From Haloarcula salinisoli (GTDB lineage Archaea > Halobacteriota > Halobacteria > Halobacteriales > Haloarculaceae), in contig NZ_RKLQ01000001.1 of NCBI RefSeq assembly GCF_019599405.1, forward strand, positions 558,001 through 622,000: a stretch of 64,000 bases of DNA, given 5' to 3'. Position 1 is the first letter of the stretch. Each line of letters begins with the position of its first letter. Made by a program: the position numbers and the translations under genes. Positions 1-64,000 of this stretch are shown here, in pieces. Below the pieces are notes generated by a model. That model saw only the letters and a list, made by a program, of their open reading frames with translations, made no database searches and was not told the origin of the DNA.

Positions 1-448
1 CGGCAGCATACAACAGTGAGACGGCGAACATCCCCACGACGACGCCGACGGGGAGTGCGCCGTTGCGGGCCACGGCCATCGCAGTCGCGGTGGCGAACAT
101 GAACGCGATGCCGATAGTGACGACGCCCAGGCGGCTCGCAAGCTTCCCGAGGAACACGTCCCGGCGGCTGTTGGGCAGCCCGAGCAGGAACTTGACACCA
201 CCGCTCTCGCGCTCGCCGGCGATAGCCATGTAGCTTGCCACGAGCGCGACGATGGGCAACAGGAGACCGAAGACCCCGCCCATGGTCCGGAACAGCCGCA
301 CCACCGTCTCTTCCGGGCCGAGCCGATACCCCGAGAACCCGAAGGCGATGAGCGTCGTCAGCAGCCCCAGCAGTGTCATCACGGCCCAGAGGCCCCGCGA
401 ACGGCGCGCTGCCGTGAAATCCTTGCGGGTGATGTCGCGCAGCGTCAC
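1..448 (-). CDS. ABC-2 type transporter permease (partial, runs off the window start)
   Basis: Membrane subunit of an ABC exporter; only the N-terminal ~149 residues lie in the window. The GTG start at 448 overlaps the TGA stop of the ATPase gene (445-447), so the two are translationally coupled. Visible are a basic N-terminus (TLRDITRKDF), hydrophobic helices at about residues 20-41 and 58-80, and the loop GERESGGVKFLLGLPNSRRD, which is typical of haloarchaeal ABC-2/NosY-like permeases, followed by another helix. The substrate cannot be told from sequence. Neighbour and family pattern agree; the truncation is only the window edge. Confidence 0.85.
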   Translation of the reverse strand, partial: MTLRDITRKDFTAARRSRGLWAVMTLLGLLTTLIAFGFSGYRLGPEETVVRLFRTMGGVFGLLLPIVALVASYMAIAGERESGGVKFLLGLPNSRRDVFLGKLASRLGVVTIGIAFMFATATAMAVARNGALPVGVVVGMFAVSLLYAA

Positions 449-1380
449 TGCTGGACCTCCTCGACCGGACGGGCGTCGTCGCGGCCGCCGGCAGTCAGGT
501 CGTTGAACAGCGTCTCCAGGGAGACCGTCTCGGAACGGATGTCCTCGACGGTCGCACGTTCGGCGACGTGGGTGACGACGTCGACCTTCGCGGTCGGGTC
601 GGTGCAGTCGACCACGAGTGTCCGGTCCTCGACGCTGGTCCCTGCGACACCGGCGAGCGCGTCCACACCGAGCCCGGTCGGCGACGACGCGCAGTCGAGG
701 TGCAGGGTCGCGTGCCCGCCCGCGCTCTCGCGCAGCCCCTCGATGCTGTCGACCGCCACCAGTTCACCCTCGTTCATCACGCCGACGCGGTCGCTGACCG
801 CCTCGACCTCCGAGAGTATGTGGCTGGAGAAGAAGACGGTCGTCCCGCCGGCCGCCCGCTCGCGGACCACGTCACGGAGCTGCTGGATGCCGTTGGGGTC
901 CAGCCCCGTGGATGGTTCGTCCAGAATCAGCAGGTCGGGGTCGTCCACCAGCGCGATGGCGAAGGCCAGGCGCTGTTGCATCCCCTTCGAGTAGTCGCCG
1001 GCCAGCCGGTCGGCGTCGTCGGCCAGCCCCACGAGGTCGAGCAGGTCGTCCGCGTCGTCGTCGGCGCGTTTCGTCCGTATCGCCCACGAGAGATACTCCC
1101 GGCCCGTCAGCGGGTCGTCGAAGCCGTACCCCTCGGGCAGGACGCCGACCCGCTGGCGTATCGCTTCCGGGTTCGTCTGTGCGTCCCGCCCGAGCACCTC
1201 GACGCTGCCCTCGGTGGGCCGGATGAAATCCAGCAGGAGGTTGATGGTCGTCGACTTCCCGGCGCCGTTGGGACCCAGGAACCCGAACACCTCGCCCTCC
1301 TCGATGGTGAGGTTGAGGTCGTCGACGGCGACGACGTCGCCGAAGCGCTTCGTCAACCCTTTCGTTCGGATAGCAGCCAT
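445..1380 (-). CDS. ABC transporter ATP-binding protein
   Basis: ATPase of the exporter, pairing with the downstream ABC-2 permease at the inner face of the membrane. Walker A GPNGAGKST at residues 36-44, ABC signature YSKGMQQRL near 134-142, Walker B LLILDEP near 154-160, followed by the switch SSH. Length of 311 aa fits the CcmA/NosF-like subfamily with a C-terminal extension. I chose ATG at 1380; an in-frame TTG at 1395 is the only extension and is less likely. A TATA-like ctatac at about 1424-1430 lies upstream. Substrate unknown. Confidence 0.92.
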   Translation of the reverse strand: MAAIRTKGLTKRFGDVVAVDDLNLTIEEGEVFGFLGPNGAGKSTTINLLLDFIRPTEGSVEVLGRDAQTNPEAIRQRVGVLPEGYGFDDPLTGREYLSWAIRTKRADDDADDLLDLVGLADDADRLAGDYSKGMQQRLAFAIALVDDPDLLILDEPSTGLDPNGIQQLRDVVRERAAGGTTVFFSSHILSEVEAVSDRVGVMNEGELVAVDSIEGLRESAGGHATLHLDCASSPTGLGVDALAGVAGTSVEDRTLVVDCTDPTAKVDVVTHVAERATVEDIRSETVSLETLFNDLTAGGRDDARPVEEVQQ

Positions 1381-1498
1381 CGTGTAACTGGCCAATCACG
1401 AGTTACTGGGGTAAACTTTCTGTATAGTCAAAGGAAAATTTGACCGACTGCACCCGGATTGTATCGGACGCTGATGTATGTTACAGCTTCCGGGACAC

Positions 1499-1579
1499 TC
1501 ACATGTTCGCCTTCTGAGGACCGTCCAGCATTCGAATCTGTTTGCCCCGAACTGTGACGGGAATCGGGACCGTCGCCTC
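1499..1579 (-). pseudogene. Orphan 3' fragment of a second spt5/nusG gene
   Basis: Read on the minus strand this short stretch encodes EATVPIPVTVRGKQIRMLD, then a short different tail and TGA. That is the C-terminal KOW strand of Spt5; the intact gene immediately upstream (1720-2157) ends EATVPIPVTVRGDQIRVLD. About 17 of 19 residues agree, while the DNA differs mainly at third positions, so the fragment is an older or foreign allele rather than a fresh duplication. No start codon or N-terminal domain precedes it. It looks like debris left when the 3' end of spt5 was replaced by recombination. Confidence 0.7.
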
Positions 1580-1719
1580 ACGTTTTTCGAGGAGTGGTCG
1601 TGAGCGCAGCGAACGAAGGCTCGAAAGACGAGCGGAGCGAGTCTTTCGGTGGCGAAAAAGGCTGAACGCTCACTCGGTTCGCGTTCAGTGAACCGGCGAC
1701 TCCGCCGCCGGACATTTCC
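1580..1719. repeat. Two short hairpins between spt5 and its remnant
   Basis: The spacer between the intact spt5 and its fragment holds inverted repeats CGAAAGAC (1622-1629) / GTCTTTCG (1641-1648) and CTGAACGC (1662-1669) / GCGTTCAG (1681-1688). No coding signal is seen. They could act as a transcription terminator for the secE-spt5 pair or mark a recombination junction. Confidence 0.5.
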
Positions 1720-2157
1720 TTACCGCTCTTCGGAATCCAGCACGCGAATCTGGTCACCACGCACCGTCACCGGAATCGGGACCGTCGCCTCGTAGAGCTC
1801 GACGGTGACCTGGTCCTTGCCCTCGTCGATGCGCTGGACCTGGGCCTTCTCGCCCTTGAACGGGCCGGCGATGAGCTCGACGATGTCGCCCTCGGCGATG
1901 CCCTCCACGTCGGGTTTCGGCGAGAGGAAGTGCTCGACTTCCGCCATCGAGGACTCCCCCTGGACGACGCCGTTGGCGTGGGGGATCTCGTCGAGGATGC
2001 GCTCGAAGACGGAGTGGTCGTCGGCCTCGACCATCACGTAGCTCGTCAGCGAGTCGGGCGCCAGCGCCGCGTGGATTTCGGGCTCCTCGCGGTTGATGAT
2101 CATGTCCGCGACGGTCCGCTCCTGGCTCGCCGTGGTCTTGACTGCGTAGATTCCCAT
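1720..2157 (-). CDS. spt5: Transcription elongation factor Spt5 (NusG family)
   Basis: Archaeal Spt5 binds the RNA polymerase clamp together with Spt4 and increases processivity. The 145-aa protein has the NGN domain (MGIYAVKTTASQERTVADMI start, residues 1-85) and a C-terminal KOW domain with VEGIAEGDIVELIAGPFKGE near residues 85-105. Length and domain order are typical for archaea. It lies 4 nt downstream of secE on the same strand, the conserved archaeal secE-spt5 pair, and presumably shares its promoter. A partial second copy of its 3' end follows downstream. Confidence 0.97.
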   Translation of the reverse strand: MGIYAVKTTASQERTVADMIINREEPEIHAALAPDSLTSYVMVEADDHSVFERILDEIPHANGVVQGESSMAEVEHFLSPKPDVEGIAEGDIVELIAGPFKGEKAQVQRIDEGKDQVTVELYEATVPIPVTVRGDQIRVLDSEER

Positions 2158-2161
2158 CGGA

Positions 2162-2341
2162 TTACACCGGCTTGCTGCCCGGGACGAACGTCATCAGGGC
2201 GAAGATGATGAAGCCGATGAGCCCCACGAGGAGGATGCCGGCACCGGCAATCTTTGCAATCTGGGAGAACTCCTCCCAGTCGGGCGTACTCGCCAGTTTG
2301 AGCACGCGAACGTAGGAGGTGAGGTCGTACGGAACGTTCAT
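2162..2341 (-). CDS. secE: Protein translocase subunit SecE (Sec61 gamma)
   Basis: A 59-aa single-span membrane protein that clamps the SecY channel. Translation begins MNVPYDLTSYVRVLKLASTP, the amphipathic segment expected for SecE/Sec61 gamma, followed by a transmembrane helix (AGAGILLVGLIGFIIFALM) and a short tail GSKPV. Size and the adjoining spt5 gene match the archaeal pattern. The ATG at 2341 lies about 30 nt from a TATA box, so the mRNA is probably leaderless. Confidence 0.95.
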   Translation of the reverse strand: MNVPYDLTSYVRVLKLASTPDWEEFSQIAKIAGAGILLVGLIGFIIFALMTFVPGSKPV

Positions 2342-2368
2342 ATCGGGGCTTACCGCCCGGTGGCTTTT

Positions 2369-2376
2369 CTATATTG
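2369..2376 (-). promoter_or_regulatory. TATA box of secE-spt5
   Basis: Minus-strand CAATATAG, centred about 31 nt before the secE ATG. The spacing fits a leaderless haloarchaeal transcript. The remaining sequence up to 2641 has no gene; weak AT-rich spots near 2514 and 2547 may serve the downstream phasin-like gene. Confidence 0.6.
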
Positions 2377-2641
2377 TGGTCGGCGCCGCCCGCTCGGGAG
2401 ACACCAGAGTGGTCGCTTCGGGAGGTCTGCGTATGGCGGTCCAGCGACGGCCATTGGTTCCGAAATGCTAGAAAATACCAACCAATGATGCAATCTCTCG
2501 GTATCGATGCCGGGATAAATGCCCAGATGTGTTTTGCAAGCTCGCCGCTTATGCGTCTGAGTCCCCTCCGTTCAGATGCGAAATCAGGCGCTGGCCCCGT
2601 CATCTTCACTGGGGCCGCGGCGCCCAACACCAGAGATTCCC

Positions 2642-3514
2642 ATGAGTGACATCACGACTCCATTCGACGTGGCCGTCGAGATGCAACGCGAATCGATCAA
2701 GCACACCCAGGGCCTCCTCCAGCAGGGACTCGAGCTCCAGCAGAACGCCTTCGAGGCGTTCATGTACAACGGCATCAGCGCCCAGCGGTCCGCCCAGCGC
2801 CAGGCCGTGGACCTCTTTCAGGGACTGTTCAACGCCCAGCTCGACGCCGTCGAGTCGTCGCTGGACGACGACGAGTTCCGGTCGACGCTCGACCGGCAGT
2901 TCCAGCAGAACGCCGAGATGACCCAGGAGCTCATGAACGCGAGCTTCGAACAGGGCGCCGAGCTGACCCAGGAGCTGTTCAACGGCCAGCTCGATGCCCT
3001 CGAGTCGGCACTGGACGACGAGGCGTTCCGTGAGGCGCTCGACAGCCAGTTCGACGACTTCGAACGGACCCAGCAGCGCGCCTGGAACAAGTTCGAGTCG
3101 GAGTTCGGCCAGACCTTCGACGAGCTGAGCGAGCGCCAGCAGGAACTCGTGGTCGAGACCGCGCTCACGGCACGGCGCGAGCCCCACGATGACACCGTCG
3201 AGGGCGTTCGCGCGGCCGAGACCGTCACCGAGAACACGTCCGACGAGGCAGAAGCCGTCGCCGAGACCACCCAGGAGGCGCTCTCGAACGACGTCCGGAC
3301 GACAGCCAACGGGGGCCACCACGGCGACGCCCACAGCGAGCGACTCGAGAGTATCGACGGGCTCGGCGAGGCCTACGCCGACCGACTCCGTGGGTCGGGC
3401 ATCCAGTCGGTCGACCACCTGGCCGAAGCCGACACGGCGACGGTCGCCGAGGCGGCGGAGGTCTCGGAGGACCACGCCGACGAGTGGGTCACGAGCGCGC
3501 AGGCGCAGGCGTAA
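2642..3514 (+). CDS. Phasin-like coiled-coil protein with C-terminal helix-hairpin-helix domain
   Basis: A 290-aa soluble, strongly helical, Gln/Glu/Asp-rich protein. Residues ~10-160 resemble haloarchaeal PhaP-like granule-associated proteins and contain an internal duplication: LFNAQLDAVESSLDDDEF and LFNGQLDALESALDDEAF about 60 residues apart. A disordered acidic linker follows (~170-235), then a HhH-like domain (LESIDGLGEAYADRLRGSGI to the end). The start MSDITTPFDVAVEMQ at 2642 is preferred over an upstream in-frame ATG at 2576 because the extra 22 residues look non-native. No polyhydroxyalkanoate synthase is next to it, so the phasin role is inferred from composition. Confidence 0.65.
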   Translation: MSDITTPFDVAVEMQRESIKHTQGLLQQGLELQQNAFEAFMYNGISAQRSAQRQAVDLFQGLFNAQLDAVESSLDDDEFRSTLDRQFQQNAEMTQELMNASFEQGAELTQELFNGQLDALESALDDEAFREALDSQFDDFERTQQRAWNKFESEFGQTFDELSERQQELVVETALTARREPHDDTVEGVRAAETVTENTSDEAEAVAETTQEALSNDVRTTANGGHHGDAHSERLESIDGLGEAYADRLRGSGIQSVDHLAEADTATVAEAAEVSEDHADEWVTSAQAQA

Positions 3515-3523
3515 GCACTGGCC

Positions 3524-5380
3524 TCAGCGCCGCCGGCGTGTCCCGGCCACCAACGCGAGCAGGCCCGCCACGAGCGTGGCCAGTACGCCGAATCCGGCGC
3601 CGTCGGCGGCCGTCGTCTCGGTGCCGGTAGCTGTCCCGGTACGCGTGTCCGTTCCCGACGGTACTGTCGACGTCTCCTCCTCGCTGGGTGTGGCCGACGG
3701 CTCTGTGGTCGTCTCGTTCGGCGCTGACGCCTCGTCCGCACTGACCGTGGTGATGTTGACACGCATCCCGGCCGGCGGCCCGTCAATCAGGAACGCGTTG
3801 TCGTAACTGACGCTCTCTGGGTCGATGCTCTCGTCCTCTGCCGGCACGACGACGAGGGATTCGCTGGGACCGAGTTCGGAGATAGAGAGCGATATCGTGA
3901 CGTTGTGAAACTCGCCCTCATGGAGTCTCCCGCTCCGGCCGACGACGCTTCCGTCGGGGCCGATGACGTGGATGTACGCGTTGAACGGGTAGATGTCGTC
4001 CGGGTGCCAGAAGGACGGGACCTCTAACGTGCCGTCGGTGATGGACTGATTGGACGGGACGGACAGCACCGTCCGGTCAGATATCGTCTCGATGGCGGTC
4101 CCGTTGTGCAGTACCGTCAGCGTCGTGCTGTCGGTCCGGCGCGCCGCTCCTACTGCGAGGGTCGCGTCGAACTGCCGCTCGGGGCCGACAGTCGCCGACG
4201 CCGAACTGAGGGTGGTGCCGTCGGCGGCCAGACGAACGACCACGTCCGACCCTGGCGCGAGATTCGTCTCCCCCCGGACGGTGGCGGTGTCGCTGTCGTG
4301 GGTTGCGCGTGCGTCTGTCAGCAACTCCGCCTCCGGGCCGTCGATTTCGAACGCCTCTTCAACGTCGACCCGCGTCTCGCCGTCGATAGTAAACATCACT
4401 CCCAGCTCGTCACCCTCATCTATCCGGTCGTTGGTTGCCGGGGTGACGCCCGCGCCGGCCGTGTTCACCACGACGTGGAAAGTGTCGTTTCTGGTGTCGG
4501 CGATGACGGCGTCGATAGTATCCTCGTTCAGGCTGATTTTCGGTGGCGGCCGACAGAAGCCTCTTCCCTCGATTCGGAGCGACGTGTTCGTCCGGGCCAG
4601 CATCCCGCTGAAGCGGGCGGTGTCGTTCGCACCCTGGGCGGTCGCCAGGACACCTTCGAGCCCGTCGACCCGGAGGCTGAGCACGACCGTATCGCCGGTC
4701 GCCACGGAGTCCGTTACGGTGCCCAACTGGCCCCTGGCTCGTGCCCGTTCGAGGTCCTGGCGCGTGTCGAGGGTGTCCGACGCGTTCGAGCGAGCGACGG
4801 CGACGGAGAGGCGTCCGTCAGTTGGCTCTGCGAGCGCCATCTCGGTCGCGTACGTCGGCTCTCCATCGGTCACCGTCCCGTTGGCAGTCGTATTGGCGTA
4901 CACCGAGATGTCGTACCGACCGGCCGTCAACTGGTCGCCGACGCTCCGGGTGACGGTTACGGTATCGTTCGCGCCGACAGTGTAGGCGGGGCCGGTCCAG
5001 TTCGCTCGCGACGCCGCGAACGTGTTCAGAGACAGGCGTATCTCTCCATCACCCGACGTGTCTGTCACCGTCACCTGCCGCCGGTACTCCAGGTCGCCGG
5101 GTCCGGTGACGTGGACCGTCGCGGTGCCGTTCTCGGCGACCGACACTGGCAGTTCGACGACGTCGCCGAGAGTCTCGTTCGTCTGGGCGTCCTCGACACC
5201 GACGCCCCGCTCCGTATCACCGTCGCCGGCGACACTACACAGGTTCTTCGTCGGCGGGTCGTCGACGTCGGTGTCCGAGTCGACGGTGGCCATGCCCGGC
5301 CCGGCCGTGACTGTGGCGAGGAGGACGACGCTACAGGTGAGGAGGGCGAGTCGCTGCGGGACCATAGCTATCGCCGTCAT
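3524..5380 (-). CDS. Secreted surface glycoprotein with PGF-CTERM-like anchor (paralog 1)
   Basis: A 618-aa exported protein: signal peptide (MVPQRLALLTCSVVLLATV, with MTAIA before it), long extracellular beta-rich region with many N-x-S/T sites, a Thr/Ser/Glu-rich stalk near residues 550-590, and a C-terminal tripartite anchor GAGFGVLATLVAGLLALVAG followed by RRRR. This resembles PGF-CTERM proteins processed by archaeosortase, although the motif reads AGFG instead of PGFG. The extracellular part resembles S-layer-like domains (DUF7827/BGTF type, from memory). It is a tandem paralog of the next gene. Start could be 5380 or the ATG at 5365. Confidence 0.75.
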   Translation of the reverse strand: MTAIAMVPQRLALLTCSVVLLATVTAGPGMATVDSDTDVDDPPTKNLCSVAGDGDTERGVGVEDAQTNETLGDVVELPVSVAENGTATVHVTGPGDLEYRRQVTVTDTSGDGEIRLSLNTFAASRANWTGPAYTVGANDTVTVTRSVGDQLTAGRYDISVYANTTANGTVTDGEPTYATEMALAEPTDGRLSVAVARSNASDTLDTRQDLERARARGQLGTVTDSVATGDTVVLSLRVDGLEGVLATAQGANDTARFSGMLARTNTSLRIEGRGFCRPPPKISLNEDTIDAVIADTRNDTFHVVVNTAGAGVTPATNDRIDEGDELGVMFTIDGETRVDVEEAFEIDGPEAELLTDARATHDSDTATVRGETNLAPGSDVVVRLAADGTTLSSASATVGPERQFDATLAVGAARRTDSTTLTVLHNGTAIETISDRTVLSVPSNQSITDGTLEVPSFWHPDDIYPFNAYIHVIGPDGSVVGRSGRLHEGEFHNVTISLSISELGPSESLVVVPAEDESIDPESVSYDNAFLIDGPPAGMRVNITTVSADEASAPNETTTEPSATPSEEETSTVPSGTDTRTGTATGTETTAADGAGFGVLATLVAGLLALVAGTRRRR

Positions 5381-5410
5381 GTCTGGGAAAGGAAATGAAT
5401 GTGGCGGTGG

Positions 5411-7177
5411 TCAGCGCCGCCGGCGTGTCCCGACCACCAGTGCGAGCAGCCCTGCTACCAGCGCGGCCGGCACACCGAACCCGGCGCCGTCGGCGGCCGT
5501 GGTCGCGGTGCCGGCAGCTGTCCCAGTACGCGTATCCGTCCCCGGCAGTCCAGCCGCTGTCTCGCCATCGCTGGGTGTGTCCGACGGCTTCGTGGCCGTC
5601 TCGTTCGGCGTGGACGCCTCGGTCACATCCTCAGTGGTAAGGTCGACCGCTACGCCAGCCGGTGGGCCGTCGACCAGGAAGGCGTTGTCGTAGCTGACAC
5701 GGTCGGGGTCGATGGTATCGTCCTCTGCCGGCACGACGACGAGGGATTCGCTGGGACCGAGTTCGGAGATGGACAGCGATATCGTGACGTTGTAGCTCTT
5801 GCCCTCACGGAGTTCCGGGCTCCGGCCGACGACGCTCCCGTCGGGGCCGACGACGTGGACGTACGCCGTATCCGAGTATCCCGCTTCTGCCACCCAGAAC
5901 AGCGGGACCTGTAGTGTCCCGTCGGCGATGGATTGGTTGGACGGGACGGACAGCGCCGTCCGGTCAGATATCGTCTCGATGACGCCGCCATCGTACAGGA
6001 CCGTCAGCGTCGCGCTGTCGGCCCGCCGCTCGGCGTCCGCTGGCAGAGTCACGTTGAACCCGCCGTCCGGGCCGACGCGCCCCGCCATCGAGCTGAGAGT
6101 ATCGTTAGCGACGAGACGAACGGTCACCTTCGAGGTCGGTGCGAGCGTCGTTTCGCCGCTGATGGTGACGGCCTCGCCGTCGGCTACCGGCTCCGCGGTC
6201 GTCAGCAGTTCGGCTTCGGCCTCCTCGAGCTCGAACCCCGGGTTGTCGTCTGGGTCCTCGGACAACTGGTAGGCTCCCGCGACGCGGAAATGCGGCCGGA
6301 ACTCGCTCCCCTCCTCTGCGTTCTCGTCCGCGGTCGGCACGAGTCCCGCCTCGGCACTGTCGAGGACGACGTGGTACGTGTCGTTTCGGCTGTCGGTGAC
6401 GACGGCGGCGATGTTGGTCCGGTCCAAACTGCGCTGTGGTTCGTCAGCCATCGGCGTATACCGCCATTCGAGAAAGAGTGACGTATCCGACCGCTCAAGC
6501 ATCGTCGTGAACCGCTCGGTGTCGTTCGCGCCGGGTTGGGCGGCCAGCGCGCCCTCGATGCCCTCGACGCGGAGCGCCATTACCACCGTGTCGCCGGGGA
6601 CGAACGTCGGACCGTCTCCCAGTACCCCACGTGCTCGGGCCTGCCTGAGGTCCTCGTGGGTCCGCAGCTCCGACGAGGCGTTCGCGGGGCCGACGCTGTA
6701 GGAGACGTCTCCGTACGACGGCTCGGTGACCGTTACAGCGGTCGTCTCCACCGGCTCGCCCTCGGTCGTCGGGCCGGTGTACACCGAGATGTCGTACTCG
6801 CCGGCCCGCCACTGCTCACCGGTCGTCCCCGCGACAGTCACGCTGTCGTTCGCATCGACGGTGTAGACGGGCCCGCTCCAGTTGCCTCGCGAGCTCGTGA
6901 ACGTGTTCACTGCCAGGGCTACCTGGCTATCGCCCGACGTATCGGTGATTTCGAGCTGCCGGTAGTAGTCCACGTTACTGCCCTCGACGACGACCGTCGC
7001 GGTTCCGTTTTCCGGCATCGACACTGTCATTTCGACCACGTCGCCGAGCGTCTCGTTGCTCGGGCCGTCCGCGATAGCGACCTGGGAAGCCGCGCTCCCG
7101 ACGCCGGCGACCATACTCACGGCGACGAGACAGCACAGTACCGTCACAAGCCGCATGGAGGGGGTGTGGAGGGCCAT
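5411..7177 (-). CDS. Secreted surface glycoprotein with PGF-CTERM-like anchor (paralog 2)
   Basis: A 588-aa paralog of the downstream gene, same architecture: signal peptide (MRLVTVLCCLVAVSMVAGV), glycosylation-rich ectodomain, Thr-rich stalk, and anchor GAGFGVPAALVAGLLALVVG plus RRRR. The N-terminal halves are moderately diverged, while the region LSISELGPSESLVVVPAED onward is almost identical in protein and DNA. Two starts are possible, 7177 (MALHTPS) and 7156 (MRLVTV); the latter gives a cleaner signal peptide. It is probably cotranscribed with paralog 1, 30 nt downstream. The specific function is unknown; cell-surface adhesion or S-layer association is inference. Confidence 0.75.
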   Translation of the reverse strand: MALHTPSMRLVTVLCCLVAVSMVAGVGSAASQVAIADGPSNETLGDVVEMTVSMPENGTATVVVEGSNVDYYRQLEITDTSGDSQVALAVNTFTSSRGNWSGPVYTVDANDSVTVAGTTGEQWRAGEYDISVYTGPTTEGEPVETTAVTVTEPSYGDVSYSVGPANASSELRTHEDLRQARARGVLGDGPTFVPGDTVVMALRVEGIEGALAAQPGANDTERFTTMLERSDTSLFLEWRYTPMADEPQRSLDRTNIAAVVTDSRNDTYHVVLDSAEAGLVPTADENAEEGSEFRPHFRVAGAYQLSEDPDDNPGFELEEAEAELLTTAEPVADGEAVTISGETTLAPTSKVTVRLVANDTLSSMAGRVGPDGGFNVTLPADAERRADSATLTVLYDGGVIETISDRTALSVPSNQSIADGTLQVPLFWVAEAGYSDTAYVHVVGPDGSVVGRSPELREGKSYNVTISLSISELGPSESLVVVPAEDDTIDPDRVSYDNAFLVDGPPAGVAVDLTTEDVTEASTPNETATKPSDTPSDGETAAGLPGTDTRTGTAAGTATTAADGAGFGVPAALVAGLLALVVGTRRRR

Positions 7178-7245
7178 GTACAGTCCCAGCCCTGAGCTGA
7201 CAGCTAATAAATGTGTGTTCGACGAACCGAAAAATACGCCGCCGC

Positions 7246-8412
7246 TCAGTCGACGTAGTCGATGTCTTCGTTGGCCTGCTGGGCGGCCCGTTCCTGCTTG
7301 GCTTCGCTCTGGCCGTATATCTGTGGGCTCTCGACGCCGGTGACGACGATCATCGTCTCCATTTTCCCCTCGAAGTCGTTGTTGACCGACGCGCCCCAGA
7401 TGATGCGGGCGTCGGGGTCGATGCGGTCGTATATCTCCTCGACGACGCCCTCGGCTTCTTCGATGCTCATGTCGGGACCGCCGACGACGTTGACCAGCGC
7501 GGAGTTGGCGCCGTCGAACTCCACGTCCAGCAGCGGCGAGCGCAGCGCCGAGCGAATGGAGTCCTGGGCCTTGTTCTCGCTGTCACTTTCCCCGAGGCCG
7601 ATCATCGCGACGCCGCCGTTCTCCATGATGGTGCGAACGTCGGCGAAGTCCACGTTGACCAGCCCGGGCTTCGTAATCAGCTCGGTCATCCCCTTGACCG
7701 AGCGCATCAGCACGCGGTCACAGATCTTGAACGCGTCCTGCAGGGGCATGCTGGGCGCGTAGTCCAGCAGGCGGTCGTTCGGGACGACGATGACGGTGTC
7801 AGACACCGAGCGCAGGCGTTCGAGCCCCGCGTCCGCGTTGGCGCGCCGCCGTTCACCCTCCGCGGTGAACGGAATCGTGACGATGGAAATCGTCAGTGCG
7901 CCCTCCTCCTGGGCGGCCTGGGCGACGACGGGGGCCGACCCGGTCCCCGTGCCACCGCCCAGCCCGGCGGTGACGAACACCATGTCCGACCCCGCGATTG
8001 ACTGCTGGATGTCCTCGATGTCTTCCTGGGCGGCTTCCTCGCCGATTTTCGGGACCGAGCCCGCACCGCGACCACCGGTGCGCTTGCGTCCCATCAGAAT
8101 CTTCGTGTCGGCCTCGACCTCGTCGGCGAGGTGCTGGGCGTCAGTGTTGGCTGCGACCAGCTTCGCGCCGTGGATGCCTTCTTCCATCATCCGGGTGACC
8201 GTGTTGCCGCCGGCGCCGCCACAGCCGACCACCGTAATCTTGGTTTCGAGGTCCTTGACGACACTCGCGAGCTCGTCGTCTGTCATCGTCCCCGACGTCG
8301 ATACGTCCTCCCGGTCGGGGGTCGGTTCGTGCTGGCTGTTGGCTTCGGGGTCGGCGCCCTCCTCGGGCTCCCCTTCGGCCTCGTCGATGGCGTCGTCGAT
8401 AATCGAGTCCAT
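7246..8412 (-). CDS. ftsZ1: Cell division protein FtsZ1
   Basis: Tubulin-superfamily GTPase that assembles the mid-cell ring; in haloarchaea FtsZ1 acts as a scaffold alongside FtsZ2. The start [15 protein letters not shown] at 8412 matches the conserved FtsZ1 N-terminus; an upstream in-frame GTG at 8439 is less likely. GTP-binding signature [12 protein letters not shown] near residues 125-136, GCGGAGGNT near 60, and the synergy-loop region downstream are intact. Length of 388 aa is normal. In other haloarchaea ftsZ1 lies close to secE-spt5; here about 4.9 kb separates them. Confidence 0.97.
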
Positions 8413-8494
8413 ATTTAAATCCCCGTTGCAGACGAACACTCATTAGTTTTCCCCCTGTGTCAGACGGGTGGCCGACGGCTCTCGTCGCAGTTTC

Positions 8495-9844
8495 CTACAA
8501 CGTAAAGCAACGTATACGCTCGCTGTGGACCGTCTCGGGGTCGATTACTCTCCCATCGACCTCGACGGACTGGCCGGCGGAAAGCTGCCCGTACTTCGGT
8601 CCTTCCGGGATACCGAGGGTGTCAGCGAGGCCCGGGTCGAACCGCTGTTCGCGGGCGCGCAGTTCGTCGCCGTCGCGCTCGACGCTGTCGTAGCGCTTTC
8701 GGAGGACGTCGGCCAGCGCGTCGACCATCGCGGCCCGGTCAGTGGTCGCGTCGAGGACGACTGGTCCAGTGACCACGGTCCCCTGCTGTTCGGTGCCAAA
8801 GGCGAGGGTGTTGGCCTCGACCCACGACCGCACGGCGTCGCCGTCGATGCCGGTCGCTTCGGCGAGCAGTTCCTCTGGGAGGGAAACGACGCGCCACTCG
8901 TCGGCGTCTCGGGCCGCCTCGCCGAATCGGAGCCCCTCGCTGACTGGTTCCACCGCCGACTCCGCTGCGTCGACGAATTCGAGCGGGACGCCGGTCGTCT
9001 CGCGGAGGAACCGCTCGTCGACGACGCGGTAGCCCAGCGACTCGACGGTGTCGACGAGCTCGGGGTGGTCGCCGGTAACCAGCCCGTACTCGGCGCCGCT
9101 TGCCGCGAAGGCGCGCTCGACGACCGCTTCGTACTGGTGGTCGCTCGCGAAGTCGTCCAGCGCGTCCAGACACCAGTCGGCGCCGATGTGGCCGACGGCC
9201 CAGTCCGTCTCCCTGACGACCCGCTCGAACCGCGGGACGTAGTGGCCGCCGCCGAACCCGACGACCTGTCGGCGGTGGCCGTCCTCCGCGGGGGCGTCCG
9301 CTGGGACGCCCCGGCAGTCGAGAATCGCCTCGGCGACAGCCCGCGCCGCCGCGGGGTCGCGCCACTGTGGCTCGGCGCTGCCGACCTCGACGAACATCGA
9401 GGGGACGCCAACCTCGGTCGGTCCGTGGTGGGTACACTCCATGCCAACGTCGTACGACTCGGGGGCGTGCGCTGCCAGCGCGTGGACGACCGTGCGATGG
9501 GCGTTGGGCGCCGCTCGCGCGAACCGACCGCTCTCGCCGCCGTATTCGGCCTCGCCGAAGTTCCCGGTGTGGTGTGCGGTCAGCAGCTCGTCCGTCTCGC
9601 CGGCGTGTTTGGAGGCGAAGACCAACAGCGACGGCTCCTCGAACGCTTCGGCCACATCTTCGAGTTCGAGGTGGCGTCCCTCGAACTCTCGGAGTTGTGC
9701 CCCGTCGGTCCGGTAGACGGTCCCGCCGCCGTCGGCGTCGGGACGACTGTCGTCGACGGTCTCGGTCCAGTCCGCGATATCCAGCAGCTGCTCGCCGATG
9801 TGGACGCTCGCCTCGTCTGCCCGTGAGACGACGATAGCGAGCAT
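8495..9844 (-). CDS. dtdA: D-aminoacyl-tRNA deacylase (GEK1/DtdA type)
   Basis: Hydrolyses D-amino acids mischarged on tRNA (tRNA proofreading in the cytosol). The 449-aa sequence begins MLAIVVSRADEASVHIGEQL and carries the family motifs FASKHAGETDELLTAHHTGN and MECTHHGPTEVGVPSMFVEV (putative zinc/catalytic histidines) and GFGGGHYVPRF. Haloarchaeal members have the same extended C-terminus. The ATG overlaps the TGA of the upstream exchanger gene (ATGA), indicating an operon. Confidence 0.93.
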   Translation of the reverse strand: MLAIVVSRADEASVHIGEQLLDIADWTETVDDSRPDADGGGTVYRTDGAQLREFEGRHLELEDVAEAFEEPSLLVFASKHAGETDELLTAHHTGNFGEAEYGGESGRFARAAPNAHRTVVHALAAHAPESYDVGMECTHHGPTEVGVPSMFVEVGSAEPQWRDPAAARAVAEAILDCRGVPADAPAEDGHRRQVVGFGGGHYVPRFERVVRETDWAVGHIGADWCLDALDDFASDHQYEAVVERAFAASGAEYGLVTGDHPELVDTVESLGYRVVDERFLRETTGVPLEFVDAAESAVEPVSEGLRFGEAARDADEWRVVSLPEELLAEATGIDGDAVRSWVEANTLAFGTEQQGTVVTGPVVLDATTDRAAMVDALADVLRKRYDSVERDGDELRAREQRFDPGLADTLGIPEGPKYGQLSAGQSVEVDGRVIDPETVHSERIRCFTL

Positions 9845-11229
9845 CAGTCTGCGAGTTCCTCGTGGACCGGCTCCCGGCCCAGCGCCGACCGGAACGCGTC
9901 ACCTGCCAGCCCGAACAGCTGGGCGAGCGCCCGCCGCCGGACGGCAAAGAGCGCGGTCCCGATGACGAGATACAGGACGGTGTAGCCGACGAGCAGTTCG
10001 TAGCTGTCGAAGGGCAGGACCAGCAGGTCGCGGATGATGATGAACTCGACGACCACCTGCGAGATAAAGAGGCCAAAGAGGGCGACGGCCTCGCGGATGG
10101 TAATCTCGAAGTTGACCAGGATGGCCAGCGCGAAATAGGACTGGGCGGCGGTAATCCAGATTTCGGCGGCCTGCTTCTGGTCGAACGGCAACGTTCCGAG
10201 CCCGCCCAGCGCGATGGAGTAGACGACGGCGATGGTCCCGATGAGCAGCGTCCACTGGTTCAGCTTCGAGGAGATGAGCGCGTTGAAGCCGGCCGTCGAG
10301 CGGGCCTTGTTCACTAGCACTGCGACGACGATGAGTTCGGGCGATTCGCTCGCCAGTGGTGCGACCCACTGAATCATGAAGAACTCGGGGATGCCGTTCT
10401 GGAGCCCGATTTCCTCCAGGCCGTGGGCAAAGGGCTCGACGGCGGTGAAGATGAGGATGCCGGAGTACGCAAACAGCGTGAGGACGACGATGGGCCGCCA
10501 CGGTAGCGACCACTTCTGGAAGTACTTGGGGACGCCGACGGTGTGGTCAGAGGTTTCGATGTCGGATTTCAGTACCAGCCCGATGTAGGTGACGTACAGC
10601 CCAACCAGGAACAGCGTGTCGACCAGCCCGATACCGCCACCGAGCGGGACGAGGAACGCCCAGCCGGTCGCCACGAAGAGGAACGCTATCTCGGTCGCGA
10701 TATCCCGGTCCAGCGTCACTGCGTCCTTGAGGAACCCCCCGCGCTTCTCGACGGCCTGGTCACGAGTCTTGGTGGCCCGCCAGACGGTGAAGACGGCGAT
10801 GCCGGCCCAGCCGATGCCGATGAGGATGCGGTTCGCGCCGGTCATGTTCGCGATGGCCAGGTTCGCGTCGTGACAGCCACGGGCGAGGGTCGTCTGGCTC
10901 GCCTGTATCTGCTCGGCACTCAGCTGTGCACAGGCTTCGGCCGTCGCGCCGCCGGCCCCGGCGTTCCAGGCGTACAGCGCGTCGACGGCGTACTCGGGCG
11001 CGACCGCAAGCACCGCCAGCACGGCGATGGCGAACGCTCGCGGGACGTCCTTCTCGGCAGTCTCGGCGCCCCAGGCCAGCAGGAACGACGCGCCCAGGAC
11101 CGCAACCCCCGAGACGCCGACGGTCGCCAGGACGCCGAGGTCGAGGCCAAGGAGTAGCACGGCGACCCAGCCGACGGTCAACAGGGCCGCACCCCCCACC
11201 TGCACGAGCGGATGACTCAGGCGGCTCAC
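9844..11229 (-). CDS. Sodium/calcium exchanger-family membrane protein
   Basis: A 461-aa polytopic protein with about 11-12 hydrophobic segments, internally duplicated like cation/Ca2+ exchangers. Alpha-repeat-like motifs are AVAPEYAVDALYAW with ANLAIANMTGANRILIG in the first half and WVAPLASESPELIVVAVLVN with STAGFNALISSKLNQWTLL in the second; acidic residues in these motifs would bind the cation. Transported ions cannot be fixed from sequence; Na+/Ca2+ or Na+/H+ exchange are both possible. It is the first gene of a two-gene operon with dtdA. Confidence 0.85.
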   Translation of the reverse strand: MSRLSHPLVQVGGAALLTVGWVAVLLLGLDLGVLATVGVSGVAVLGASFLLAWGAETAEKDVPRAFAIAVLAVLAVAPEYAVDALYAWNAGAGGATAEACAQLSAEQIQASQTTLARGCHDANLAIANMTGANRILIGIGWAGIAVFTVWRATKTRDQAVEKRGGFLKDAVTLDRDIATEIAFLFVATGWAFLVPLGGGIGLVDTLFLVGLYVTYIGLVLKSDIETSDHTVGVPKYFQKWSLPWRPIVVLTLFAYSGILIFTAVEPFAHGLEEIGLQNGIPEFFMIQWVAPLASESPELIVVAVLVNKARSTAGFNALISSKLNQWTLLIGTIAVVYSIALGGLGTLPFDQKQAAEIWITAAQSYFALAILVNFEITIREAVALFGLFISQVVVEFIIIRDLLVLPFDSYELLVGYTVLYLVIGTALFAVRRRALAQLFGLAGDAFRSALGREPVHEELAD

Positions 11230-11324
11230 TAGGAGAGCACAGCAGGGGTCCGGTGGAAAAGGTTGCGAAACGAACGGCTAGGAATCAGGGTGACGAACAC
11301 TGTCATTGGTTCCGGTCTGCAGAA
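11230..11324. other. Left flank of repeat element A, no gene
   Basis: Non-coding divergent region upstream of the exchanger. It contains CGGCTAG at 11275-11281, about 45 nt outside the terminal box of element A; the same GGCTAG word flanks the other copies. Promoter signals for the exchanger must lie here but none is clear. Confidence 0.5.
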
Positions 11325-11755
11325 CAGCCAGAAAGCCCCCGCGCTCTGGACTCCCGCGACTCGCTGCGCGTTTCCTTCGTGGTTCGAGAGAGCAAAGCTC
11401 TCTCGTCATCACGAAAGGCGCGTTGCGCCTTTCGAACGACTTCGCTCAGTCCAGTGCTTGCTACGTCGGGGTTCGTCCAGAGCGCGGCCCCTTTCAGTCC
11501 CTGGAGACGCTTCGCGCCTCCCGACCCTCGCGGAGCCTACGGCTCCGCTCAGTCCCGTCCGTATCCGGTTGGCCAACCACGTGGGTGGGACTGAAAGGGG
11601 CGGCTGCGTGGCGGCTCCGCCGCCACGACTAACGAGGTCGGCTTTGCCGACCTCGCTTGCTACACGAAGGCGGGCGACGTAAGGACCGCAGGGAGCGAAG
11701 CGAGCGAGGACCGCAACGAGCCCCCCGAGTGTAGCAGGTCGGGGCTTTCTGGCTG
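11325..11755. repeat. Palindromic modular element, copy A (double unit, 431 bp)
   Basis: Bounded by perfect 15-bp inverted repeats CAGCCAGAAAGCCCC (11325-11339) and its complement (11741-11755). Inside are two head-to-head half-units. Left stem CCGCGCTCTGGA (11339-11350) pairs with TCCAGAGCGCGG (11476-11487); right stem TGCTACAC (11658-11665) pairs with GTGTAGCA (11729-11736); inner boxes GCCCCTTTCAGTCCC (11487-11501) and complement (11587-11601) pair with each other. Extra hairpins include CGAGGTCGGC / GCCGACCTCG. No credible ORF. It occupies the divergent gap between the exchanger and aroE. Confidence 0.85.
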
Positions 11756-11845
11756 TCCTAAATCTTGCAGATTGCCGGGGTAAGCATACTGTCTGTTTCG
11801 ACTGGGAGCGTGGCGTTCAAGAGGGACGGCACCGGTCACGCGAGT

Positions 11846-12643
11846 ATGCAAGTCTACGGCCTCATCGGCAATCCGGTGGGACACTCGCTCTCGCCGCCGA
11901 TGCACGAGGCGGGCTACGAGGCGCTGGACATCGACGCGAAGTACGTTACTTTCGAGCCACCGGCCCACGAGGGGGCGGCGGCCGTCGCGGCGGCGGAGCG
12001 ACTCGGTGTGGCGGGGCTGAACGTCACCATCCCGTTCAAGCAGGACGTCCTCGACGCTGTGGAGACCGACCCGCTGGCCGAGCGCATCGGCGCGGTCAAT
12101 ACGGTCGACTTCTCGGGTGACGAGCCACGGGGATACAACACGGACGCCGTCGGCGCGGTCCGCGCGCTGGACCACCACGACGTATCCCTCGACGGGACGG
12201 CAGTCGTGGTCGGCGCGGGCGGCGCCGGTCGCGCCGTCGCCTTCGGGCTGGCCGACGAGGGGATGACCGTCGAGATAGCCAACCGGACGGCGTCGAAGGC
12301 CGACGACCTGGCCGCGGCGGTGCCGGGTGCGAGCGGCCACGGTCTCGACGCGCTCGCGGACCTGCTTTCCAGCGCCGACGTGCTGGTCAACTGCACCAGC
12401 GTCGGGATGGACGAGGACGAGACGCCGGTGCCGGCTGTCACGCTCCACGAGGACCTTGCGGTGCTGGACGCGGTGTACTCCCCTATCGAGACGCGGCTGC
12501 TCCGGGACGCGGACGAGGCCGGGGCCACCACCGTCGACGGAGCCTGGATGCTGCTGTTCCAGGGCGTCGAGGCGTTCGAGCGCTGGACCGGCGAGTCGGC
12601 GCCGGTCGACGCGATGAACGAGGCGCTCCGGGCGGGGCTCTGA
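11846..12643 (+). CDS. aroE: Shikimate 5-dehydrogenase
   Basis: NADPH-dependent reduction of 3-dehydroshikimate to shikimate in aromatic amino acid synthesis. The 265-aa protein starts [20 protein letters not shown] (substrate-binding SLSP), has the catalytic lysine in NVTIPFK near residue 65, the catalytic aspartate in YNTDAVGAV near 102, the Rossmann motif [10 protein letters not shown] near 127, and [14 protein letters not shown] at the C-terminus. Start at 11846 is chosen; an upstream in-frame ATG at 11765 would start inside the flank of element A. Confidence 0.97.
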
Positions 12644-12770
12644 CACGACGGCCGTCCCACTTCGAAGCATTCGGCCCCCGGGGTGGCGAGTATCTTCATC
12701 GACACACAGCCGGAAGTCTGCGGAACCCTTACCAGCAAAAGATTAGTGTAGGGGCACAGAACAGGAGCGT

Positions 12771-13379
12771 ATGGGTTTGCTTCAGAAGCTGAAATCTGCA
12801 CTCGGGCTCAACGGGACCGGGTCGTCGGAGTCGGGTCGCTCCGGCGACGTTGACGTCACCGTCGAGCGCGAGCCGTCTACGGAAGACGAGGACGCTGTCA
12901 AAGGCACAGAGACGGCGAGTAGCGAGGGGGCTGCCGAACCCGGTGACTCGGCGGCGGACAGCGACGACGCCGAGGACGAGGCGCCAGCAGCCGACGAGTT
13001 CGAGACGCTGGCCGACGAGGACGAGACGGCCGAGGAAGCGGCGGCGGACGCCGAGGCAGCCGATGCCGAGGAGACGGGCGAGGCGGAGACCGAGGGGGTC
13101 GACGAAACCGAGGAGACCGATGCCGAGGAGACGGACGACGCGGATGCCGAAGCGGTCGACGAGGCCGAGGAGACGACCGATACGGAGACCGTCGAGGGAA
13201 GCACCGACCCGGTCACGGAGCTGAACGGCATCGGGCCGGCCTACGGCGACCGCCTGGCCGGCGCGGGCATCGAGACCGTCGGCGAACTGGCCGCGGCCGA
13301 TGCCGCCGAGCTGGCCGACCAGATAGAGCTCGGCGAGAGCCGCGTCGCTGGCTGGATCGAGCAGGCGACCGAGTACTGA
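12771..13379 (+). CDS. Acidic low-complexity protein with C-terminal helix-hairpin-helix domain
   Basis: A 202-aa protein with a short amphipathic N-terminus (MGLLQKLKSALGLNGTG), about 115 residues of Asp/Glu/Ala/Thr-rich disordered sequence, and a C-terminal HhH domain, LNGIGPAYGDRLAGAGIETV through WIEQATEY. The same domain type ends the phasin-like protein at 2642-3514. HhH domains of this kind often bind DNA or proteins non-specifically. A TATA-like aaaagattag lies about 30 nt upstream. Specific function unknown. Confidence 0.75.
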   Translation: MGLLQKLKSALGLNGTGSSESGRSGDVDVTVEREPSTEDEDAVKGTETASSEGAAEPGDSAADSDDAEDEAPAADEFETLADEDETAEEAAADAEAADAEETGEAETEGVDETEETDAEETDDADAEAVDEAEETTDTETVEGSTDPVTELNGIGPAYGDRLAGAGIETVGELAAADAAELADQIELGESRVAGWIEQATEY

Positions 13380-13481
13380 TTCTGTGACAGCGCTCGCGGG
13401 CCGTCGTCGGCCGGTCGATACGCCGACTGGCTACTGCCAGAACCGCAAGCGAATTATCCGCCGGGCTGCTTTCAATCGGTA

Positions 13482-14954
13482 ATGCCACGGGTCGAGACGA
13501 GCCGGGACACCTTCGAGGCCCTCGCGGCGGACGCCTCACCGACGGCCCGGATTCCCGTCGCCGTCACCGTCACCGTCGACGACCCCTTCACCGCCTACCG
13601 ACGGGCCCGCCACCCGACCGGCGGCGTCTACCTGGGAACGACCGGCGGGCAGTCGGGCTGGGGCTACTTCGCCACCACGCCCGCCGCGTTCACCGAGGTG
13701 GGTCCCGACGACGGCCCGGCGCTGTCCGCCCTCGCAGACGCCCTGGCTGACGACCACCTCGTCCGAGGCGACTGCGACGTGCCGTACCCGTGTGGTGCCA
13801 TCGGCTGGCTCTCCTACGACGTCGTTCGGGACCTGGAGTCACTGCCCGACAGCGCCGTCGCTGACCGCGCACTCCCGCGACTCCAAATTGGGACCTACGA
13901 CCGCGTCGCGGCGTGGGAAGAACCCCGCGGCGAGGGGCCGGTCGAACTCACGATTACGGCCTGTCCGCGCCTCGACGACCACGATTCCGTGGGGGTGGCC
14001 TACGAGTTCGCCCGCCAGCACGCGCTGGAACTGGCCCGCGAAGTCACCGAGGGCGACCCTGCGGTGGGCGAGCCGCCGGTCGCGGCCGACAGCGCCGCCT
14101 TCGAGAGTGACTGTACGCGCGAGTCCTTCGCCGAGCGCGTACGGACGGTCCAGGAGTACATCCGCGACGGCGACACCTTCCAGGCGAACATCTCACAGCG
14201 ACTCTCGGCCCCGGCGGCGGTCCACCCGGTCGAGGCCTTCGACGCCCTGCGGCGGGTGAACCCGGCGCCGTACTCGGCGCTGGTGGAGTTCCCCGGTGTC
14301 GACCTCGTCAGCGCGAGCCCCGAACTGCTCTTGGATCGGGACGGTGACGAACTGGTAACCGAACCTATCGCCGGGACCCGGCCGCGGGGGTCGACACCCG
14401 AGGACGACGAGCGGCTCGCTGACGACCTGCGGGCCGACGAGAAAGAGCGGGCCGAACACGCGATGCTCGTCGACCTGGAGCGCAACGACCTCGGGAAGGT
14501 GAGCCAGTTCGGCAGCGTCGAGGTAACTGACTACCGCCGCGTCGACCGCTACTCCGAGGTGATGCACCTCGTCAGTGAGGTCCGGGGGCGGCTTCGCTCG
14601 CGAGCCACCCTGGCCGACGCCATCGCGGCGGTGTTCCCGGGCGGGACGATAACGGGCGCGCCCAAGCCCCGGACGATGGAGATTATCGACGAGGTCGAAT
14701 CGACCCGTCGGGGGCCATACACCGGTTCTATCGGTATCTTCGGCTTCGACGGCCGCGCGACGCTGAACATCGTCATCAGAACGCTGGTCCGCTACGGCGA
14801 CGAGTACCACCTTCGGGTCGGTGCCGGTATCGTCCACGACTCCGAACCGGACCGCGAGTACGAGGAGACGCTGGACAAGGGGCGGGCCCTGGTGACTGCA
14901 GTCGACGAGGCGCTGGGCCAGCGTGCGGACCTCTCCGTGGAGGGCGCGAAATGA
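13482..14954 (+). CDS. pabB: Aminodeoxychorismate/anthranilate synthase component I
   Basis: Chorismate-utilising enzyme of 490 aa; residues ~225-480 form the catalytic domain with [64 protein letters not shown] and [10 protein letters not shown]. With pabA and a class IV lyase downstream in overlapping order, synthesis of p-aminobenzoate is the likely role. However, the motif reads PIAGT, the anthranilate-synthase form, instead of PIKGT with the PabB catalytic lysine, so a TrpE activity is not excluded. TATA-like gaattatcc sits ~30 nt before the ATG. The stop overlaps the pabA start (ATGA). Confidence 0.88.
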
Positions 14955-15574
14955 CTGATTCACTTGCCCCAACTGTCCTCGTCGTCGACAACTACGATTC
15001 CTTTGCCTACAATCTCGTCCAGTACGTCGGCGAGGTGGTCCTGCGTCTGGGCGGCGACGAGGACGACGTCGTCGTCCGGCGCAACGACGCCATCACCGTC
15101 GACGACGTCCACGACCTCGACCCCGACGGCATAGTCGTCTCGCCGGGCCCGGGCACACCCCAGGAGGCGGGCATCTCGATACCGACGTTCGCCGAACTGT
15201 CGTATCCGACGCTGGGTGTCTGTCTGGGGCATCAGGCGCTGTGTGCGGCCAACGGCTCCGAGGTGGGCCACGCCGACGCCGTGGTCCACGGCAAGTCCTC
15301 GCTGGTGACCCACGACGGTGAGGGTGTCTTCGAGGGCGTCCCGGACCCGGTCGAGGTGGGCCGGTACCACTCGCTGGCGGTCGACCGTGACGCCCTGCCG
15401 GACGTACTGGAAGAAACCGCACACACGGTCGAAGACGCCGACGCCGACATCGTGATGGCCGTCCGCCACCGCGAGGCGCCCCACGTCGGCGTCCAGTTCC
15501 ACCCCGAAAGCATCCTCACCGACCACGGGAAGACCATGGTCGAGAACTTCTGTCTCTCATGCAATACCACGTAG
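14951..15574 (+). CDS. pabA: Glutamine amidotransferase, component II (PabA/TrpG type)
   Basis: Type I glutamine amidotransferase, 207 aa, supplying ammonia to component I. Visible: [20 protein letters not shown], oxyanion-hole motif [11 protein letters not shown], nucleophilic cysteine in GVCLGHQAL, and the His-Glu pair in [10 protein letters not shown]. It overlaps pabB by 4 nt upstream and the pabC-like gene by 16 nt downstream. TrpG versus PabA cannot be separated by sequence alone; the neighbours favour PabA. Confidence 0.92.
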
Positions 15575-16431
15575 ACGGCGAGCTCGTCCCCGAGGACGAG
15601 GCCACGGTGTCGGTGCTCGACCGCGGGTTCATGTACGGTGACGCAGCCTTCGAGACGCTGCGGGTGTACGGCGGCGACCCCTTCGAGTGGGCGGCCCACC
15701 GCGACCGGTTGCACCACACCGCCGAGGCGCTGGGCTTTGCCGACGCCGTCCCCGACGACCTGCGCGAGCGGGTCGCGGAGACGCTCGCCGCCAACGACCT
15801 CGACGACGCGTATCTGAAGGTCTCGGTCTCCCGCGGGGTCCAGCCCGGGAAACTCACGCCCGAGCCCGAGGTCGACCCGACGGTCGTGGTCATCACGAAG
15901 CCGCTGCCACGTGGCGGTCGCGACGGCGAGCGCGTCTGGGACGGCCCGGCGACAGTCCAGACCGTCCGAACCCGGCGGGTACCGGGCGAAGCCATACCCG
16001 GGGACATCAAGAGCCACAACTACCTGAACGGTATCCTCGGCCGGCTGGAACTCCGCCGGTCGGCGGGCGATGGCGACCCCGCCGACGAGTGTTTGCTTCG
16101 CGACGTGGACGGCAACCTCGCCGAGGGCGCGACGAGCAACCTCTTTTTCGTGACCGAGAACGGCCTCCGGACACCCAGCGCGGAGCTGGACCTGTTACCC
16201 GGCGTCACTCGGGACGTCGTCATCGAGCTCGCTCGCGAGGAGGGGTTCCCGGTCGAGACCGGCGCCTACTCGCTGGACGCGTTGCGCAACGCCAACGAGG
16301 CGTTTCTCACGAATTCTACGTGGGAGATTCGCCCCATCGCGACGGCCGACGGCATCGAGATCGGCGCCGGCCCGATGACGAAGCTCCTCCAGCGGCTCTA
16401 CGACGAGCGGGTCGAGACCGCACACTACTGA
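15559..16431 (+). CDS. pabC: Aminotransferase class IV, probable aminodeoxychorismate lyase
   Basis: PLP enzyme of fold type IV, 290 aa. The N-terminus ([24 protein letters not shown]) and MYGDAAFETLRVY are typical; the PLP lysine is in GDIKSHNYLNGIL near residue 153, the phosphate cup includes EGATSNLFF, and LPGVTRDVV follows. Position as third gene of an overlapping pabB-pabA-pabC operon supports the lyase step giving p-aminobenzoate plus pyruvate. Branched-chain or D-amino acid aminotransferase activity is the alternative. Confidence 0.85.
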   Translation: MQYHVDGELVPEDEATVSVLDRGFMYGDAAFETLRVYGGDPFEWAAHRDRLHHTAEALGFADAVPDDLRERVAETLAANDLDDAYLKVSVSRGVQPGKLTPEPEVDPTVVVITKPLPRGGRDGERVWDGPATVQTVRTRRVPGEAIPGDIKSHNYLNGILGRLELRRSAGDGDPADECLLRDVDGNLAEGATSNLFFVTENGLRTPSAELDLLPGVTRDVVIELAREEGFPVETGAYSLDALRNANEAFLTNSTWEIRPIATADGIEIGAGPMTKLLQRLYDERVETAHY

Positions 16432-16440
16432 TTGGGGCTC

Positions 16441-17499
16441 TCACACCACGTCCTCGCGCTCGACACCTTCCACGTCCAGAATCAGGTCCGGGCCGTAGGC
16501 GCCAGCGGGCGTCTGGTAGCCCGCGGGCGCGTCGCCGTCGAGCGCTCGCCGGGCCGTCGCCAGCGCCGTCTCGACGGTCAGGGCGTAGGTCTGGGGGCCC
16601 CGCAGCCGCGAGACCGCCCGGTCTCCATCGTCGTTCCGGGCCTCGCCCCAGACGTAACTCTCCCCGCTCGCCCGCTCGTCGGCGTCGGGCCCCTCGGTAG
16701 TCTGCTCGATGAGCCACTGCAGGCCGGTCCGGACCGGCGGGAGCGAGAGCAGCGGCGTGACGAGCCCGGCCATCCGCTGCATCCGGACGGCCCGCCTGGG
16801 CATCGCCATGTAGGTCGTGACGTTCGGGATACCGGTGGTGTGGTAGGCCGTCGACACGTCGCCCCACGGAATCGCGGCGACGTGCTGGCTCTCCAGTCCC
16901 CAGCCAAACTCTACGGTTCGGCTCTCGTGAGCGACCGGCACGTCCTCGATGCGACCGCCACGGCGGACCGCGCCGCCGCCGTCGAGGTGCTCGACCATCG
17001 TCTTGGCCGTCCCCCGGGAGACGCCGTTCTCGGCGCGGAAGGCCAGTTCGAGCCGGTCGGCGTCGGGTAGCCGTTCGGCGAGGTGTGCGGCCAGACAGTC
17101 CGTCGGCACCACGTCGAAACCGACGCCGGGTAGCAGCATGACGCCCGCGTCGGCGGCCCGGTCGTCCTGTTCGTGGATGGCCTCGAAGACGGTGAGCTCC
17201 CCGGTGATGTCGAGATAGTGGGTTCCCGTGCGCAGGCACGCCTCGACCATCGGCTCCCAGGTCCGCGAGAACGGGCCGGCGCAGTTGAGGACGGCGGTCG
17301 CGTCTCCGAGCACCATATCCAGCACCGTCGGTTCGTCGAGGCTCGCGACCTCGAACTCGCAGTTCAGTCGCGCGGCCTGTGACTCCAGCGTCCGACGCTC
17401 GCGCCCCGCAAGCACCGGGTCCAGCCCGCGCTCGGCGGCGGCTTCGGCGATGAGATTGCCCGTGTAGCCGTAGGAGCCGTAGACGAGGAGGCCACTCAT
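16441..17499 (-). CDS. Saccharopine dehydrogenase-like NAD(P)-binding reductase
   Basis: A 352-aa protein with N-terminal Rossmann fold (MSGLLVYGSYGYTGNLIAEA) and the family motif VLNCAGPFSRTWEPMVEACL, then HYLDITGE and LLPGVGFDVVPTDC. This is the trans-acting enoyl-reductase / saccharopine-dehydrogenase-like group found in many haloarchaea; a lipid-related reduction is known for a distant relative but is only a guess here. Convergent with pabC (9 nt gap). The start ATG at 17499 precedes GYTGN correctly; longer versions add unrelated sequence. Confidence 0.8.
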   Translation of the reverse strand: MSGLLVYGSYGYTGNLIAEAAAERGLDPVLAGRERRTLESQAARLNCEFEVASLDEPTVLDMVLGDATAVLNCAGPFSRTWEPMVEACLRTGTHYLDITGELTVFEAIHEQDDRAADAGVMLLPGVGFDVVPTDCLAAHLAERLPDADRLELAFRAENGVSRGTAKTMVEHLDGGGAVRRGGRIEDVPVAHESRTVEFGWGLESQHVAAIPWGDVSTAYHTTGIPNVTTYMAMPRRAVRMQRMAGLVTPLLSLPPVRTGLQWLIEQTTEGPDADERASGESYVWGEARNDDGDRAVSRLRGPQTYALTVETALATARRALDGDAPAGYQTPAGAYGPDLILDVEGVEREDVV

Positions 17500-17594
17500 A
17501 GCCGGATTAGGAGGGCCGCCCGCAAAACGATTGGCCGCAAAAGCTGACACCAACCGGGACGTTGAAACCGCCCAGGACCGTATCGCCGCCACAG

Positions 17595-18011
17595 ATGGAC
17601 GAGGACAGCCGTATCGCGGCCGTCGATGACGTCCCGCAGGACGGGAGCTTTCTCTTTACAGTCCGGGATGGGTTCGACACCTCGGAAGCGATTCTCGTGG
17701 CGCTTGCCGATGGCGTCGTCGCCTTCGAGAACTACTGTCCCCACTGGACGGACGTGCGTCTCGACAAGGGCAGCGGTGCGACGGTGCGCGAGGACGAACT
17801 GGTGTGTGAGAAACACGGGGCGACGTTCGAGCGCGGTTCGGGGTCGTGTACCTTCGGCCCCTGTGAGGGTGCCGTGCTGGAGGAAGTCGAGACCACCGTC
17901 GAGGACGGCGCGGTCTACCTGACCGACGACCGCTACGAGTTCGAGAACCAGGGTTCCTCGGGCGACCACGACCTCTCCTCGGGAAGCCGAATCGGCTTTT
18001 CCGGCCAGTAG
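17595..18011 (+). CDS. Rieske [2Fe-2S] domain protein
   Basis: A 138-aa soluble Rieske-type ferredoxin. Cluster ligands are in YCPHWTDV (Cys and His) and VCEKHGATF (Cys and His), with FGPC following as in nirD/bphF-like proteins. A charged C-terminal tail of ~20 residues is disordered. It is divergent from the saccharopine-dehydrogenase-like gene (95 nt apart). It may act as an electron carrier for an oxygenase or reductase elsewhere; no partner is nearby. Confidence 0.88.
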   Translation: MDEDSRIAAVDDVPQDGSFLFTVRDGFDTSEAILVALADGVVAFENYCPHWTDVRLDKGSGATVREDELVCEKHGATFERGSGSCTFGPCEGAVLEEVETTVEDGAVYLTDDRYEFENQGSSGDHDLSSGSRIGFSGQ

Positions 18012-18115
18012 CAGTGGTCGGTGCGCACGTGAGCTCGCGGTAAGTTGACTGCTGGTAACCGGGGTACGAGTAAGTAACAGGCACAGTTATGACAGTATGC
18101 GTGCTACTTGGTATC

Positions 18116-18253
18116 ATGACGCGTGAAAAACGGACACGGTCAGCGGTCTGCCCCGAATGCGACAACAACCCAGTGGTTATGGAGCACGGCGGCTACTTCT
18201 GTGACTGCTGTAACGAGGAGTTCACCCGCGCGGACCTCGTACAACTCAACTGA
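18116..18253 (+). CDS. Small zinc-finger protein (45 aa)
   Basis: A micro-protein with one Cys4 zinc site: CPEC near residues 12-15 and CDCC near 30-33, beginning MTREKRTRSAVCPEC. Haloarchaea encode many such CPxCG-type small proteins, often regulators or protein-interaction modules. An in-frame ATG at 18089 would add 9 residues. It sits between two unrelated genes and ends 8 nt before the stop of the convergent cupin gene. Confidence 0.75.
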   Translation: MTREKRTRSAVCPECDNNPVVMEHGGYFCDCCNEEFTRADLVQLN

Positions 18254-18261
18254 GTCGCGGA

Positions 18262-18723
18262 CTACTCGAACCGACCGGTGACGCCGTCACAGTCCAGACA
18301 GCGCGCCAGGGTCCCGTCGTCGGTTCGTTCGATTGTGTGCCGGGTCCGTTCGCCACAATCGTCGCACTGTCGCCGAATCTCCGTGTCGCCCCGGTCCCGC
18401 GGGGCGCCGAGTGCGAACGCGACGACGCGCTCCTCGCCCTCGTTGACCCCGCGCTGGAACTCGCCGGGCGCGAAGCGGATCACCTCGCCCCCCTCGACCA
18501 GCACGTCCCCCGCCTCGGTCTCGAAGGTCACGGTCCCCGTCTGGACGACGAACAGTTCCTCCTGGCGCTCGTGGCGGTGGTAGCCGTAGGCGAAGCTATC
18601 CCCCGGCGCGAGTTCGTAGTAGTTCAGGGCCATCTCGGTGGCGCCCACCGCATCCGTCAGCGGGCGCGACACGGCGGCCGGTCCGGGTCGGCCCTCGACG
18701 TCCTCGATTCGGACTTTCTCCAT
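18262..18723 (-). CDS. Cupin-domain protein with C-terminal zinc ribbon
   Basis: A 153-aa protein: residues ~30-110 form a cupin_2 beta barrel with metal-ligand pattern GYHRHERQEELFVVQTG and APGEFQRGV, and residues ~118-150 form a Cys4 ribbon (CDDCGERTRH then CLDCDG). The start MEKVRIEDVEG at 18723 is preferred; upstream in-frame sequence to 18819 runs into the divergent SDR promoter. Substrate is unknown; small-molecule sensing or isomerisation are both possible. Confidence 0.8.
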   Translation of the reverse strand: MEKVRIEDVEGRPGPAAVSRPLTDAVGATEMALNYYELAPGDSFAYGYHRHERQEELFVVQTGTVTFETEAGDVLVEGGEVIRFAPGEFQRGVNEGEERVVAFALGAPRDRGDTEIRRQCDDCGERTRHTIERTDDGTLARCLDCDGVTGRFE

Positions 18724-18812
18724 GTCCCCGAGGGCGTCGAGCACTCCTATAGGCGTTGTCCCACCGGCGGGCTCGCCCACACGAATTAGGGTGCGGCGGC
18801 CGTCACTCCGGT

Positions 18813-19496
18813 ATGGCACGCACAGCAGTCATCGCCGGTGTCGGCCCAGGTCTTGGCGCATCGCTCGCCCGCAAATTCGTCGCCGAGGGCTGTCAGGTCG
18901 GCCTGTTCGCTCGCTCGACCGAGTTCGTCGACGAGCTCGCGGCGGAACTGGGCGAGGACGCGCTCGCCGTCCCGACGGATATCACCGACCAGGCGGCAGT
19001 CACGGCCGGCTTCGAGGCCGTCCGTGAGCAGTTCGGTTCGGTCGATATACTCGTCAACCACGCCAGCGGCGGCTCGTGGGATGGGATACGAGAGCTCTCT
19101 TCCGAACAGTTCGAGCACGCGCTGGATGTCTCCGCCGTCGGGGCGTTCCGTTGCTCCCAGGCGGCCATCGAGGATATGCTGGCCGGGGAGGGCGACGGGA
19201 CTATCATCTTCACCGGCGCGACCTCGGCGGTCCGGGGCCGGGGCGGCGCGCCGGGCTTTTCGGCCGGGAAGTTCGCCGCCCGCGGGCTCGCGGAGTCCAT
19301 GGCGCGGGAACTCGGTCCCGAGGGTATTCACGTCGCTCACGTCGTCATCGATGGCGGGATAGATACGCAGGGTCGGGGCGACGAAGACCTCCTTGACCCC
19401 GACGCCATCGCCGACGCCTACTGGACGCTCGTCGAGCAGGACCGCTCGGCGTGGACGCTCGAACTGGACCTGCGCCCCCACGTCGAGGCGTTCTGA
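18813..19496 (+). CDS. Atypical short-chain dehydrogenase/reductase lacking the catalytic tyrosine
   Basis: A 227-aa SDR-fold protein. The dinucleotide motif GVGPGLGASLARKF and the NHASGGSWD segment (NNAG equivalent) are present, and the Ser position lies in TGATSAVRG. The catalytic Tyr-x-x-x-Lys, however, reads PGFSAGKFA, with Phe replacing Tyr and Lys kept. Classical SDR chemistry should be impaired, so it may bind nucleotide, use another residue, or be regulatory. It is divergent from the cupin gene with an 89-nt spacer. Confidence 0.82.
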   Translation: MARTAVIAGVGPGLGASLARKFVAEGCQVGLFARSTEFVDELAAELGEDALAVPTDITDQAAVTAGFEAVREQFGSVDILVNHASGGSWDGIRELSSEQFEHALDVSAVGAFRCSQAAIEDMLAGEGDGTIIFTGATSAVRGRGGAPGFSAGKFAARGLAESMARELGPEGIHVAHVVIDGGIDTQGRGDEDLLDPDAIADAYWTLVEQDRSAWTLELDLRPHVEAF

Positions 19497-19516
19497 GCGG
19501 GCGACGCGGTGCCCAC

Positions 19517-19807
19517 TTATCCGATTCGATAGGCCGGTTCCGCGACGCTCTCGGCTTTGCACTCCGGGCACCGACTGGGTCGGTTCGTCAGGTCGTCGAA
19601 GTCGGAGAAGCCACACTGGTTGCATTCGGGCGGCGCGACGAGCAGTTCCTCGTCGGTCGCGTCGAGTGACTTTGCGATGTGTTCGACGTGTGTGAGCGCG
19701 GTGCTGGTCGGTATCTCGAAGTCGTTGGCTATACTGCCCGCGGCCATGGGCTCATCGCGCAAGCGGTCGGCGATGCGCTGGCGCGTCGTGCGACTTGCCT
19801 CGCGCAT
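19517..19807 (-). CDS. HTH regulator fused to zinc ribbon (COG3357-like)
   Basis: A 96-aa predicted transcription regulator: winged-helix portion MREASRTTRQRIADRL through TSTALTHVEHIAKSLD, then a Cys4 zinc ribbon CNQCGF and CPECKAE. The start at 19807 is favoured because a minus-strand TATA (gctatatcc, ~19829-19837) lies 25-30 nt upstream, implying a leaderless mRNA. Target genes unknown. It is convergent with the SDR gene, 20 nt apart. Confidence 0.85.
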   Translation of the reverse strand: MREASRTTRQRIADRLRDEPMAAGSIANDFEIPTSTALTHVEHIAKSLDATDEELLVAPPECNQCGFSDFDDLTNRPSRCPECKAESVAEPAYRIG

Positions 19808-19828
19808 ACGAACGCTTGGGAAGGGTCG

Positions 19829-19837
19829 GATATAGCT
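19829..19837 (-). promoter_or_regulatory. TATA box of the COG3357-like regulator
   Basis: Minus-strand GCTATATCC about 25-30 nt before the ATG at 19807. It abuts the GGCTAG word (19847-19852) that flanks element B, so element B lies just upstream of the core promoter. Confidence 0.55.
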
Positions 19838-19887
19838 TTTGTCGCCGGCTAGGGGGTTGTGGTTACTCAAGAAGCTTTGCCCGCAAA

Positions 19888-20148
19888 CAGCCAGAAAGCC
19901 CCCGCGTTCTCAGCTCCCGCGACTCGCTGCGCGCCTCGCCGCGCTCGGTGCTTGCTTCGTCGGGGTTCGCTGAGAACGCGGCCCCTTTCAGTCCCACCCA
20001 TGCCAGTTGGTCAAACAGCGCTGGGCGGGACTGAAAGGGGCGGCAGGCTACACGAAGGCGGGCGACACAAGCACCGCAGGAACGAACATATGAGTGACGA
20101 GGAGCGCAGCGAGCTCCCCGAGTGTAGCCTGCCGGGGCTTTCTGGCAG
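19888..20148. repeat. Palindromic modular element, copy B (double unit, 261 bp)
   Basis: The most compact full copy. Terminal box CAGCCAGAAAGCCCC at 19888-19902; the far end (20134-20148) has one mismatch. Left stem CCGCGTTCTCAGC (19902-19914) pairs with GCTGAGAACGCGG (19969-19981). Right stem GGCAGGCTACAC (20042-20053) pairs with GTGTAGCCTGCC (20122-20133). Inner boxes at 19981-19995 and 20027-20041 pair with each other around a 31-nt loop containing GTTGGTCAAAC. No credible ORF. It fills most of the 19808-20200 gap. Confidence 0.88.
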
Positions 20149-20200
20149 TTTGCTATCGAGTTTTCTTCCCAAGCAAGACTAGGGACCGCACCGCGTGTAG

Positions 20201-21271
20201 TCAGTCGTCGTCCGCGGCGGCTTCTGCCTCCTCGTCGACCGAGCGGGGCCCGGCGGCGTGGCCGTCGTGCTGGAGCGCCGTCGCAAAGAGCTCCGGCGAG
20301 ACGGCGGGTACGTCGACGTCCTCGACCGCCCCCTCGGCCTCGATATCCTCCAGCGACCGCGGGTACTTCCGGAGGTCTTTGTGGATGGCGATGCCGGCGT
20401 CGGCGCCCTCGCCCATCGCGACGGGAATCTGGTTGTGCCCCGGGGTCAGGTCGCCGACGGCGTAGACGCCCGGAACGGACGTTTCGCCGTGGTCGTCGAC
20501 GTCGACGGTGCCGTCGTCGTTACGTTCGACGCCGAGGTCGTCGGCGATTTCGGCGTGGTAGTCCGAGCCCAGCATCGGGAACCCGCCCTTGTACTCCCGG
20601 ACCGACCCGTCCTCGAACTCGTAGGCTTCCAGCCAGCCGTTCTCGTCGGTACGCTTGCCCGACAGCTCGGTGTCGACGACCTCGACCGGGTGGTTGTCGA
20701 GCAGTGTCTGGGTCTCCTCGCTCCACTCGGGCTCCTCGCCACGGGTCAGGATGTCCACGTCGTCGGTGTAGTTCAGCATTATCATCGCGACGTGGGCCGC
20801 GGCCTCGCCGGTCCCCATCACGAAGACGGGCTCGCCCACGAACATGAACGCGTCACAGTGGAGACACCAGTGGAGCCCCTTCCCGGTCCGTGGCAGTGGC
20901 GGGTCCGGCCGCTCGTCGGCAAAGCCCGTCGCCAGCACGACGCGTTTCACCGTGAGGTCGCCGTCGTCTGTCGCCACGCCGAAGCCGTCGTCGTCCTCTA
21001 GCGGTTCGACCGACTCCACGAATCCGCGCCGGTAGGTTCCGCCGTAGTCCTCGACCTGTTCGCGGGCGGTCTGCAGGAACTCGTTGCCGCTCACGTCCTC
21101 GGTGACGCCGATGACGTTGTGCGTGTCGGTCATCATCGCCGCACGGCCGCCGCCGCGGTTGACCACGACGGTATCCATGCCGAGTCGGGTCGTGTACAGT
21201 GCGCTCGTCAATCCGGCGGGGCCCCCGCCGACGACTGCGACGTCGTAGTCGAACTGCTCGTCGGTGTACAT
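20201..21271 (-). CDS. Thioredoxin reductase-like FAD/NAD(P) oxidoreductase
   Basis: A 356-aa flavoprotein of the TrxR family. FAD motif VVGGGPAGLTSALYTTRLG at the N-terminus; redox-active dithiol in HWCLHCDAF (CxxC) near residue 140; second nucleotide motif VMGTGEAAAHVAM; FAD-tail motif GVYAVGDLTPGHNQI near 285. A C-terminal ~50-residue acidic extension is unusual. It could reduce thioredoxin or a small redoxin. The ATG at 21271 is supported by a TATA-like gtttttatc about 25 nt upstream. Confidence 0.88.
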   Translation of the reverse strand: MYTDEQFDYDVAVVGGGPAGLTSALYTTRLGMDTVVVNRGGGRAAMMTDTHNVIGVTEDVSGNEFLQTAREQVEDYGGTYRRGFVESVEPLEDDDGFGVATDDGDLTVKRVVLATGFADERPDPPLPRTGKGLHWCLHCDAFMFVGEPVFVMGTGEAAAHVAMIMLNYTDDVDILTRGEEPEWSEETQTLLDNHPVEVVDTELSGKRTDENGWLEAYEFEDGSVREYKGGFPMLGSDYHAEIADDLGVERNDDGTVDVDDHGETSVPGVYAVGDLTPGHNQIPVAMGEGADAGIAIHKDLRKYPRSLEDIEAEGAVEDVDVPAVSPELFATALQHDGHAAGPRSVDEEAEAAADDD

Positions 21272-21430
21272 TGGAGGTTCGTAGGGGCTCGACCGATAAA
21301 AACGGCCGACATCCACGCAGCAGGGGCACACAACCGGACCGGTCCTTTCCGCCACCGTTTAAGTCTCCACGTCGACACGTCCCGGTATGACTCGACGCCG
21401 TGGTCGGTTCTGGCGCTCTCGGAGGTACCG

Positions 21431-22750
21431 ATGGTAGATATCGCGTTCGCGCTCGGGCGACTCCTCATCGCCTTCGTTCTGGTCGTGTTGAACGGTTTCT
21501 TCGTCGCGACGGAGTTCGCCTTCGTCCGGGTGCGCTCGACCTCCGTCGAGCAGCTGGCCGAGGAGGGGAAAGCCGGCGCCGAGACGCTGCAGGACGTGAT
21601 GGCCAACCTCGACGACTATTTGGCGGTCACTCAGCTGGGCATCACGCTGGCCTCACTGGGGCTCGGGTGGGCCGGCGAGCCCGCCGTCGCCTCGCTCATC
21701 GAGCCGGTGCTGGGTCCGCTCCTGCCGGCGAATCTGCTCCATCTGGTCGCCTTTGCCATCGGCTTCAGCTTCATCACGTTCCTGCACGTGGTCTTCGGGG
21801 AACTCGCGCCCAAGACCATCGCCATCGCCGAGGCCGAACGGCTCTCCCTGCTGGTCGCGCCGCCGATGAAGCTGTTCTACTACATGTTCTACCCCGGGCT
21901 GGTCGTGTTCAACGGGACCGCCAACGCCTTCACCCGACTCATCGGTATCCCGCCGGCCTCGGAGACCGAGGAGACTCTCGAAGAGCGCGAGATTCGACGC
22001 GTGCTTGCCCGCTCCAGCGAGCAGGGCAACGTCGACACCGCCGAGGTCGAGATGATAGAGCGCGTCTTCGACCTCGACGACACCACCGTCCGGACCGTGA
22101 TGGTTCCGCGACCCGACGTCGTCTCCATCCCGGCCGACGCCTCGCTTGCTGAGATTCGCAAGACGGCACTCGACGCCGGCCACACTCGCTACCCGGTCGT
22201 CGGTACTGACGACCAGGACGAGGTCGTCGGCTTCATCGACGTCAAGGACGTGTTGCGCGCTATCGAGGACGACGGGGAGACCACGGCGGCGGAACTGTCG
22301 CGCAGTCTCCTCATGGTCCCGGAGACGGCGACCGCCGACGACATCCTGTTGCAGTTCCGTGAGGAACACCAGCAGATGGCGGCGGTCATCGACGAGTGGG
22401 GAGCTTTCGAGGGCATCGTTACCATCGAGGACGTCGTCGAGGCCGTCGTCGGCGACCTGCGGGACGGCTTCGACGTCGACGAGCGCGAACACTCGGTCCG
22501 AGAGCTGGGCGGCGGGCGGTACGACATCGACGGGAGCGTCCCGCTGACACTCGTCAACGAGGAGCTGGGCGCGACCTTCGAGAGCGACGGCGTCGAGACA
22601 ATCGGCGGGCTGGTGCTCGCGCGGCTGGGCGAGATACCGTCGCCGGGCGACGGCGTCGAGGCCGACGGCTACCGCATCGAGGTCGCGACCGTCGACGGCG
22701 CCCGCATCTCGACCGTGACGGTCGAGCCCCTCGACGCGGCTGCTGAGTAA
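21431..22750 (+). CDS. DUF21/CBS-domain membrane protein (CorC/HlyC family)
   Basis: A 439-aa member of the CNNM/CorB-like ion-transport family. N-terminal DUF21 domain with about 4 helices (FALGRLLIAFVLVVLNGFF; ATEFAFVRVRS; FGELAPKTIAI), two CBS domains around residues 205-330 (VMVPRPDVVSIP; TRYPVV; QMAAVIDEWGAFEGIVTIED), and a C-terminal CorC_HlyC domain. Role in Mg2+ or Na+/Mg2+ efflux is known for the family; the actual ion is an inference. Confidence 0.9.
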   Translation: MVDIAFALGRLLIAFVLVVLNGFFVATEFAFVRVRSTSVEQLAEEGKAGAETLQDVMANLDDYLAVTQLGITLASLGLGWAGEPAVASLIEPVLGPLLPANLLHLVAFAIGFSFITFLHVVFGELAPKTIAIAEAERLSLLVAPPMKLFYYMFYPGLVVFNGTANAFTRLIGIPPASETEETLEEREIRRVLARSSEQGNVDTAEVEMIERVFDLDDTTVRTVMVPRPDVVSIPADASLAEIRKTALDAGHTRYPVVGTDDQDEVVGFIDVKDVLRAIEDDGETTAAELSRSLLMVPETATADDILLQFREEHQQMAAVIDEWGAFEGIVTIEDVVEAVVGDLRDGFDVDEREHSVRELGGGRYDIDGSVPLTLVNEELGATFESDGVETIGGLVLARLGEIPSPGDGVEADGYRIEVATVDGARISTVTVEPLDAAAE

Positions 22751-22815
22751 TCGCGGTTTCGGCGGTATCGGTGGAAAAACCAACCTTCTTGCCCCCGCTG
22801 GGTTATGAGCCGGTA

Positions 22816-24624
22816 ATGGCTGACTCACACGGTCCGTCGGGGTCGGCGGGCGACGGTGCTGGGGACGAGGAGGTCCCCGTCTCGGGCGAGGTCGTTCCGG
22901 ACAAGTTCTCCTCCGACGAGGTCTTCCAGCGTATCGTCGCCGACGCCGACCACGAGATAACCTCCGGCGCCCGCGAGCTGTTCTTCAGCGCGCTGGCCGG
23001 CGGGTTCGCGATTACTATCACGCTGCTCGTCTACGCCTCGATGGTACCCAAGACCGAGAGCAAGATCCTCGCGGCGATGCTCTACCCCATCGGCTTCATC
23101 TATATCATCATCGGTGGGTACCAGCTCTACACCGAGAACACGCTTCCGCCGGTCGCGCTCACCCTGGAGCGGCTGGCGTCGATTCCGGCGCTGTTGCGCC
23201 ACTGGGGTATCGTCGCGGCGGGGAACTTCGCCGGTGGTGCCATCGGTGCTATCGTACTCGCCTACGGCGGTGTGTTCAGCCCCGAGGCGGCGACCGTCGC
23301 GGCAGACCTGGCCACCAAGGGGGTCTACGAGACGTCCAATCTAGAACTGTTCTTCAAGGGGGCGTTCGCTGGGCTCATCGTCGCCGGCGTCGTCTGGATG
23401 AACTTCGCGGCCCGCGACACCATCACGCGGCTGGCGGTCGTCTATCTGGCCTTCCTCTGTATCCCGCTCGCGAACCTCTTCCACGTGGTCGTCTCCTTCA
23501 CCGAAGCGGTGTATCTGATGCTCGTCGGTGATCTGGGGTTCCTGCTGGCGATGACCGACTTCGTCATCCCCGTCATGCTTGGCAACACCGTCGGCGGCGT
23601 CGTGCTGGTCACCATCGTCAACTACTACCAGACGACGGAGGACCGACTCGAGACGGCCCGGTTCGAACACGTCCGGCGACTCAGCGTCCGCGAGTGGCTG
23701 CTGGGGAACCTCGCGGGCCGGTCGTACGTCCCGCTCGTCGACACCGTCGAGGACTTCGTCAGAGACCCCGAGTCCTACCGCGTGCTCGTCCCCATCGCGA
23801 ACCCCCGCACCGAGTCCGGGCTGGTCGAACTGGCCTGTACCCTCGCAAGCACCAGAAAGAAAGGGACGGTCCACGTCGCCCACGTCGTTCAGGCGCCAAA
23901 ACAGAGCAAAGCGGCCGACGACCGCCGGCAGCGAGAGCGCATCGTCGAGGAGTCCTCGACCCAACTGGAAGATATCGAGCGCATCGGCGAGCGCTACGAC
24001 GTCACTTTCGAGACCTCGACCATCGTCTCGCACCGCTCGTTCGAGGAGGTCTTCGACCGGGCGAACCGCACCCGTCCCGACCTCGTCCTGATGAACTGGG
24101 AGAAACACGGTCTGTGGGCCAGTGCCCGCGCGGAGCGTCCGCTGGCCGAACTCACCAACCAGCTCCCCGCGGACTTCCTCGTGGTCAAGGACCGCGGCGG
24201 CGACTGTTCACGGATGCTCGTTCCGACCGCGGGCGGGCCGGCCTCGGACCTGAGCGCCGAGATTGCCCGGGGGCTGCGCGAGGCCACCGGTGGGGAGATA
24301 ACACTCCTGCACGTCGCCGACCCCGGCCAGCAGGAAGCGGGCGAGGCGTTCCTCAGCGAGTGGGCCGAGGGCCACGACCTCGCCGACGCGACCCGTATCG
24401 TCGACGATTCGGGCGATATCGAGGGGGTCATCGAGCGCGAAGCCGCCGACCACACGATGGTGATGCTCGGCGCGACCGAGCAGGGTATCCTCGCCCGGCT
24501 TGTCACCGACTCGCTCCATCTGAACGTCGTCGACGACGTTGACAGCACCGTCTTGCTCACCGAACGGGAGACCGACCGGTCGTTCACAGAGCGGCTGTTC
24601 GGTGCCGGGCGGCGGAATAAGTGA
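22816..24624 (+). CDS. FNT-family channel fused to two universal stress protein domains
   Basis: A 602-aa fusion. Residues ~45-290 are a formate/nitrite-transporter-like channel with six helices (FFSALAGGFAITITLLVYAS; FKGAFAGLIVAGVVWM; VMLGNTVGGVVLVTIVNYYQ). Residues ~325-440 and ~450-590 are two Usp-like alpha/beta domains (YRVLVPIANPRTESGLVELA; RMLVPTAGGPASDLSAEI). The first Usp domain lacks an obvious ATP loop; the second ends MLGATEQGILARLVTDSLH. Transport of a small anion controlled by the cytosolic Usp domains is inference. Convergent with the FNR-like gene across element C. Confidence 0.85.
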   Translation: MADSHGPSGSAGDGAGDEEVPVSGEVVPDKFSSDEVFQRIVADADHEITSGARELFFSALAGGFAITITLLVYASMVPKTESKILAAMLYPIGFIYIIIGGYQLYTENTLPPVALTLERLASIPALLRHWGIVAAGNFAGGAIGAIVLAYGGVFSPEAATVAADLATKGVYETSNLELFFKGAFAGLIVAGVVWMNFAARDTITRLAVVYLAFLCIPLANLFHVVVSFTEAVYLMLVGDLGFLLAMTDFVIPVMLGNTVGGVVLVTIVNYYQTTEDRLETARFEHVRRLSVREWLLGNLAGRSYVPLVDTVEDFVRDPESYRVLVPIANPRTESGLVELACTLASTRKKGTVHVAHVVQAPKQSKAADDRRQRERIVEESSTQLEDIERIGERYDVTFETSTIVSHRSFEEVFDRANRTRPDLVLMNWEKHGLWASARAERPLAELTNQLPADFLVVKDRGGDCSRMLVPTAGGPASDLSAEIARGLREATGGEITLLHVADPGQQEAGEAFLSEWAEGHDLADATRIVDDSGDIEGVIEREAADHTMVMLGATEQGILARLVTDSLHLNVVDDVDSTVLLTERETDRSFTERLFGAGRRNK

Positions 24625-24670
24625 AAACTACCGTTGCTGTGGAGAGGTTTTGCCTAGCAGCGATTGCGAA

Positions 24671-24715
24671 CAGCCAGAAAGCCCCGCTAGCAGTGGACGC
24701 CAACAGCGTTGCGAA
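24671..24715. repeat. Extra terminal box in front of element C
   Basis: A second CAGCCAGAAAGCCCC (24671-24685) lies 45 nt before the one that starts element C, separated by gctagcagtggacg... sequence; gcgaa precedes both boxes. The spacer matches the outer flank of element D (gctagcagtg), so the flank plus box has been tandemly duplicated here. Confidence 0.7.
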
Positions 24716-25036
24716 CAGCCAGAAAGCCCCCGCGCTATCGGCTCGCGCGGCTCGCTGTGCTCCTCGCCTCCCTGCGGTCGGCTACGGTGCTTACTTCGCC
24801 GTGCTTCGGCGATAGCGCGGCCCCTTTCAGTCCCACCCAGCGCTGTTTGACCAACCGGCTACGGGCGGGACTGAAAGGGGCGTTCGCGGGCGGCAAAGCC
24901 GCCCGCGAGCTCGGGAGACCTCCGGTCTCCCGGTGGCTGGCTGAACGAAGGCGGACGATGCAAGCACCACAGCGAGTGCAACGAGCGAGGAGCGCAGCGA
25001 GTCCCCCAAGTTCAGCCCGCCGGGGCTTTCTGGCTG
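24716..25036. repeat. Palindromic modular element, copy C (double unit, 321 bp)
   Basis: Terminal boxes at 24716-24730 and 25022-25036 (perfect complement). Left stem CCGCGCTATCG (24730-24740) pairs with CGATAGCGCGG (24810-24820). Right stem GGCTGAAC (24939-24946) pairs with GTTCAGCC (25010-25017). Inner boxes 24820-24834 and 24867-24881. The right half carries two extra hairpins, CGCGGGCGGC/GCCGCCCGCG and GGGAGACC/GGTCTCCC. The central loop is the reverse complement of that in copy B. The element lies between convergent genes; no credible ORF. Confidence 0.88.
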
Positions 25037-25076
25037 TCTCGAACGCTGTCAGAACCAATATTCGGAGCGACTGTTC

Positions 25077-25712
25077 CTAGCCGAAGTTCTCGACCTTGGC
25101 GTCCTCGGTGTCGACGCCGGCCGCTTCCAGCGCCGCGGTCGCGTCGTCGAGGAAGTCGGCGAAGCCGTAGATGAACACCTGGCCGCCCGCGCTCGAGGCC
25201 TCGGCCACCGCGTCGGTCAGGTCGGCGTCGCCCTCGAGCACGTGGACGAGTACGCCCTGGTCCCGGAGCGCGTCGAGACGCTCCTCGTGAATCGGCGCGT
25301 CGTCCCGGTAGACGACGGCGGCGTCGTTGCCGTCGGCGATGGCGCGCTCGGCGATGCCGATGGCCGGGCCGATGCCGGGGCCGCCGGCCAGCAGCACCGC
25401 GTGCGATTCGCCCTCGTAGTAGTCCGAGCCGAAGGGGCCCGAGATACGGACCGAGTCGCCGGCCTCGAGGTCGGCCAGCTGGGGTGCGACCTCGCCGTCG
25501 GGGTCGATGCCCACTGTCATCTCGAACTCGCCGTCGACGTCGGGCGAGGAGATGGTGTAGAAGCGAGATTCGTCCTCGCCGTCGACGGAGAGCGTGAGCT
25601 TGACGAACTGGCCGGGCTGGGCGGTAAAGTCGCCGGGGGTCTCGACGTCGATAGCGATGGCGTCGGGGCCGACTGTCCGAACAGCGGCCACAGTGAGTGA
25701 ACGTTCGTCCAT
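25077..25712 (-). CDS. FAD-binding oxidoreductase of the ferredoxin-NADP reductase fold
   Basis: A 211-aa compact FNR-like flavoprotein: FAD domain with PGQFVKLTLSV and RFYTISSP (RxYT-SS type), then the NAD(P) domain with LLAGGPGIGPAIGIAERA and a C-terminal IYGFADFLDDA. No ferredoxin domain or Cys cluster. It probably passes electrons between NAD(P)H and a separate carrier such as ferredoxin. It is divergent from korA (120 nt), which uses ferredoxin, so a functional link is plausible. The TAG stop is embedded in the CGGCTAG word flanking element C. Confidence 0.85.
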   Translation of the reverse strand: MDERSLTVAAVRTVGPDAIAIDVETPGDFTAQPGQFVKLTLSVDGEDESRFYTISSPDVDGEFEMTVGIDPDGEVAPQLADLEAGDSVRISGPFGSDYYEGESHAVLLAGGPGIGPAIGIAERAIADGNDAAVVYRDDAPIHEERLDALRDQGVLVHVLEGDADLTDAVAEASSAGGQVFIYGFADFLDDATAALEAAGVDTEDAKVENFG

Positions 25713-25832
25713 GTCAGGGCGGTTGGAGCACGGAGACAAGGGGATTTCGGTCGTCGCCGGGTCGAGACCGTAGCACGCGCGCGCCCGCACACAGAAGCCT
25801 TTTCACCCACCACAGGCTATCCGTGTGGTAGT

Positions 25833-27608
25833 ATGCCAGACGACCTCAACTGGGCCATCGGCGGCGAAGCCGGCGATGGAATCGACTCTACCGGGAAAAT
25901 CTTCGCGCAGGCTCTCTCCCGGGCGGGTCGACACGTCTTCACCTCCAAGGACTTCGCCTCCAGGATACGTGGCGGCTACACCGCCTCCAAGATCCGGACG
26001 TCGGTCGACCGCGTCGAGAGCGTGGTCGACCGGCTGGACATCCTCATCGCGCTGACCGAGCGCACCGTCCACGAGAACGAGGACGAACTGCACGAGGACA
26101 GCGTCGTCATCTACGACGGCGAGCGCTCGACGATGCAGGACGTCGAGGTTCCCCACGGTGCGACCGCCCTGGAAGTGCCCCTGAAACGGCTCGCCGAGGA
26201 CGCCGGCGGCGCCATCATGCTCAACGTCGTCGCGCTGGGCGCGGCGTGTGAGGTGACGAACTTCCCCATCGAGAACTTAGACGAGAGTCTCCAGAAACGC
26301 TTCGGCGACAAGGGTGAAGCCATCGTCGAGAACAACAAGCAAGCCGCTCGGAAGGGCCAGGAGTACGTCCGCGAGGAGTACGACCACGAGTTCCCCTACG
26401 ACGTCGAGACGACCGACGAGGACTACGTCCTGCTCAACGGCGACGAGGCCATCGGGATGGGCGCTATCGCCGCCGGCTGTCGGTTCTACGCCGGCTACCC
26501 CATCACACCGGCGACGGACGTGATGGAGTACCTGACCGGACGTATCGACCAGTTCGGCGGGAAGGTCGTCCAGGCCGAAGACGAGCTGTCGGCTATCAAC
26601 ATGGCGCTGGGCGCGGCACGGGCCGGCGCGCGCTCGATGACCGCCACCTCCGGGCCGGGTATCGACCTGATGACCGAGACGTTCGGCCTGGTCGCGACCA
26701 GCGAGACGCCGCTGGTCATCTGTGACGTGATGCGCTCCGGTCCCTCGACCGGGATGCCCACCAAACAGGAACAGGGCGACCTCAACATGACGCTGTACGG
26801 TGGTCACGGCGAGATTCCCCGCTTCGTCGTCGCGCCGACCACTATCTCGGAGTGTTTCTGGAAGACAATCGAGGCGTTCAACCTCGCCGAGAAGTACCAG
26901 ACACCCGTCTTCCTCGTCTCGGACCTGGCGATGGCCGTCACCGAACAGACGTTCTCGCCCGACACGTTCGACATGGACGAGGTCGAGATCGACCGCGGGA
27001 AGGTCGTCGACGAGAACGACATCGACGCGTGGCTCGACGAGAAGGGTCGGTTCCAGGCGCACTTCCCCGCCGCCGACGGCGTCTCCCCGCGCGCGTTCCC
27101 CGGCACGACCGACGGCGCCCACATGACGACCGGCCTCGAACACGACGAACTCGGCCGCCGGACCGAAGACACCGAGGTCCGCGTCGAGCAGGTCGACAAG
27201 CGCAATCGGAAGGTCGAGACTGCGAAAGAACAGGAGGAGTTCGACTACCGCGAGTTCGGCGACCCCGAGGCGGACACGCTCGTCATCTCGTGGGGCTCGA
27301 ACGAGGGCGCGATGCGCGAGGGCATGGAGTTCCTCGACCAGGAGGGTATCGACGTGCGCTTCATCTCGGTCCCGTACATCTTCCCGCGCCCGGACCTGAC
27401 CGAGGAAGTGCAGGCCGCCGAGACGACCATCGTCGTCGAGTGTAACGCCACCGGCCAGTTCGCAGACGTTATCGAGCACGACGTCCTACAGCGAGTCGAA
27501 CGCATCAACAAGTACACCGGCGTCCGGTTCGACGCCGACGAGCTGGCCGCGGAAGTGAAAGCGACAATCGCCGACGCGACCAGCACACAGGAGGTGCAAG
27601 CAGAATGA
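25833..27608 (+). CDS. korA: 2-oxoacid:ferredoxin oxidoreductase, alpha (gamma-alpha fusion) subunit
   Basis: A 591-aa subunit. N-terminal gamma domain (NWAIGGEAGDGIDSTGKIFA; residues 1-190) is fused to the pyrimidine-binding alpha domain (GCRFYAGYPITPATDVMEYL; EDELSAINMALGAARAG; TATSGPGIDLMTE) and the transketolase-C-like domain (TLVISWGSNEGAMREG). Converts a 2-oxoacid plus CoA to acyl-CoA, CO2 and reduced ferredoxin. Size (591 aa) fits the haloarchaeal 2-oxoglutarate enzyme better than the longer pyruvate enzyme, but the substrate is not certain. The TGA overlaps korB by 4 nt. Confidence 0.9.
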   Translation: MPDDLNWAIGGEAGDGIDSTGKIFAQALSRAGRHVFTSKDFASRIRGGYTASKIRTSVDRVESVVDRLDILIALTERTVHENEDELHEDSVVIYDGERSTMQDVEVPHGATALEVPLKRLAEDAGGAIMLNVVALGAACEVTNFPIENLDESLQKRFGDKGEAIVENNKQAARKGQEYVREEYDHEFPYDVETTDEDYVLLNGDEAIGMGAIAAGCRFYAGYPITPATDVMEYLTGRIDQFGGKVVQAEDELSAINMALGAARAGARSMTATSGPGIDLMTETFGLVATSETPLVICDVMRSGPSTGMPTKQEQGDLNMTLYGGHGEIPRFVVAPTTISECFWKTIEAFNLAEKYQTPVFLVSDLAMAVTEQTFSPDTFDMDEVEIDRGKVVDENDIDAWLDEKGRFQAHFPAADGVSPRAFPGTTDGAHMTTGLEHDELGRRTEDTEVRVEQVDKRNRKVETAKEQEEFDYREFGDPEADTLVISWGSNEGAMREGMEFLDQEGIDVRFISVPYIFPRPDLTEEVQAAETTIVVECNATGQFADVIEHDVLQRVERINKYTGVRFDADELAAEVKATIADATSTQEVQAE

Positions 27609-28468
27609 GCTCAGACATTCGATTCACGGACTTCAAGTCCGACAAGCAACCGACGTGGTGTCCCGGCTGCGGTGACTTCGGGACGATGAACGGCATGATG
27701 AAAGCGCTCGCCGAGACCGGCAACGACCCCGACAACACGTTTATCGTCGCCGGTATCGGCTGCTCGGGGAAGATCGGGACGTACATGCACAGCTACGCCT
27801 TACACGGCGTCCACGGCCGCGCCCTCCCGGTGGGTATCGGCGTCAAGATGGCCAACCCCGACCTCGAGGTGATGGTCTCCGGTGGCGACGGTGACGGCTA
27901 CTCCATCGGTGCCGGCCACTTCATCCACGCCTGCCGGCGCAACGTCGACATGAGCTACGTCGTCATGGACAACCGCATCTACGGCCTCACCAAGGGCCAG
28001 GCCTCCCCGACCTCCCGGGAGGACTTCGAGACGGCGACGACGCCCGACGGGCCGAACCAGCCGCCGGTCAACCCCAAGGCGCTGGCGCTTGCCTCCGGTG
28101 CGACCTTCATCGCCCAGACGTTCTCCTCGAACTCCCAGCGCCACGCCGAAATCGTCCAGGAGGCCATCGAACACGACGGCTTTGGCTTCGTCAACGTCTA
28201 CTCGCCGTGTGTCACGTTTAACGACGTCGACACCTACGACTACTTCCGGGACACCATCGAGGACTTAGACGAGACGGACCACGACCGACACGACCGCGAG
28301 CAGGCCAAGGACAAGATTCTGGAAGGCGACAAGGAGTACATGGGCGTCCTCTACCAGGACGAGAACTCGGTGCCCTTCGAGGAGCGCGAGGGCGTCGAGG
28401 GCTCCATGGCCGAGATACCCGACGGCGCCCCCGAGGGCGCGATGGACCTGGTTCGAGAGTTCTACTGA
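27605..28468 (+). CDS. korB: 2-oxoacid:ferredoxin oxidoreductase, beta subunit
   Basis: The 287-aa TPP-binding subunit of the same heterodimer. Motifs: WCPGCGDFGTMNGMMKAL, GIGCSGKIGTY, the TPP/Mg motif SGGDGDGYSIGAGH, and NRIYGLTKGQASPTS. No 4Fe-4S ferredoxin domain is present beyond the TPP-proximal cysteines, as in haloarchaea. ATG overlaps the korA stop. Followed by a T-run and a cluster of hairpins that probably end the transcript. Confidence 0.93.
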   Translation: MSSDIRFTDFKSDKQPTWCPGCGDFGTMNGMMKALAETGNDPDNTFIVAGIGCSGKIGTYMHSYALHGVHGRALPVGIGVKMANPDLEVMVSGGDGDGYSIGAGHFIHACRRNVDMSYVVMDNRIYGLTKGQASPTSREDFETATTPDGPNQPPVNPKALALASGATFIAQTFSSNSQRHAEIVQEAIEHDGFGFVNVYSPCVTFNDVDTYDYFRDTIEDLDETDHDRHDREQAKDKILEGDKEYMGVLYQDENSVPFEEREGVEGSMAEIPDGAPEGAMDLVREFY

Positions 28469-28469
28469 A

Positions 28470-28581
28470 CCTTTTTCTGCGTCGGGTTCGCGTTGCGAAC
28501 CCCCGCTTGCAAAAACGTTCATGAAAAAGGCGCGAATCGCCTGTGGCGATTCGCGTTGAACCGGCGGCCTCCGGCCGCCGG
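28470..28581. terminator. T-run and three tandem perfect hairpins after korB
   Basis: CCTTTTTC (28470-28477) pairs with GAAAAAGG (28523-28530) and encloses GGGTTCGC/GCGAACCC (28484-28502). Two more perfect hairpins follow: CGCGAATCGCC/GGCGATTCGCG (28531-28555) and CCGGCGGCC/GGCCGCCGG (28561-28581). The poly-T gives an archaeal terminator 2 nt after the stop; the extra hairpins are more than termination needs. Confidence 0.6.
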
Positions 28582-28654
28582 ATGCTCACGCAGGACAGCC
28601 TGCCCTTCCCCGTCTGCGCGGCACGGAGGCCGCGCCCGGCCACCACGCCGCTCG

Positions 28655-28897
28655 TTACGTTGCTTCCGGCCCCTGAAGTTGCTCTTCTTCTTCCTCCTCC
28701 TCGCCCCCGCCGTCTTCTTCCTCTTCCTCGCCCCCACCGTCTTCTTCCTCCGCTTCGCCGCCGCCCTCCTCTTCCTCTTCTTCACCGCCGCCACCACCGG
28801 GAATCCCACAGCCGGCGAGACCGACCGTTCCGATTGCGACACCAGTTCCGAGCAGGAAACGACGCCGGGAGGTATCGTCGTCTCGTGTCATATCCAT
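28655..28897 (-). CDS. Short twin-arginine lipoprotein with Gly/Glu repeat tail
   Basis: An 80-aa protein: Tat motif SRRRFLLGTGVAIGTV, lipobox LAGC near residue 29-30, then only alternating GGG and EEEEE/EEED blocks (about four repeats) and a short QLQGPEAT end. No folded domain is visible. The DNA is a purine/pyrimidine-asymmetric, repeat-prone tract that may vary in length between strains. It would be exported folded or unfolded and lipid-anchored, giving a polyacidic surface tail. Start may instead be the ATG at 28891. Function unknown. Confidence 0.65.
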   Translation of the reverse strand: MDMTRDDDTSRRRFLLGTGVAIGTVGLAGCGIPGGGGGEEEEEEGGGEAEEEDGGGEEEEEDGGGEEEEEEEQLQGPEAT

Positions 28898-28974
28898 CCC
28901 GTCGGCGCAGGTGTATCTAAAGCTATCCCCGGCGACGGAAAGGCTGGTTAGTCCGGCGGGCGAACTGTACGCCG

Positions 28975-29181
28975 ATGGATGTCGACCGGCTCTCCGAGTG
29001 GCAGCACTTCGTCGTCGGTATCGGCGTGGTCGTGCTGACGTTCCGACTCACGGAACCAGGGGCCGACAGCGTCACAGTCGGCCCGGTAGACGTCGATATT
29101 TTCTACTTCACAGTGCTCTCATCGCTGACTCTCGTCGCGCTCTCGGGTCACGGGCTGTGGACGATGTACACCGACCGCTGA
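28975..29181 (+). CDS. Small membrane protein (68 aa), function unknown
   Basis: Two predicted helices: FVVGIGVVVLTFRLTE near residues 12-27 and FYFTVLSSLTLVALSGHGLW near 43-62, joined by a polar loop GADSVTVGPVDVDI. Codon use is consistent with a real haloarchaeal gene. It lies just upstream of the photolyase gene on the same strand (84 nt), and divergent from the small lipoprotein. I recognise no family. Confidence 0.6.
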   Translation: MDVDRLSEWQHFVVGIGVVVLTFRLTEPGADSVTVGPVDVDIFYFTVLSSLTLVALSGHGLWTMYTDR

Positions 29182-29265
29182 GCGGACCCACGACCGGCCA
29201 GAACACACAGGCATACACAACAGAGTTGGGGCCCAAGTCATACCCGTCGCTCGCGTACTCCGACC

Positions 29266-30636
29266 ATGCACGTCTTCTGGCACCAGCGGGACCTCCGAAT
29301 CCGGGACAACCGCGGGCTCGCGGCCGCTGCGGCCGACGACACCGTCGTTCCGGTGTTCGTCGTCGACTCCGCCGTCCGTGACGTCGTGGGCGACCGGCAG
29401 TGGGCGTTCTGGACGAACGGCCTCCGGACACTGCGGGGCGCCTACCGCGAGCGCGGTAGTGACCTGCTCGTCCGCATCGGCGACCCCGCCGACGTCCTCC
29501 CGGCCGTCGCCGACGAGTACGACGCCGACCGGGTCTTCTACAACGAGCACTACCGACCGGTTCGCCGGGACCGTCAGCGCGCCGTCGACGAGGCCGTCCC
29601 GACCACCGCCGTCACCGACCTCGTGCTCGTCGACCCGGCCGAGCTGGAACCGCGCTACGAGAACCACCGCCGCTTCTACGACGACTGGCAGACCCACGAG
29701 AAGCCCGACCCGGCCCCGGCGCCCGACACCGGCGCGCTGGCCGATATCTCTGACCCGCGGCCCATCCCCGACGCCGAGGCCGACATCGACCTGCCCGCGG
29801 CGGGCGAACCCGCCGCGCGGCAACGCTGGGAGCGATTTCTGGCCGACGGCATCGAATCCTACAGCGACACGCGCGACGATATGCGTGCGGCCGTGGCCCG
29901 GCCCGTCGGGGCGGTTTCGCGCATCTCGCCGTATCTCGCCGCGGGGATGATAGGGATTCGAGAGCTCTGGGCCGACGCGACCGAGCGGTCCGGAGCGGTC
30001 GACGGCGACGCCCGGCGCAACGTCGATAAGTACCGCTACGAGCTCTCCTGGCGCGAGCAGAACTACAATTTGCTCGCCCACCACTCCACGCTGCCCTCGG
30101 AGAACTACAAAGCCATCCCGAACGCCATCGCCTGGGAGAACGACCCCGAAGCGCTCGACGCGTGGAAACGCGGCCAGACCGGCTACCCGCTCGTCGATGC
30201 GGGGATGCGACAGCTGAACGAGGAGGGATACCTGCACAACCGCCCCCGCCAGAACGTCGCCTCCTTTCTCACCAAGCACCTGCTGGTCGACTGGCGCGAA
30301 GGACGGCGGTATTTCGAACGGCAACTGCTGGACCACGACCCCGCGAACAACGCCGCCAACTGGCAGTGGACCGCTTCTACTGGTACGGACTCCGTCGACG
30401 TGCGCATCTTCGACCCGGTCGCCCAGATGCACAAGTACGACGACGGGGCCGACTACGTCACCGAGTACGTCCCCGAACTTCGCGGGGTTCCATCGGGTAA
30501 AGTCGTCGACTGGCCCACACTCTCGGCGGAGGAGCGGGCCGCGCTCGCCCCCGAGTATCCCGCCCCTATCGTCGACCGAGACGAGGCGTACGAGCGGGCC
30601 CAGCGGGTCTTCGAGACCGCACTGGGCAAACGGTAG
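29266..30636 (+). CDS. phr: Deoxyribodipyrimidine photolyase / cryptochrome family
   Basis: A 456-aa light-driven DNA repair flavoprotein. N-terminal antenna domain MHVFWHQRDLRIRDNRGLAA; C-terminal FAD domain with RYELSWREQNYNLLAHH, GQTGYPLVDAGMRQLNEEGY, HNRPRQNVASFLTKHLLVDW and NAANWQWTASTGTD. The WREFFY-like and WQW motifs and overall length fit class I CPD photolyase; a (6-4) or cryptochrome role cannot be excluded. Makes sense for a sun-exposed halophile. Confidence 0.92.
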   Translation: MHVFWHQRDLRIRDNRGLAAAAADDTVVPVFVVDSAVRDVVGDRQWAFWTNGLRTLRGAYRERGSDLLVRIGDPADVLPAVADEYDADRVFYNEHYRPVRRDRQRAVDEAVPTTAVTDLVLVDPAELEPRYENHRRFYDDWQTHEKPDPAPAPDTGALADISDPRPIPDAEADIDLPAAGEPAARQRWERFLADGIESYSDTRDDMRAAVARPVGAVSRISPYLAAGMIGIRELWADATERSGAVDGDARRNVDKYRYELSWREQNYNLLAHHSTLPSENYKAIPNAIAWENDPEALDAWKRGQTGYPLVDAGMRQLNEEGYLHNRPRQNVASFLTKHLLVDWREGRRYFERQLLDHDPANNAANWQWTASTGTDSVDVRIFDPVAQMHKYDDGADYVTEYVPELRGVPSGKVVDWPTLSAEERAALAPEYPAPIVDRDEAYERAQRVFETALGKR

Positions 30637-30747
30637 CCGGGCCGGTGGTACACCGCCCATTCCGACACGGAAACCGACAGACCCGATGGGAAAGTTGACG
30701 TTAGGCACCCCCAAAGACCAATACCGTTGACGGACCAATCCAGTGCA

Positions 30748-32079
30748 ATGGGCGAGGAGAGTGGCGACCGTGTCTACTACGTTATCAGTGACCTCCACAT
30801 CGGCGGCGACGAGCAACTAGAGGAGGTCGAGTTTCTCGACGAGTTGCTCGACTTCCTGGCGCGGCTGGCCGAGACCGACGAGAACGCCGAACTGGTGATA
30901 AACGGCGACGCCTTCGGGCTCTGGGAGTTCACGAAAGTCGACGGGCTGGGGAAGTTCGAGGTCCTCGTCGACACCTATCCGGAGCTGTTCGAGCAACTGC
31001 ACAGGACCGGGGCAAACATCGATATCACCCTGCTGCCGGGCAACCACGACCACGAGCTGGCGGCCTACGACGAGTACGTCGAGCGGTTCGCCGAGTACAA
31101 CGTCGACCTCGTTCAGGGGCAGTCGCTCACGCGTGTGGTGGGTGACCAGGTCGTCCACTTCGAACACGGCCACCAGCACGACCCCAACAACGCAATCGAG
31201 GCCTGGGGGGATCCCAACGCGACGCCGCTTGGCTACTACTACAACACGCTCGTCACGAGCCGGGCCGGCCAGCTCTCCGACCGCGGCCGGTACAACTGGC
31301 TGAAGGACGTCCAGGCGGTGACACCCACCGAGCGGATGCCGGTGTGGCTGCTCTCGAAGTACTTCTATCGGGAGATGAACCCCGTGCTCCGGTACGCGCT
31401 GGTACCCTTCCTCCTGCTTTTCAACATCAGCGCCGTCCTCGCCGTGGTCGCGGGGCTCGATATCCTCGGCATCTGGTCGACGCCGGTCACCGTCGCGACG
31501 ACGTTTCTCGCGCAGTTCGGCCCGGCTGGGACAGCCGTCTGGTTCCTGCTCGCGGCCAACGTCGCCATCACCGGCATCCTGTTGCTCGTCGCTATTCCGC
31601 TGTACTTCCTCCGACGTGACGTCCGGCAGACGATAAACCGCTTTGGCATCTTCGAGACCGGCCTCACCGTCGATGCCGAGGCGCCCTACAAGGGGGCCGC
31701 CGAGGAGATATTCGCCGAGGAGCCCCAGACCTCCATCTACTGCTACGGCCACACGCACCGCCCGACGATGCAGGCCGTCGACGGCGGTCTCATGGTGAAC
31801 ACCGGGACGTGGCTCAAGCGACTCCACCGTCGCGACGGTATCATCGGCATCCTCCCACCAGTGTTCTACCCGTCCTACCAGCTCTCGGCGGTCCGTATCG
31901 CACAGGCGCCCGACGGCGTCGCCGTAGAGTACGAGCCCATCCAGAAACCCAGCCCGAGCCCGGAGGAGCTCACGCTCACCGAACGCCTGCTCACGCTGGG
32001 CCGGAAACCCGATACGGACCTCCCCGACCGCGCGGTGGTGGCCGGCGAGGAGACGGTCGAAACCGTCGAAGCCGAGTGA
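30748..32079 (+). CDS. Membrane metallophosphoesterase
   Basis: A 443-aa calcineurin-like phosphoesterase with the metal motifs SDLHIGGDEQ (D-x-H), NGDAFGLWEF (GD), LLPGNHDHEL (GNHD/H) and CYGHTHRPTMQ (GH-x-H). Between GNHD and GHTH, at about residues 210-290, two or three hydrophobic helices are inserted (ALVPFLLLFNISAVLAVVAG; WFLLAANVAITGILLLVAIP), so the active site is tethered to the membrane. Resembles LpxH-like UDP-sugar pyrophosphatases only loosely. Substrate unknown. ATG at 30748 is preferred over an in-frame TTG at 30727. Confidence 0.82.
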   Translation: MGEESGDRVYYVISDLHIGGDEQLEEVEFLDELLDFLARLAETDENAELVINGDAFGLWEFTKVDGLGKFEVLVDTYPELFEQLHRTGANIDITLLPGNHDHELAAYDEYVERFAEYNVDLVQGQSLTRVVGDQVVHFEHGHQHDPNNAIEAWGDPNATPLGYYYNTLVTSRAGQLSDRGRYNWLKDVQAVTPTERMPVWLLSKYFYREMNPVLRYALVPFLLLFNISAVLAVVAGLDILGIWSTPVTVATTFLAQFGPAGTAVWFLLAANVAITGILLLVAIPLYFLRRDVRQTINRFGIFETGLTVDAEAPYKGAAEEIFAEEPQTSIYCYGHTHRPTMQAVDGGLMVNTGTWLKRLHRRDGIIGILPPVFYPSYQLSAVRIAQAPDGVAVEYEPIQKPSPSPEELTLTERLLTLGRKPDTDLPDRAVVAGEETVETVEAE

Positions 32080-32254
32080 GAGGGACGGTCTCCGCGTCCG
32101 GCACCCCTCTCGCCCGGGTTCCCCCCGGATACTGGTCCGGGGCTCTGGATATCGCCCGGTCGTTCATCGTCGACTAAACGGCGTTGCCAGGGTGCTCCCG
32201 GCGCAATCATTTTACCGAGGGGTTCTGTACCCCGGAGCAACGGACAGTTGCCTT

Positions 32255-33262
32255 ATGGATACTCCGCCTTCTTCAACCGATGACCGGAGCCGCCGGCGGT
32301 ACCTCTCCTCGCTCGTCGGTGCCGTCGGCGCGCTGTCGCTCGCCGGCTGCGCCGCCGACGATGCCACGGACTCGGACCCACCGTCTACCTCTGCGTCAAC
32401 GCCGACCGGCACGCCGTCGGCGGGGAGCACCGACCGCCCAGCAGTGGGCGACGTCGTCGAAGGCGACCGGCTCGCCATGGTCGCCTACAGTGTCGGTCGG
32501 TCGGCGGATTTCGAGACCCTGGAGGTGCTCAACGGCGATGGACACGTCGTCGTCGACGTGGCCGTCAAGAACACGCACGATAGCGAGTACGTCGGCCTTT
32601 CGTATCACGGGGGATTCACGCTTCGGGACGGCGAGTCCAGAGAGTACGGCGCGACGGTGGTCGGTCCCACCCCCCGGTTACACGCCGGCGAGCTCGCTCC
32701 CGGCGAAGTCGCACGTGGCTTTGTCACGTTCGACAGGGTACCACCGGACGCGACGGGGCTGACCCTCGAAGTCACGCCCACGACGGAGCCCTCCGGCGCT
32801 GGTACGGCGACTATCACCCTCGAATCGGACGGAACGGGCCGAACGCTCACCCACGACTTCGCGGTGCCGGTCCACGAGCTGGGCGAACCCACCGAGTACG
32901 AGGACACGCGCTTTACCGCGACCGAAGTCCGCACGTCGACCGGCAGTGATACTGCCAGCCCGGCCCCGGGGAACGAGTTCGTCTTCGTGGATATCATCGT
33001 CGAGAACACCGGTTCGGACGAGCTCTTTCTCAACCACGTCCTCCAGGCGACGTTGAAGGACAGCGAGGGTCGGACGTACGACTTTTCCCCCACCGCCGTG
33101 CGGACCATCGATAACGGGGCCGTGTCCATGACCGTCGCCCCGGGCAACAGGGAACGAGCGGAACTCGGATTCGAAGTCGAGGCCGGTGTCGAACCCCTGT
33201 ATCTGGTTATGGACCTCGACGACGTCTGGGTGGGCGGCCGGCGGTTCTACCAGCTCCGGTGA
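32255..33262 (+). CDS. Tat lipoprotein with two DUF4352-like domains (paralog 1)
   Basis: A 335-aa secreted lipoprotein: Tat motif RSRRRYLSSLVGAVGALSLA, lipobox LAGC, Ser/Thr/Pro linker, then two immunoglobulin-like domains of the DUF4352/Telomere-like type (VGDVVEGDRLAMVAYS...; LGEPTEYEDTRFTATEVRTS with NEFVFVDIIVENTGSDEL). The C-terminus ends with PLYLVMDLDD and FYQLR, shared with the next gene. Tandem duplicate of 33360-34421. Role in envelope or ligand binding is unknown. Confidence 0.8.
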   Translation: MDTPPSSTDDRSRRRYLSSLVGAVGALSLAGCAADDATDSDPPSTSASTPTGTPSAGSTDRPAVGDVVEGDRLAMVAYSVGRSADFETLEVLNGDGHVVVDVAVKNTHDSEYVGLSYHGGFTLRDGESREYGATVVGPTPRLHAGELAPGEVARGFVTFDRVPPDATGLTLEVTPTTEPSGAGTATITLESDGTGRTLTHDFAVPVHELGEPTEYEDTRFTATEVRTSTGSDTASPAPGNEFVFVDIIVENTGSDELFLNHVLQATLKDSEGRTYDFSPTAVRTIDNGAVSMTVAPGNRERAELGFEVEAGVEPLYLVMDLDDVWVGGRRFYQLR

Positions 33263-33329
33263 CGGCCGCGCCTGTCCCATCGGACGAGCGTGGTGTCGCA
33301 GTTCGCAGCGGTGTCCCGGGCCGATACCT

Positions 33330-33337
33330 CTATATCC
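33330..33337 (+). promoter_or_regulatory. TATA box of lipoprotein paralog 2
   Basis: CTATATCC ends about 22 nt before the ATG at 33360, placing transcription start at or close to the ATG (leaderless). It shows that the second paralog has its own promoter. Confidence 0.5.
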
Positions 33338-33359
33338 GGTGTTCCACGAAACCTGCCTT

Positions 33360-34421
33360 ATGGATAATGGTGGCGCTGACGATGGCACCGTCGCCCCGAC
33401 ACCGAGCCGCCGAGGGTATCTGCACACACTGGCCGGGCTCACCGGCGCCGGTGCACTCGCCGGTTGTTCGTCGGACGACGTCGACCCGCCCGAGCAGGTC
33501 GACGACGAGTCCGACGAGGATGCCAGTCCGACGGCGACCGACACGGCCTCGGGAGGGGGAACGCCCGAGCAGTCGACGGGCGGGACTGCCGGCGCCGCCC
33601 TGGGCGACGTCATCGAAGGGGACCGGCTGGCGCTTGTGGCCTACAGCGCCGAGCGGACGACGACCGTCGGCGAGTACAGCGAGGCCGACGACGGCAACGA
33701 GTTCGTCGTCGTCGACATGGCCGCGAAGAACAAAGCCGACAGCGAGTACATCAACTTCTCCTCGTTTCTCCAGCTGACCGTCAGGGACAGTGAGTCCTAC
33801 GAGTACGACCAGTCGTTTATTCTCTCGGATGCGGAACTCGACAGCGGTGAACTGGCGCCCGGCGAAGTGACTCGGGGTATCGTCGCCTTCGAGGTGCCCC
33901 GGGAAGCGTCGGGGTTGACACTCACTGTCGACCTCGACGACTCGCTGTTCAGCTACGACAGCGCGACGGTCGACCTCGATAGACAGGGCTCCGGGCGCAC
34001 CCTCACGCAGGACCTCGCGGTCCCCGTCTACGACCTCGGCGACACCGTCGCCTACGAGGACACCGAACTCACGGTAAACTCCGTTTGGACGTCGATGGGG
34101 TCCGACTACTTCACGCCCGACGCCGGCAACGAGTTCGTCGTTATCGATATCACGGTCGCGAACACGGGCTCGGAGGAGCTGACCGTCTCGACGCTCCTCC
34201 AGCTGTCACTCAAGTCCGAAGCGGGCCGCTCGTACGACACGTCGTTCGTCGGCTCGAGCGTACTCGACCGTGAGTTCTCACAGGGCACGCCGATTCAGCC
34301 GGACAGCAAGCGCCGGGGCGAAATCGCGTTCGAGGCCCCGCGGGGACTGTCGCCGCTGTATCTGGTGATGGACTTCGACTATCTCGCCGAGGGCGACCGG
34401 ACGTTCTTCGAACTGCGCTGA
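33360..34421 (+). CDS. Tat lipoprotein with two DUF4352-like domains (paralog 2)
   Basis: A 353-aa homologue of the preceding gene: Tat-like PSRRGYLHTLAGLTGAGA, lipobox LAGC, acidic/Thr linker, then GDVIEGDRLALVAYSAERTT, NEFVVVDMAAKNKADSEYI and a second copy LGDTVAYEDTELTVNSVWTS with NEFVVIDITVANTGSEEL. Ends PLYLVMDFDYLAEGDRTFFE. The two genes share the start context gccttATGGAT and the whole domain plan, so they arose by tandem duplication; divergence is substantial, indicating an old event. Confidence 0.8.
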   Translation: MDNGGADDGTVAPTPSRRGYLHTLAGLTGAGALAGCSSDDVDPPEQVDDESDEDASPTATDTASGGGTPEQSTGGTAGAALGDVIEGDRLALVAYSAERTTTVGEYSEADDGNEFVVVDMAAKNKADSEYINFSSFLQLTVRDSESYEYDQSFILSDAELDSGELAPGEVTRGIVAFEVPREASGLTLTVDLDDSLFSYDSATVDLDRQGSGRTLTQDLAVPVYDLGDTVAYEDTELTVNSVWTSMGSDYFTPDAGNEFVVIDITVANTGSEELTVSTLLQLSLKSEAGRSYDTSFVGSSVLDREFSQGTPIQPDSKRRGEIAFEAPRGLSPLYLVMDFDYLAEGDRTFFELR

Positions 34422-34445
34422 CCCGCGAGTGAGGTCTCGCCGCCG

Positions 34446-35666
34446 TCAGCGGTGGCCGGGCAACACACTCGGGTCGCCGGAGCGATAGATGTACTCTACC
34501 GCCACTCCGGTCAACGGCGAGTCGGCGGCCGTGGCGTACTCCTTTGCCAGGTCCAGATACTGTTCGGTGATATCGACGACGTGGTAGTAGGCGGCCCGGT
34601 CGTCCGGGCGGAGCAGGTACTCCGCGGTGACGGGGGTCAGTTGTCCTTCGGCGCGGTCGTCGGCGTAGTCGTCGACGTCGTCTAACCACACTTGCGCGCC
34701 GATGATGGCCAGCACGATGGCCTTCGCGAAGTCGTCGTCGATGTCCAGCCCGGCGAGCCGGTAGAGGTCGAGCATTCCGTCGTAGATTACCCCAACGCGG
34801 GCGTACTGGGTCTTGCTGTAGGGCAAGGCCTGCTCGTCGGCCGACAGGGTGGCCGGCGGCTCCTCGTAGTCGGCGAACTTGTACTCCGCGCGGATGGCCT
34901 CCATCGCCTCCTCGTCGCCGGCCTCGGCCCGCTCCATCAGCTCGCGGAAGTGGTCGTCCCGGTCCTGGTGGGCTTCCGAGTAGTCGACGGCCCACTGGTA
35001 GGCTTCGGCCACCGAATCGGGGAGGTCGGCGAGCAGGCCGTCGAGATGGGACTGCAGCGTCTCCTGTGCGACTTCGGCGACCCGGCGGCGGTCCGATTCG
35101 CTCGGGCTCCACGGCTCGCTTCGCTCACCGTTTCGCTTCGAGGGCTCCCTGTGGTCGCCCTCGCCAAACTCCACCTCGAAATCCTCGAACTCGGCGTCGT
35201 TGATGGCGTCGCGCATGTCGCCGTCGACCAGCGCCTCGATGGAGAGACGGGTCATCTGTTCGGCGCGGACGACCTGTTCGCGCGGCGTGAGCGTGGGCGA
35301 CTCGCCGTCGAGGGCGGCGTCCTCGACCGGTGGGACACCGGTCGCGATATCGTCGCCGACGGGGTCGGTGTCCGCTTCCTGCCGGGCCGCGCGGTAGACG
35401 TAGCCCAGTGTCAGCCGCGCGGGCAGGATGAGCTTCGTGTCGTAGCTGAAGTCGACGGGGTGGCCGAACTCCTCGGCGAGGGCGTCCTCGATACGGTCGT
35501 AGACGTCGTCGAGCATCCGCTCGGTCCGCTCGTCGATCTCGGATTTCAGCGAGAGGCTGCTGTAGTCGAACACGCCCGTGTCGGCGTAGTAGCCAAGCAC
35601 CGACCGGAGCGCCGTCGGCAGCCCGCGTCTCTCGGCGAGAACGGCTGCCCCTGTTTTGAGAACCAT
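34446..35666 (-). CDS. Conserved haloarchaeal protein, function unknown, all-alpha
   Basis: A 406-aa soluble, acidic, helix-rich protein beginning MVLKTGAAVLAERRGLPTAL. No signal peptide or clear transmembrane helix. A striking aspartate cluster, AQVWLDDVDDYADDRAEGQL near residue 340-360, recalls the DDxxD-type motifs of class I prenyl/terpene synthases, but the second motif expected for that fold is not obvious. The middle (~150-200) is charged and low complexity. Divergent from the GGR-like flavoprotein (115 nt). I do not assign a function. Confidence 0.7.
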   Translation of the reverse strand: MVLKTGAAVLAERRGLPTALRSVLGYYADTGVFDYSSLSLKSEIDERTERMLDDVYDRIEDALAEEFGHPVDFSYDTKLILPARLTLGYVYRAARQEADTDPVGDDIATGVPPVEDAALDGESPTLTPREQVVRAEQMTRLSIEALVDGDMRDAINDAEFEDFEVEFGEGDHREPSKRNGERSEPWSPSESDRRRVAEVAQETLQSHLDGLLADLPDSVAEAYQWAVDYSEAHQDRDDHFRELMERAEAGDEEAMEAIRAEYKFADYEEPPATLSADEQALPYSKTQYARVGVIYDGMLDLYRLAGLDIDDDFAKAIVLAIIGAQVWLDDVDDYADDRAEGQLTPVTAEYLLRPDDRAAYYHVVDITEQYLDLAKEYATAADSPLTGVAVEYIYRSGDPSVLPGHR

Positions 35667-35781
35667 CTGTCGTGACCCGGTATGGACACTGCTGTGACTG
35701 GCGGCTTCTTTACCCTTTCGAGAGACGGACCCGGCAGCCAATAAAGCAAGACTGATTAGATAGACGGCGTTCGGTTGAACC

Positions 35782-37017
35782 ATGCGCGACCGCTTTGACG
35801 TGGTGATTGCCGGGGCTGGTCCCGCCGGCGGCCAGTGTGCTCGCGACCTGGCCGAGCGGAACTACGACGTGCTGGTGCTCGAGACCGAGCCCGAAGAGCA
35901 GTTCCCACGTCCGAGCAACAAATCGACGGCCGGAACCTTCCCGTCGGCGATGACAGCCTTCGCCATCCCCGACGAAGTCGTGATGCAGTACACCGACAAG
36001 GTGGTCCTGGAGTCCCCGAACGACCACTACACCCGGACCCAGACCGGTGCAGTCCTCGAATTCGCCGACTTCAAGCGCTTCCTCGTCGAGGACAGCCGTG
36101 AGAAGGGCGCGACCTACCGTTTCGACTCGCGGGTGTCGGCCCCCATCATGGAGAACGGCGAGATTGTGGGTGTGCGATACGACGGGGACAGGGAGGTCTA
36201 CGCCGACATCGTCATCGACGCCACCGGCCCGGCCGCGCCGCTGGCGAAGAAACTCGACGTCTGTAACCTGGAACGGGAGCACCAGGCCATCGGCATCGAG
36301 TACGAGTTCGAGAACGTCGCCGTGAACCACGACGACTACGCCGACCTCCGGGACGCGATGATGCTTCGCCTGGACCACGACCTCGCTCCCGGCGGCTACT
36401 CCTGGATCTTCCACACCGGCGAGGATACGGCGAAAGTCGGCCTCTGTTACATCCAGAACGGCTCCCACCACAAGTACGCCAAAGAGGGCATGGGTATCGA
36501 CGACTACCTCGAATACTGGCTGGACTCGGACCCGCGATTCGACGACGCCGAGAAGATCAGCGGCACCCAGGCCCACCGCGGGTCGGCCCACATCCAGAAA
36601 CCCAAATCGATGAGCACGGACCGATTCATGGCCATCGGCGACACCGTCCCCACCATCGACCCGCTGTGGGGCGAAGGCATCCACAAGGGGATGAAGTCGG
36701 CCCGCGCTGCCGCCGCTACCGTCGACGCGGCGCTGACCCCCGACGAACCCCAGACCGACGCCGACACACTCTCGGTCTACGACCAGCTCTGGCACCGTGA
36801 CGTCGCCCCCAAACACGACGCCCGACTGATGATGACCGAGCTGCTGTATCTCGCCCCCAACGACCGCTACGACGAGCTGATGGACGACCTCCGGCGGACC
36901 GACAGCAACACGCTCGAACAGATTAATCGAGGCGACCGGCGCGCTATCCTGGAACTCACGCACTTCTCGGACCTCTCCTTGCTCGCCCAGTACGCCAAAC
37001 GACGGCTGAATCGCTAG
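35782..37017 (+). CDS. Geranylgeranyl reductase-family flavoprotein
   Basis: A 411-aa FAD-dependent oxidoreductase. N-terminal FAD motif VVIAGAGPAGGQCARDLAER; the pattern IGDTVPTIDPLWGEGIHKGM near residue 285 is the FAD-phosphate/GGR motif; central region (AGTFPSAMTAFAIP) replaces the usual CGE-type motif. Family members saturate prenyl chains of archaeal lipids or quinones. The second family member in this window (56432-57787) is only distantly similar. Substrate unassigned. Confidence 0.82.
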   Translation: MRDRFDVVIAGAGPAGGQCARDLAERNYDVLVLETEPEEQFPRPSNKSTAGTFPSAMTAFAIPDEVVMQYTDKVVLESPNDHYTRTQTGAVLEFADFKRFLVEDSREKGATYRFDSRVSAPIMENGEIVGVRYDGDREVYADIVIDATGPAAPLAKKLDVCNLEREHQAIGIEYEFENVAVNHDDYADLRDAMMLRLDHDLAPGGYSWIFHTGEDTAKVGLCYIQNGSHHKYAKEGMGIDDYLEYWLDSDPRFDDAEKISGTQAHRGSAHIQKPKSMSTDRFMAIGDTVPTIDPLWGEGIHKGMKSARAAAATVDAALTPDEPQTDADTLSVYDQLWHRDVAPKHDARLMMTELLYLAPNDRYDELMDDLRRTDSNTLEQINRGDRRAILELTHFSDLSLLAQYAKRRLNR

Positions 37018-37067
37018 GAACGGTTGTTTTCGCGCCCTCAAGTGGCAGTACTGATAGCCTGAACGGC

Positions 37068-37099
37068 CGGCTAGCAGTGTCTTCTAACAGCGTTCCAAA
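37068..37099. other. Outer flank of element D with GGCTAG word
   Basis: CGGCTAGCAGTG at 37068-37079, then acagcgttccaaa and the terminal box at 37100. The same arrangement lies in the duplicated flank of element C, so this ~30 nt is part of the repeat. Confidence 0.5.
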
Positions 37100-37273
37100 C
37101 AGCCAGAAAGCCCCGACTGGCTCCGGTCGGGGGGCTCGTTGCGCGCTTCCTTCGCTCACTTCGTTCGCTCAGTTCAGTGCTTACGTCGCCCGCCTTCCCG
37201 GAGCCCGTCACCGGGAGACCGGAGGTCTCCCGAGCTCGCGGGCGGCCATGCCGCTCGCGAACGCCCCTTTCTG
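37100..37273. repeat. Palindromic modular element, copy D (single half-unit, about 174 bp)
   Basis: Terminal box CAGCCAGAAAGCCCC (37100-37114), stem GGCTCCGG (37119-37126) pairing with CCGGAGCC (37198-37205), conserved core with GGCTCGTTGCGCGC and GTGCTTACGTCGCCCGCC, then hairpins GGGAGACC/GGTCTCCC and a CGCGGGCGGC module that match the right half of copy C in reverse, ending in GCCCCTTTCTG (37263-37273). The second half-unit is absent. It lies between two co-oriented genes. The rest of the gap to 37388 shows nothing else. Confidence 0.8.
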
Positions 37274-37388
37274 CCTCTTTGCGGTCACATACTCGGGGCC
37301 CGTGCGGTTCGCGACTCCTATTACTCCCACCGCCGTTGCTAGCGCGAGTGCGGCAACTTTTTCTCCGGGCGGCGGGGACTCTCGCCCA

Positions 37389-38108
37389 ATGAGCGACAGC
37401 CCCGTGGGCGTGGTGGGAGACCCGGCGGTGGCCGACCGGCTCCGCGAGGCCGGTGTTCCGGTGACGACTGGGACCGTCGACAGCGTCCCGACGACGGAGC
37501 GGGTCGTCACCGTTGGCGAGCCGGCGGTTCGGGCCGTCGCGGCCGCTGCCACCGACCCGCTGGTGGTCCCGGTCGCTGCCGGTCGGGGCGTCCGCTCCGT
37601 CTCCCGCGACGACGTCGCCACCGCCGTCGCGGGGCTGGACGAGGCCGTCACGGAACACCATCCGCTCTTTGAGGTGTCCGTGGCCGGTGAGGACGTGGGG
37701 ACGGTCGTCTTCGACGTGACGGCGGTCACCGCCGAAGCGGCGCGCATCTCCGAGTACGCCGTCGAGACGACATCGGACAGCGTCGGGCGGTTCCGCGCCG
37801 ACGGGGTGACCCTGGCGACGCCGGCGGGGTCGCCGGGCTATGCGCGACGCATCGGCGGGCCGGTGATTGCGCCCGCCGAGTCGGTCGGCGTGGTCGCCCC
37901 CATCGCCCCCTTCCAGGTGAACCCCGACCACTGGGTGGTCTCCCTCGACGGGCTCTCGGTCTCCGTCGAGCGCGACGAAGCGACCGTCGCGCTGTACGCC
38001 GACGGTGACGAGGTGACGACGGTGGCCTGCGGGGAGACCGCGCGCCTCCAGCAGTCGGGGGCCCTGCGGGTCGCCGTCCTCGAGGCGAGCTGTTCTCGCT
38101 TTCACTGA
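37389..38108 (+). CDS. NAD kinase-like protein lacking the GGDG motif
   Basis: A 239-aa protein resembling the C-terminal domain of NAD(H) kinases: TPAGSPGYARRIGGPVIAP (TGSTAY-like), FQVNPDHWVVSLDG and a beta-rich end. The N-terminal GGDG phosphate-binding loop of active kinases is replaced by VTVGEPAVRAVAA, so kinase activity is doubtful. It may be a regulatory or repurposed paralog. ATG at 37389 begins MSDSPVGVVGDPA, a normal Rossmann-like start; upstream sequence belongs to element D. Confidence 0.78.
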   Translation: MSDSPVGVVGDPAVADRLREAGVPVTTGTVDSVPTTERVVTVGEPAVRAVAAAATDPLVVPVAAGRGVRSVSRDDVATAVAGLDEAVTEHHPLFEVSVAGEDVGTVVFDVTAVTAEAARISEYAVETTSDSVGRFRADGVTLATPAGSPGYARRIGGPVIAPAESVGVVAPIAPFQVNPDHWVVSLDGLSVSVERDEATVALYADGDEVTTVACGETARLQQSGALRVAVLEASCSRFH

Positions 38109-38218
38109 CACGAGCTGGCGTCGTGACGGGCCGACCGCAGGCTCGGCGCCGTCCGGACTAACCGTCTGACCTGCGGAAATTGGAAAGACACTAATGGGCG
38201 TCGTACAGAGAAGCACGT

Positions 38219-38680
38219 ATGCAGCCAGACGTCATCCTCTTTGGGCCGCTGGACACCATCTTCGGGAGCGAGGCTCCCGGTGGCGTGCTCGTCATCGAGT
38301 ACGTCCTGCTGGTGCTCGTCCTGGCGAACTTCGGGACGCGCCTGTTGGCCCACCGACGACACGAAGCCCAGTACGAGGACGGCGGTGCGGAGGCTATCAC
38401 CCGCCATCCGGCACACATCGCAACGAACGTCCTGCTGGTCGTCACCGCCTTCTTCTACATGACCATCGCCCACCACGGCGGGATGGTCATGTCGGTGCTC
38501 GTCCTCGGTGCGGTCGTCACCGACTTCTTCGAGTTCGAGTCCCGCAAGGTCGAAGCGCGACGGGACATCCCGCTCGAACGGCCAAAGGGCGCCATCGTCG
38601 CCGTCCTGCTCGTCGCGATGTACGCGGGCTACCAGGCGCTGTTCTGGCTCATCAAGGACCCCTGGTCCGCCGTCGTCTGA
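38219..38680 (+). CDS. Conserved haloarchaeal membrane protein (DUF7313-like)
   Basis: A 153-aa polytopic protein with four hydrophobic segments (VLVIEYVLLVLVLANFGTRL; IATNVLLVVTAFFYMTI; MVMSVLVLGAVVTDF; AIVAVLLVAMYAGYQALFWL) and a cytosolic RRHEAQYEDGG loop. The family label is from memory and tentative. Such proteins occur near haloarchaeal respiratory genes, which here lie ~3 kb downstream. The TGA at 38680 touches the convergent kinase stop at 38681 with no spacer. Confidence 0.75.
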   Translation: MQPDVILFGPLDTIFGSEAPGGVLVIEYVLLVLVLANFGTRLLAHRRHEAQYEDGGAEAITRHPAHIATNVLLVVTAFFYMTIAHHGGMVMSVLVLGAVVTDFFEFESRKVEARRDIPLERPKGAIVAVLLVAMYAGYQALFWLIKDPWSAVV

Positions 38681-40947
38681 CTACCCACCGTGGTCTGACG
38701 CCTCGGCGCTTCTCGTGGTATCGCTCTCCGCGCTCGTCGCCTGCTCGAACGTGAGCACCGCGACGGTCCCTCGCGGCTCGTTGGCCTCGAAACGAACGTG
38801 GCCGCCGTACTCCTCCATCATCACCTTCACGAAGTAGAGTCCGAAGCCGATAGTGCCGCTCTCGTCGGCGGTGACGCCCGGCGAGAACACCTCGCCTCGG
38901 AACTTCTCCGGGATGCCCGGACCGTCGTCGGCCACACGGACGACGACTGTATCGGGCTCTGCTCGCGCTGTGACCCGAACCCACGGCTGGTCGGTGTCGT
39001 TGTGTTCGAGCGCGTTCAGCACGACGTTGTCGATGACTGCCCAACGAGCTCGTCGCCGGTCACGCGGAGTCCGTCGGGAATATCGGTATCGACGGTGGCC
39101 TGGTCGTGGCTCTCGGCGAACTTGTCGACCCGTTCTTCGAGGACGGCCGAGAGGTCTACCGCCTGTCGCGCTCGCTCGCTGTGGCCCGGGCTCGTGATAG
39201 CGTCGGTGAGCGAACTGACCGTCTCGATGAGGCTCGTCATATCGCTGACCCACGCCGAGACCGTCTCCAGGTGCGAGCGGCCCGCGTCGGTCACGTGCTC
39301 GGAGAGAAACTCCAGGTTGGCGTCGATGACCATCACCGCGTTCCGCAGGTCGTGGCGAAGGGCGCTGTTGAAAAACTGGAGCTGCTCGGTGCGCTGTTCG
39401 ACTGCCTGCCGGCTTGCCTCGAGTTCCTGCTCGCGTTTGTGTCGGTCCAGTGCCGTCTCGGTGGAGTCCGCGAGCGTGCGGGCGAACCGGCGGTCCTCGT
39501 CGCTGAAGGTACCCTCGTCGGCCCGGCGACCGATACCGAAGACGCCGTGTTCGCCGAGCGGGAACAGCGCGGCCGTCACCGCCGGGTCGTCGCCGCCGGG
39601 CTCGACCCAGACCGGGACCTCGTATCTCGGCTCGCCGCGCTCGAACACCTGCCACAGCTCGTTCTCGGCTGTGAACCACGCCGCAGGATGCCCATCGGTG
39701 TTCGATTCCAGTCCGCTCTCCTCGACCAGCGTCGACAGTTCGTCGGTCAGCGTCACCAGCCGGAGCCGGTCTGCCTCCCCGTCGTAGCGGACGACGCCCG
39801 AGTACGGGCAGTCCAGCGCGCGCTGGGCCGTCTCTGTCGCGATCTCGGCGACGGTCTCCGGGTCGGTCGCGTCGAGGAACCGCTCGGTCGCGGACCTGAG
39901 CGCCTCCAGGGTCCGCTCGCGGGTCTGTTGCAGCGTCACGTCACGGAGGACCACGAGCCGCCCGCGGTAGACGTCGTGGTGGTCGTACAGCGGCGTGCTC
40001 TGGGGCTGATAGCTCCGCTGTGGCGTATCTGCCCCCGCCGGAACCAGGCCGACCGTTCCGTCCCGCTCCAGCGCACCGGGTAGCCCCGGCAGGACGGTAT
40101 CGACGTGACGCCCCATCGCCGACTCGTCACAGCCGATGAGACTCGCAAGCGCCGGGTTGTAGTCGACGACCCGGTCGTCGGCGTCCAGTACCACGACGGC
40201 GTCGGCCATCTGGTCGACGATAGTGCCGGCCGTCAGCGGGACCACGTCGAGGAAGTCGTACCGGAACAGCGCCCACGCGATGACGAGGCTCTGGCCCGCG
40301 AAGGCCGCCGGCACCAGACTGAGGTCGCTGTAGGGAAAGAAGCCCGCGTAGAAGGCGACACCGGTCGCCAGCCCCAGCAGGCGTGCCCCGATTATCGCGC
40401 CGACCTGCCTGCTGTAGGGCGCTCGCGACCGATACACGAACTGAGCGAGCAGCCCGAAGGCGACGATATCGAGCAGGAAGACCAGGACGAGCAAGAGCGC
40501 GCCGATGTCGGTGAAGCTCCACGGCACCACGCTCAGTCCCTCCACCGTCTTCGCGGGGCCGTCGGTGACGAGGATGGACTGTGCCGGGGGATACAACACC
40601 GTGAAGACCACTGCGCCGGGCAGGGACCACAGCGCGAGCATCGCCGGATGGCGTATCCATTCCGAGCGGCCGGTGTACGCGAGAACGAAGGCGAACCAGA
40701 CGAAGATGAGCGAGAAGACGAAAATGTTGTTGACGTGCCAGATGTAGTCGGCACCGGGGACCCCCAGTCTGGCGAGGACGGCCGTCCCACACCAGCCGGC
40801 GACGGTGACGTTCAGCAGTGCGAACTCGGCGGCTGCGGGCTGGTCACGGCGCCGGTAGGCGACGACGGCCAGTCCCGATGCCACGACCGCACCGACAGTC
40901 GTCGCGACGAGATAGAACAGCGCAAACGCCGAGAGTTGACCCCACAC
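38681..40947 (-). pseudogene. Membrane histidine kinase disrupted by a single-base frameshift
   Basis: Order along the protein: N-terminal seven-helix sensor region (residues ~1-230, WGQLSAFALFYLVATTVGAV start, GTG codon), PAS (~240-340), GAF (~360-500), HisKA with FFNSALRHDLRNAVMVIDAN (~535), then HATPase_c. The reading frame breaks near 39039-39044 in DELVG|QSS; continuing in the next frame restores AVIDNVVLNALEHNDTD, VADDGPGIPEKF and GFGLYFVKVM to the stop at 38681. One G missing from a GGGG run explains it. This is either a real recent inactivation or a base-call error. A TATA (gattataac) lies 28 nt before the GTG. Confidence 0.85.
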
Positions 40948-40972
40948 AGTACTGATGAGGCTCAGTAGCTAG

Positions 40973-40978
40973 TTATAA
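40973..40978 (-). promoter_or_regulatory. TATA box of the frameshifted histidine kinase
   Basis: Minus-strand TTATAA centred about 28 nt before the GTG at 40947; leaderless spacing. It supports 40947 as the start and the gene as formerly or still expressed. Confidence 0.55.
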
Positions 40979-41034
40979 TCTTTGGCAGAACGTCCGTATA
41001 GACGGTTTACACGTCGGGAACCGCTGGTTTCCGC

Positions 41035-41307
41035 TCAGGCCGACCGCTCGTCGAGATACTCGCGCAGTTCGCTGAACAGCGGGATGGCGACCCAGAAGGT
41101 CAGACAGCCGAAGATGGCGAACCAGAAGAACGCGTCCATAAGCAGCAGTGCCGCCGTGTCGAATACAGTCAGGGACTCCTGTGGCGGTAGCTCGCCGATG
41201 AGCTGTGCCCCTTCGAAGCTCGGCGTTCGGTACCAGCCCGCGATGGTCATCCAGCCCAGCCCGCCGACCATCAGCGCGGCGAACCCTTTGATGAACTCGT
41301 CAGCCAT
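41035..41307 (-). CDS. Small membrane protein (DUF7314-like)
   Basis: A 90-aa protein with two helices (FAALMVGGLGWMTIAGW; ALLLMDAFFWFAIFGCLTFW) and a charged end LFSELREYLDERSA. It overlaps the upstream DUF7315-like gene by a few bases, so they are cotranscribed. Similar pairs accompany the haloarchaeal bc operon. The family name is from memory. An in-frame ATG at 41325 adds six residues. Confidence 0.72.
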   Translation of the reverse strand: MADEFIKGFAALMVGGLGWMTIAGWYRTPSFEGAQLIGELPPQESLTVFDTAALLLMDAFFWFAIFGCLTFWVAIPLFSELREYLDERSA

Positions 41308-41638
41308 TATCAGATGGTTCGTCACCGTCGTCTTTAGACTTTCCCATCTCCGCGGTGCGAAAGCGCGTGGAAAAGGCGTACACCACGGTGCCGGCGAGAA
41401 TCAATCCGATGCCCAGAATCGCTATCGGGATGTCGATTTCGGAGGCCGGGGCCGACGCCCGCTCGGTCGCCACGTCGACGAGGATGAACCCACCGACCAC
41501 GCTCAGTATCGCAAACAGCGTGGAGAACACCGTGACGGTCTTGTAGAGGCGAAGTGGCACGACGACCTCTCGCTGTTTGCCCTCGCCCGAACTGGTAATC
41601 TGGGGCGGGTCCTCGGTCTCCTGGTCGGCCTCGCTCAT
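41300..41638 (-). CDS. Small membrane protein (DUF7315-like)
   Basis: A 112-aa protein: charged N-terminus (MSEADQETEDPPQITSSGEG), then two helices (VTVFSTLFAILSVVGGFILV; IPIAILGIGLILAGTVVYAF) and an acidic tail. It is followed by the DUF7314-like gene in overlap, and preceded, across element E, by the cytochrome b operon on the same strand. Probable respiratory-complex accessory protein by context only. Confidence 0.72.
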   Translation of the reverse strand: MSEADQETEDPPQITSSGEGKQREVVVPLRLYKTVTVFSTLFAILSVVGGFILVDVATERASAPASEIDIPIAILGIGLILAGTVVYAFSTRFRTAEMGKSKDDGDEPSDNG

Positions 41639-41726
41639 TGACGGTGGTTAGTGTCTCAGCTACTTTACTGCGGCGAGATGGGCTAGCAACAACGGCTGAA
41701 TTAGGGTCAGTGACAACCCATTGGAA
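41639..41726. other. Outer flank of element E, no gene
   Basis: Contains GGCTAG at 41681-41686, 45 nt before the terminal box of element E, as in the other copies. The promoter of the DUF7315-like gene should lie here; no clear TATA is seen. Confidence 0.4.
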
Positions 41727-41903
41727 CAGTCAGAAAGCCCCGGCCCGCTACACTCCCGCGGCTCGTTGCGCGCTTCCTTCGCTCACTCCGTTCGCTCTGT
41801 CCAGTGCTTACTTCGCCGGGGTTCGTGTAGCAAGCGAGGTCGGCTCCGCCGACCTCGTTAAACGTGGCGGCTACGCCGCCACGCAGCCGCCCCTTTCTGG
41901 CTG
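41727..41903. repeat. Palindromic modular element, copy E (single half-unit, 177 bp)
   Basis: Terminal box CAGTCAGAAAGCCCC (41727-41741, one mismatch), stem GCTACAC (41747-41753) pairing with GTGTAGC (41825-41831), conserved core GGCTCGTTGCGCGC ... GTGCTTACTTCGCCGGGGTT, then hairpins GAGGTCGGC/GCCGACCTC and a GTGGCGGC module identical in plan to the right half of copy A in reverse, ending GCCCCTTTCTGGCTG (41889-41903). A second CTTTCTGGCTG follows at 41933-41943. It lies in the bc operon, between the cytochrome b C-terminal gene and the DUF7315-like gene. Confidence 0.82.
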
Positions 41904-42000
41904 TTATCAGCTGTGGTGACGCCTACTGCTAGCTTTCTGGCTGTACAGCGTCGATACTATCGAGTCAGGACGAGCCACGAAAACAGCAAAAACGGGTTCG

Positions 42001-42768
42001 CTATTTAGGCGGTCGGAGGCGGTAGTAGCGCCGGTTCAGCGTGAACATGTAGCCTTCACGCATGGTCTTCAGCACCGCGTAGGTGATGGTCGCGCTGACG
42101 ATGGGCACCAGGAACGTCAGGTCAAAGAGGAGGTTCGAGTCCATCGGGATGAGGTTCTTGATCGAGAGCGCGGCGATGGTCAGGCTGAAGATGACGCCGG
42201 ACATCCCGACGGCGGCCCAGAACGGCTGCTCGACGGGGCGTCGTGCCGACCCCTTGTTGAGGAAGGGGACGATGGCGACGAAACCCACGACCACGACGTT
42301 TGCGAGCACACCGTAAGTCCGGTCGGCCATTATCTTCGACCCGCCAAGGATGGCCAGGTCGGGGTTCAGCGGACCGAGTTTCAGCAGCCCGAACGACCAG
42401 TAGAGATACCAGTCGGGTAGGATGATAGCCGGCGTCACACCCGAGTTCGCGGGGTTTGGCATCTCCGGTGGGAGTGCTGCGGCCACGAACAGTATCATTC
42501 CGACGAAGAAGCTCGTCAGAGCCAGGTTACGCATCATTTCGTGGGGCCAGGCCGGGAACGCCAGCACGTCCCGTTCGACGTAGTCTGATTGCTGGCGCAG
42601 GTCCTGGTCCTCGCGGCGGCCGCGTTCGAAGTACTCGTAGGTGAGCCGGGAGAGGCCCTGTGTGCGTTGCTTGCGCTCGGACCACGAGGGGGTCTCGTCG
42701 TCCGGGGCGACGATACCCGAGCCCGAGCCGTCCGTGCGAACGTCGTCGTCTGATTCGTTGTCGCTCAT
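42001..42768 (-). CDS. petD: Cytochrome b C-terminal subunit (PetD-like) of the bc complex
   Basis: A 255-aa membrane subunit with three main helices and the quinol-site motif PDWYLYWSFGLLK (PEWY equivalent, the PDWY variant), near residue 118-130. The ~60-residue N-terminal extension is charged and cytosolic. Other helices: FFVGMILFVAAALPP; VVVVGFVAIVPFLN; AAVGMSGVIFSLTIAALSI. It follows petB by 4 nt in the operon. With petB it forms the split cytochrome b. Confidence 0.93.
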   Translation of the reverse strand: MSDNESDDDVRTDGSGSGIVAPDDETPSWSERKQRTQGLSRLTYEYFERGRREDQDLRQQSDYVERDVLAFPAWPHEMMRNLALTSFFVGMILFVAAALPPEMPNPANSGVTPAIILPDWYLYWSFGLLKLGPLNPDLAILGGSKIMADRTYGVLANVVVVGFVAIVPFLNKGSARRPVEQPFWAAVGMSGVIFSLTIAALSIKNLIPMDSNLLFDLTFLVPIVSATITYAVLKTMREGYMFTLNRRYYRLRPPK

Positions 42769-42772
42769 TGTT

Positions 42773-43576
42773 TTAGTGTGGTTCCGCGATGCCCTGCATC
42801 CAGACGATGCCGATGTGCAAGGCGATGACGGCTGTCGTGATGAACGGCAGGAAGAACACGTGCAGGATGTACATCCGTTGCAACGTGGCCTGTGACAGGG
42901 TGAACCCGCCGAACATCAGCTGTGCGACCCACTCGCCGATGAGCGGGATGGAGAGTGACATCTCGACGCCGATCTGGCCCGCCCAGTAGGAGAGTTGGCT
43001 CCACGGGAGCAGGTAGCCGGTGTACCCGAACACGAGCGTCAGGCTGATGAGGATGATGCCGATGAGCCAGTTGAGCTCGCGCGGTTCCTTGTACGCGCCC
43101 GTGAAGTAGACACGGAGCATGTGGAGGAACACGGCGGCGACCATAATCTGGGCGGCCCAGCGGTGGACCGACCGCAGGAAATAGCCCAGGTTGAGCTGGC
43201 CCATGATGAGCAGCACAGAGTCGTAGGCCACGGTCGGCGAGCCGTCGGCCGCCGCTGCGGCGGGGGCATAGTAAAAGCCCAGCAGGGCGCCCGAAATGGC
43301 GGCGACGATGTACGCGATGGTCGAGAACGACCCGAGCGCGTACAGCGGGTACCAGTACCAGAACTTGTTGTCGAGGTTGTACTGCTCCGTGTGGCTCTTT
43401 GGCATCTGCATGTTGACCTTGTAGTAGAGATCCTCGAGGATCTCCAGGTAGTCAACGACGCGCAGGCGCTTGTCGAGCCAGATGAGTGTCGTGAGGTAGA
43501 TGGTCTCGAGCGGCGATAGCTCGCGCGATTTCATCCACCCTTTGTGGTCGTGGTCGTCTTTGCGTTCGAGGCTCAT
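42773..43576 (-). CDS. petB: Cytochrome b N-terminal subunit (PetB-like) of the bc complex
   Basis: A 267-aa haem-binding membrane subunit. The two haem-ligand His pairs are in SVHRWAAQIMVAAVFLHMLR and YILHVFFLPFITTAVIALHI; the Qo-site region GYTGYLLPWSQLSYWAGQ is present. Four helices, cytosolic N-terminus (MSLERKDDHDHKGWMKSREL). Immediately after the Rieske gene (6 nt). Transfers electrons from menaquinol across the membrane. Confidence 0.95.
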   Translation of the reverse strand: MSLERKDDHDHKGWMKSRELSPLETIYLTTLIWLDKRLRVVDYLEILEDLYYKVNMQMPKSHTEQYNLDNKFWYWYPLYALGSFSTIAYIVAAISGALLGFYYAPAAAAADGSPTVAYDSVLLIMGQLNLGYFLRSVHRWAAQIMVAAVFLHMLRVYFTGAYKEPRELNWLIGIILISLTLVFGYTGYLLPWSQLSYWAGQIGVEMSLSIPLIGEWVAQLMFGGFTLSQATLQRMYILHVFFLPFITTAVIALHIGIVWMQGIAEPH

Positions 43577-43582
43577 GATTGG

Positions 43583-44437
43583 TTATCCCTCTGTCTGTGG
43601 CGGCCGCGGCAGTGCCACGAACTGTTTCTGGACGGGACTGAACGGGTCGTAGACGGACTGGTGGCACTGGCAGTAGATGGCGTTTTCCGCGCCGAAGTTC
43701 GCGCTGCCCTCCTGTGTCTTGAAACCGGGGACACAGCAGAAGTGTGTACACTTGTTGAGCCAGGCGATGAAGCCCTGGTCCGTCGCTTCCGCGATGAAGT
43801 CCTGGACGGGGCCCGGGAGGTCCGTGTTCCCGTTGGCCATCTCCTCGACCTTCTTCGACCGGATAATCTGGGCTGTGACGCCGCCCTTGTCGGTCTGGCG
43901 CCAGGTGGCGCTGGCGGGCTTGCCGAGGCCGGAAGAGCCGATACCGTTGCCCCACGACTCGTAGTCGTCGAACATGTCGACGGTCAGGGGCTCGCCCTTC
44001 CCGACGTCGCTCTGCCAGTCGAAAGCGCCCTGGCTGTTGAGGAACGCGTTCTCGGCCTCGGCCTGCGGGTAGATGCCGCTCGAGGTCTGGACACCGCAGT
44101 ACTGGAACCACGCCGAGGAGTAGTCGATGCCGCTCCCGCCGAAGTCCCTGGCGATGGCGACGCCCGCTTCCTCGTCGTACTCGGGCCAGACGCCCTTGAT
44201 AGTCCCACCGTCGATGGTGATGGGGATGATGGGCATCCCACGGGGCGCGGGGCCGTCCGTGTTCTGGACGGCGACGAACGTCGTCGTCCCGCCACCTTCA
44301 CCGGAGGAACTCGTAAGCGAGTCCGCTGCTGCAGCGCCGCCCACACCGACTGCGGAGAGCGCTGCGCTACCTACGACACCCGATACGAATCGTCGTCTGC
44401 CCGTCTCGGCCGGATATTTGTCTTCGTCTAGCGGCAT
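43583..44437 (-). CDS. petA: Rieske iron-sulfur subunit of the bc complex
   Basis: A 284-aa Tat-exported/anchored iron-sulfur protein. Tat motif GRRRFVSGVVGSAALSAVGV at the N-terminus acts as membrane anchor; cluster ligands are in NKCTHFCCVPGF and YCQCHQSVYDPF, giving C-x-H and C-x-x-H with the disulfide cysteines. The long ~150-residue insert between anchor and cluster is typical for haloarchaea. ATG at 44437 overlaps the stop of the upstream small membrane gene. It takes electrons from menaquinol to halocyanin. Confidence 0.95.
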   Translation of the reverse strand: MPLDEDKYPAETGRRRFVSGVVGSAALSAVGVGGAAAADSLTSSSGEGGGTTTFVAVQNTDGPAPRGMPIIPITIDGGTIKGVWPEYDEEAGVAIARDFGGSGIDYSSAWFQYCGVQTSSGIYPQAEAENAFLNSQGAFDWQSDVGKGEPLTVDMFDDYESWGNGIGSSGLGKPASATWRQTDKGGVTAQIIRSKKVEEMANGNTDLPGPVQDFIAEATDQGFIAWLNKCTHFCCVPGFKTQEGSANFGAENAIYCQCHQSVYDPFSPVQKQFVALPRPPQTEG

Positions 44438-44856
44438 TATTTCTTGTAGTAGGGGTAGATGGCGCGTTTGACAGTCTCAACGAGTTCGCCCTGGTCGGCC
44501 ATCGACGTGCCGTCGACGTCGTCCTGGCGGATGTAGAGGTCCTCCCACTTGCGACGGCGCTTCTTGACGATCATCACGTCGGGGAGGAACTCCTTGCGGT
44601 ACAGCAGCATGATGAAGGCCAGGTCGATGAAGATGGCCGTCAGCACGCCGCCCAGGAACATATTGGCCTCGATGAGGCTGACCGTCAGTATCGTGCCGAT
44701 ACCGGACGCCCAGCCGGCGAGCATCCCGTAGGTAAAGAGGCCGACCAGTCCGATCTGGATGATGGTCAGGAGAACGATGCCGACCGCTGCCGCCGTACTC
44801 TCACGTGGCGGCTCGTAGCGGTGGATATCGCCGTAAGTGGAGCCTTCGGATGCCAT
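44437..44856 (-). CDS. Small bc-complex-associated membrane protein (DUF7318-like)
   Basis: A 139-aa protein with two or three helices (TAAAVGIVLLTIIQIGLVGL; WASGIGTILTVSLIEANMFL; LTAIFIDLAFIMLLYRKEFL) and a basic/acidic cytosolic tail (VKKRRRKWEDLYIRQDD). It overlaps its neighbours on both sides (ATGA with halocyanin; start/stop overlap with petA), so it is an obligate operon member, likely a small structural subunit. Family name from memory. Confidence 0.78.
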   Translation of the reverse strand: MASEGSTYGDIHRYEPPRESTAAAVGIVLLTIIQIGLVGLFTYGMLAGWASGIGTILTVSLIEANMFLGGVLTAIFIDLAFIMLLYRKEFLPDVMIVKKRRRKWEDLYIRQDDVDGTSMADQGELVETVKRAIYPYYKK

Positions 44857-45533
44857 CAGTTGTTCCCTCCGCTGGTGTGGGGCGACTCACCGTACTTCAG
44901 CTGGAAGAAGGTGAAGATGAGCGGGATTATCACCGCGAGACCCGCCCCGAAGCCGACGTAGTGTGGCTGGATGGGAACGCCGGCGTAGTGGGGGTCGACC
45001 TCCACCGGGCCACCGCTCTCCAGCGTCTGTGTCGGGTAGTCCTCGCCGACGACGATGGAGCCTTTCATCTGTAGGGTCTCGTGTGGCACACAGTAGTAGT
45101 TGAAGATGCCGTCCTCTTCGAACGTGTACTCGTAGTTGACGCCGGAGCTGGAGGCCGCGCTACCCGAATCGAGCGGCCCGTCGCCGTCCGAGACGACGTT
45201 GTGGCTCCCGTTACCGGTCCACTCGAACTGCACGGTCGCGCCGTTGTCGACGTGGACCGCCGGCGGACCGAACCCGTTGGGGCCGCCGTTAGCCTGTACG
45301 CCGACTTCGACCGTCACTGTGTCCGACCCCGTCTCGTCGACGGTGCTTCCGGGACCCGAGAAGTTTCCGACGTCGTCGAGGTAGCCGCCGAAGTCCGGGG
45401 CCGTGTTGCCGTCGCCGCCACCGGACTCGGTGCCCTCTTCCTGGGCCGCGGCCGGGCCGGCGGCACTGAGGGCCGCCACGCCGGCCGTGGCACCCCCCGC
45501 TGTCCGGACGAATTCCCGCCTGTTCATGTTCAT
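44856..45533 (-). CDS. Membrane-anchored halocyanin (blue copper protein)
   Basis: A 225-aa Tat-exported plastocyanin-fold protein. MNMNRREFVRTAGGATAGVA is the Tat signal; an acidic Gly-rich linker follows. The copper ligands are His in NGSHNVVSDG, and Cys, His and Met in YYCVPHETLQMKG. Unlike soluble halocyanins it has a C-terminal transmembrane helix (YVGFGAGLAVIIPLIFTFFQ), so it stays at the bc complex. First gene of the bc operon, with its own TATA. Serves as electron acceptor of the Rieske centre. Confidence 0.92.
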   Translation of the reverse strand: MNMNRREFVRTAGGATAGVAALSAAGPAAAQEEGTESGGGDGNTAPDFGGYLDDVGNFSGPGSTVDETGSDTVTVEVGVQANGGPNGFGPPAVHVDNGATVQFEWTGNGSHNVVSDGDGPLDSGSAASSSGVNYEYTFEEDGIFNYYCVPHETLQMKGSIVVGEDYPTQTLESGGPVEVDPHYAGVPIQPHYVGFGAGLAVIIPLIFTFFQLKYGESPHTSGGNN

Positions 45534-45555
45534 CCCGATTTCAGGACTGTGTTTG

Positions 45556-45562
45556 TATAAAC
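45556..45562 (-). promoter_or_regulatory. TATA box of the halocyanin-bc operon
   Basis: Minus-strand TTTATAC about 25-29 nt before the ATG at 45533. Spacing implies a leaderless polycistronic transcript covering halocyanin, DUF7318-like, petA, petB and petD. Confidence 0.6.
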
Positions 45563-45672
45563 CCACCGGATACCACCCGCAGGAACCGTTACGCACCGAC
45601 TTCGGTGGCGTCATCGCCGTCCCCGTCGCCTCCACTCGCGGCGTCGCCGCTCGCGTCTTCTGAGGCCTCCTC

Positions 45673-46485
45673 TTAGTCGGCCTCACTCTCGCGGTCGTCC
45701 TCGGGCGTGAGCTCGGGGACGAAGTCCGGTCGCTCGCCGTCCTCCAGCCCGACGGCACGCAGCCGGTCGCGGTACTCCTCGGCCCGGAACTTATCCGAGA
45801 GGCGCGCGTTCGCGACGGTGAAAAACAGCACCAGCGAGACGCCGATGAAGGCCAGCCCGCCGACGACGAGGAACTCGATATTCGCCCCCGGCCCGCCCAG
45901 CCCGAACACGTCCAGCAGGGCAAACAGCGCGCCGCCGAGCATCGCCAGGCCAGCGAGCAGCTGCACCCCGGCGATGGCCTGTAGCATCTGGTTGCCGAGT
46001 TCGCCCCCGCCCTCCGGCACGGCGTCGGGTTCGGGCAGCGGGTTGTCGGGCACCTCGTCGGGCACCTCGTAGCTGTCCATCGAACAGAGCGCGACCGTCG
46101 GCTTCACGTCTCTCAGTACGGTGCCCTCCCCCTCGACCGAGCCGTCCGGGTAGACGACGGCGTACCCCTCGTCGGAGTAGGCCAGCACGTGCTGAGGTTC
46201 CCGGTGGCGCTCGATGCGCGCGAACACGTCGCGGGTGGCCACCCGGCTTCTGAGGTCCCGTTCGACCCGGTCCAGCAGGTCCGCGCCGGTTATCCACGTC
46301 TCCTCGTCGAAGGCGACGTCCCACTCCTCGGCGGTCATCTCGGCCATGTCCGCCGGGCCGAAGTCCTCGAAGTCGTACTTCTCCTCGACCTGTTTTCGGA
46401 GCGCCTCGACGTCCTCGGAATCGGGTTCCGTGGGACGCTCGGCGTCCTCTCCCGCTCGCACCTGCTCGTCCGAGGAATCGCTCAT
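45673..46485 (-). CDS. Membrane protein associated with bc operon (DUF7319-like)
   Basis: A 270-aa protein: ~140-residue acidic cytosolic domain (MSDSSDEQVRAGEDAERPTE ... HVLAYSDEGYAVVYPDGSV), two helices (MLQAIAGVQLLAGLAMLGGALF; FLVVGGLAFIGVSLVLFFTV) and an acidic tail. It precedes the halocyanin gene on the same strand (139 nt). Context suggests an assembly or regulatory factor of the bc complex; family name from memory. Confidence 0.75.
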   Translation of the reverse strand: MSDSSDEQVRAGEDAERPTEPDSEDVEALRKQVEEKYDFEDFGPADMAEMTAEEWDVAFDEETWITGADLLDRVERDLRSRVATRDVFARIERHREPQHVLAYSDEGYAVVYPDGSVEGEGTVLRDVKPTVALCSMDSYEVPDEVPDNPLPEPDAVPEGGGELGNQMLQAIAGVQLLAGLAMLGGALFALLDVFGLGGPGANIEFLVVGGLAFIGVSLVLFFTVANARLSDKFRAEEYRDRLRAVGLEDGERPDFVPELTPEDDRESEAD

Positions 46486-46562
46486 CGGTCACGGCTACGT
46501 CGGGAACACCTGTTAGCGTGACGATTGCAGTTTCCCTCGGCGTGCAGTCCGAGCCGACGTAA

Positions 46563-46727
46563 TCACCCGAAGTAGAGGACCCCTCCACCGGAGGGCAGGT
46601 ACTCGGATTGACAGGCCTGGCAGGTCACCATCCCGAAGCGGTCGAAACACTGCTGTTCGACCTCACAGATATCACAGGTCGCGAGCTCGCCGTAGTAGTA
46701 TTCGCTTCGTTTCGCCGGGGGGTTCAT
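46563..46727 (-). CDS. Small zinc-finger protein (54 aa)
   Basis: A micro-protein starting MNPPAKRSEYYYGELATCDI with two Cys pairs, CDIC and CQAC, about 20 residues apart, likely binding one zinc ion; ends LPSGGGVLYFG. Upstream to 46973 is a 246-nt AT-rich divergent region (e.g. 46830-46866) that must hold promoters for this gene and the plus-strand membrane gene. Confidence 0.72.
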   Translation of the reverse strand: MNPPAKRSEYYYGELATCDICEVEQQCFDRFGMVTCQACQSEYLPSGGGVLYFG

Positions 46728-46973
46728 CCCACCTCTCCCGCCAGCCCGACGGTTTACCGATCCAATCATTTCTTGGGCAAGCGTACCGGTTCTACTGTGA
46801 TAAGTCTATATCTGCACGGTTTTTCGGCCATAATAGTAATTATATGCTTAATATTGTTTGTAAAACTGGACGCGGATGGGTGGTGTCTATTTCTACAGAC
46901 CGCGAGTGTACCGAGGCTACATCGGCACAGTCGCATCCGGCACGTTTTAGCGGGTCCTGTCCTAACGCCGGCC

Positions 46974-47456
46974 ATGGTGTCGGACGCGCTGATAGCCGCC
47001 GTCGTGTTCGTGATGGTAAGCCTGAGCTTCCCCTGCTTTCTGTACGGCGCGTACTACATCATCGAGACCGAACCGGTCACGTGGGGCGTGCTCGTCCACC
47101 ACCTGAAGTTCGTCGGTACGGGGCTGACCCTGACGACAGTCCCGATGCTGTTCTGGATGGTGCCACGACTCCCGGACCAGCTCGGCGGGCTCTCGGCCGT
47201 CCACGCCTATCTGGGTCTGCAGGCGTACGCTCTGTTGCTGTTCGGCGGCACCGGTATCGTCCGCATCTTCCGGGCGAAACGACAGCACGACCTCTACAAC
47301 GACTACGACGAGGACGTGCTCATGGACGAAATCGGGGGCGACCGGATGTCCCACTGGCGGTCCCGTCTGCGCATCGGCGTCTTCGGCTACGTCATCTTCT
47401 GGATGCTCGCCTACGTCGTCGGCACGGCCCGCTTCGTTCTCCGGTACGTCGCCTGA
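46974..47456 (+). CDS. Conserved membrane protein near bc operon (DUF7321-like)
   Basis: A 160-aa protein with four helices (LIAAVVFVMVSLSFPCFLYG; GVLVHHLKFVGTGLTLTTVP; AYLGLQAYALLLFGGTGIV; IGVFGYVIFWMLAYVVGTAR) and conserved histidines in VHHLKFV and AVHAYLGLQ that could bind haem. A TATA-like gttttag lies ~28 nt before the ATG. It is plausible as a haem-binding respiratory accessory protein, but this is inference; family name from memory. Confidence 0.75.
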   Translation: MVSDALIAAVVFVMVSLSFPCFLYGAYYIIETEPVTWGVLVHHLKFVGTGLTLTTVPMLFWMVPRLPDQLGGLSAVHAYLGLQAYALLLFGGTGIVRIFRAKRQHDLYNDYDEDVLMDEIGGDRMSHWRSRLRIGVFGYVIFWMLAYVVGTARFVLRYVA

Positions 47457-47473
47457 GTGGTATGTCAAACAGC

Positions 47474-47484
47474 CATACATATTG
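47474..47484 (+). promoter_or_regulatory. TATA region of the UspA gene
   Basis: CATACATATTG about 32-42 nt before the ATG at 47516, giving at most a few nucleotides of leader. Confidence 0.45.
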
Positions 47485-47515
47485 ATAGTGTCACAGATTC
47501 AACATTCTGGCTGTG

Positions 47516-48037
47516 ATGTACCAGAACATTCTCTTTCCGACAGACGGCAGCGACGGGTCCGAGGCCGCGCTCGACCACGCCGTCGAACACGCTGGCACGT
47601 ACGACGCGACCTTGCACGTCCTCTTCGTGGCCAAAGACGACTTCGGTCCGTCCGGGATGGTCGAAAAGGAACACGAGGGCGTCGAGCGCTCGGAGATGGT
47701 CGGCGGCGAGGAGATCGTGCGGGAGCGAGCGGACGCCAGCAAGACCGGGATGACCAACAAACCGCCAGCGAAGGGCGGCAGCGTGCGCGAACACGGCCTG
47801 GCACTCGTCGAGGACGTAGCCGACAGCGTGTCGGGCGTCCCGGTCGAGACGGCGGTCCTGAGCGGGGACCCGTACAAACGCATCCGCGAGTACGCCGAGG
47901 ACCACGACGTCGACCTCGTTGTGATGGGGACCCACGGGCGGACCGGCGTGGACCGCTACCTGCTTGGCAGCGTCACCGAGAAAGTCGTTCGGACGGCCGA
48001 CCAGCCCGTGTTGACGGTCCGGATGCGCGAGGCGTAG
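47516..48037 (+). CDS. Universal stress protein
   Basis: A 173-aa UspA-domain protein: MYQNILFPTDGSDGSEAALD start, ATP-binding loop VVMGTHGRTGVDRYLLGSVT near residues 138-160 (G-2x-G-9x-G-S/T type). A ~30-residue insertion around VEKEHEGVERSEMVGGEEIV lengthens it compared with minimal Usp proteins. An in-frame GTG one codon earlier (47513) is possible. Convergent with the nth gene. Confidence 0.9.
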   Translation: MYQNILFPTDGSDGSEAALDHAVEHAGTYDATLHVLFVAKDDFGPSGMVEKEHEGVERSEMVGGEEIVRERADASKTGMTNKPPAKGGSVREHGLALVEDVADSVSGVPVETAVLSGDPYKRIREYAEDHDVDLVVMGTHGRTGVDRYLLGSVTEKVVRTADQPVLTVRMREA

Positions 48038-48042
48038 CGCCG

Positions 48043-48726
48043 TTACCAGGGTTCGCCCGACGCCAGGTCGACGTCGCTATCGCCCTTCTCGGAGGGACAG
48101 ATGTCGGCCAGCACGCACTCCCCGCACTCCGCCGAGCGTGCGCCACAGACGGCCCGTCCGTGGTCGATGAGCAGGTGGGTGAACTGCTGCCACTCGCTCT
48201 CCGGGACGATATCGAGCAGGTCCTGCTCGATGGCTTCGGGGCGCTCTTCCTCGGTCAGGCCCAGCCGCCGAGAGATTCGCTGGACGTGCGTGTCGACGAC
48301 GATACCCTCGACGATGTCGTGGCCGTGCTGGAGCACGACGTTGGCGGTCTTGCGCCCGACGCCCGGCAGGTCGGTCAGCGCCGACATCGTGTCGGGCACC
48401 TCGCCGTCGTGCTCGTCTACGATTTGCTCGCCGATGCCTTTCAGGTAGCCGCCCTTGTTGTTGTGGAAGGTGATGCCGTAGATGTCCTCGGCCAGCTGTT
48501 CCTCGCTCGCTTCGGCGTAGTCCTCCGGCGTCTGGTATTTCTCGAAGAGCTCCTGCGTTACGTCGTTGACCCGCTCGTCGGTACACTGGGCCGAGAGGAC
48601 GACGGCGATCAGGAGTTCCAGTCGGTTGGCGTAGTTCAGCGAAATCGTCGAGTCGGGATACGCCTCGTGTAATCGGTCGACGACTTCCTCGGCCTGTGCT
48701 TCGGGACTGGCCAGCGATGTTCCCAT
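48043..48726 (-). CDS. nth: Endonuclease III (DNA glycosylase/AP lyase)
   Basis: Removes oxidised pyrimidines. The ~227-aa protein contains the HhH motif with the catalytic lysine LPGVGRKTANVVL, the catalytic aspartate in VDTHVQRISRRLGL, and a C-terminal 4Fe-4S loop C-x6-C-x2-C-x5-C (CGARSAEC GEC VLADIC). SAQCTDERVN is the DNA-intercalating region. Start 48726 (MGTSLASPEA) or 48732 two codons earlier. Confidence 0.95.
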   Translation of the reverse strand: MGTSLASPEAQAEEVVDRLHEAYPDSTISLNYANRLELLIAVVLSAQCTDERVNDVTQELFEKYQTPEDYAEASEEQLAEDIYGITFHNNKGGYLKGIGEQIVDEHDGEVPDTMSALTDLPGVGRKTANVVLQHGHDIVEGIVVDTHVQRISRRLGLTEEERPEAIEQDLLDIVPESEWQQFTHLLIDHGRAVCGARSAECGECVLADICPSEKGDSDVDLASGEPW

Positions 48727-48771
48727 ACCCACAGCACGGGGACGCCCCGACTTTGTGCTGTCGTTCCCGCT

Positions 48772-50451
48772 TCAATCCGTCGGTAACACGAGCGTGAACA
48801 CGTTCCCACCGTCGTACTGGTACTCGATATCGCCGTTCAGCGCTGTGAGACACCAGTTCACCACCCAGAGCCCGATCCCCTGGCCGTGCTGGAGGGGAGT
48901 CTCGTCCCCCTCGTTGAGCACCGTGATTTCGTCCTCGGAGATTCGGTCGTTGGTATCGCGGACCTCCAGGTGGGTTTCGCCGCCGTCCGGCGTCGACGAC
49001 CGAACCGTCATCCGGACCGCACGGTCGCCGTCGGCGGCGTGTTTCAGCGCGTTCTCCATCAGGTTCACCAGCGCCAGTTCCAGGACCTGTGGCTGGACGT
49101 GGACCGTCGGGTCGGCCACGCCCAGCTCGGTCGTTATCGTCGCGTCGGGATACCGGACCAGGAACTCCTCGCGGACGCCCGCAATCAGGCCCTCGAGGCC
49201 GACTGGCTCGGCGTGGACGACCTGTTCCTGGATTCGGTCGAACTCCCGCACTTTCTCGCCGATAGAGAGCAGGCGGTCGCCGGCGCGGACGATGGTCGCG
49301 GCCTGTGACTGCAGCTCCGGGTCGGCGACGCTGTCCGCAAGCGACTCGGCGAACCCCTGGATGACGGTCATCTCGTTGCGGAGGTTGTGCCGCAGCACGC
49401 GGTTGAGCACCGCGAGTTGCTGTTTGCGCCGCCGTTCCTCCGAGAGGTCGTAGAGGACGACCATCCCGCCGACGGGGTCGCCGCTCGGGTCCGAAAGCGG
49501 GGTGTACGACACCGCGAACGTCCCGCCGGCGGACCCGGCGATGTCCACCTCGCCGGTCTCCCGGAGCGTCCCCAACTCGACGCCGGTCAACCGTTGCAGG
49601 GGGGCCGGCAGGGCGTCCGTCTCCCCGAACACCGCCTCGGCACTCCGGTTCAGTTTCACGACCTGGTCCTGGTTGTCGAGGACCAGCACCGGTTCCGTGA
49701 GGTTGTCGAGCCCGGTCTGTTCGGCGACCCGCTGTGTCGCCGGGTTCGTCTCGAACATATGGGTCCCGACGAACGCGTACAGGTCGAGCGCGACGTGGAC
49801 GACCATCAGCGGCGCCGTGAGATGTAACTGCGGGGCCGGTCCCAGTTCGAAGAGCCACACCAACACGCCGGCGGTGGGCGGTGCCGTGCTCAGGATGACG
49901 GCTGTCGCCTCGCGCCGGTAGAGCGGTCCGTAGCTGAGAATCGCCCCGACGAGCAGGAGCGACCCGACGGCAGCGGTGCCGACACAGAACAGCACGGCGA
50001 ACACGCCCCACGGCTGGATGGCGTACTCGACCGTCGCCAGCCCGAACACCGGCGCGAGCCGGAATCCTGTCCAGACCAGCCCGTGGGCCGCGTTGGTCGC
50101 CGCCAGCCCGACCGTCGCCAGCGGCACGGCCATAACAATCCCGAAAAGGGGGCTCCGGAGCAGGTCGGCACGGCCCGTGTAATCGAGGCCGAAGGCCAGG
50201 AAAAAGGGCCCCATGAAACAGAGGGCGACGAACGAAACTGTCTCGAAGGCCACGCGAAGCCCGGGCTCGAAGACCAGCAGCGAGAGCCCGTAGGCCAGAC
50301 AGAACACCGCGACGGACGCGATGTTCCCCATGAACCACGCTGCGCCCGGCTTCTCGCGATGTCGGTAGAGATACCACAGCAGATACAGCGCGCCGACGCC
50401 GGCGGCGACGGAGGCGACGATCAGTCCGACGCCGAGTTCGGCCAGGCTCAT
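48772..50451 (-). CDS. Membrane histidine kinase
   Basis: A 559-aa kinase: seven-helix N-terminal sensor region (residues ~1-225, MSLAELGVGLIVASVAAGVG), PAS (~235-340, NLTEPVLVLDNQDQVVKLNR), HisKA with VLNRVLRHNLRNEMTVIQGF (His near 360) and HATPase_c with NLMENALKHAADGD and HGQGIGLWVVNWCLTALNG. The frame is intact, in contrast with the homologous kinase at 38681-40947, whose sensor region is of the same type. The signal is unknown; no response regulator is adjacent, the closest is at 55787. Confidence 0.9.
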   Translation of the reverse strand: MSLAELGVGLIVASVAAGVGALYLLWYLYRHREKPGAAWFMGNIASVAVFCLAYGLSLLVFEPGLRVAFETVSFVALCFMGPFFLAFGLDYTGRADLLRSPLFGIVMAVPLATVGLAATNAAHGLVWTGFRLAPVFGLATVEYAIQPWGVFAVLFCVGTAAVGSLLLVGAILSYGPLYRREATAVILSTAPPTAGVLVWLFELGPAPQLHLTAPLMVVHVALDLYAFVGTHMFETNPATQRVAEQTGLDNLTEPVLVLDNQDQVVKLNRSAEAVFGETDALPAPLQRLTGVELGTLRETGEVDIAGSAGGTFAVSYTPLSDPSGDPVGGMVVLYDLSEERRRKQQLAVLNRVLRHNLRNEMTVIQGFAESLADSVADPELQSQAATIVRAGDRLLSIGEKVREFDRIQEQVVHAEPVGLEGLIAGVREEFLVRYPDATITTELGVADPTVHVQPQVLELALVNLMENALKHAADGDRAVRMTVRSSTPDGGETHLEVRDTNDRISEDEITVLNEGDETPLQHGQGIGLWVVNWCLTALNGDIEYQYDGGNVFTLVLPTD

Positions 50452-50737
50452 CCGGCCTCACAGCGGTCAGCAATCGGGACGGCCCCGCCAGCCGCCCCCG
50501 GTACCTGGGCGGGTGTCTCGGCCCCGGTCCGTCCCCACGGCCGACCCGGCGACACGTCTGCTCGTAACATTTCTCGCACTCACCATATGCTCCGGTAGTA
50601 GTAAAACTCTGCTCCCCACTGCTGTGCTGTTTCAGTACCACCTGCTCGAGCTGCCCACAGCACGAATTGCCACGGGCGACGGCCCGGATAGCCAGGGGCA
50701 GTCGGGCCCACGTGACAGCCCGCCCGGAACGGCGCCG

Positions 50738-51778
50738 TTACTCCTCGCCGTAGCTCTCAGGATAGGCCTCGGCCAGCAGCTCGGGTTCGTCGTTCAGCCG
50801 GGTGCGCACGGGGTCGATGACCGTCGAGATGGCGTCGGCGACCGCGGGCTTGAGGTCCGCGGGATGGAGCTCACCGCTCAGGAAGTCCGCCTCGACCTCG
50901 TCGTAGCTCTCGTAAGTCAGGTCGCCGCCGTACTCCTCGGGGCGGGTGACGACGAAGGGCTCGTCGTCGACGGCCAGAATCGGGAAGACGAGGTGGTCCA
51001 GATATTCGAGGACGCCGTTGTCCTCGACTTCGCCCGCGGGACAGTACGCCTGGCCAATCTTCTCCTCGACGTCCTCGGGGCTGTCGGTCAGGTTCACCTT
51101 CGAAGCCGCGTCGGAGGCGCTCATCTTCCCGCCCGACAGGCCCGAGAGCAGGGGCGCGAACACGCAGACCGGCGACTCGCCGCCGTGGTCGGGGAGCACC
51201 TCACGGGAGAGCATGTAGATGCCGCGCTGGTCGACGCCGCCGTAGGCGATATCGGCGTCGAGCGCCTTCACGTCCAGGGTCTGCATCAGCGGGTAGATGA
51301 GCCCGCCGAGGTTGGGACTCTCGGACTCTCTGACCACTTCACTCGCCGCGCGCTGGCTGCGTGCGATGGTCGTCTCGGCGGCCATCCGGTACATCTCCAG
51401 GGTGTACTCCTCGTCTAACTGGAAGTCGGTGCCGCGGACGAACTCGACGTCGTCGGGGTCGGCACCAGCGGCCTCGATCATCCCTTCGATGGCCGTCTCG
51501 TAGTACGCAGAGCGGGCGTCGAGCAGGTCGAACGGGCTCTTGTTGTCGTCTAAGTGAGCGTGAAGGTCGGCGATGAGGACGGTGACCTCGATGCCGGCCC
51601 GCAGGAAGTCGGCGAGCTTGCGCATCGTGGTGAAGTGCCCGATGTGCATCTCGCCCGTGGGCGCGTAGCCGATGTACGCCGTCGGGTCGCCGGCCTCGAA
51701 CAGTTCCGTCAGTTCCTCCTCCGTGACGACCTCCTGTGTGTGTCTGCTCACGAGGTCGACTCGCTCGGCCGTGTTCAT
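50738..51778 (-). CDS. tyrS: Tyrosyl-tRNA synthetase, archaeal type
   Basis: Class I synthetase of 346 aa. YIGYAPTGEMHIGHF carries the HIGH motif near residue 45; GGKMSASDAASKV is the KMSKS loop near 225; IADLHAHLDD and AYGGVDQRGIYMLSREVLP line the Tyr site and dimer. No C-terminal S4 domain, as in archaea. ATG at 51778 chosen; upstream in-frame residues to 51835 are non-native. Confidence 0.96.
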   Translation of the reverse strand: MNTAERVDLVSRHTQEVVTEEELTELFEAGDPTAYIGYAPTGEMHIGHFTTMRKLADFLRAGIEVTVLIADLHAHLDDNKSPFDLLDARSAYYETAIEGMIEAAGADPDDVEFVRGTDFQLDEEYTLEMYRMAAETTIARSQRAASEVVRESESPNLGGLIYPLMQTLDVKALDADIAYGGVDQRGIYMLSREVLPDHGGESPVCVFAPLLSGLSGGKMSASDAASKVNLTDSPEDVEEKIGQAYCPAGEVEDNGVLEYLDHLVFPILAVDDEPFVVTRPEEYGGDLTYESYDEVEADFLSGELHPADLKPAVADAISTVIDPVRTRLNDEPELLAEAYPESYGEE

Positions 51779-51859
51779 ACCTCGACTCCCGGGGCCGGCG
51801 ATTAAAACCTTGTCAGTCCCGAGCGACGTACCCAAGTCCGTCGAGTCCTACCCTCGATT

Positions 51860-52297
51860 ATGTACACCGGCAAGACGGAGAAGGCGTGTTGCCTCTGTGG
51901 GAACCCCGACACCAGCAGCCGGCTGGACCTGCCGCCCCGGGCCGTGCCGCTGCTGAAACACGCCGAGGCAATCGCCTGGCGGGACATCGTCGGCGAGGTG
52001 TCTATCTACTTCTGTCAGTCGGACTGGGACACGGTCCGTGACCTCGTGCTGGAAACGGGGATGAGCCCGCTCTCCCGGTGTAACGTCGCCCGTGCCTCCT
52101 TCGACCTGCGGGAGGACTTCGAGGCGTTGCTCAACGACATCCGCGACGAGCCCGACCACTCCGACCTGGAGGCTGAGATGCGCGAAGAGGCCGAGCGCGT
52201 GCTCGCCAATCGCGACGACCCCTACGTCGACGAGCGCGATATCGTCGAAGCGCGCGTGGTGCAGTGGGTGTTCGAGGACACCGAAGCGGCGGTCTGA
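51860..52297 (+). CDS. Conserved haloarchaeal zinc-binding protein
   Basis: A 145-aa protein: N-terminal CCLCGN and a later FCQSDWDTV and SRCNVARAS could bind zinc (Cys residues at ~10, 13, 52, 74). The C-terminal half is acidic and helical (EALLNDIRDEPDHSDLEAEM). Divergent from tyrS (81 nt). I do not recognise a functional family. Confidence 0.75.
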   Translation: MYTGKTEKACCLCGNPDTSSRLDLPPRAVPLLKHAEAIAWRDIVGEVSIYFCQSDWDTVRDLVLETGMSPLSRCNVARASFDLREDFEALLNDIRDEPDHSDLEAEMREEAERVLANRDDPYVDERDIVEARVVQWVFEDTEAAV

Positions 52298-52308
52298 GAC
52301 GGTTCATG

Positions 52309-52353
52309 CAACGTTCGAGTAAAGCCCACGGCTTTCGTGGTGGGTAGCTCGAC
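52309..52353. terminator. Hairpin between convergent genes, similar to an IS200/IS605 end
   Basis: AAAGCC/GGCTTT and CCCAC/GTGGG fold in overlapping ways in ttcgagtaaagcccacggct and its continuation. It lies between two convergent stops (52297 and 52359), so a bidirectional terminator is the simple reading. The wording resembles the right end of haloarchaeal IS200/IS605-type elements, but no transposase is present. Confidence 0.35.
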
Positions 52354-52358
52354 GACGG

Positions 52359-52685
52359 TTACAGATACGTGATGGCGTAATCATCGTCGGCACGGGTGTC
52401 GAGATGCGTATCGGCCGTTTTGACAACGTCGCCAATCTGTCGTCCACGCTGGTCGATATAGATGAGGCCCGTATGCTCCAGCCCCTGGCTGGCGACAAGT
52501 GACAGGAAATCGTCGTCGAAGGTCAGGAAAACCCACTCGTTTTCGGTCGCGTACTGGAGTTGCTGGCGGTCAGGGTCGCCGAGTGTATCCTGTCCTCTGG
52601 CCGTCTTGACAGGCCAGCCTCGGCGACGGAGCCCATCGGCGACTGGTATCCAGATACTCTCGTCACAGTACAGCGGTCTCGTCAT
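52359..52685 (-). CDS. PIN-like DUF5615 protein, putative toxin
   Basis: A 108-aa PIN-fold protein: YCDESIWIPVADGLRRRGW (first acidic residues), FLTFDDDFLSL (central Asp cluster) and TGLIYIDQRGRQIGDVV. These are the signature parts of DUF5615, often the ribonuclease partner of DUF433. Its ATG overlaps the stop of the DUF433 gene (ATGA). Toxin activity is an inference from this pairing. Confidence 0.82.
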   Translation of the reverse strand: MTRPLYCDESIWIPVADGLRRRGWPVKTARGQDTLGDPDRQQLQYATENEWVFLTFDDDFLSLVASQGLEHTGLIYIDQRGRQIGDVVKTADTHLDTRADDDYAITYL

Positions 52686-52912
52686 GCTGACGCTGTCTCT
52701 GACGTATCGGTTCGGAAATCGTCGATATGGTCGAAGTAGTACGCGAGCGCCCGGTGGACGTCAGCGAGCGAGAGGTCGGGATAGAGCTGTGTAATCTCGT
52801 CAGGTTCGTAGCCACTTTGTTCGTGCGCGACGGCGATATCCTCGACGCGAATACCGGTGCCCTCGATTGTCGGTGCACCGTCACTGTGTTCGTCTCCTTC
52901 GACGATACGCAT
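52682..52912 (-). CDS. DUF433 protein, putative antitoxin
   Basis: A 76-aa small HTH protein: TIEGTGIRVEDIAVAHEQSG and PDEITQLYPDLSLADVHRAL are classic DUF433 signatures. It precedes and overlaps the DUF5615 gene, as in known DUF433/DUF5615 pairs. ATG at 52912 is chosen; longer in-frame versions overlap the divergent asd promoter. Confidence 0.85.
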   Translation of the reverse strand: MRIVEGDEHSDGAPTIEGTGIRVEDIAVAHEQSGYEPDEITQLYPDLSLADVHRALAYYFDHIDDFRTDTSETASA

Positions 52913-53071
52913 GACCGATACTACCGTTCGATGAGACTTCAAATAATGGGGTGAACGGCTTTCCGGCGAGTTTGGGGCGTATGAGAGGACAAGAGACCGA
53001 GATATACGAGGACCGTGCCAACGCGGGACAATACCCAAACCGTTTTGAATACCGGAATCAGACGGCAAGCT

Positions 53072-54109
53072 ATGTCTGTACGCGTTGGCGTCCTCGGCGC
53101 CACAGGGGCAGTCGGACAGCGACTCATCCAGCTACTCGACCCGCACCCGGAGTTCGAGATCGCCGCACTCACCGCGAGCGAATCGAGCGCCGGGAAGACG
53201 TATCGGGAGGCCGCGAAGTGGCGCGTCGACGCGCCCATCCCGACCGACGTGGCCGAAATCGAAGTCGGCGCGACCAAGCCAGAGGCCGTCCCCGACGACG
53301 TGGACCTCATCTTCTCCTCGCTTCCCTCCAGCGTCGGCCAGCAGGTCGAACCCGAGTTCTGCGAGGCCGGCTACGTCGTCTCTTCGAACTCCTCGAACGG
53401 CCGCATGGACGAGGACGTGCCACTCACGATTCCGGAGGTCAACGCCGACCACGTCGACCTCATCGAGGTCCAGCGTGACGAGCGGGGCTGGGACGGCGCC
53501 CTGCTGAAGAACCCCAACTGCTCGACCATCACGATGGTCCCGGCGCTGGAGGCGCTGGACCGCGCGTTCGACCTGACCGACGTGCGCGTCTCGACGCTCC
53601 AGGCCGTCTCGGGCGCGGGCTATTCGGGCGTCTCCTCGATGGAGATCATCGACAACGCCATCCCGCACATCGGCGGCGAGGAGCAGAAGATGGAGACCGA
53701 ATCGCGCAAGCTGCTCGGGAGCTTCGACGGCGCCGAGGTCCAGCTCCACGACATGGACGTTGCCGCCTCCTGTAACCGCATCCCGACGCTGGACGGCCAC
53801 CTGGAGAACGTCTGGGCCGACACGGCCGAGGACGTGAGCGCCGAAGACGCCGCCGAGGCGATGGAAGCGGTCACCGGCGTCGACCTCCACTCCTCGCCGG
53901 ACCAGCTCATCAAGGTGTTCGAGGAGCCCGACCGGCCCCAGCCCCGCCTCGACCGGAACACCGAGGGCGGCATGGGCGTCGCCGTCGGCGGGTTCCGCGA
54001 GACCACCGACGGCGTGCAGTTCAACTGCCTGGCCCACAACACGATGCGGGGCGCCGCCGGTGCATCCATTCTGAACGGCGAGTTGCTGAACAAGCGCGGC
54101 TACCTGTAG
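53072..54109 (+). CDS. asd: Aspartate-semialdehyde dehydrogenase
   Basis: Converts aspartyl phosphate to aspartate semialdehyde for Lys, Thr and Met synthesis. The 345-aa enzyme begins MSVRVGVLGATGAVGQRLIQ (NADPH site), has the catalytic cysteine in LLKNPNCSTITMVP near residue 150, QAVSGAGYSGVSSMEI, and the His-containing NRIPTLDGHLENVWAD. Archaeal/fungal-type length. A T-run at 54122-54127 follows the stop. Confidence 0.96.
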   Translation: MSVRVGVLGATGAVGQRLIQLLDPHPEFEIAALTASESSAGKTYREAAKWRVDAPIPTDVAEIEVGATKPEAVPDDVDLIFSSLPSSVGQQVEPEFCEAGYVVSSNSSNGRMDEDVPLTIPEVNADHVDLIEVQRDERGWDGALLKNPNCSTITMVPALEALDRAFDLTDVRVSTLQAVSGAGYSGVSSMEIIDNAIPHIGGEEQKMETESRKLLGSFDGAEVQLHDMDVAASCNRIPTLDGHLENVWADTAEDVSAEDAAEAMEAVTGVDLHSSPDQLIKVFEEPDRPQPRLDRNTEGGMGVAVGGFRETTDGVQFNCLAHNTMRGAAGASILNGELLNKRGYL

Positions 54110-54121
54110 ACACCGCAGCCC

Positions 54122-54127
54122 TTTTTT
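54122..54127 (+). terminator. T-run terminator after asd
   Basis: Six T residues (54122-54127) 13 nt after the asd stop, in a GC-rich context; typical of archaeal intrinsic termination. Confidence 0.5.
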
Positions 54128-54149
54128 CGGCCTCGCGAGGAGTGCTAGT

Positions 54150-54536
54150 ATGGTCTCCCGCGATACGTCAGTCCAGGTTGCGGCTGTCGTCGTCGCGACG
54201 ACGCTCGCCGTCCTCTCGGCACAGTTCGGTAGCCCTACCGCCGGCACGCCGCTCCTGCTCGGCGCGGCCTCGTACATCGTCGTCTTCGCCGGCTCGCACA
54301 TCTACCTCGCGCTGCGCGGTGACAGCGAGAGCGTCCCGGTGGCGGCCCGCTGGCGGTTCGCCGCGCTGGTCGTGACCGCGGTCGGGGCGATGGTCGTCGG
54401 GGTCACGTACCGCAATGTTAGCGTCGCCGGAACTGGCCTCGGAACCGTCCTCGGTCTCGGCGTCGCGGCGCTGTTCGCGGGCTACTGGCTGTACGAAGCG
54501 TGGGACGGCTACCAGGCGAGCCGGCGCGGGGCGTAG
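54150..54536 (+). CDS. Small membrane protein, four helices, function unknown
   Basis: A 128-aa hydrophobic protein with helices at about 8-25 (VQVAAVVVATTLAVLSAQF), 33-54 (LLLGAASYIVVFAGSHIYLA), 67-86 (FAALVVTAVGAMVVGVTY) and 93-115 (GTGLGTVLGLGVAALFAGYW). Basic C-terminus SRRGA. I see no motif. Same strand as asd, but after its terminator. Confidence 0.7.
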   Translation: MVSRDTSVQVAAVVVATTLAVLSAQFGSPTAGTPLLLGAASYIVVFAGSHIYLALRGDSESVPVAARWRFAALVVTAVGAMVVGVTYRNVSVAGTGLGTVLGLGVAALFAGYWLYEAWDGYQASRRGA

Positions 54537-54561
54537 CTATAGTAGCCATCGAAATTCAATG

Positions 54562-54652
54562 CACACCCGACCGCACGACACCGTTCACGAGAGCAAAGCG
54601 CTCGTGAGCCCAGCAGAAATCTTCTATTTCTGAGGACGGTGCGGTCGGTGTG
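54562..54652. ncRNA. Candidate structured cloverleaf element in convergent gap
   Basis: Outer arms CACACCCGACCGCAC (54562-54576) and GTGCGGTCGGTGTG (54639-54652) pair nearly perfectly; inside are two perfect hairpins, CACGAG/CTCGTG (54586-54606) and CAGAAAT/ATTTCTG (54614-54632). It lies between convergent genes. Either a bidirectional terminator or a structured RNA/DNA element; no promoter is obvious. Confidence 0.4.
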
Positions 54653-54661
54653 TAAATCGTT

Positions 54662-55627
54662 TCAATCGTTACTATCCAGGTCGACCTGGTTCTCCAGCCC
54701 GTCCCAGGACCCCGTCTCCTCGGCCCGCCGGACGTTCTCGGCGACGATGTCCGCGAGTCGCTCGTAGTACTCGGGCGTGTGACCGGCGTTGTGTGGCGTG
54801 AGCAGGACGTTCTCGAAGTCCCACAGCGGGTGGTCACCGGGCAGTGGCTCCGGGTCGGTCACGTCCAGCACCGCGCCGCCGACGTAGTTGTGCTGGCAGG
54901 CGTCGACCAGCGCGTCGGTGTCGACGACGGGTCCGCGGGCGACGTTGACCAGCACGCAGTCCGGATGCATCGACCGCAGCACCGACTCGTCGACGAGCCC
55001 CCGCGTCTCGTCGGTCAGCGGGCAGGCGAGTGCGACGTAGCTGGCACCGGCGACGGCCTCGTGTATCTCCTCGTAGCCGTAGACCTCGTCCGTGGCAGCG
55101 TCCTTCCCTGGGGAGTGGCGCACGGTCACGGTCTCAACGTCGAAACCGTCGAGGCGAGCAACGATGGCCTCGCCGATGGCACCCATACCGACGACACAGA
55201 CGCGACTCCCGGCGAAATCACTGGCCTGGAAAGCCTGCCAGACACCCTCGCGCTGCTGGCGACGGGCCTGCAAGAACCCCCGGGCCAGCGAGAGCCACGC
55301 GCCGACGACGTACTCGGCGACGTTCGGGCCGTGGACGCCGGAGGCGGTCGTCAGCGCGACGCCGCGGTCGGCCAGCGCGCCGAGGGGCAGGTGGTCGTAG
55401 CCGGCGTAGGTGCTGGCAAAGAGGCGAAGCGACTCGGCCTGACCGAGTAGCGCCTCGTCGATGGAAGTGCCCGTGACGACCGTCGCGTCGGTCACCAGGT
55501 CGCGCTCGGCGGCCGGTGTGTGCCCGACCGCGACTTCGCGGTCGGGGAGGCGCTCGCGCAGGGCCGACGCGTACTGGTCGACGGCCATTCCGTGGACGCT
55601 GTGACGGCGGACGACGATGTCAGGCAT
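54662..55627 (-). CDS. D-2-hydroxyacid dehydrogenase
   Basis: A 321-aa NAD-dependent enzyme of the phosphoglycerate/glycerate dehydrogenase family: VVGMGAIGEAIVARLDGF (GxGxxG), LVNVARGPVVDTDALVDA (catalytic Arg region), VLDVTDPEPLPGDHPLWD (Glu) and LLTPHNAGHTPEYY (catalytic His). No ACT domain. Substrate (glycerate, lactate or other) cannot be fixed. ATG at 55627 chosen. Confidence 0.88.
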   Translation of the reverse strand: MPDIVVRRHSVHGMAVDQYASALRERLPDREVAVGHTPAAERDLVTDATVVTGTSIDEALLGQAESLRLFASTYAGYDHLPLGALADRGVALTTASGVHGPNVAEYVVGAWLSLARGFLQARRQQREGVWQAFQASDFAGSRVCVVGMGAIGEAIVARLDGFDVETVTVRHSPGKDAATDEVYGYEEIHEAVAGASYVALACPLTDETRGLVDESVLRSMHPDCVLVNVARGPVVDTDALVDACQHNYVGGAVLDVTDPEPLPGDHPLWDFENVLLTPHNAGHTPEYYERLADIVAENVRRAEETGSWDGLENQVDLDSND

Positions 55628-55718
55628 CGGTTGAGCGGTCGCCCGGCGGCGCAAAAACGGTGACGAACAGCGCTGCCCGCAGTACCGGCATTGAGTATCA
55701 AGCCTGCCGAAAACAGGC

Positions 55719-55745
55719 GTTTGAACGGTCCTGAACGGTTCAAAC
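55719..55745. promoter_or_regulatory. Inverted repeat upstream of the response regulator TATA
   Basis: GTTTGAAC (55719-55726) and GTTCAAAC (55738-55745), perfect 8-bp arms with an 11-nt spacer, ending about 12 nt before the TATATA at 55757-55762. The position suits an activator or repressor site on the response regulator promoter. Confidence 0.5.
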
Positions 55746-55756
55746 AGTAGGGGATG

Positions 55757-55762
55757 TATATA
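55757..55762 (+). promoter_or_regulatory. TATA box of the response regulator gene
   Basis: TATATA 25-30 nt before the ATG at 55787, leaderless spacing. This supports the chosen start. Confidence 0.6.
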
Positions 55763-55786
55763 GTAGCGAGGCGACACTGTCGAGCC

Positions 55787-56383
55787 ATGACAGGGACCGC
55801 TGGGACCGTGCTGGTCATTGACGACGACAGCGACCTCCGGTCGCTATACCGTTGCTGGCTGGCGGAGTCCTTCGAGGTGCGGACGGCGGCCGACGGGGTG
55901 GCTGGGCTCGGGCGGCTCGACGAGGATATCGACGTGGTCCTCATCGACAGGCAGATGCCCAGGAAAGACGGCGTGTCGGTCGCGGAGGACCTCGACCGCC
56001 GCGAACTCGACCCCGCGGTCGTGATGATAAGCAGCGTCGAACCGGATGTCGATCTTCTGGATATCTCGGTCGATGACTACCTCCAGAAGCCCGTGGAGCG
56101 CACTGCTGTTCTCGACAGCGTCAAGCGAGCGCTCGCCGTCGCCGAGCAGCCCCGCCCGCGACGCCACCTCGTCTCGCTGGATAGGCGACGGCAAATCGTC
56201 GAAGCCACAGCCTCACCGGAGACTCTGAACGGGGAGACGGCGTACCAGCAGACCGTCGACACGCTCGACAGCCACAGCGACACCCTGGATGCGGCCTGGC
56301 GCGCGGTTCCCGTCCCGGTCCAGCGTAACGGTCGCAACCACTCGGAGCCAACGCCCGAGTCCTCGATTCGGAACTCACCGTAA
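55787..56383 (+). CDS. HalX-type response regulator
   Basis: A 198-aa protein: receiver domain with VLVIDDDSDLRSLY, phospho-acceptor Asp in VVLIDRQMPRKDGVSVA, VMISSVEPD and a Lys in DDYLQKPVERTAV; then ~80 residues of HalX-like helical output without a DNA-binding HTH that I can see. Presumably partners with one of the two membrane kinases in this window or others elsewhere. Confidence 0.85.
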   Translation: MTGTAGTVLVIDDDSDLRSLYRCWLAESFEVRTAADGVAGLGRLDEDIDVVLIDRQMPRKDGVSVAEDLDRRELDPAVVMISSVEPDVDLLDISVDDYLQKPVERTAVLDSVKRALAVAEQPRPRRHLVSLDRRRQIVEATASPETLNGETAYQQTVDTLDSHSDTLDAAWRAVPVPVQRNGRNHSEPTPESSIRNSP

Positions 56384-56431
56384 CGCGACCGAGACAATAG
56401 GTTTTAGCCGCCGGGGGGCACCGTAGCGGGT

Positions 56432-57787
56432 ATGGAAGACGTAGACGTGGCCATCGTCGGCGGTGGTCCGGCGGGGTCGTCGGCCGCCGAGGCGGCCGCC
56501 GCCCGCGGCGCTGACACGGTCGTTCTAGAGAAGGGGGTTCCCCGTGCCGACCGTGCCGGTCCGGGGCCGGACTCGACTGACGCCGCCGGGTTGCTCGACT
56601 ACTGGCTCGACATCATGGACTACGCGCCCGACGAGATTCCCGAGGACATCGTCCTCAGCGAACTCGACGGCGCGAAGTTCTACGGTCCCAGCTCGGAGCT
56701 GGCGATGACCGAGACCGGTATCGACGCCAGCTACGACGGCTTCGGCTTCACGTTCCACCGTGCGAAGTTCGACGACTGGCTCCGCGGCCGGGCCGAAGCG
56801 GCCGGCGCCGACTACCGCGTCGGCGTCTCCGTGACGGGCGTCGACACCACGCTCTCGGCGTCGCCCCGCCACACCGTCGAACTGGCCGACGGCGAGGATA
56901 TCCAGACCGACTACGTCGTGCTCGCGGACGGCCCACAGCGGACTATCACCGGCCCGACGCTGGACCAGTTCCTGCTCGACCGGACCATGGGCGAGATTAT
57001 GCCTTCGAACGAGGCCAACCACATCGCCTACCAGGAACACCGCCGGATGCCCGAGGAGCTGTTCGACCCCGACTTCATCGAGTTCTGGTGGGGGATGATG
57101 CCCGGCCACACGGCGTACCCGTGGATATTCCCGAACGACGACCACGTGGCCCGCATCGGGCTGACGATGCCTATCGGGCTCGATATCGACGACTTCGAGA
57201 CAAGCGAGTGGGCGCTGTTGCGGCCCGACGACGAGGGCATCCCCCGCGGGACCCAGTACATCGAGCGCCTGCTCGAACGCCAGTTCCCCGGCTACGACCT
57301 CGACGATTTCCCCGTCGTCGAAGACCGCGGCAAGGCGAAGGGGACCGAGACCTATCCCATCTCCTCGACCCGCCCCATCGAGTCGCCCGCCGGAGCCGGT
57401 ATCGCCGTCGTCGGCGGTGCGATGGGTGCCACCTCGGCGTTCCACGAGGGCGGCGACCACGTCGCCGTCCGCACCGGGAAGATTGCGGGCCGACTCGCCG
57501 CCGAGGAGTCGCTGGAGAACTACAATCGCGAGTGGCACGCCGCCATCGGCGACGAGATTCTGCGGAACGTCACGTTCGCGGACCTGGTCCGGGACTGGGG
57601 TCCTCGCGACTGGGACCGCGCGTTCGAGACGGCAAACAGCCTGATGGACAGACGGGGTATCAAGGCCGACGCCGCGCTCCGCGGTGGGGTCCACGGAATC
57701 CAGCTCGTCGCACAGTACAAGTGGGGGAAGTTCGGCTATAGAGACGGCCGCTACGTCCAGCTCCGGGAAGCCGAGTACGCCATCTGA
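56432..57787 (+). CDS. Geranylgeranyl reductase-like flavoprotein
   Basis: A 451-aa FAD-dependent oxidoreductase: VAIVGGGPAGSSAAEAAAAR at the start, VVLADGPQRTITGP (second motif), WWGMMPGHTAYPWIFPNDDH in the middle, and VVGGAMGATSAFHEGGDHVA in place of the usual GD motif. It is more divergent than the family norm; whether it reduces prenyl chains, menaquinone side chains or other lipids is open. Alone on its strand, followed by the repeat-rich gap. Confidence 0.8.
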   Translation: MEDVDVAIVGGGPAGSSAAEAAAARGADTVVLEKGVPRADRAGPGPDSTDAAGLLDYWLDIMDYAPDEIPEDIVLSELDGAKFYGPSSELAMTETGIDASYDGFGFTFHRAKFDDWLRGRAEAAGADYRVGVSVTGVDTTLSASPRHTVELADGEDIQTDYVVLADGPQRTITGPTLDQFLLDRTMGEIMPSNEANHIAYQEHRRMPEELFDPDFIEFWWGMMPGHTAYPWIFPNDDHVARIGLTMPIGLDIDDFETSEWALLRPDDEGIPRGTQYIERLLERQFPGYDLDDFPVVEDRGKAKGTETYPISSTRPIESPAGAGIAVVGGAMGATSAFHEGGDHVAVRTGKIAGRLAAEESLENYNREWHAAIGDEILRNVTFADLVRDWGPRDWDRAFETANSLMDRRGIKADAALRGGVHGIQLVAQYKWGKFGYRDGRYVQLREAEYAI

Positions 57788-57837
57788 ACGCCAGCCTTAG
57801 GTACGACACTCGCGTACTACCGCTGCGTGCCTTTAAT

Positions 57838-58140
57838 CCCCGGCCGAGGCCCCCCTTGGGGGACGATGAGAGACCGGAGAACCCGGGCGCGGTACATCCG
57901 GTGGCTCTGCCACCACGACTGGCAGGCGTGACCTGCCCGACTGGCGGTCGTCACCCGCTCGATTGGCAGTCGGAAACTGCCCGATTGCGGCCGTAAACCG
58001 CGCGCTTCGACGGCTTGCGCCGTCTCAGCAACCGTCGCCCTATCGGGCGACCTCCGAGCCGGCTGACGCCGGCTCGGCAGCTAGCGACGACTGCGTCGTC
58101 GCTCGCCCGGCACGAGGGTTTGCCGGCTGACGTGGCACAC
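57838..58140. repeat. Repeat- and hairpin-rich non-coding region
   Basis: No gene. Four degenerate ~22-bp tandem units begin CGACTGGCAGG, CGACTGGCGG, CGATTGGCAG and CGATTGCGG (57916-58003). Several hairpins follow, e.g. CCGAGCCGGC/GCCGGCTCGG and GCGACGAC/GTCGTCGC. A G/C-rich hairpin GGCCCCCC/GGGGGA lies near 57848. This occupies most of the 57788-58215 gap. Not a CRISPR: units are too short and diverged. Confidence 0.5.
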
Positions 58141-58182
58141 CGCCGAGGATGATGCCGGACGTTAGTGTTCCGGGCGACATTT
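58141..58182. repeat. 42-bp direct repeat, copy 1
   Basis: Identical to 60489-60530. Starts CGCCGAGGATGATGCCGG. Immediately 3' of the amidohydrolase gene. Both copies can be read as a short open stretch in either direction, so they may be remnants of a duplicated gene end. Together they bracket the amidohydrolase and Bat-type regulator genes. Confidence 0.75.
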
Positions 58183-58215
58183 TGCGGTCGACGCTGGCAG
58201 ACCTGCAAGCACCGC

Positions 58216-59691
58216 TCACCAAGAGACTGTGTCTTTCACGTGTTGCACCGCCAGCCGCCCGAGTAACCTCGCCGGTCCCCGTTTCGGGATGTCACGCAGT
58301 GTCGACGCGGTGCCCGGTGGCTCGCCCCCGGCAAGCGAGAGGTCCCAGTCGGTTTCGTCCTGGAACCGCTCGACGGCAGTCTCGACGCGGTCCCGGACGG
58401 CGTCGGGCTCCATCGTCTCGACCGTACCGTCCCGGAGGAGCACGGTGCCGTCGACGAGCACCGTCACCACGTCGGCGGGCGTCGCGCCGTTGACGACCTG
58501 TGCCGGGACGTTCGTCAGCGGCGTGAACTTCGGCTTGTCTACGTCCAGTACAATGAGGTCCGCCTGTTTGCCAGGTTCGATGCTTCCAATCTGGTCGCCC
58601 ACGCCGAGCGCTCGCGCCCCCTCGATGGTAAGCATCCGCAGGAGTTCCATCGACTCGTACTGGCCGGCCGTCCGCTTCAGATTGGCAGCCATTCGGGCCT
58701 GTCGCGCCTCGCCGAACATGTTGTAGGAGTCGTGCCAGTAGTGGTCGTCGATACCCAGCCCCACGTCGATGCCGGCGGCCCGCATCTCCGGGACCGGCGT
58801 CCACTGCATCTCCGGATCCGGGTTCCAGTAGGCCACCACCGAGGGGCAGTGCGCGACGGCGGCGTCGGCCGCTGCAAACCGTCGGATATCGTCGTCGTCG
58901 GCCACCCGACAGTGGGCGGCGACGAGTCGGTCGTCAAGGAGACCGACCGATTCGAGCATGTCGAGCGAGTCGTCGCCGCCGTTCGCACGGCCCATCGTGT
59001 TGCTCTCGGCCAGTTCGAGCAGGTGGGTGTGGACGAGCAGGTCGGGATAGTCGGCGGCGAGGTCGGCGGTTTGCTCCCAGAACTCGCGCGAACACGACCA
59101 GTCGTCGTGGGGACAGATGGTCGCCCTGATTCGGCCGTCGTAGGTGTCGTGGTGGGCCTCGACGAAGCTCCGGAACCGGTCGAACTGCTCCGCGACGGGC
59201 ACGTCCCAGAAGAGGTCGGTCATCGCCGGGCCGAAAAACCCACGGAGCCCCGCCGACCCGAACACCTCGGCGCCCTGTCCGGGTCGAATATCCATCGCGT
59301 TGACGGTCGTGACCCCGCCACGGAGGAAGTTCAGCGCCGCGAGTTCGTACCCCGCCTGCCGAAAGTACGCGAGGGCCTCGTCGTCCAGCCGGTCGAAAAA
59401 CACCGTCATCTGGAGGAGCAGTTCTCGCAGGTCCCAGTCGCTGACCGCGCCGACCAGCGGTGTCATCTCCAGATGCGTGTGCGTGTTGACCAGCCCCGGC
59501 AGCACGAGTTTGCCGTCGCCGTCGATGCTGTGGTCCGCGTCGAGTCGGTCGTCGTCCGCCCGGCTGGGGCGAACCTCGGTAATCCGGCCGTCGGTCACGA
59601 CGACGGTGCCGCCGTCGAGCAACCGATTGTCGCTGTCGACTGTCAGTACCAGCGCGTCGTAGATGACGACATCCGGTGTGTGGCCTGCCAT
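58216..59691 (-). CDS. Amidohydrolase-superfamily protein
   Basis: A 491-aa metal-dependent hydrolase of the chlorohydrolase/cytosine-deaminase group: VLPGLVNTHTHLEMTPLVG (HxH metal site), LLVHTHLLELAESN, LVAAHCRVADDDD (His), and VGLGIDDHYWHDSYNMFGEA where the usual GTD metal Asp is GIDDH. C-terminal ~45 residues extend beyond the family norm. Substrate unknown (deamination of a purine, triazine-like or other compound). Start ATG at 59691; divergent from the HTH regulator. Confidence 0.85.
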   Translation of the reverse strand: MAGHTPDVVIYDALVLTVDSDNRLLDGGTVVVTDGRITEVRPSRADDDRLDADHSIDGDGKLVLPGLVNTHTHLEMTPLVGAVSDWDLRELLLQMTVFFDRLDDEALAYFRQAGYELAALNFLRGGVTTVNAMDIRPGQGAEVFGSAGLRGFFGPAMTDLFWDVPVAEQFDRFRSFVEAHHDTYDGRIRATICPHDDWSCSREFWEQTADLAADYPDLLVHTHLLELAESNTMGRANGGDDSLDMLESVGLLDDRLVAAHCRVADDDDIRRFAAADAAVAHCPSVVAYWNPDPEMQWTPVPEMRAAGIDVGLGIDDHYWHDSYNMFGEARQARMAANLKRTAGQYESMELLRMLTIEGARALGVGDQIGSIEPGKQADLIVLDVDKPKFTPLTNVPAQVVNGATPADVVTVLVDGTVLLRDGTVETMEPDAVRDRVETAVERFQDETDWDLSLAGGEPPGTASTLRDIPKRGPARLLGRLAVQHVKDTVSW

Positions 59692-59744
59692 GTGGGCCAC
59701 TCCGTCGCTGTCGGCGGAAAGGGTTCTGTGGGGTATGCTCAATG

Positions 59745-59754
59745 GGTTTATAAG
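59745..59754. promoter_or_regulatory. Shared TATA of divergent amidohydrolase and regulator
   Basis: GGTTTATAAG contains TATA on both strands. On plus it lies about 40-50 nt before the regulator ATG at 59795; on minus about 55-65 nt before the amidohydrolase ATG at 59691. Both genes would have short 5' leaders. Confidence 0.45.
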
Positions 59755-59794
59755 AGTCGCGGGCGAGTCGGCTCCGGCACGGAGACGCTGTCGG

Positions 59795-60463
59795 ATGAAA
59801 CAGCTCGAAATCACGACGACTATCGATACGGACCTGCTGCCGCACTTCTATCAGGTCGTCTCGGAATCGCCGGCTATCGAAGAGCTACGCGTGCTCGACT
59901 GGAATCTGGCTGCGGACGACGTGGGAACGTTGGTGTACGCCGTCGATGGGGACCTAGAGCTGTTCCGGGACGCCGCCGCCGAGACCGACGGCGTCGACGG
60001 CGTCGCCTGCTCCCGCGTGGACGGCCCCGTCTCGTACGCCCTGGTGGACGCTCGGCTCGCCGCCGTCCCCTTTTTCAACGAGTTCATGCGGGCGACAGCC
60101 CGTGCCGGACTCGTCGTCCGGAAACCGCTCGTCTATCGCGACAACCGGTCGTACAGCTACGCGCTGGGCGACCCGGCGTCGCTTCAGGCGGCCATCGACG
60201 GGACACCCCCCGGCGTGGACCTGCAGATAGAACGGATTAGCCAGTTCCCGTCGGTGTTCGACGAGCCGACACGCCGGCTGAGCGACCGCCAACGCGAGAC
60301 CGTCGAAGCGGCGCTCGAACTGGGATACTACGACCAGCCGCGCGGGTCGACACACGAGGATATCGCCGCGGCGCTGGACTGTGCACCGAGCACGGTGACG
60401 ACGCATCTCCAGAAGGCGGAGGAGAAACTCGTCCGGGATGCGATGCGCAGCACCCAACGCTAG
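59795..60463 (+). CDS. Bacterio-opsin-activator (Bat)-type HTH transcription regulator
   Basis: A 222-aa regulator: N-terminal sensor-like domain (MKQLEITTTIDTDLLPHFYQ) and C-terminal HTH_10 domain, LSDRQRETVEAALELGYYDQ with CAPSTVTTHLQKAEEKLVRD. Such haloarchaeal proteins control nearby or distant genes; the divergent amidohydrolase is a likely target. Confidence 0.88.
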   Translation: MKQLEITTTIDTDLLPHFYQVVSESPAIEELRVLDWNLAADDVGTLVYAVDGDLELFRDAAAETDGVDGVACSRVDGPVSYALVDARLAAVPFFNEFMRATARAGLVVRKPLVYRDNRSYSYALGDPASLQAAIDGTPPGVDLQIERISQFPSVFDEPTRRLSDRQRETVEAALELGYYDQPRGSTHEDIAAALDCAPSTVTTHLQKAEEKLVRDAMRSTQR

Positions 60464-60488
60464 TGACCCTGCGGGTGGCGTGACTCTC

Positions 60489-60530
60489 CGCCGAGGATGA
60501 TGCCGGACGTTAGTGTTCCGGGCGACATTT
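60489..60530. repeat. 42-bp direct repeat, copy 2
   Basis: Identical to 58141-58182 and in the same orientation. Just after the Bat-type regulator stop. The similarity fades right after the end (tttgcgg versus tttcacg), although the plus-strand readings stay loosely similar for ten more codons (DILRSTLADL / DISRTLLAGL). Confidence 0.75.
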
Positions 60531-60669
60531 CACGTACCCTACTGGCGGGACTATCGCTCGCCCCAGGCTCGCTCAAGTCGATTACGGGCCCGTTCACCGG
60601 GGTGGTACGTACACGGTCGGTGGATGGCCAGCTCCCGGAGCGGTCACCGTTATACGTCTCCGCGAAGAC

Positions 60670-60900
60670 ATGTCAGTGATGGAGGTATCCGAGACCGACC
60701 GCTGGGAGTACGAGACGCGCAGACCCCCCCGCGGCGAGACCCAGAAGGAATCGGTCGACCCCAAAGCGGAACTGAACGAACTCGCCGCCGAGGGGTGGCG
60801 GTTCGTCGACACCATCGAATACACCGGTGGTGGGACGAAGTTCCTCGTGTTCGAGCGTCCGGCGCGGTCGTCAGACGACGGCGGGGACGACTCCCCGTGA
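60670..60900 (+). CDS. Small DUF4177-like protein
   Basis: A 76-aa protein: RWEYETRRPPRGETQ, LNELAAEGWRFVDTIEYTGG and FLVFERPA match the DUF4177 pattern. Acidic C-terminus. GTG start of the next gene overlaps its TGA, so the two are coupled. Function unknown. Confidence 0.8.
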   Translation: MSVMEVSETDRWEYETRRPPRGETQKESVDPKAELNELAAEGWRFVDTIEYTGGGTKFLVFERPARSSDDGGDDSP

Positions 60901-61952
60901 GCGCCGACGGCATCGACGGCGATACGAACCCGAACGTCGACACCGATATCGACGTCAGCACCGAAAACACCATGCGCGAGCGGGCCGGGGAGAGTCGGCT
61001 CAAAATCTGGCTGTTACTCGCCGCGAACCGCTGGCACGTCACTGGCGTGCTGGCACTGTGCGTGTTCGTCCTCTTTGTTGCACTCGTGACGGTGCTCCCG
61101 CCACCAGTAGTGCCACAGCTCAGGTCCGGTGACACTATCGAGACGATGTTCTCGACCATGATCGGCGGGATAATCACCGGTGTCACACTGGTCGTGACCA
61201 TCGGCCAGCTGGTGCTCTCCCAGGAGAACGGCCCGCTGGGCGACCAGCGCGAGCGCATGGAGAACGCGATGGACTTTCGCGATTACACCGAGGAACTCGT
61301 CGGCGCGCCCAGTCCGGCCGACCCGTCGGCGTTTCTCCAGAGTCTCGTCGCCCTGGCCCAACAGCGTGTGGAGGCAGTTCGGGACGGCCTGAGCGACGTC
61401 GAAAACGACCAGCTCCAGTGGGAAATCCAGGAGTTCACCGAGAGTCTCGTCGGCAACGCCGAGCTGGTCCAGGAGCAACTCGACGGTGCGAAATTCGGCA
61501 GTTTCGACGTGTTGTTCGCGGCGCTGAACTTCAACTACGGCTGGAAGATATTCCAGGTAGAACGCATCGCAAGCGACCACGCGGCTGACCTGGGAGAACC
61601 GGAACAACAGCTCCTCACCGAGCTGAAGACGGCACTCTCGATGTTCGGTCCGGCCAGAGAGCACGTCAAGACGCTGTACTTCGAGTGGGAGCTGGTCACC
61701 CTCTCGCAGCTGATTCTGTACGCGGCGATTCCGGCGCTGGTCGTCGCCGGCGTGATGCTCACCGTCGTCGAAGCCGCGACACTCCCCGGGAGCACGCTCG
61801 GTGTGGCACACATCACGGTGCTCGTCGGTATCGCGTTCACGATAACACTCACCCCGTACCTGCTGTTTACTGCGTACGTGCTGCGCATCGTCACCATCGC
61901 GAAACGAACGCTGGCTATCGAGCCGTTGATTCTGCGGGACTCACAGCGGTAA
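60897..61952 (+). CDS. Conserved haloarchaeal membrane protein
   Basis: A 351-aa protein starting at a GTG that overlaps the DUF4177 stop (GTGA); an alternative ATG is at 60972. Two N-terminal helices (WHVTGVLALCVFVLFVALVT; MFSTMIGGIITGVTLVVTIG), a long ~170-residue cytosolic helical domain with VALAQQRVEAVRDGLSDVEN, and two or three C-terminal helices (LILYAAIPALVVAGVMLTVV; ITVLVGIAFTITLTPYLLFT). No recognised motif. Confidence 0.75.
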   Translation: MSADGIDGDTNPNVDTDIDVSTENTMRERAGESRLKIWLLLAANRWHVTGVLALCVFVLFVALVTVLPPPVVPQLRSGDTIETMFSTMIGGIITGVTLVVTIGQLVLSQENGPLGDQRERMENAMDFRDYTEELVGAPSPADPSAFLQSLVALAQQRVEAVRDGLSDVENDQLQWEIQEFTESLVGNAELVQEQLDGAKFGSFDVLFAALNFNYGWKIFQVERIASDHAADLGEPEQQLLTELKTALSMFGPAREHVKTLYFEWELVTLSQLILYAAIPALVVAGVMLTVVEAATLPGSTLGVAHITVLVGIAFTITLTPYLLFTAYVLRIVTIAKRTLAIEPLILRDSQR

Positions 61953-61985
61953 CCGCCGGCTGGCGGTGGGTCATCCCCACTGGCA

Positions 61986-62768
61986 TCAGGTGTGTGCGAA
62001 CCCGCCGTCGACGACGATGCGCTCGCCGTTGACGTAGGAGGCCAGGTCGCTGGCCAGGAACAGGGCGACGTTTGCGACCTCCTGGGGTTTGCCAAAGCGA
62101 CCCTGCGGTATCGCCCCCAGCAACATCTCCTGGAACCGCTGGCCCTCCTCGCCCTCCGCCATCGGCGACTCAGCCAGCATCTGGGTCTCGGTCCAGCCGG
62201 GGTTGATACAGTTGACGCGGATGCCATCGTCGCCAAAGCGGTCGGCCAGCGAGTACGTGAGCTGCTGGACGCCGGCCTTCGCCGGCCCGTACACCGGCAT
62301 ATCGGCGCCGGTACGCACCGCCGCCAGACTGGCCATGTTGATGATGGTCCCCGGCGTCTCCTCGTCGAGGAACTGTTTCGCGGCGGCCTGCGCGCCGAAG
62401 AAGACGCCTTTCAGGTCGATATCCATCACGTGGTCGAAGTCCTCTGGCGTGACCTCCAGGAAGTCGATGTGGGAGATGACGCCGGCGTTGTTCACCCAGA
62501 TATCCAGGCCGCCGAGCTCCCCGGCGACTTCGGCGGCCACCTCGAGGTCACTGTAATCGGTCACCGAACACTCGACGTACTCGGCTCGCTGGTCCGTCTC
62601 GGCCTCGATACGTTCGTGAGTCGGGTCGCCGCCTTCCTTCGGGTCCTCGCGGATATCGGCGACGACCACGTCCGCGCCGTGGTCGGCAAACGTCAGCGAG
62701 ATAGCCCGGCCGAGGCCGCTCGCGGCTCCCGTGACGACTGCAGTCTGGCCGTCGAGTAGCTTACTCAT
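61986..62768 (-). CDS. Short-chain dehydrogenase/reductase (SDR)
   Basis: A 260-aa classical SDR: VVTGAASGLGRAISL, IWVNNAGVISHIDF, catalytic Ser near INMASLAAV, Tyr-x-x-x-Lys in VYGPAKAGVQQLTY, and NCINPGWTET. All catalytic residues are kept, in contrast to the SDR at 18813-19496. Divergent from the HTH regulator at 62965 (196 nt), which may control it. Substrate unknown. Confidence 0.92.
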   Translation of the reverse strand: MSKLLDGQTAVVTGAASGLGRAISLTFADHGADVVVADIREDPKEGGDPTHERIEAETDQRAEYVECSVTDYSDLEVAAEVAGELGGLDIWVNNAGVISHIDFLEVTPEDFDHVMDIDLKGVFFGAQAAAKQFLDEETPGTIINMASLAAVRTGADMPVYGPAKAGVQQLTYSLADRFGDDGIRVNCINPGWTETQMLAESPMAEGEEGQRFQEMLLGAIPQGRFGKPQEVANVALFLASDLASYVNGERIVVDGGFAHT

Positions 62769-62896
62769 CGTGCTGGCTCCGTTCGGAACTGCGGCGTGTA
62801 ACGAACTATCATGCGGGACACAGTGACAGGCAGGACCGAATCCACAATAAGTACTGTCGAAGCGCCAACAGGAACGCGCAGGCGCCCGTTTTTCGG

Positions 62897-62924
62897 TCCA
62901 CCGCCGGTGGAACGGACCGGTCCG
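62897..62924. promoter_or_regulatory. Two adjacent palindromes upstream of the HTH regulator
   Basis: TCCACCG-C-CGGTGGA (62897-62911) and the perfect 12-bp palindrome CGGACCGGTCCG (62913-62924), immediately before the TATA at 62933-62940. Likely operator(s) for autoregulation or for the divergent SDR. Confidence 0.6.
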
Positions 62925-62932
62925 CGGAGTGT

Positions 62933-62940
62933 TTTTATTA
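62933..62940 (+). promoter_or_regulatory. TATA box of the HTH regulator
   Basis: TTTTATTA ending about 25 nt before the ATG at 62965; leaderless spacing. Lies right after the palindrome pair. Confidence 0.55.
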
Positions 62941-62964
62941 CACTGTGGCGAGTCGGTCAGAACG

Positions 62965-63777
62965 ATGCCGACCGACTCGCCGAACGAGTTCGTCATCGCG
63001 TCCACGGTCCGGACGGCCATCGTCCAGGACCTCGCCGACAGTCCGACCACGACCGACGAACTGCTCTCAGGGATTTCTGCGAGTAGCACGGCGGTGTACG
63101 ACGCGCTCTCGGCGCTCGAGGAGCGGGGTATCGCCCGCGATGTCGGGGACAGATGGGCACTGACCGCGCAGGGACAGATTGCAGCCGACAGCATCGAGGT
63201 CTGGCAGGGTACCGAGTCGTTTCTCGCGACCGACCCGGAGTACTGGCAGACCCACCGCGTCGACGTGATTCCCGACCCCTTCCGGCGTCGGCTCCCCGAG
63301 CTGGGCGATTACGAGGTCTACCGGGACGGCCCGGGCGAACCCAATCGGGCCGAGCAGATCGCCGTGAGCCGGATGGCCGCTGCGGACGCCCCAGACATCA
63401 CGACCCCGTTTTACTCGCTGAACCATCAGCGAAACGTCCCGGACACCCCGGAGACGCGGATGCTCGTCACCCGCGAGGCGACGGACATCAGTGTCCAGCG
63501 CTATCGCGACGGGCACCGCGAGGAGGTGGAGGACTTGCCCGCGGTCCAGATGCGGCTCACGAGGTGTCAGTTCGCCACGGTCGTCGGCGACGAGTTCGTC
63601 CTGTTCGGGCTCCCGACGGTAGATGCAGCGGAGCCGACGCTCTCGGACACCTCGGCGACGCTGGTCTCCGAGACCGAGGCGGCGGTCGAGTGGGGCAAAG
63701 AGTTGTTCGAGTACCTCTGGGAACGCTCGGACCCGATGGAGCCGTACATGGTCGAGCACCACGCCGACGTGCTGTAG
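62965..63777 (+). CDS. Winged-helix transcription regulator
   Basis: A 270-aa regulator: N-terminal winged HTH (ASTVRTAIVQDLADSPTTTD; SASSTAVYDALSALEERGIA) and a ~180-residue C-terminal sensor domain like those of methanogen/haloarchaeal FilR1-type regulators (MVTREATDISVQ... ATVVGDEFVLFGLPTVD). Start supported by the TATA at 62933. A T-run (63800-63804) follows the stop. The effector is unknown. Confidence 0.85.
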   Translation: MPTDSPNEFVIASTVRTAIVQDLADSPTTTDELLSGISASSTAVYDALSALEERGIARDVGDRWALTAQGQIAADSIEVWQGTESFLATDPEYWQTHRVDVIPDPFRRRLPELGDYEVYRDGPGEPNRAEQIAVSRMAAADAPDITTPFYSLNHQRNVPDTPETRMLVTREATDISVQRYRDGHREEVEDLPAVQMRLTRCQFATVVGDEFVLFGLPTVDAAEPTLSDTSATLVSETEAAVEWGKELFEYLWERSDPMEPYMVEHHADVL

Positions 63778-63829
63778 CGCCGCCCGTTCGACACCGGCCT
63801 TTTTGTCCGTCTGCCGCCAGCGTCCGTGC

Positions 63830-64000
63830 ATGACCGACGACACCGACCCGGAGTCGAACCTGCAACAGTGGAAGGAGACGATGCAGGCCGAACACGAGGC
63901 GGCCATCCACGACCCGGACCCCGACGAGACCCACCGCATCGAGGGGGTCTCGCAGGTCAGCTACCGCGTCTACTTCGACTACGACCCCGACAGCGGGTCA
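63830..64000 (+). CDS. Partial unknown protein (cut by the window end)
   Basis: ATG at 63830; 57 codons lie in the window. Acidic soluble start: MTDDTDPESNLQQWKETMQA, then a proline/acid segment PDPDETHRIEGVS and SYRVYFDYDPDSGS. No motif visible yet. Same strand as the HTH regulator, 52 nt downstream. Confidence 0.6.
   Translation, partial: MTDDTDPESNLQQWKETMQAEHEAAIHDPDPDETHRIEGVSQVSYRVYFDYDPDSGS

Follow-up and report, generated by a model that had tools for sequence, protein, structure and literature searches.

Segments that lie between inverted repeats and occur in two orientations are known from invertons and from the terminal flip/flop of parvoviruses, in which the responsible enzyme is known and both forms are present in one population. 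Among short repeats, REP/BIME sequences are associated with a Y1 transposase of the RAYT type, and MITEs have terminal inverted repeats in common with a transposon that encodes a transposase, often together with a target duplication. Double-hairpin elements consist of paired hairpins with variable stems, are inserted into one another and operate by a mechanism that is unknown. They are mentioned for mitochondrial genomes (PMC7218506; PMC4478555) and resemble hairpin pairs that are inserted in the arms of the repeat described here. Among haloarchaea, the palindrome-associated transposable elements (PATEs) share with this repeat that they are short, non-coding, abundant and palindrome-bearing in Halobacteria and that they represent targets for other small elements (PMC3119063). 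The SMR-A elements of Haloquadratum are likewise short, carry prominent inverted repeats and are mobilized in a manner that is unexplained (PMC3119063). Furthermore, REP/BIME sequences are comparable as intergenic palindromic repeats with many copies (e.g., PMC12306157). Template switching between inverted-repeat arms results in homogenization of the arms and inversion of the spacer, and in yeast such inverted spacers were observed only where the arms exceeded 9 bp (PMC8604942).

The window analyzed in this study, i.e., the whole stretch of 64,000 nucleotides from Haloarcula salinisoli (contig NZ_RKLQ01000001.1, positions 558,001 to 622,000), harbors copies of an intergenic element of 250–430 bp, in which an outer stem encloses a central hairpin and two hairpin arms of approximately 88 nt. 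The outer boxes (CAGCCAGAAAGCCCC and GGGGCTTTCTGGCTG) surround the arms and in most copies pair as inverted repeats to give this stem, and in copies B and C a central loop of 31 or 32 bases is located between the inner box GCCCCTTTCAGTCCC and its exact reverse complement. Copy B, which like all features given below was read on the plus strand, starts with the left outer box CAGCCAGAAAGCCCC (19888–19902), followed by a left hairpin arm of type II (CTCCCGCG...CGTCGGGG; 19903–19980), the left inner box GCCCCTTTCAGTCCC (19981–19995), the central loop (19996–20026), the right inner box GGGACTGAAAGGGGC (20027–20041), a right hairpin arm of type I (20042–20133) and the right outer box GGGGCTTTCTGGCAG with one mismatch (20134–20148). 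Within its loop, the AGCGCTGTTTG half is located on the right and adjoins the type I arm, which is the majority layout.

Copy C comprises outer boxes at 24716–24730 and 25022–25036, a left arm of type II (24731–24819), inner boxes at 24820–24834 and 24867–24881, and a type I right arm that is enlarged by an inserted hairpin pair (24882–25021). In its central loop (24835–24866), the AGCGCTGTTTG half is on the left and adjoins the type II arm, i.e., it is inverted relative to copy B and most other copies. An extra outer box (24671–24685) precedes copy C at a distance of 45 bp from the next box, the tandem unit consisting of the 15-bp box and 30 nt. Copy A extends from outer box to outer box over 11325–11755; its inner boxes are located at 11487–11501 and 11587–11601, and an inserted hairpin pair separates the left inner box from the loop core (11557–11586). 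Moreover, two one-armed relatives were observed, namely copy D (37100–37277), featuring an outer box, an arm and inserted hairpins without a central hairpin, and copy E (41727–41903), which is closed by GCCCCTTTCTGGCTG. At sites matching those of B and C the element is absent from the closest relatives, and these empty sites are too diverged for placing the junction; the flip at B and C therefore had to be read from paralogous copies.

Loops B and C have the sequences ACCCATGCCAGTTGGTCAAACAGCGCTGGGC and ACCCAGCGCTGTTTGACCAACCGGCTACGGGC, respectively, in agreement with the sequences and coordinates given in the initial annotation, and in both copies the inner boxes GCCCCTTTCAGTCCC/GGGACTGAAAGGGGC are perfect 15-bp inverted repeats, as had been claimed. 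The proposal that one loop is nearly the reverse complement of the other was likewise confirmed. When one of the loops is reversed, a contiguous stretch of 20 bases spanning the centre is identical between them, and alignment of loop C to loop B yielded a score of 21 for the reversed and 10 for the direct orientation, with none of 20,000 shuffles reaching 21 (top shuffle: 13). That the direct score is not lower is due to the weakly palindromic, decayed character of each single loop. For copy A, which had been described as possessing the orientation of B, this holds only by way of copy C: its core loop scored 18 reversed versus 1 direct against C, but 7 direct versus 6 reversed against B itself.

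Loops are built from few recurring half types. Across the classified copies from all genomes, 32 instances of the AGCGCTGTTTG half were assigned, 27 to the side of the type I arm and five to that of the type II arm, numbers that are descriptive and carry no significance test since the copies are related. Copy B represents the majority arrangement, and copy C belongs to the five that deviate from it. A single base in 32 distinguishes loop C from that of L001, although the arm order of the two copies is opposite. As an independent marker, the hairpin pair inserted beside the loop lies towards the type II arm in copy A and L304 and towards the type I arm in L190 and L028, which supports an inversion in place at the level of the inner boxes. 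Statistics on gene orientation were set aside as unreliable, given the long antisense frames of this GC-rich genome.

Single-strand folding predicted a cross for copies A and B, formed by the outer stem, the left arm, the central hairpin and the right arm. For copy C, the predicted fold instead joins the left arm to the right one, owing to a partial complementarity that also exists between the arms. The arms fall into three types that are split by the second helix, and inserted hairpin pairs occur in many of them as well as beside the loop of copy A. Across 45 standard-length arms of Haloarcula salinisoli and Haloarcula rara, pairing is realized in 95.6% of the cells of the consensus arm structure, most outer stem pairs are represented by two to four Watson–Crick types and several unpaired positions are nearly invariant. 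The first 12 bases are distinct in 63 of the 76 arms of the Haloarcula salinisoli genome; on average, the ends belonging to one arm are complementary at 11.3 of 12 positions, compared with 6.3 when ends of different arms are combined (both genomes). Between genera, covariation is seen in the outer stem, e.g., CACCTCGAAAGCCCC opposite GGGGCTTTCGAGGTG in Halorarius and CAGCGTGAAAGCCCC opposite GGGGCTTTCACGCTG in a MAG, its constant part being GAAAGCCCC/GGGGCTTTC. The conserved structure together with the conserved unpaired arm positions suggests some selected function, which goes beyond a reading of the element as a pure by-product.

In total, 20 exact inner-box pairs, about 40 elements with a readable centre (mismatches allowed) and 157 outer boxes (at most one mismatch) were counted in the Haloarcula salinisoli genome; further copies may lie outside the stretches that were analyzed. 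Exact copies were present in 20 of 194 sampled Halobacteria genomes and 10 of 65 genera, the genome count being a minimum, as a copy with even one mismatch escapes an exact search, and the inner box recurs unchanged across genera. Named genomes contributed at least 120 loci, in Haloarcula, Halonotius, Halorarius, Haloterrigena, Halomicrococcus, Halohasta, Natronococcus and others. Haloarchaeal plasmids carry single arms and partial copies, which are unannotated as repeats in the records viewed, and viral contigs yielded no exact copy. Screening of the window against Rfam gave no match at the gathering score and merely microRNA and snoRNA matches far below gathering scores at a relaxed threshold. 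A search of the literature available without subscription returned no relevant paper for the box sequences and one match to an unrelated paper on celery; no description of the element family was found in the papers searched on haloarchaeal repeats, cruciforms and MITEs. This nested, cross-folding repeat family of Halobacteria appears to be undescribed and unnamed. The occurrence of a Y1 transposase, which was considered as mobilizer, did not follow that of the element: the Haloarcula salinisoli genome encodes one Y1_Tnp gene, G001 and G008 contain elements without a Y1_Tnp match, and G003 and G009 feature Y1_Tnp without an exact element.

In order to compare the same locus across genomes, element sites were paired by their flanking sequences, and calls of same or inverted orientation were based on alignment scores and on reading of the half types. 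Several of the compared genomes, among them G006 and the MAGs, are draft assemblies. Between Haloarcula salinisoli and Haloarcula rara (G002), 13 pairs were examined in detail, of which eight showed the same loop orientation, two were clearly and one was probably inverted, and two were undecided. In both clear cases the arm types were swapped too, and the element appears to have been turned as a whole. The remaining genomes provided five agreeing and four inverted loci as well as one that was seen from a single flank. Inverted loci comprised the MAG pair L064/L116, L326 compared with L325 and L327, L166/L226 and L185/L306. For the MAG pair, the right flank is 98% identical, the loop is reversed at 25 of 26 positions, and remnants of the arms suggest that the whole element was turned. 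Taken together, about 13 matched neighborhoods had the same orientation and six were inverted, with a few less certain.

Two loci present inversions in place most clearly. At locus X (G011:C3:2447035), an element of 325 bp is inverted as a whole in G006 (Haloarcula amylolytica) relative to G011 and G018: 320 of 325 positions are identical between the G006 element and the reverse of the G011 element, which is surrounded by colinear flanks (91% and 94%). At either end, the outermost box base remained with the flank, which places the exchange inside the boxes. Accordingly, the whole element also flips across its outer boxes, a level that was absent from the initial annotation. The second locus was found in Halonotius pteroides and H. 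roseus, whose loops aligned with a score of 22 reversed and 2 direct (0 of 5000 shuffles). Leaving aside an inserted hairpin pair of 54 bp, the right arm is identical at 79 of 86 positions in the direct orientation (control in reverse: 0.79). The locus has colinear flanks on both sides (84–85%), and the left arm is missing in H. pteroides. As judged from these alignments, the loop alone was inverted in place, while the neighboring arm and the flanks kept their orientation. Owing to the fast turnover of the arms, it is the single clean inversion of the loop alone that was detected at an orthologous locus. Regarding the earlier proposal that the loop would be flipped through inversion between the inner boxes, the flip in place is supported by Halonotius and by copy A and L304 versus L190 and L028, and may be due to recombination, a site-specific enzyme or polymerase template switching. 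As a separate observation, the element at locus X is better conserved than its surroundings.

Comparative alignments thus document inversion between copies, its recurrence and events in place at orthologous loci, at the levels of both the inner and the outer boxes. Based on these data, copies B and C are probably members of a non-coding interspersed nested-palindrome element, in which loop and whole element invert in place between inverted repeats in the course of evolution, likely by template switching or short-repeat recombination and as a by-product rather than as a switch. Loop and whole element would invert independently because each is enclosed by perfect or near-perfect inverted repeats of 14–15 bp. 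The most likely cause is switching of the polymerase between templates in the two arms of a palindrome, which would invert its centre and would also keep the arms complementary while their sequence changes; alternatively, recombination between the short 14–15 bp inverted repeats may be responsible. Template switching would account for both oddities of the element, namely arms that are complementary yet changing and centres that are inverted. The 15-bp boxes exceed the 9 bp mentioned above and the Halonotius loop is inverted in place, which corresponds to the pattern of template switching, as distinct from its mechanism. The element itself may be a selfish or structurally maintained repeat, its flip being a by-product of the palindromic form that would not require a dedicated switch.

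An unlikely alternative is that elements were inserted long ago in either direction and subsequently exchanged modules by gene conversion via the shared boxes, so that B and C would simply have acquired centres of opposite orientation and no inversion in place took place. Since the boxes are nearly identical in all copies, gene conversion could work in either direction. Rapid swapping of arms is in line with this reading: loops are inherited with their locus (mean identity of 0.84 for orthologous versus 0.74 for non-orthologous loops; 0 of 2000 permutations), whereas arm ends hardly are (80 of 2000 permutations), and L187 and L225 possess identical loops and different arms. However, locus X shows the same arms and loop reversed at the same site with breakpoints in the boxes, which is poorly explained by reinsertion or conversion. 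Module exchange between copies very probably occurs in addition to the inversions in place favored here.

Less probable still is an inverton, in which a site-specific recombinase acting on inner or outer boxes toggles the loop or the element and thereby changes expression of neighboring genes. The boxes are perfect inverted repeats of 14–15 bp, the inner box is constant across genera, as recombinase sites would be, and orientation differs between genomes with a 98% identical right flank. On the other hand, the numerous copies are dispersed, no promoter was recognized in the nearly symmetric loop, and the segment was found in both orientations between genomes only (locus X and Halonotius). A dedicated recombinase is conceivable, but none is known in linkage with the copies and none of the observations points to one. 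The far-reaching scenario of a Halobacteria-wide family that flips in place at two levels, frequently enough for both forms to coexist in populations, with a dedicated enzyme recognizing the boxes and effects on neighboring genes, is similarly improbable. Finally, decay of a once symmetric palindrome, whose halves mutated independently so that copies came to resemble each other's reverse, can practically be dismissed: it fits the loops as degenerate palindromes with few recurring half types, but the 20 contiguous reversed bases across the centres of B and C were matched in none of the 20,000 shuffles, and the 325 asymmetric bases inverted at locus X exclude it there.

The results document a nested inversion at two levels between short perfect inverted repeats at orthologous archaeal sites, and the inverting segments reside inside an abundant, widespread and apparently unnamed family of structured repeats. 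In archaea, template switching or short-repeat recombination can be measured in this naturally occurring setting. Moreover, such loci should be treated as potentially two-state in assemblies and in gene-expression work on these species. Invertons and parvovirus flip/flop are similar in that a segment between inverted repeats occurs in two orientations, which for the present element are known between copies and genomes only. PATEs feature near-terminal palindromes related to IS605 ends and lack terminal inverted repeats (PMC3119063), and they are devoid of a target duplication; an assignment to this group was rejected, as the present element possesses outer and inner inverted repeats and a cross-shaped fold. 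SMR-A elements are about 110 bp in size, homogeneous in sequence and inserted in PATEs (PMC3119063), whereas the present element is modular, measures 250–430 bp and differs in its arms in almost every copy. REPs are single short hairpins (PMC12306157), unlike the nested arrangement of two arms of ~88 nt and a central hairpin. Mitochondrial double-hairpin elements are organellar and much shorter, and they are not embedded in a larger element of cross shape. The inversion of spacers in yeast genes through template switching agrees with the present findings in the perfect arms, the inverted spacer and the homogenization of arms, and differs in that spacers there comprise a few bases (PMC8604942), as compared to loops of 31–32 bp and an element of 325 bp in Halobacteria.

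When the same element was compared between two genomes (loci L327 and L325), two hairpin pairs of approximately 57-60 bp were found cleanly in one genome and were absent from the other. Because of this clean presence or absence at the same element, the hairpin pairs look mobile independently of the element that carries them. One-armed relatives of the element, without the central hairpin, were observed at window positions 37100-37277 and 41727-41903. The hairpin pairs inserted in these relatives match, in reversed orientation, those of copies C and A (inverted repeats I2 and I1). At locus X (L323, L329), the orthologous site of an element inverted as a whole, the species share 98.5% identity over the inverted element but only 91-94% over its flanks.

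Regarding the surroundings of the outer boxes, tandem repeats with a 45-bp period, consisting of an outer box plus 30 nt, adjoin elements at window positions 24671-24730 and at the loci L214, L221 and L228, with up to six copies of the unit in a row in Haloarcula rara. Within the genomes of Haloarcula salinisoli and H. rara, approximately 24 outer-box flanks feature a TGTTTAGTTAG-like motif starting 28 nt outside the box, and between -44 and -5 G shows an enrichment with a period of about three bases that keeps phase with the box. Motif and periodicity possibly mark a promoter or the conserved end of an element. Furthermore, 46% (H. salinisoli) and 41% (H. rara) of the outer boxes have CTAG within 60 nt outside the box, frequently as part of GCTAGC, compared to 1-2% in control stretches farther out. 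Since these control stretches are mostly coding, the CTAG excess may partly reflect the intergenic setting or stop codons.
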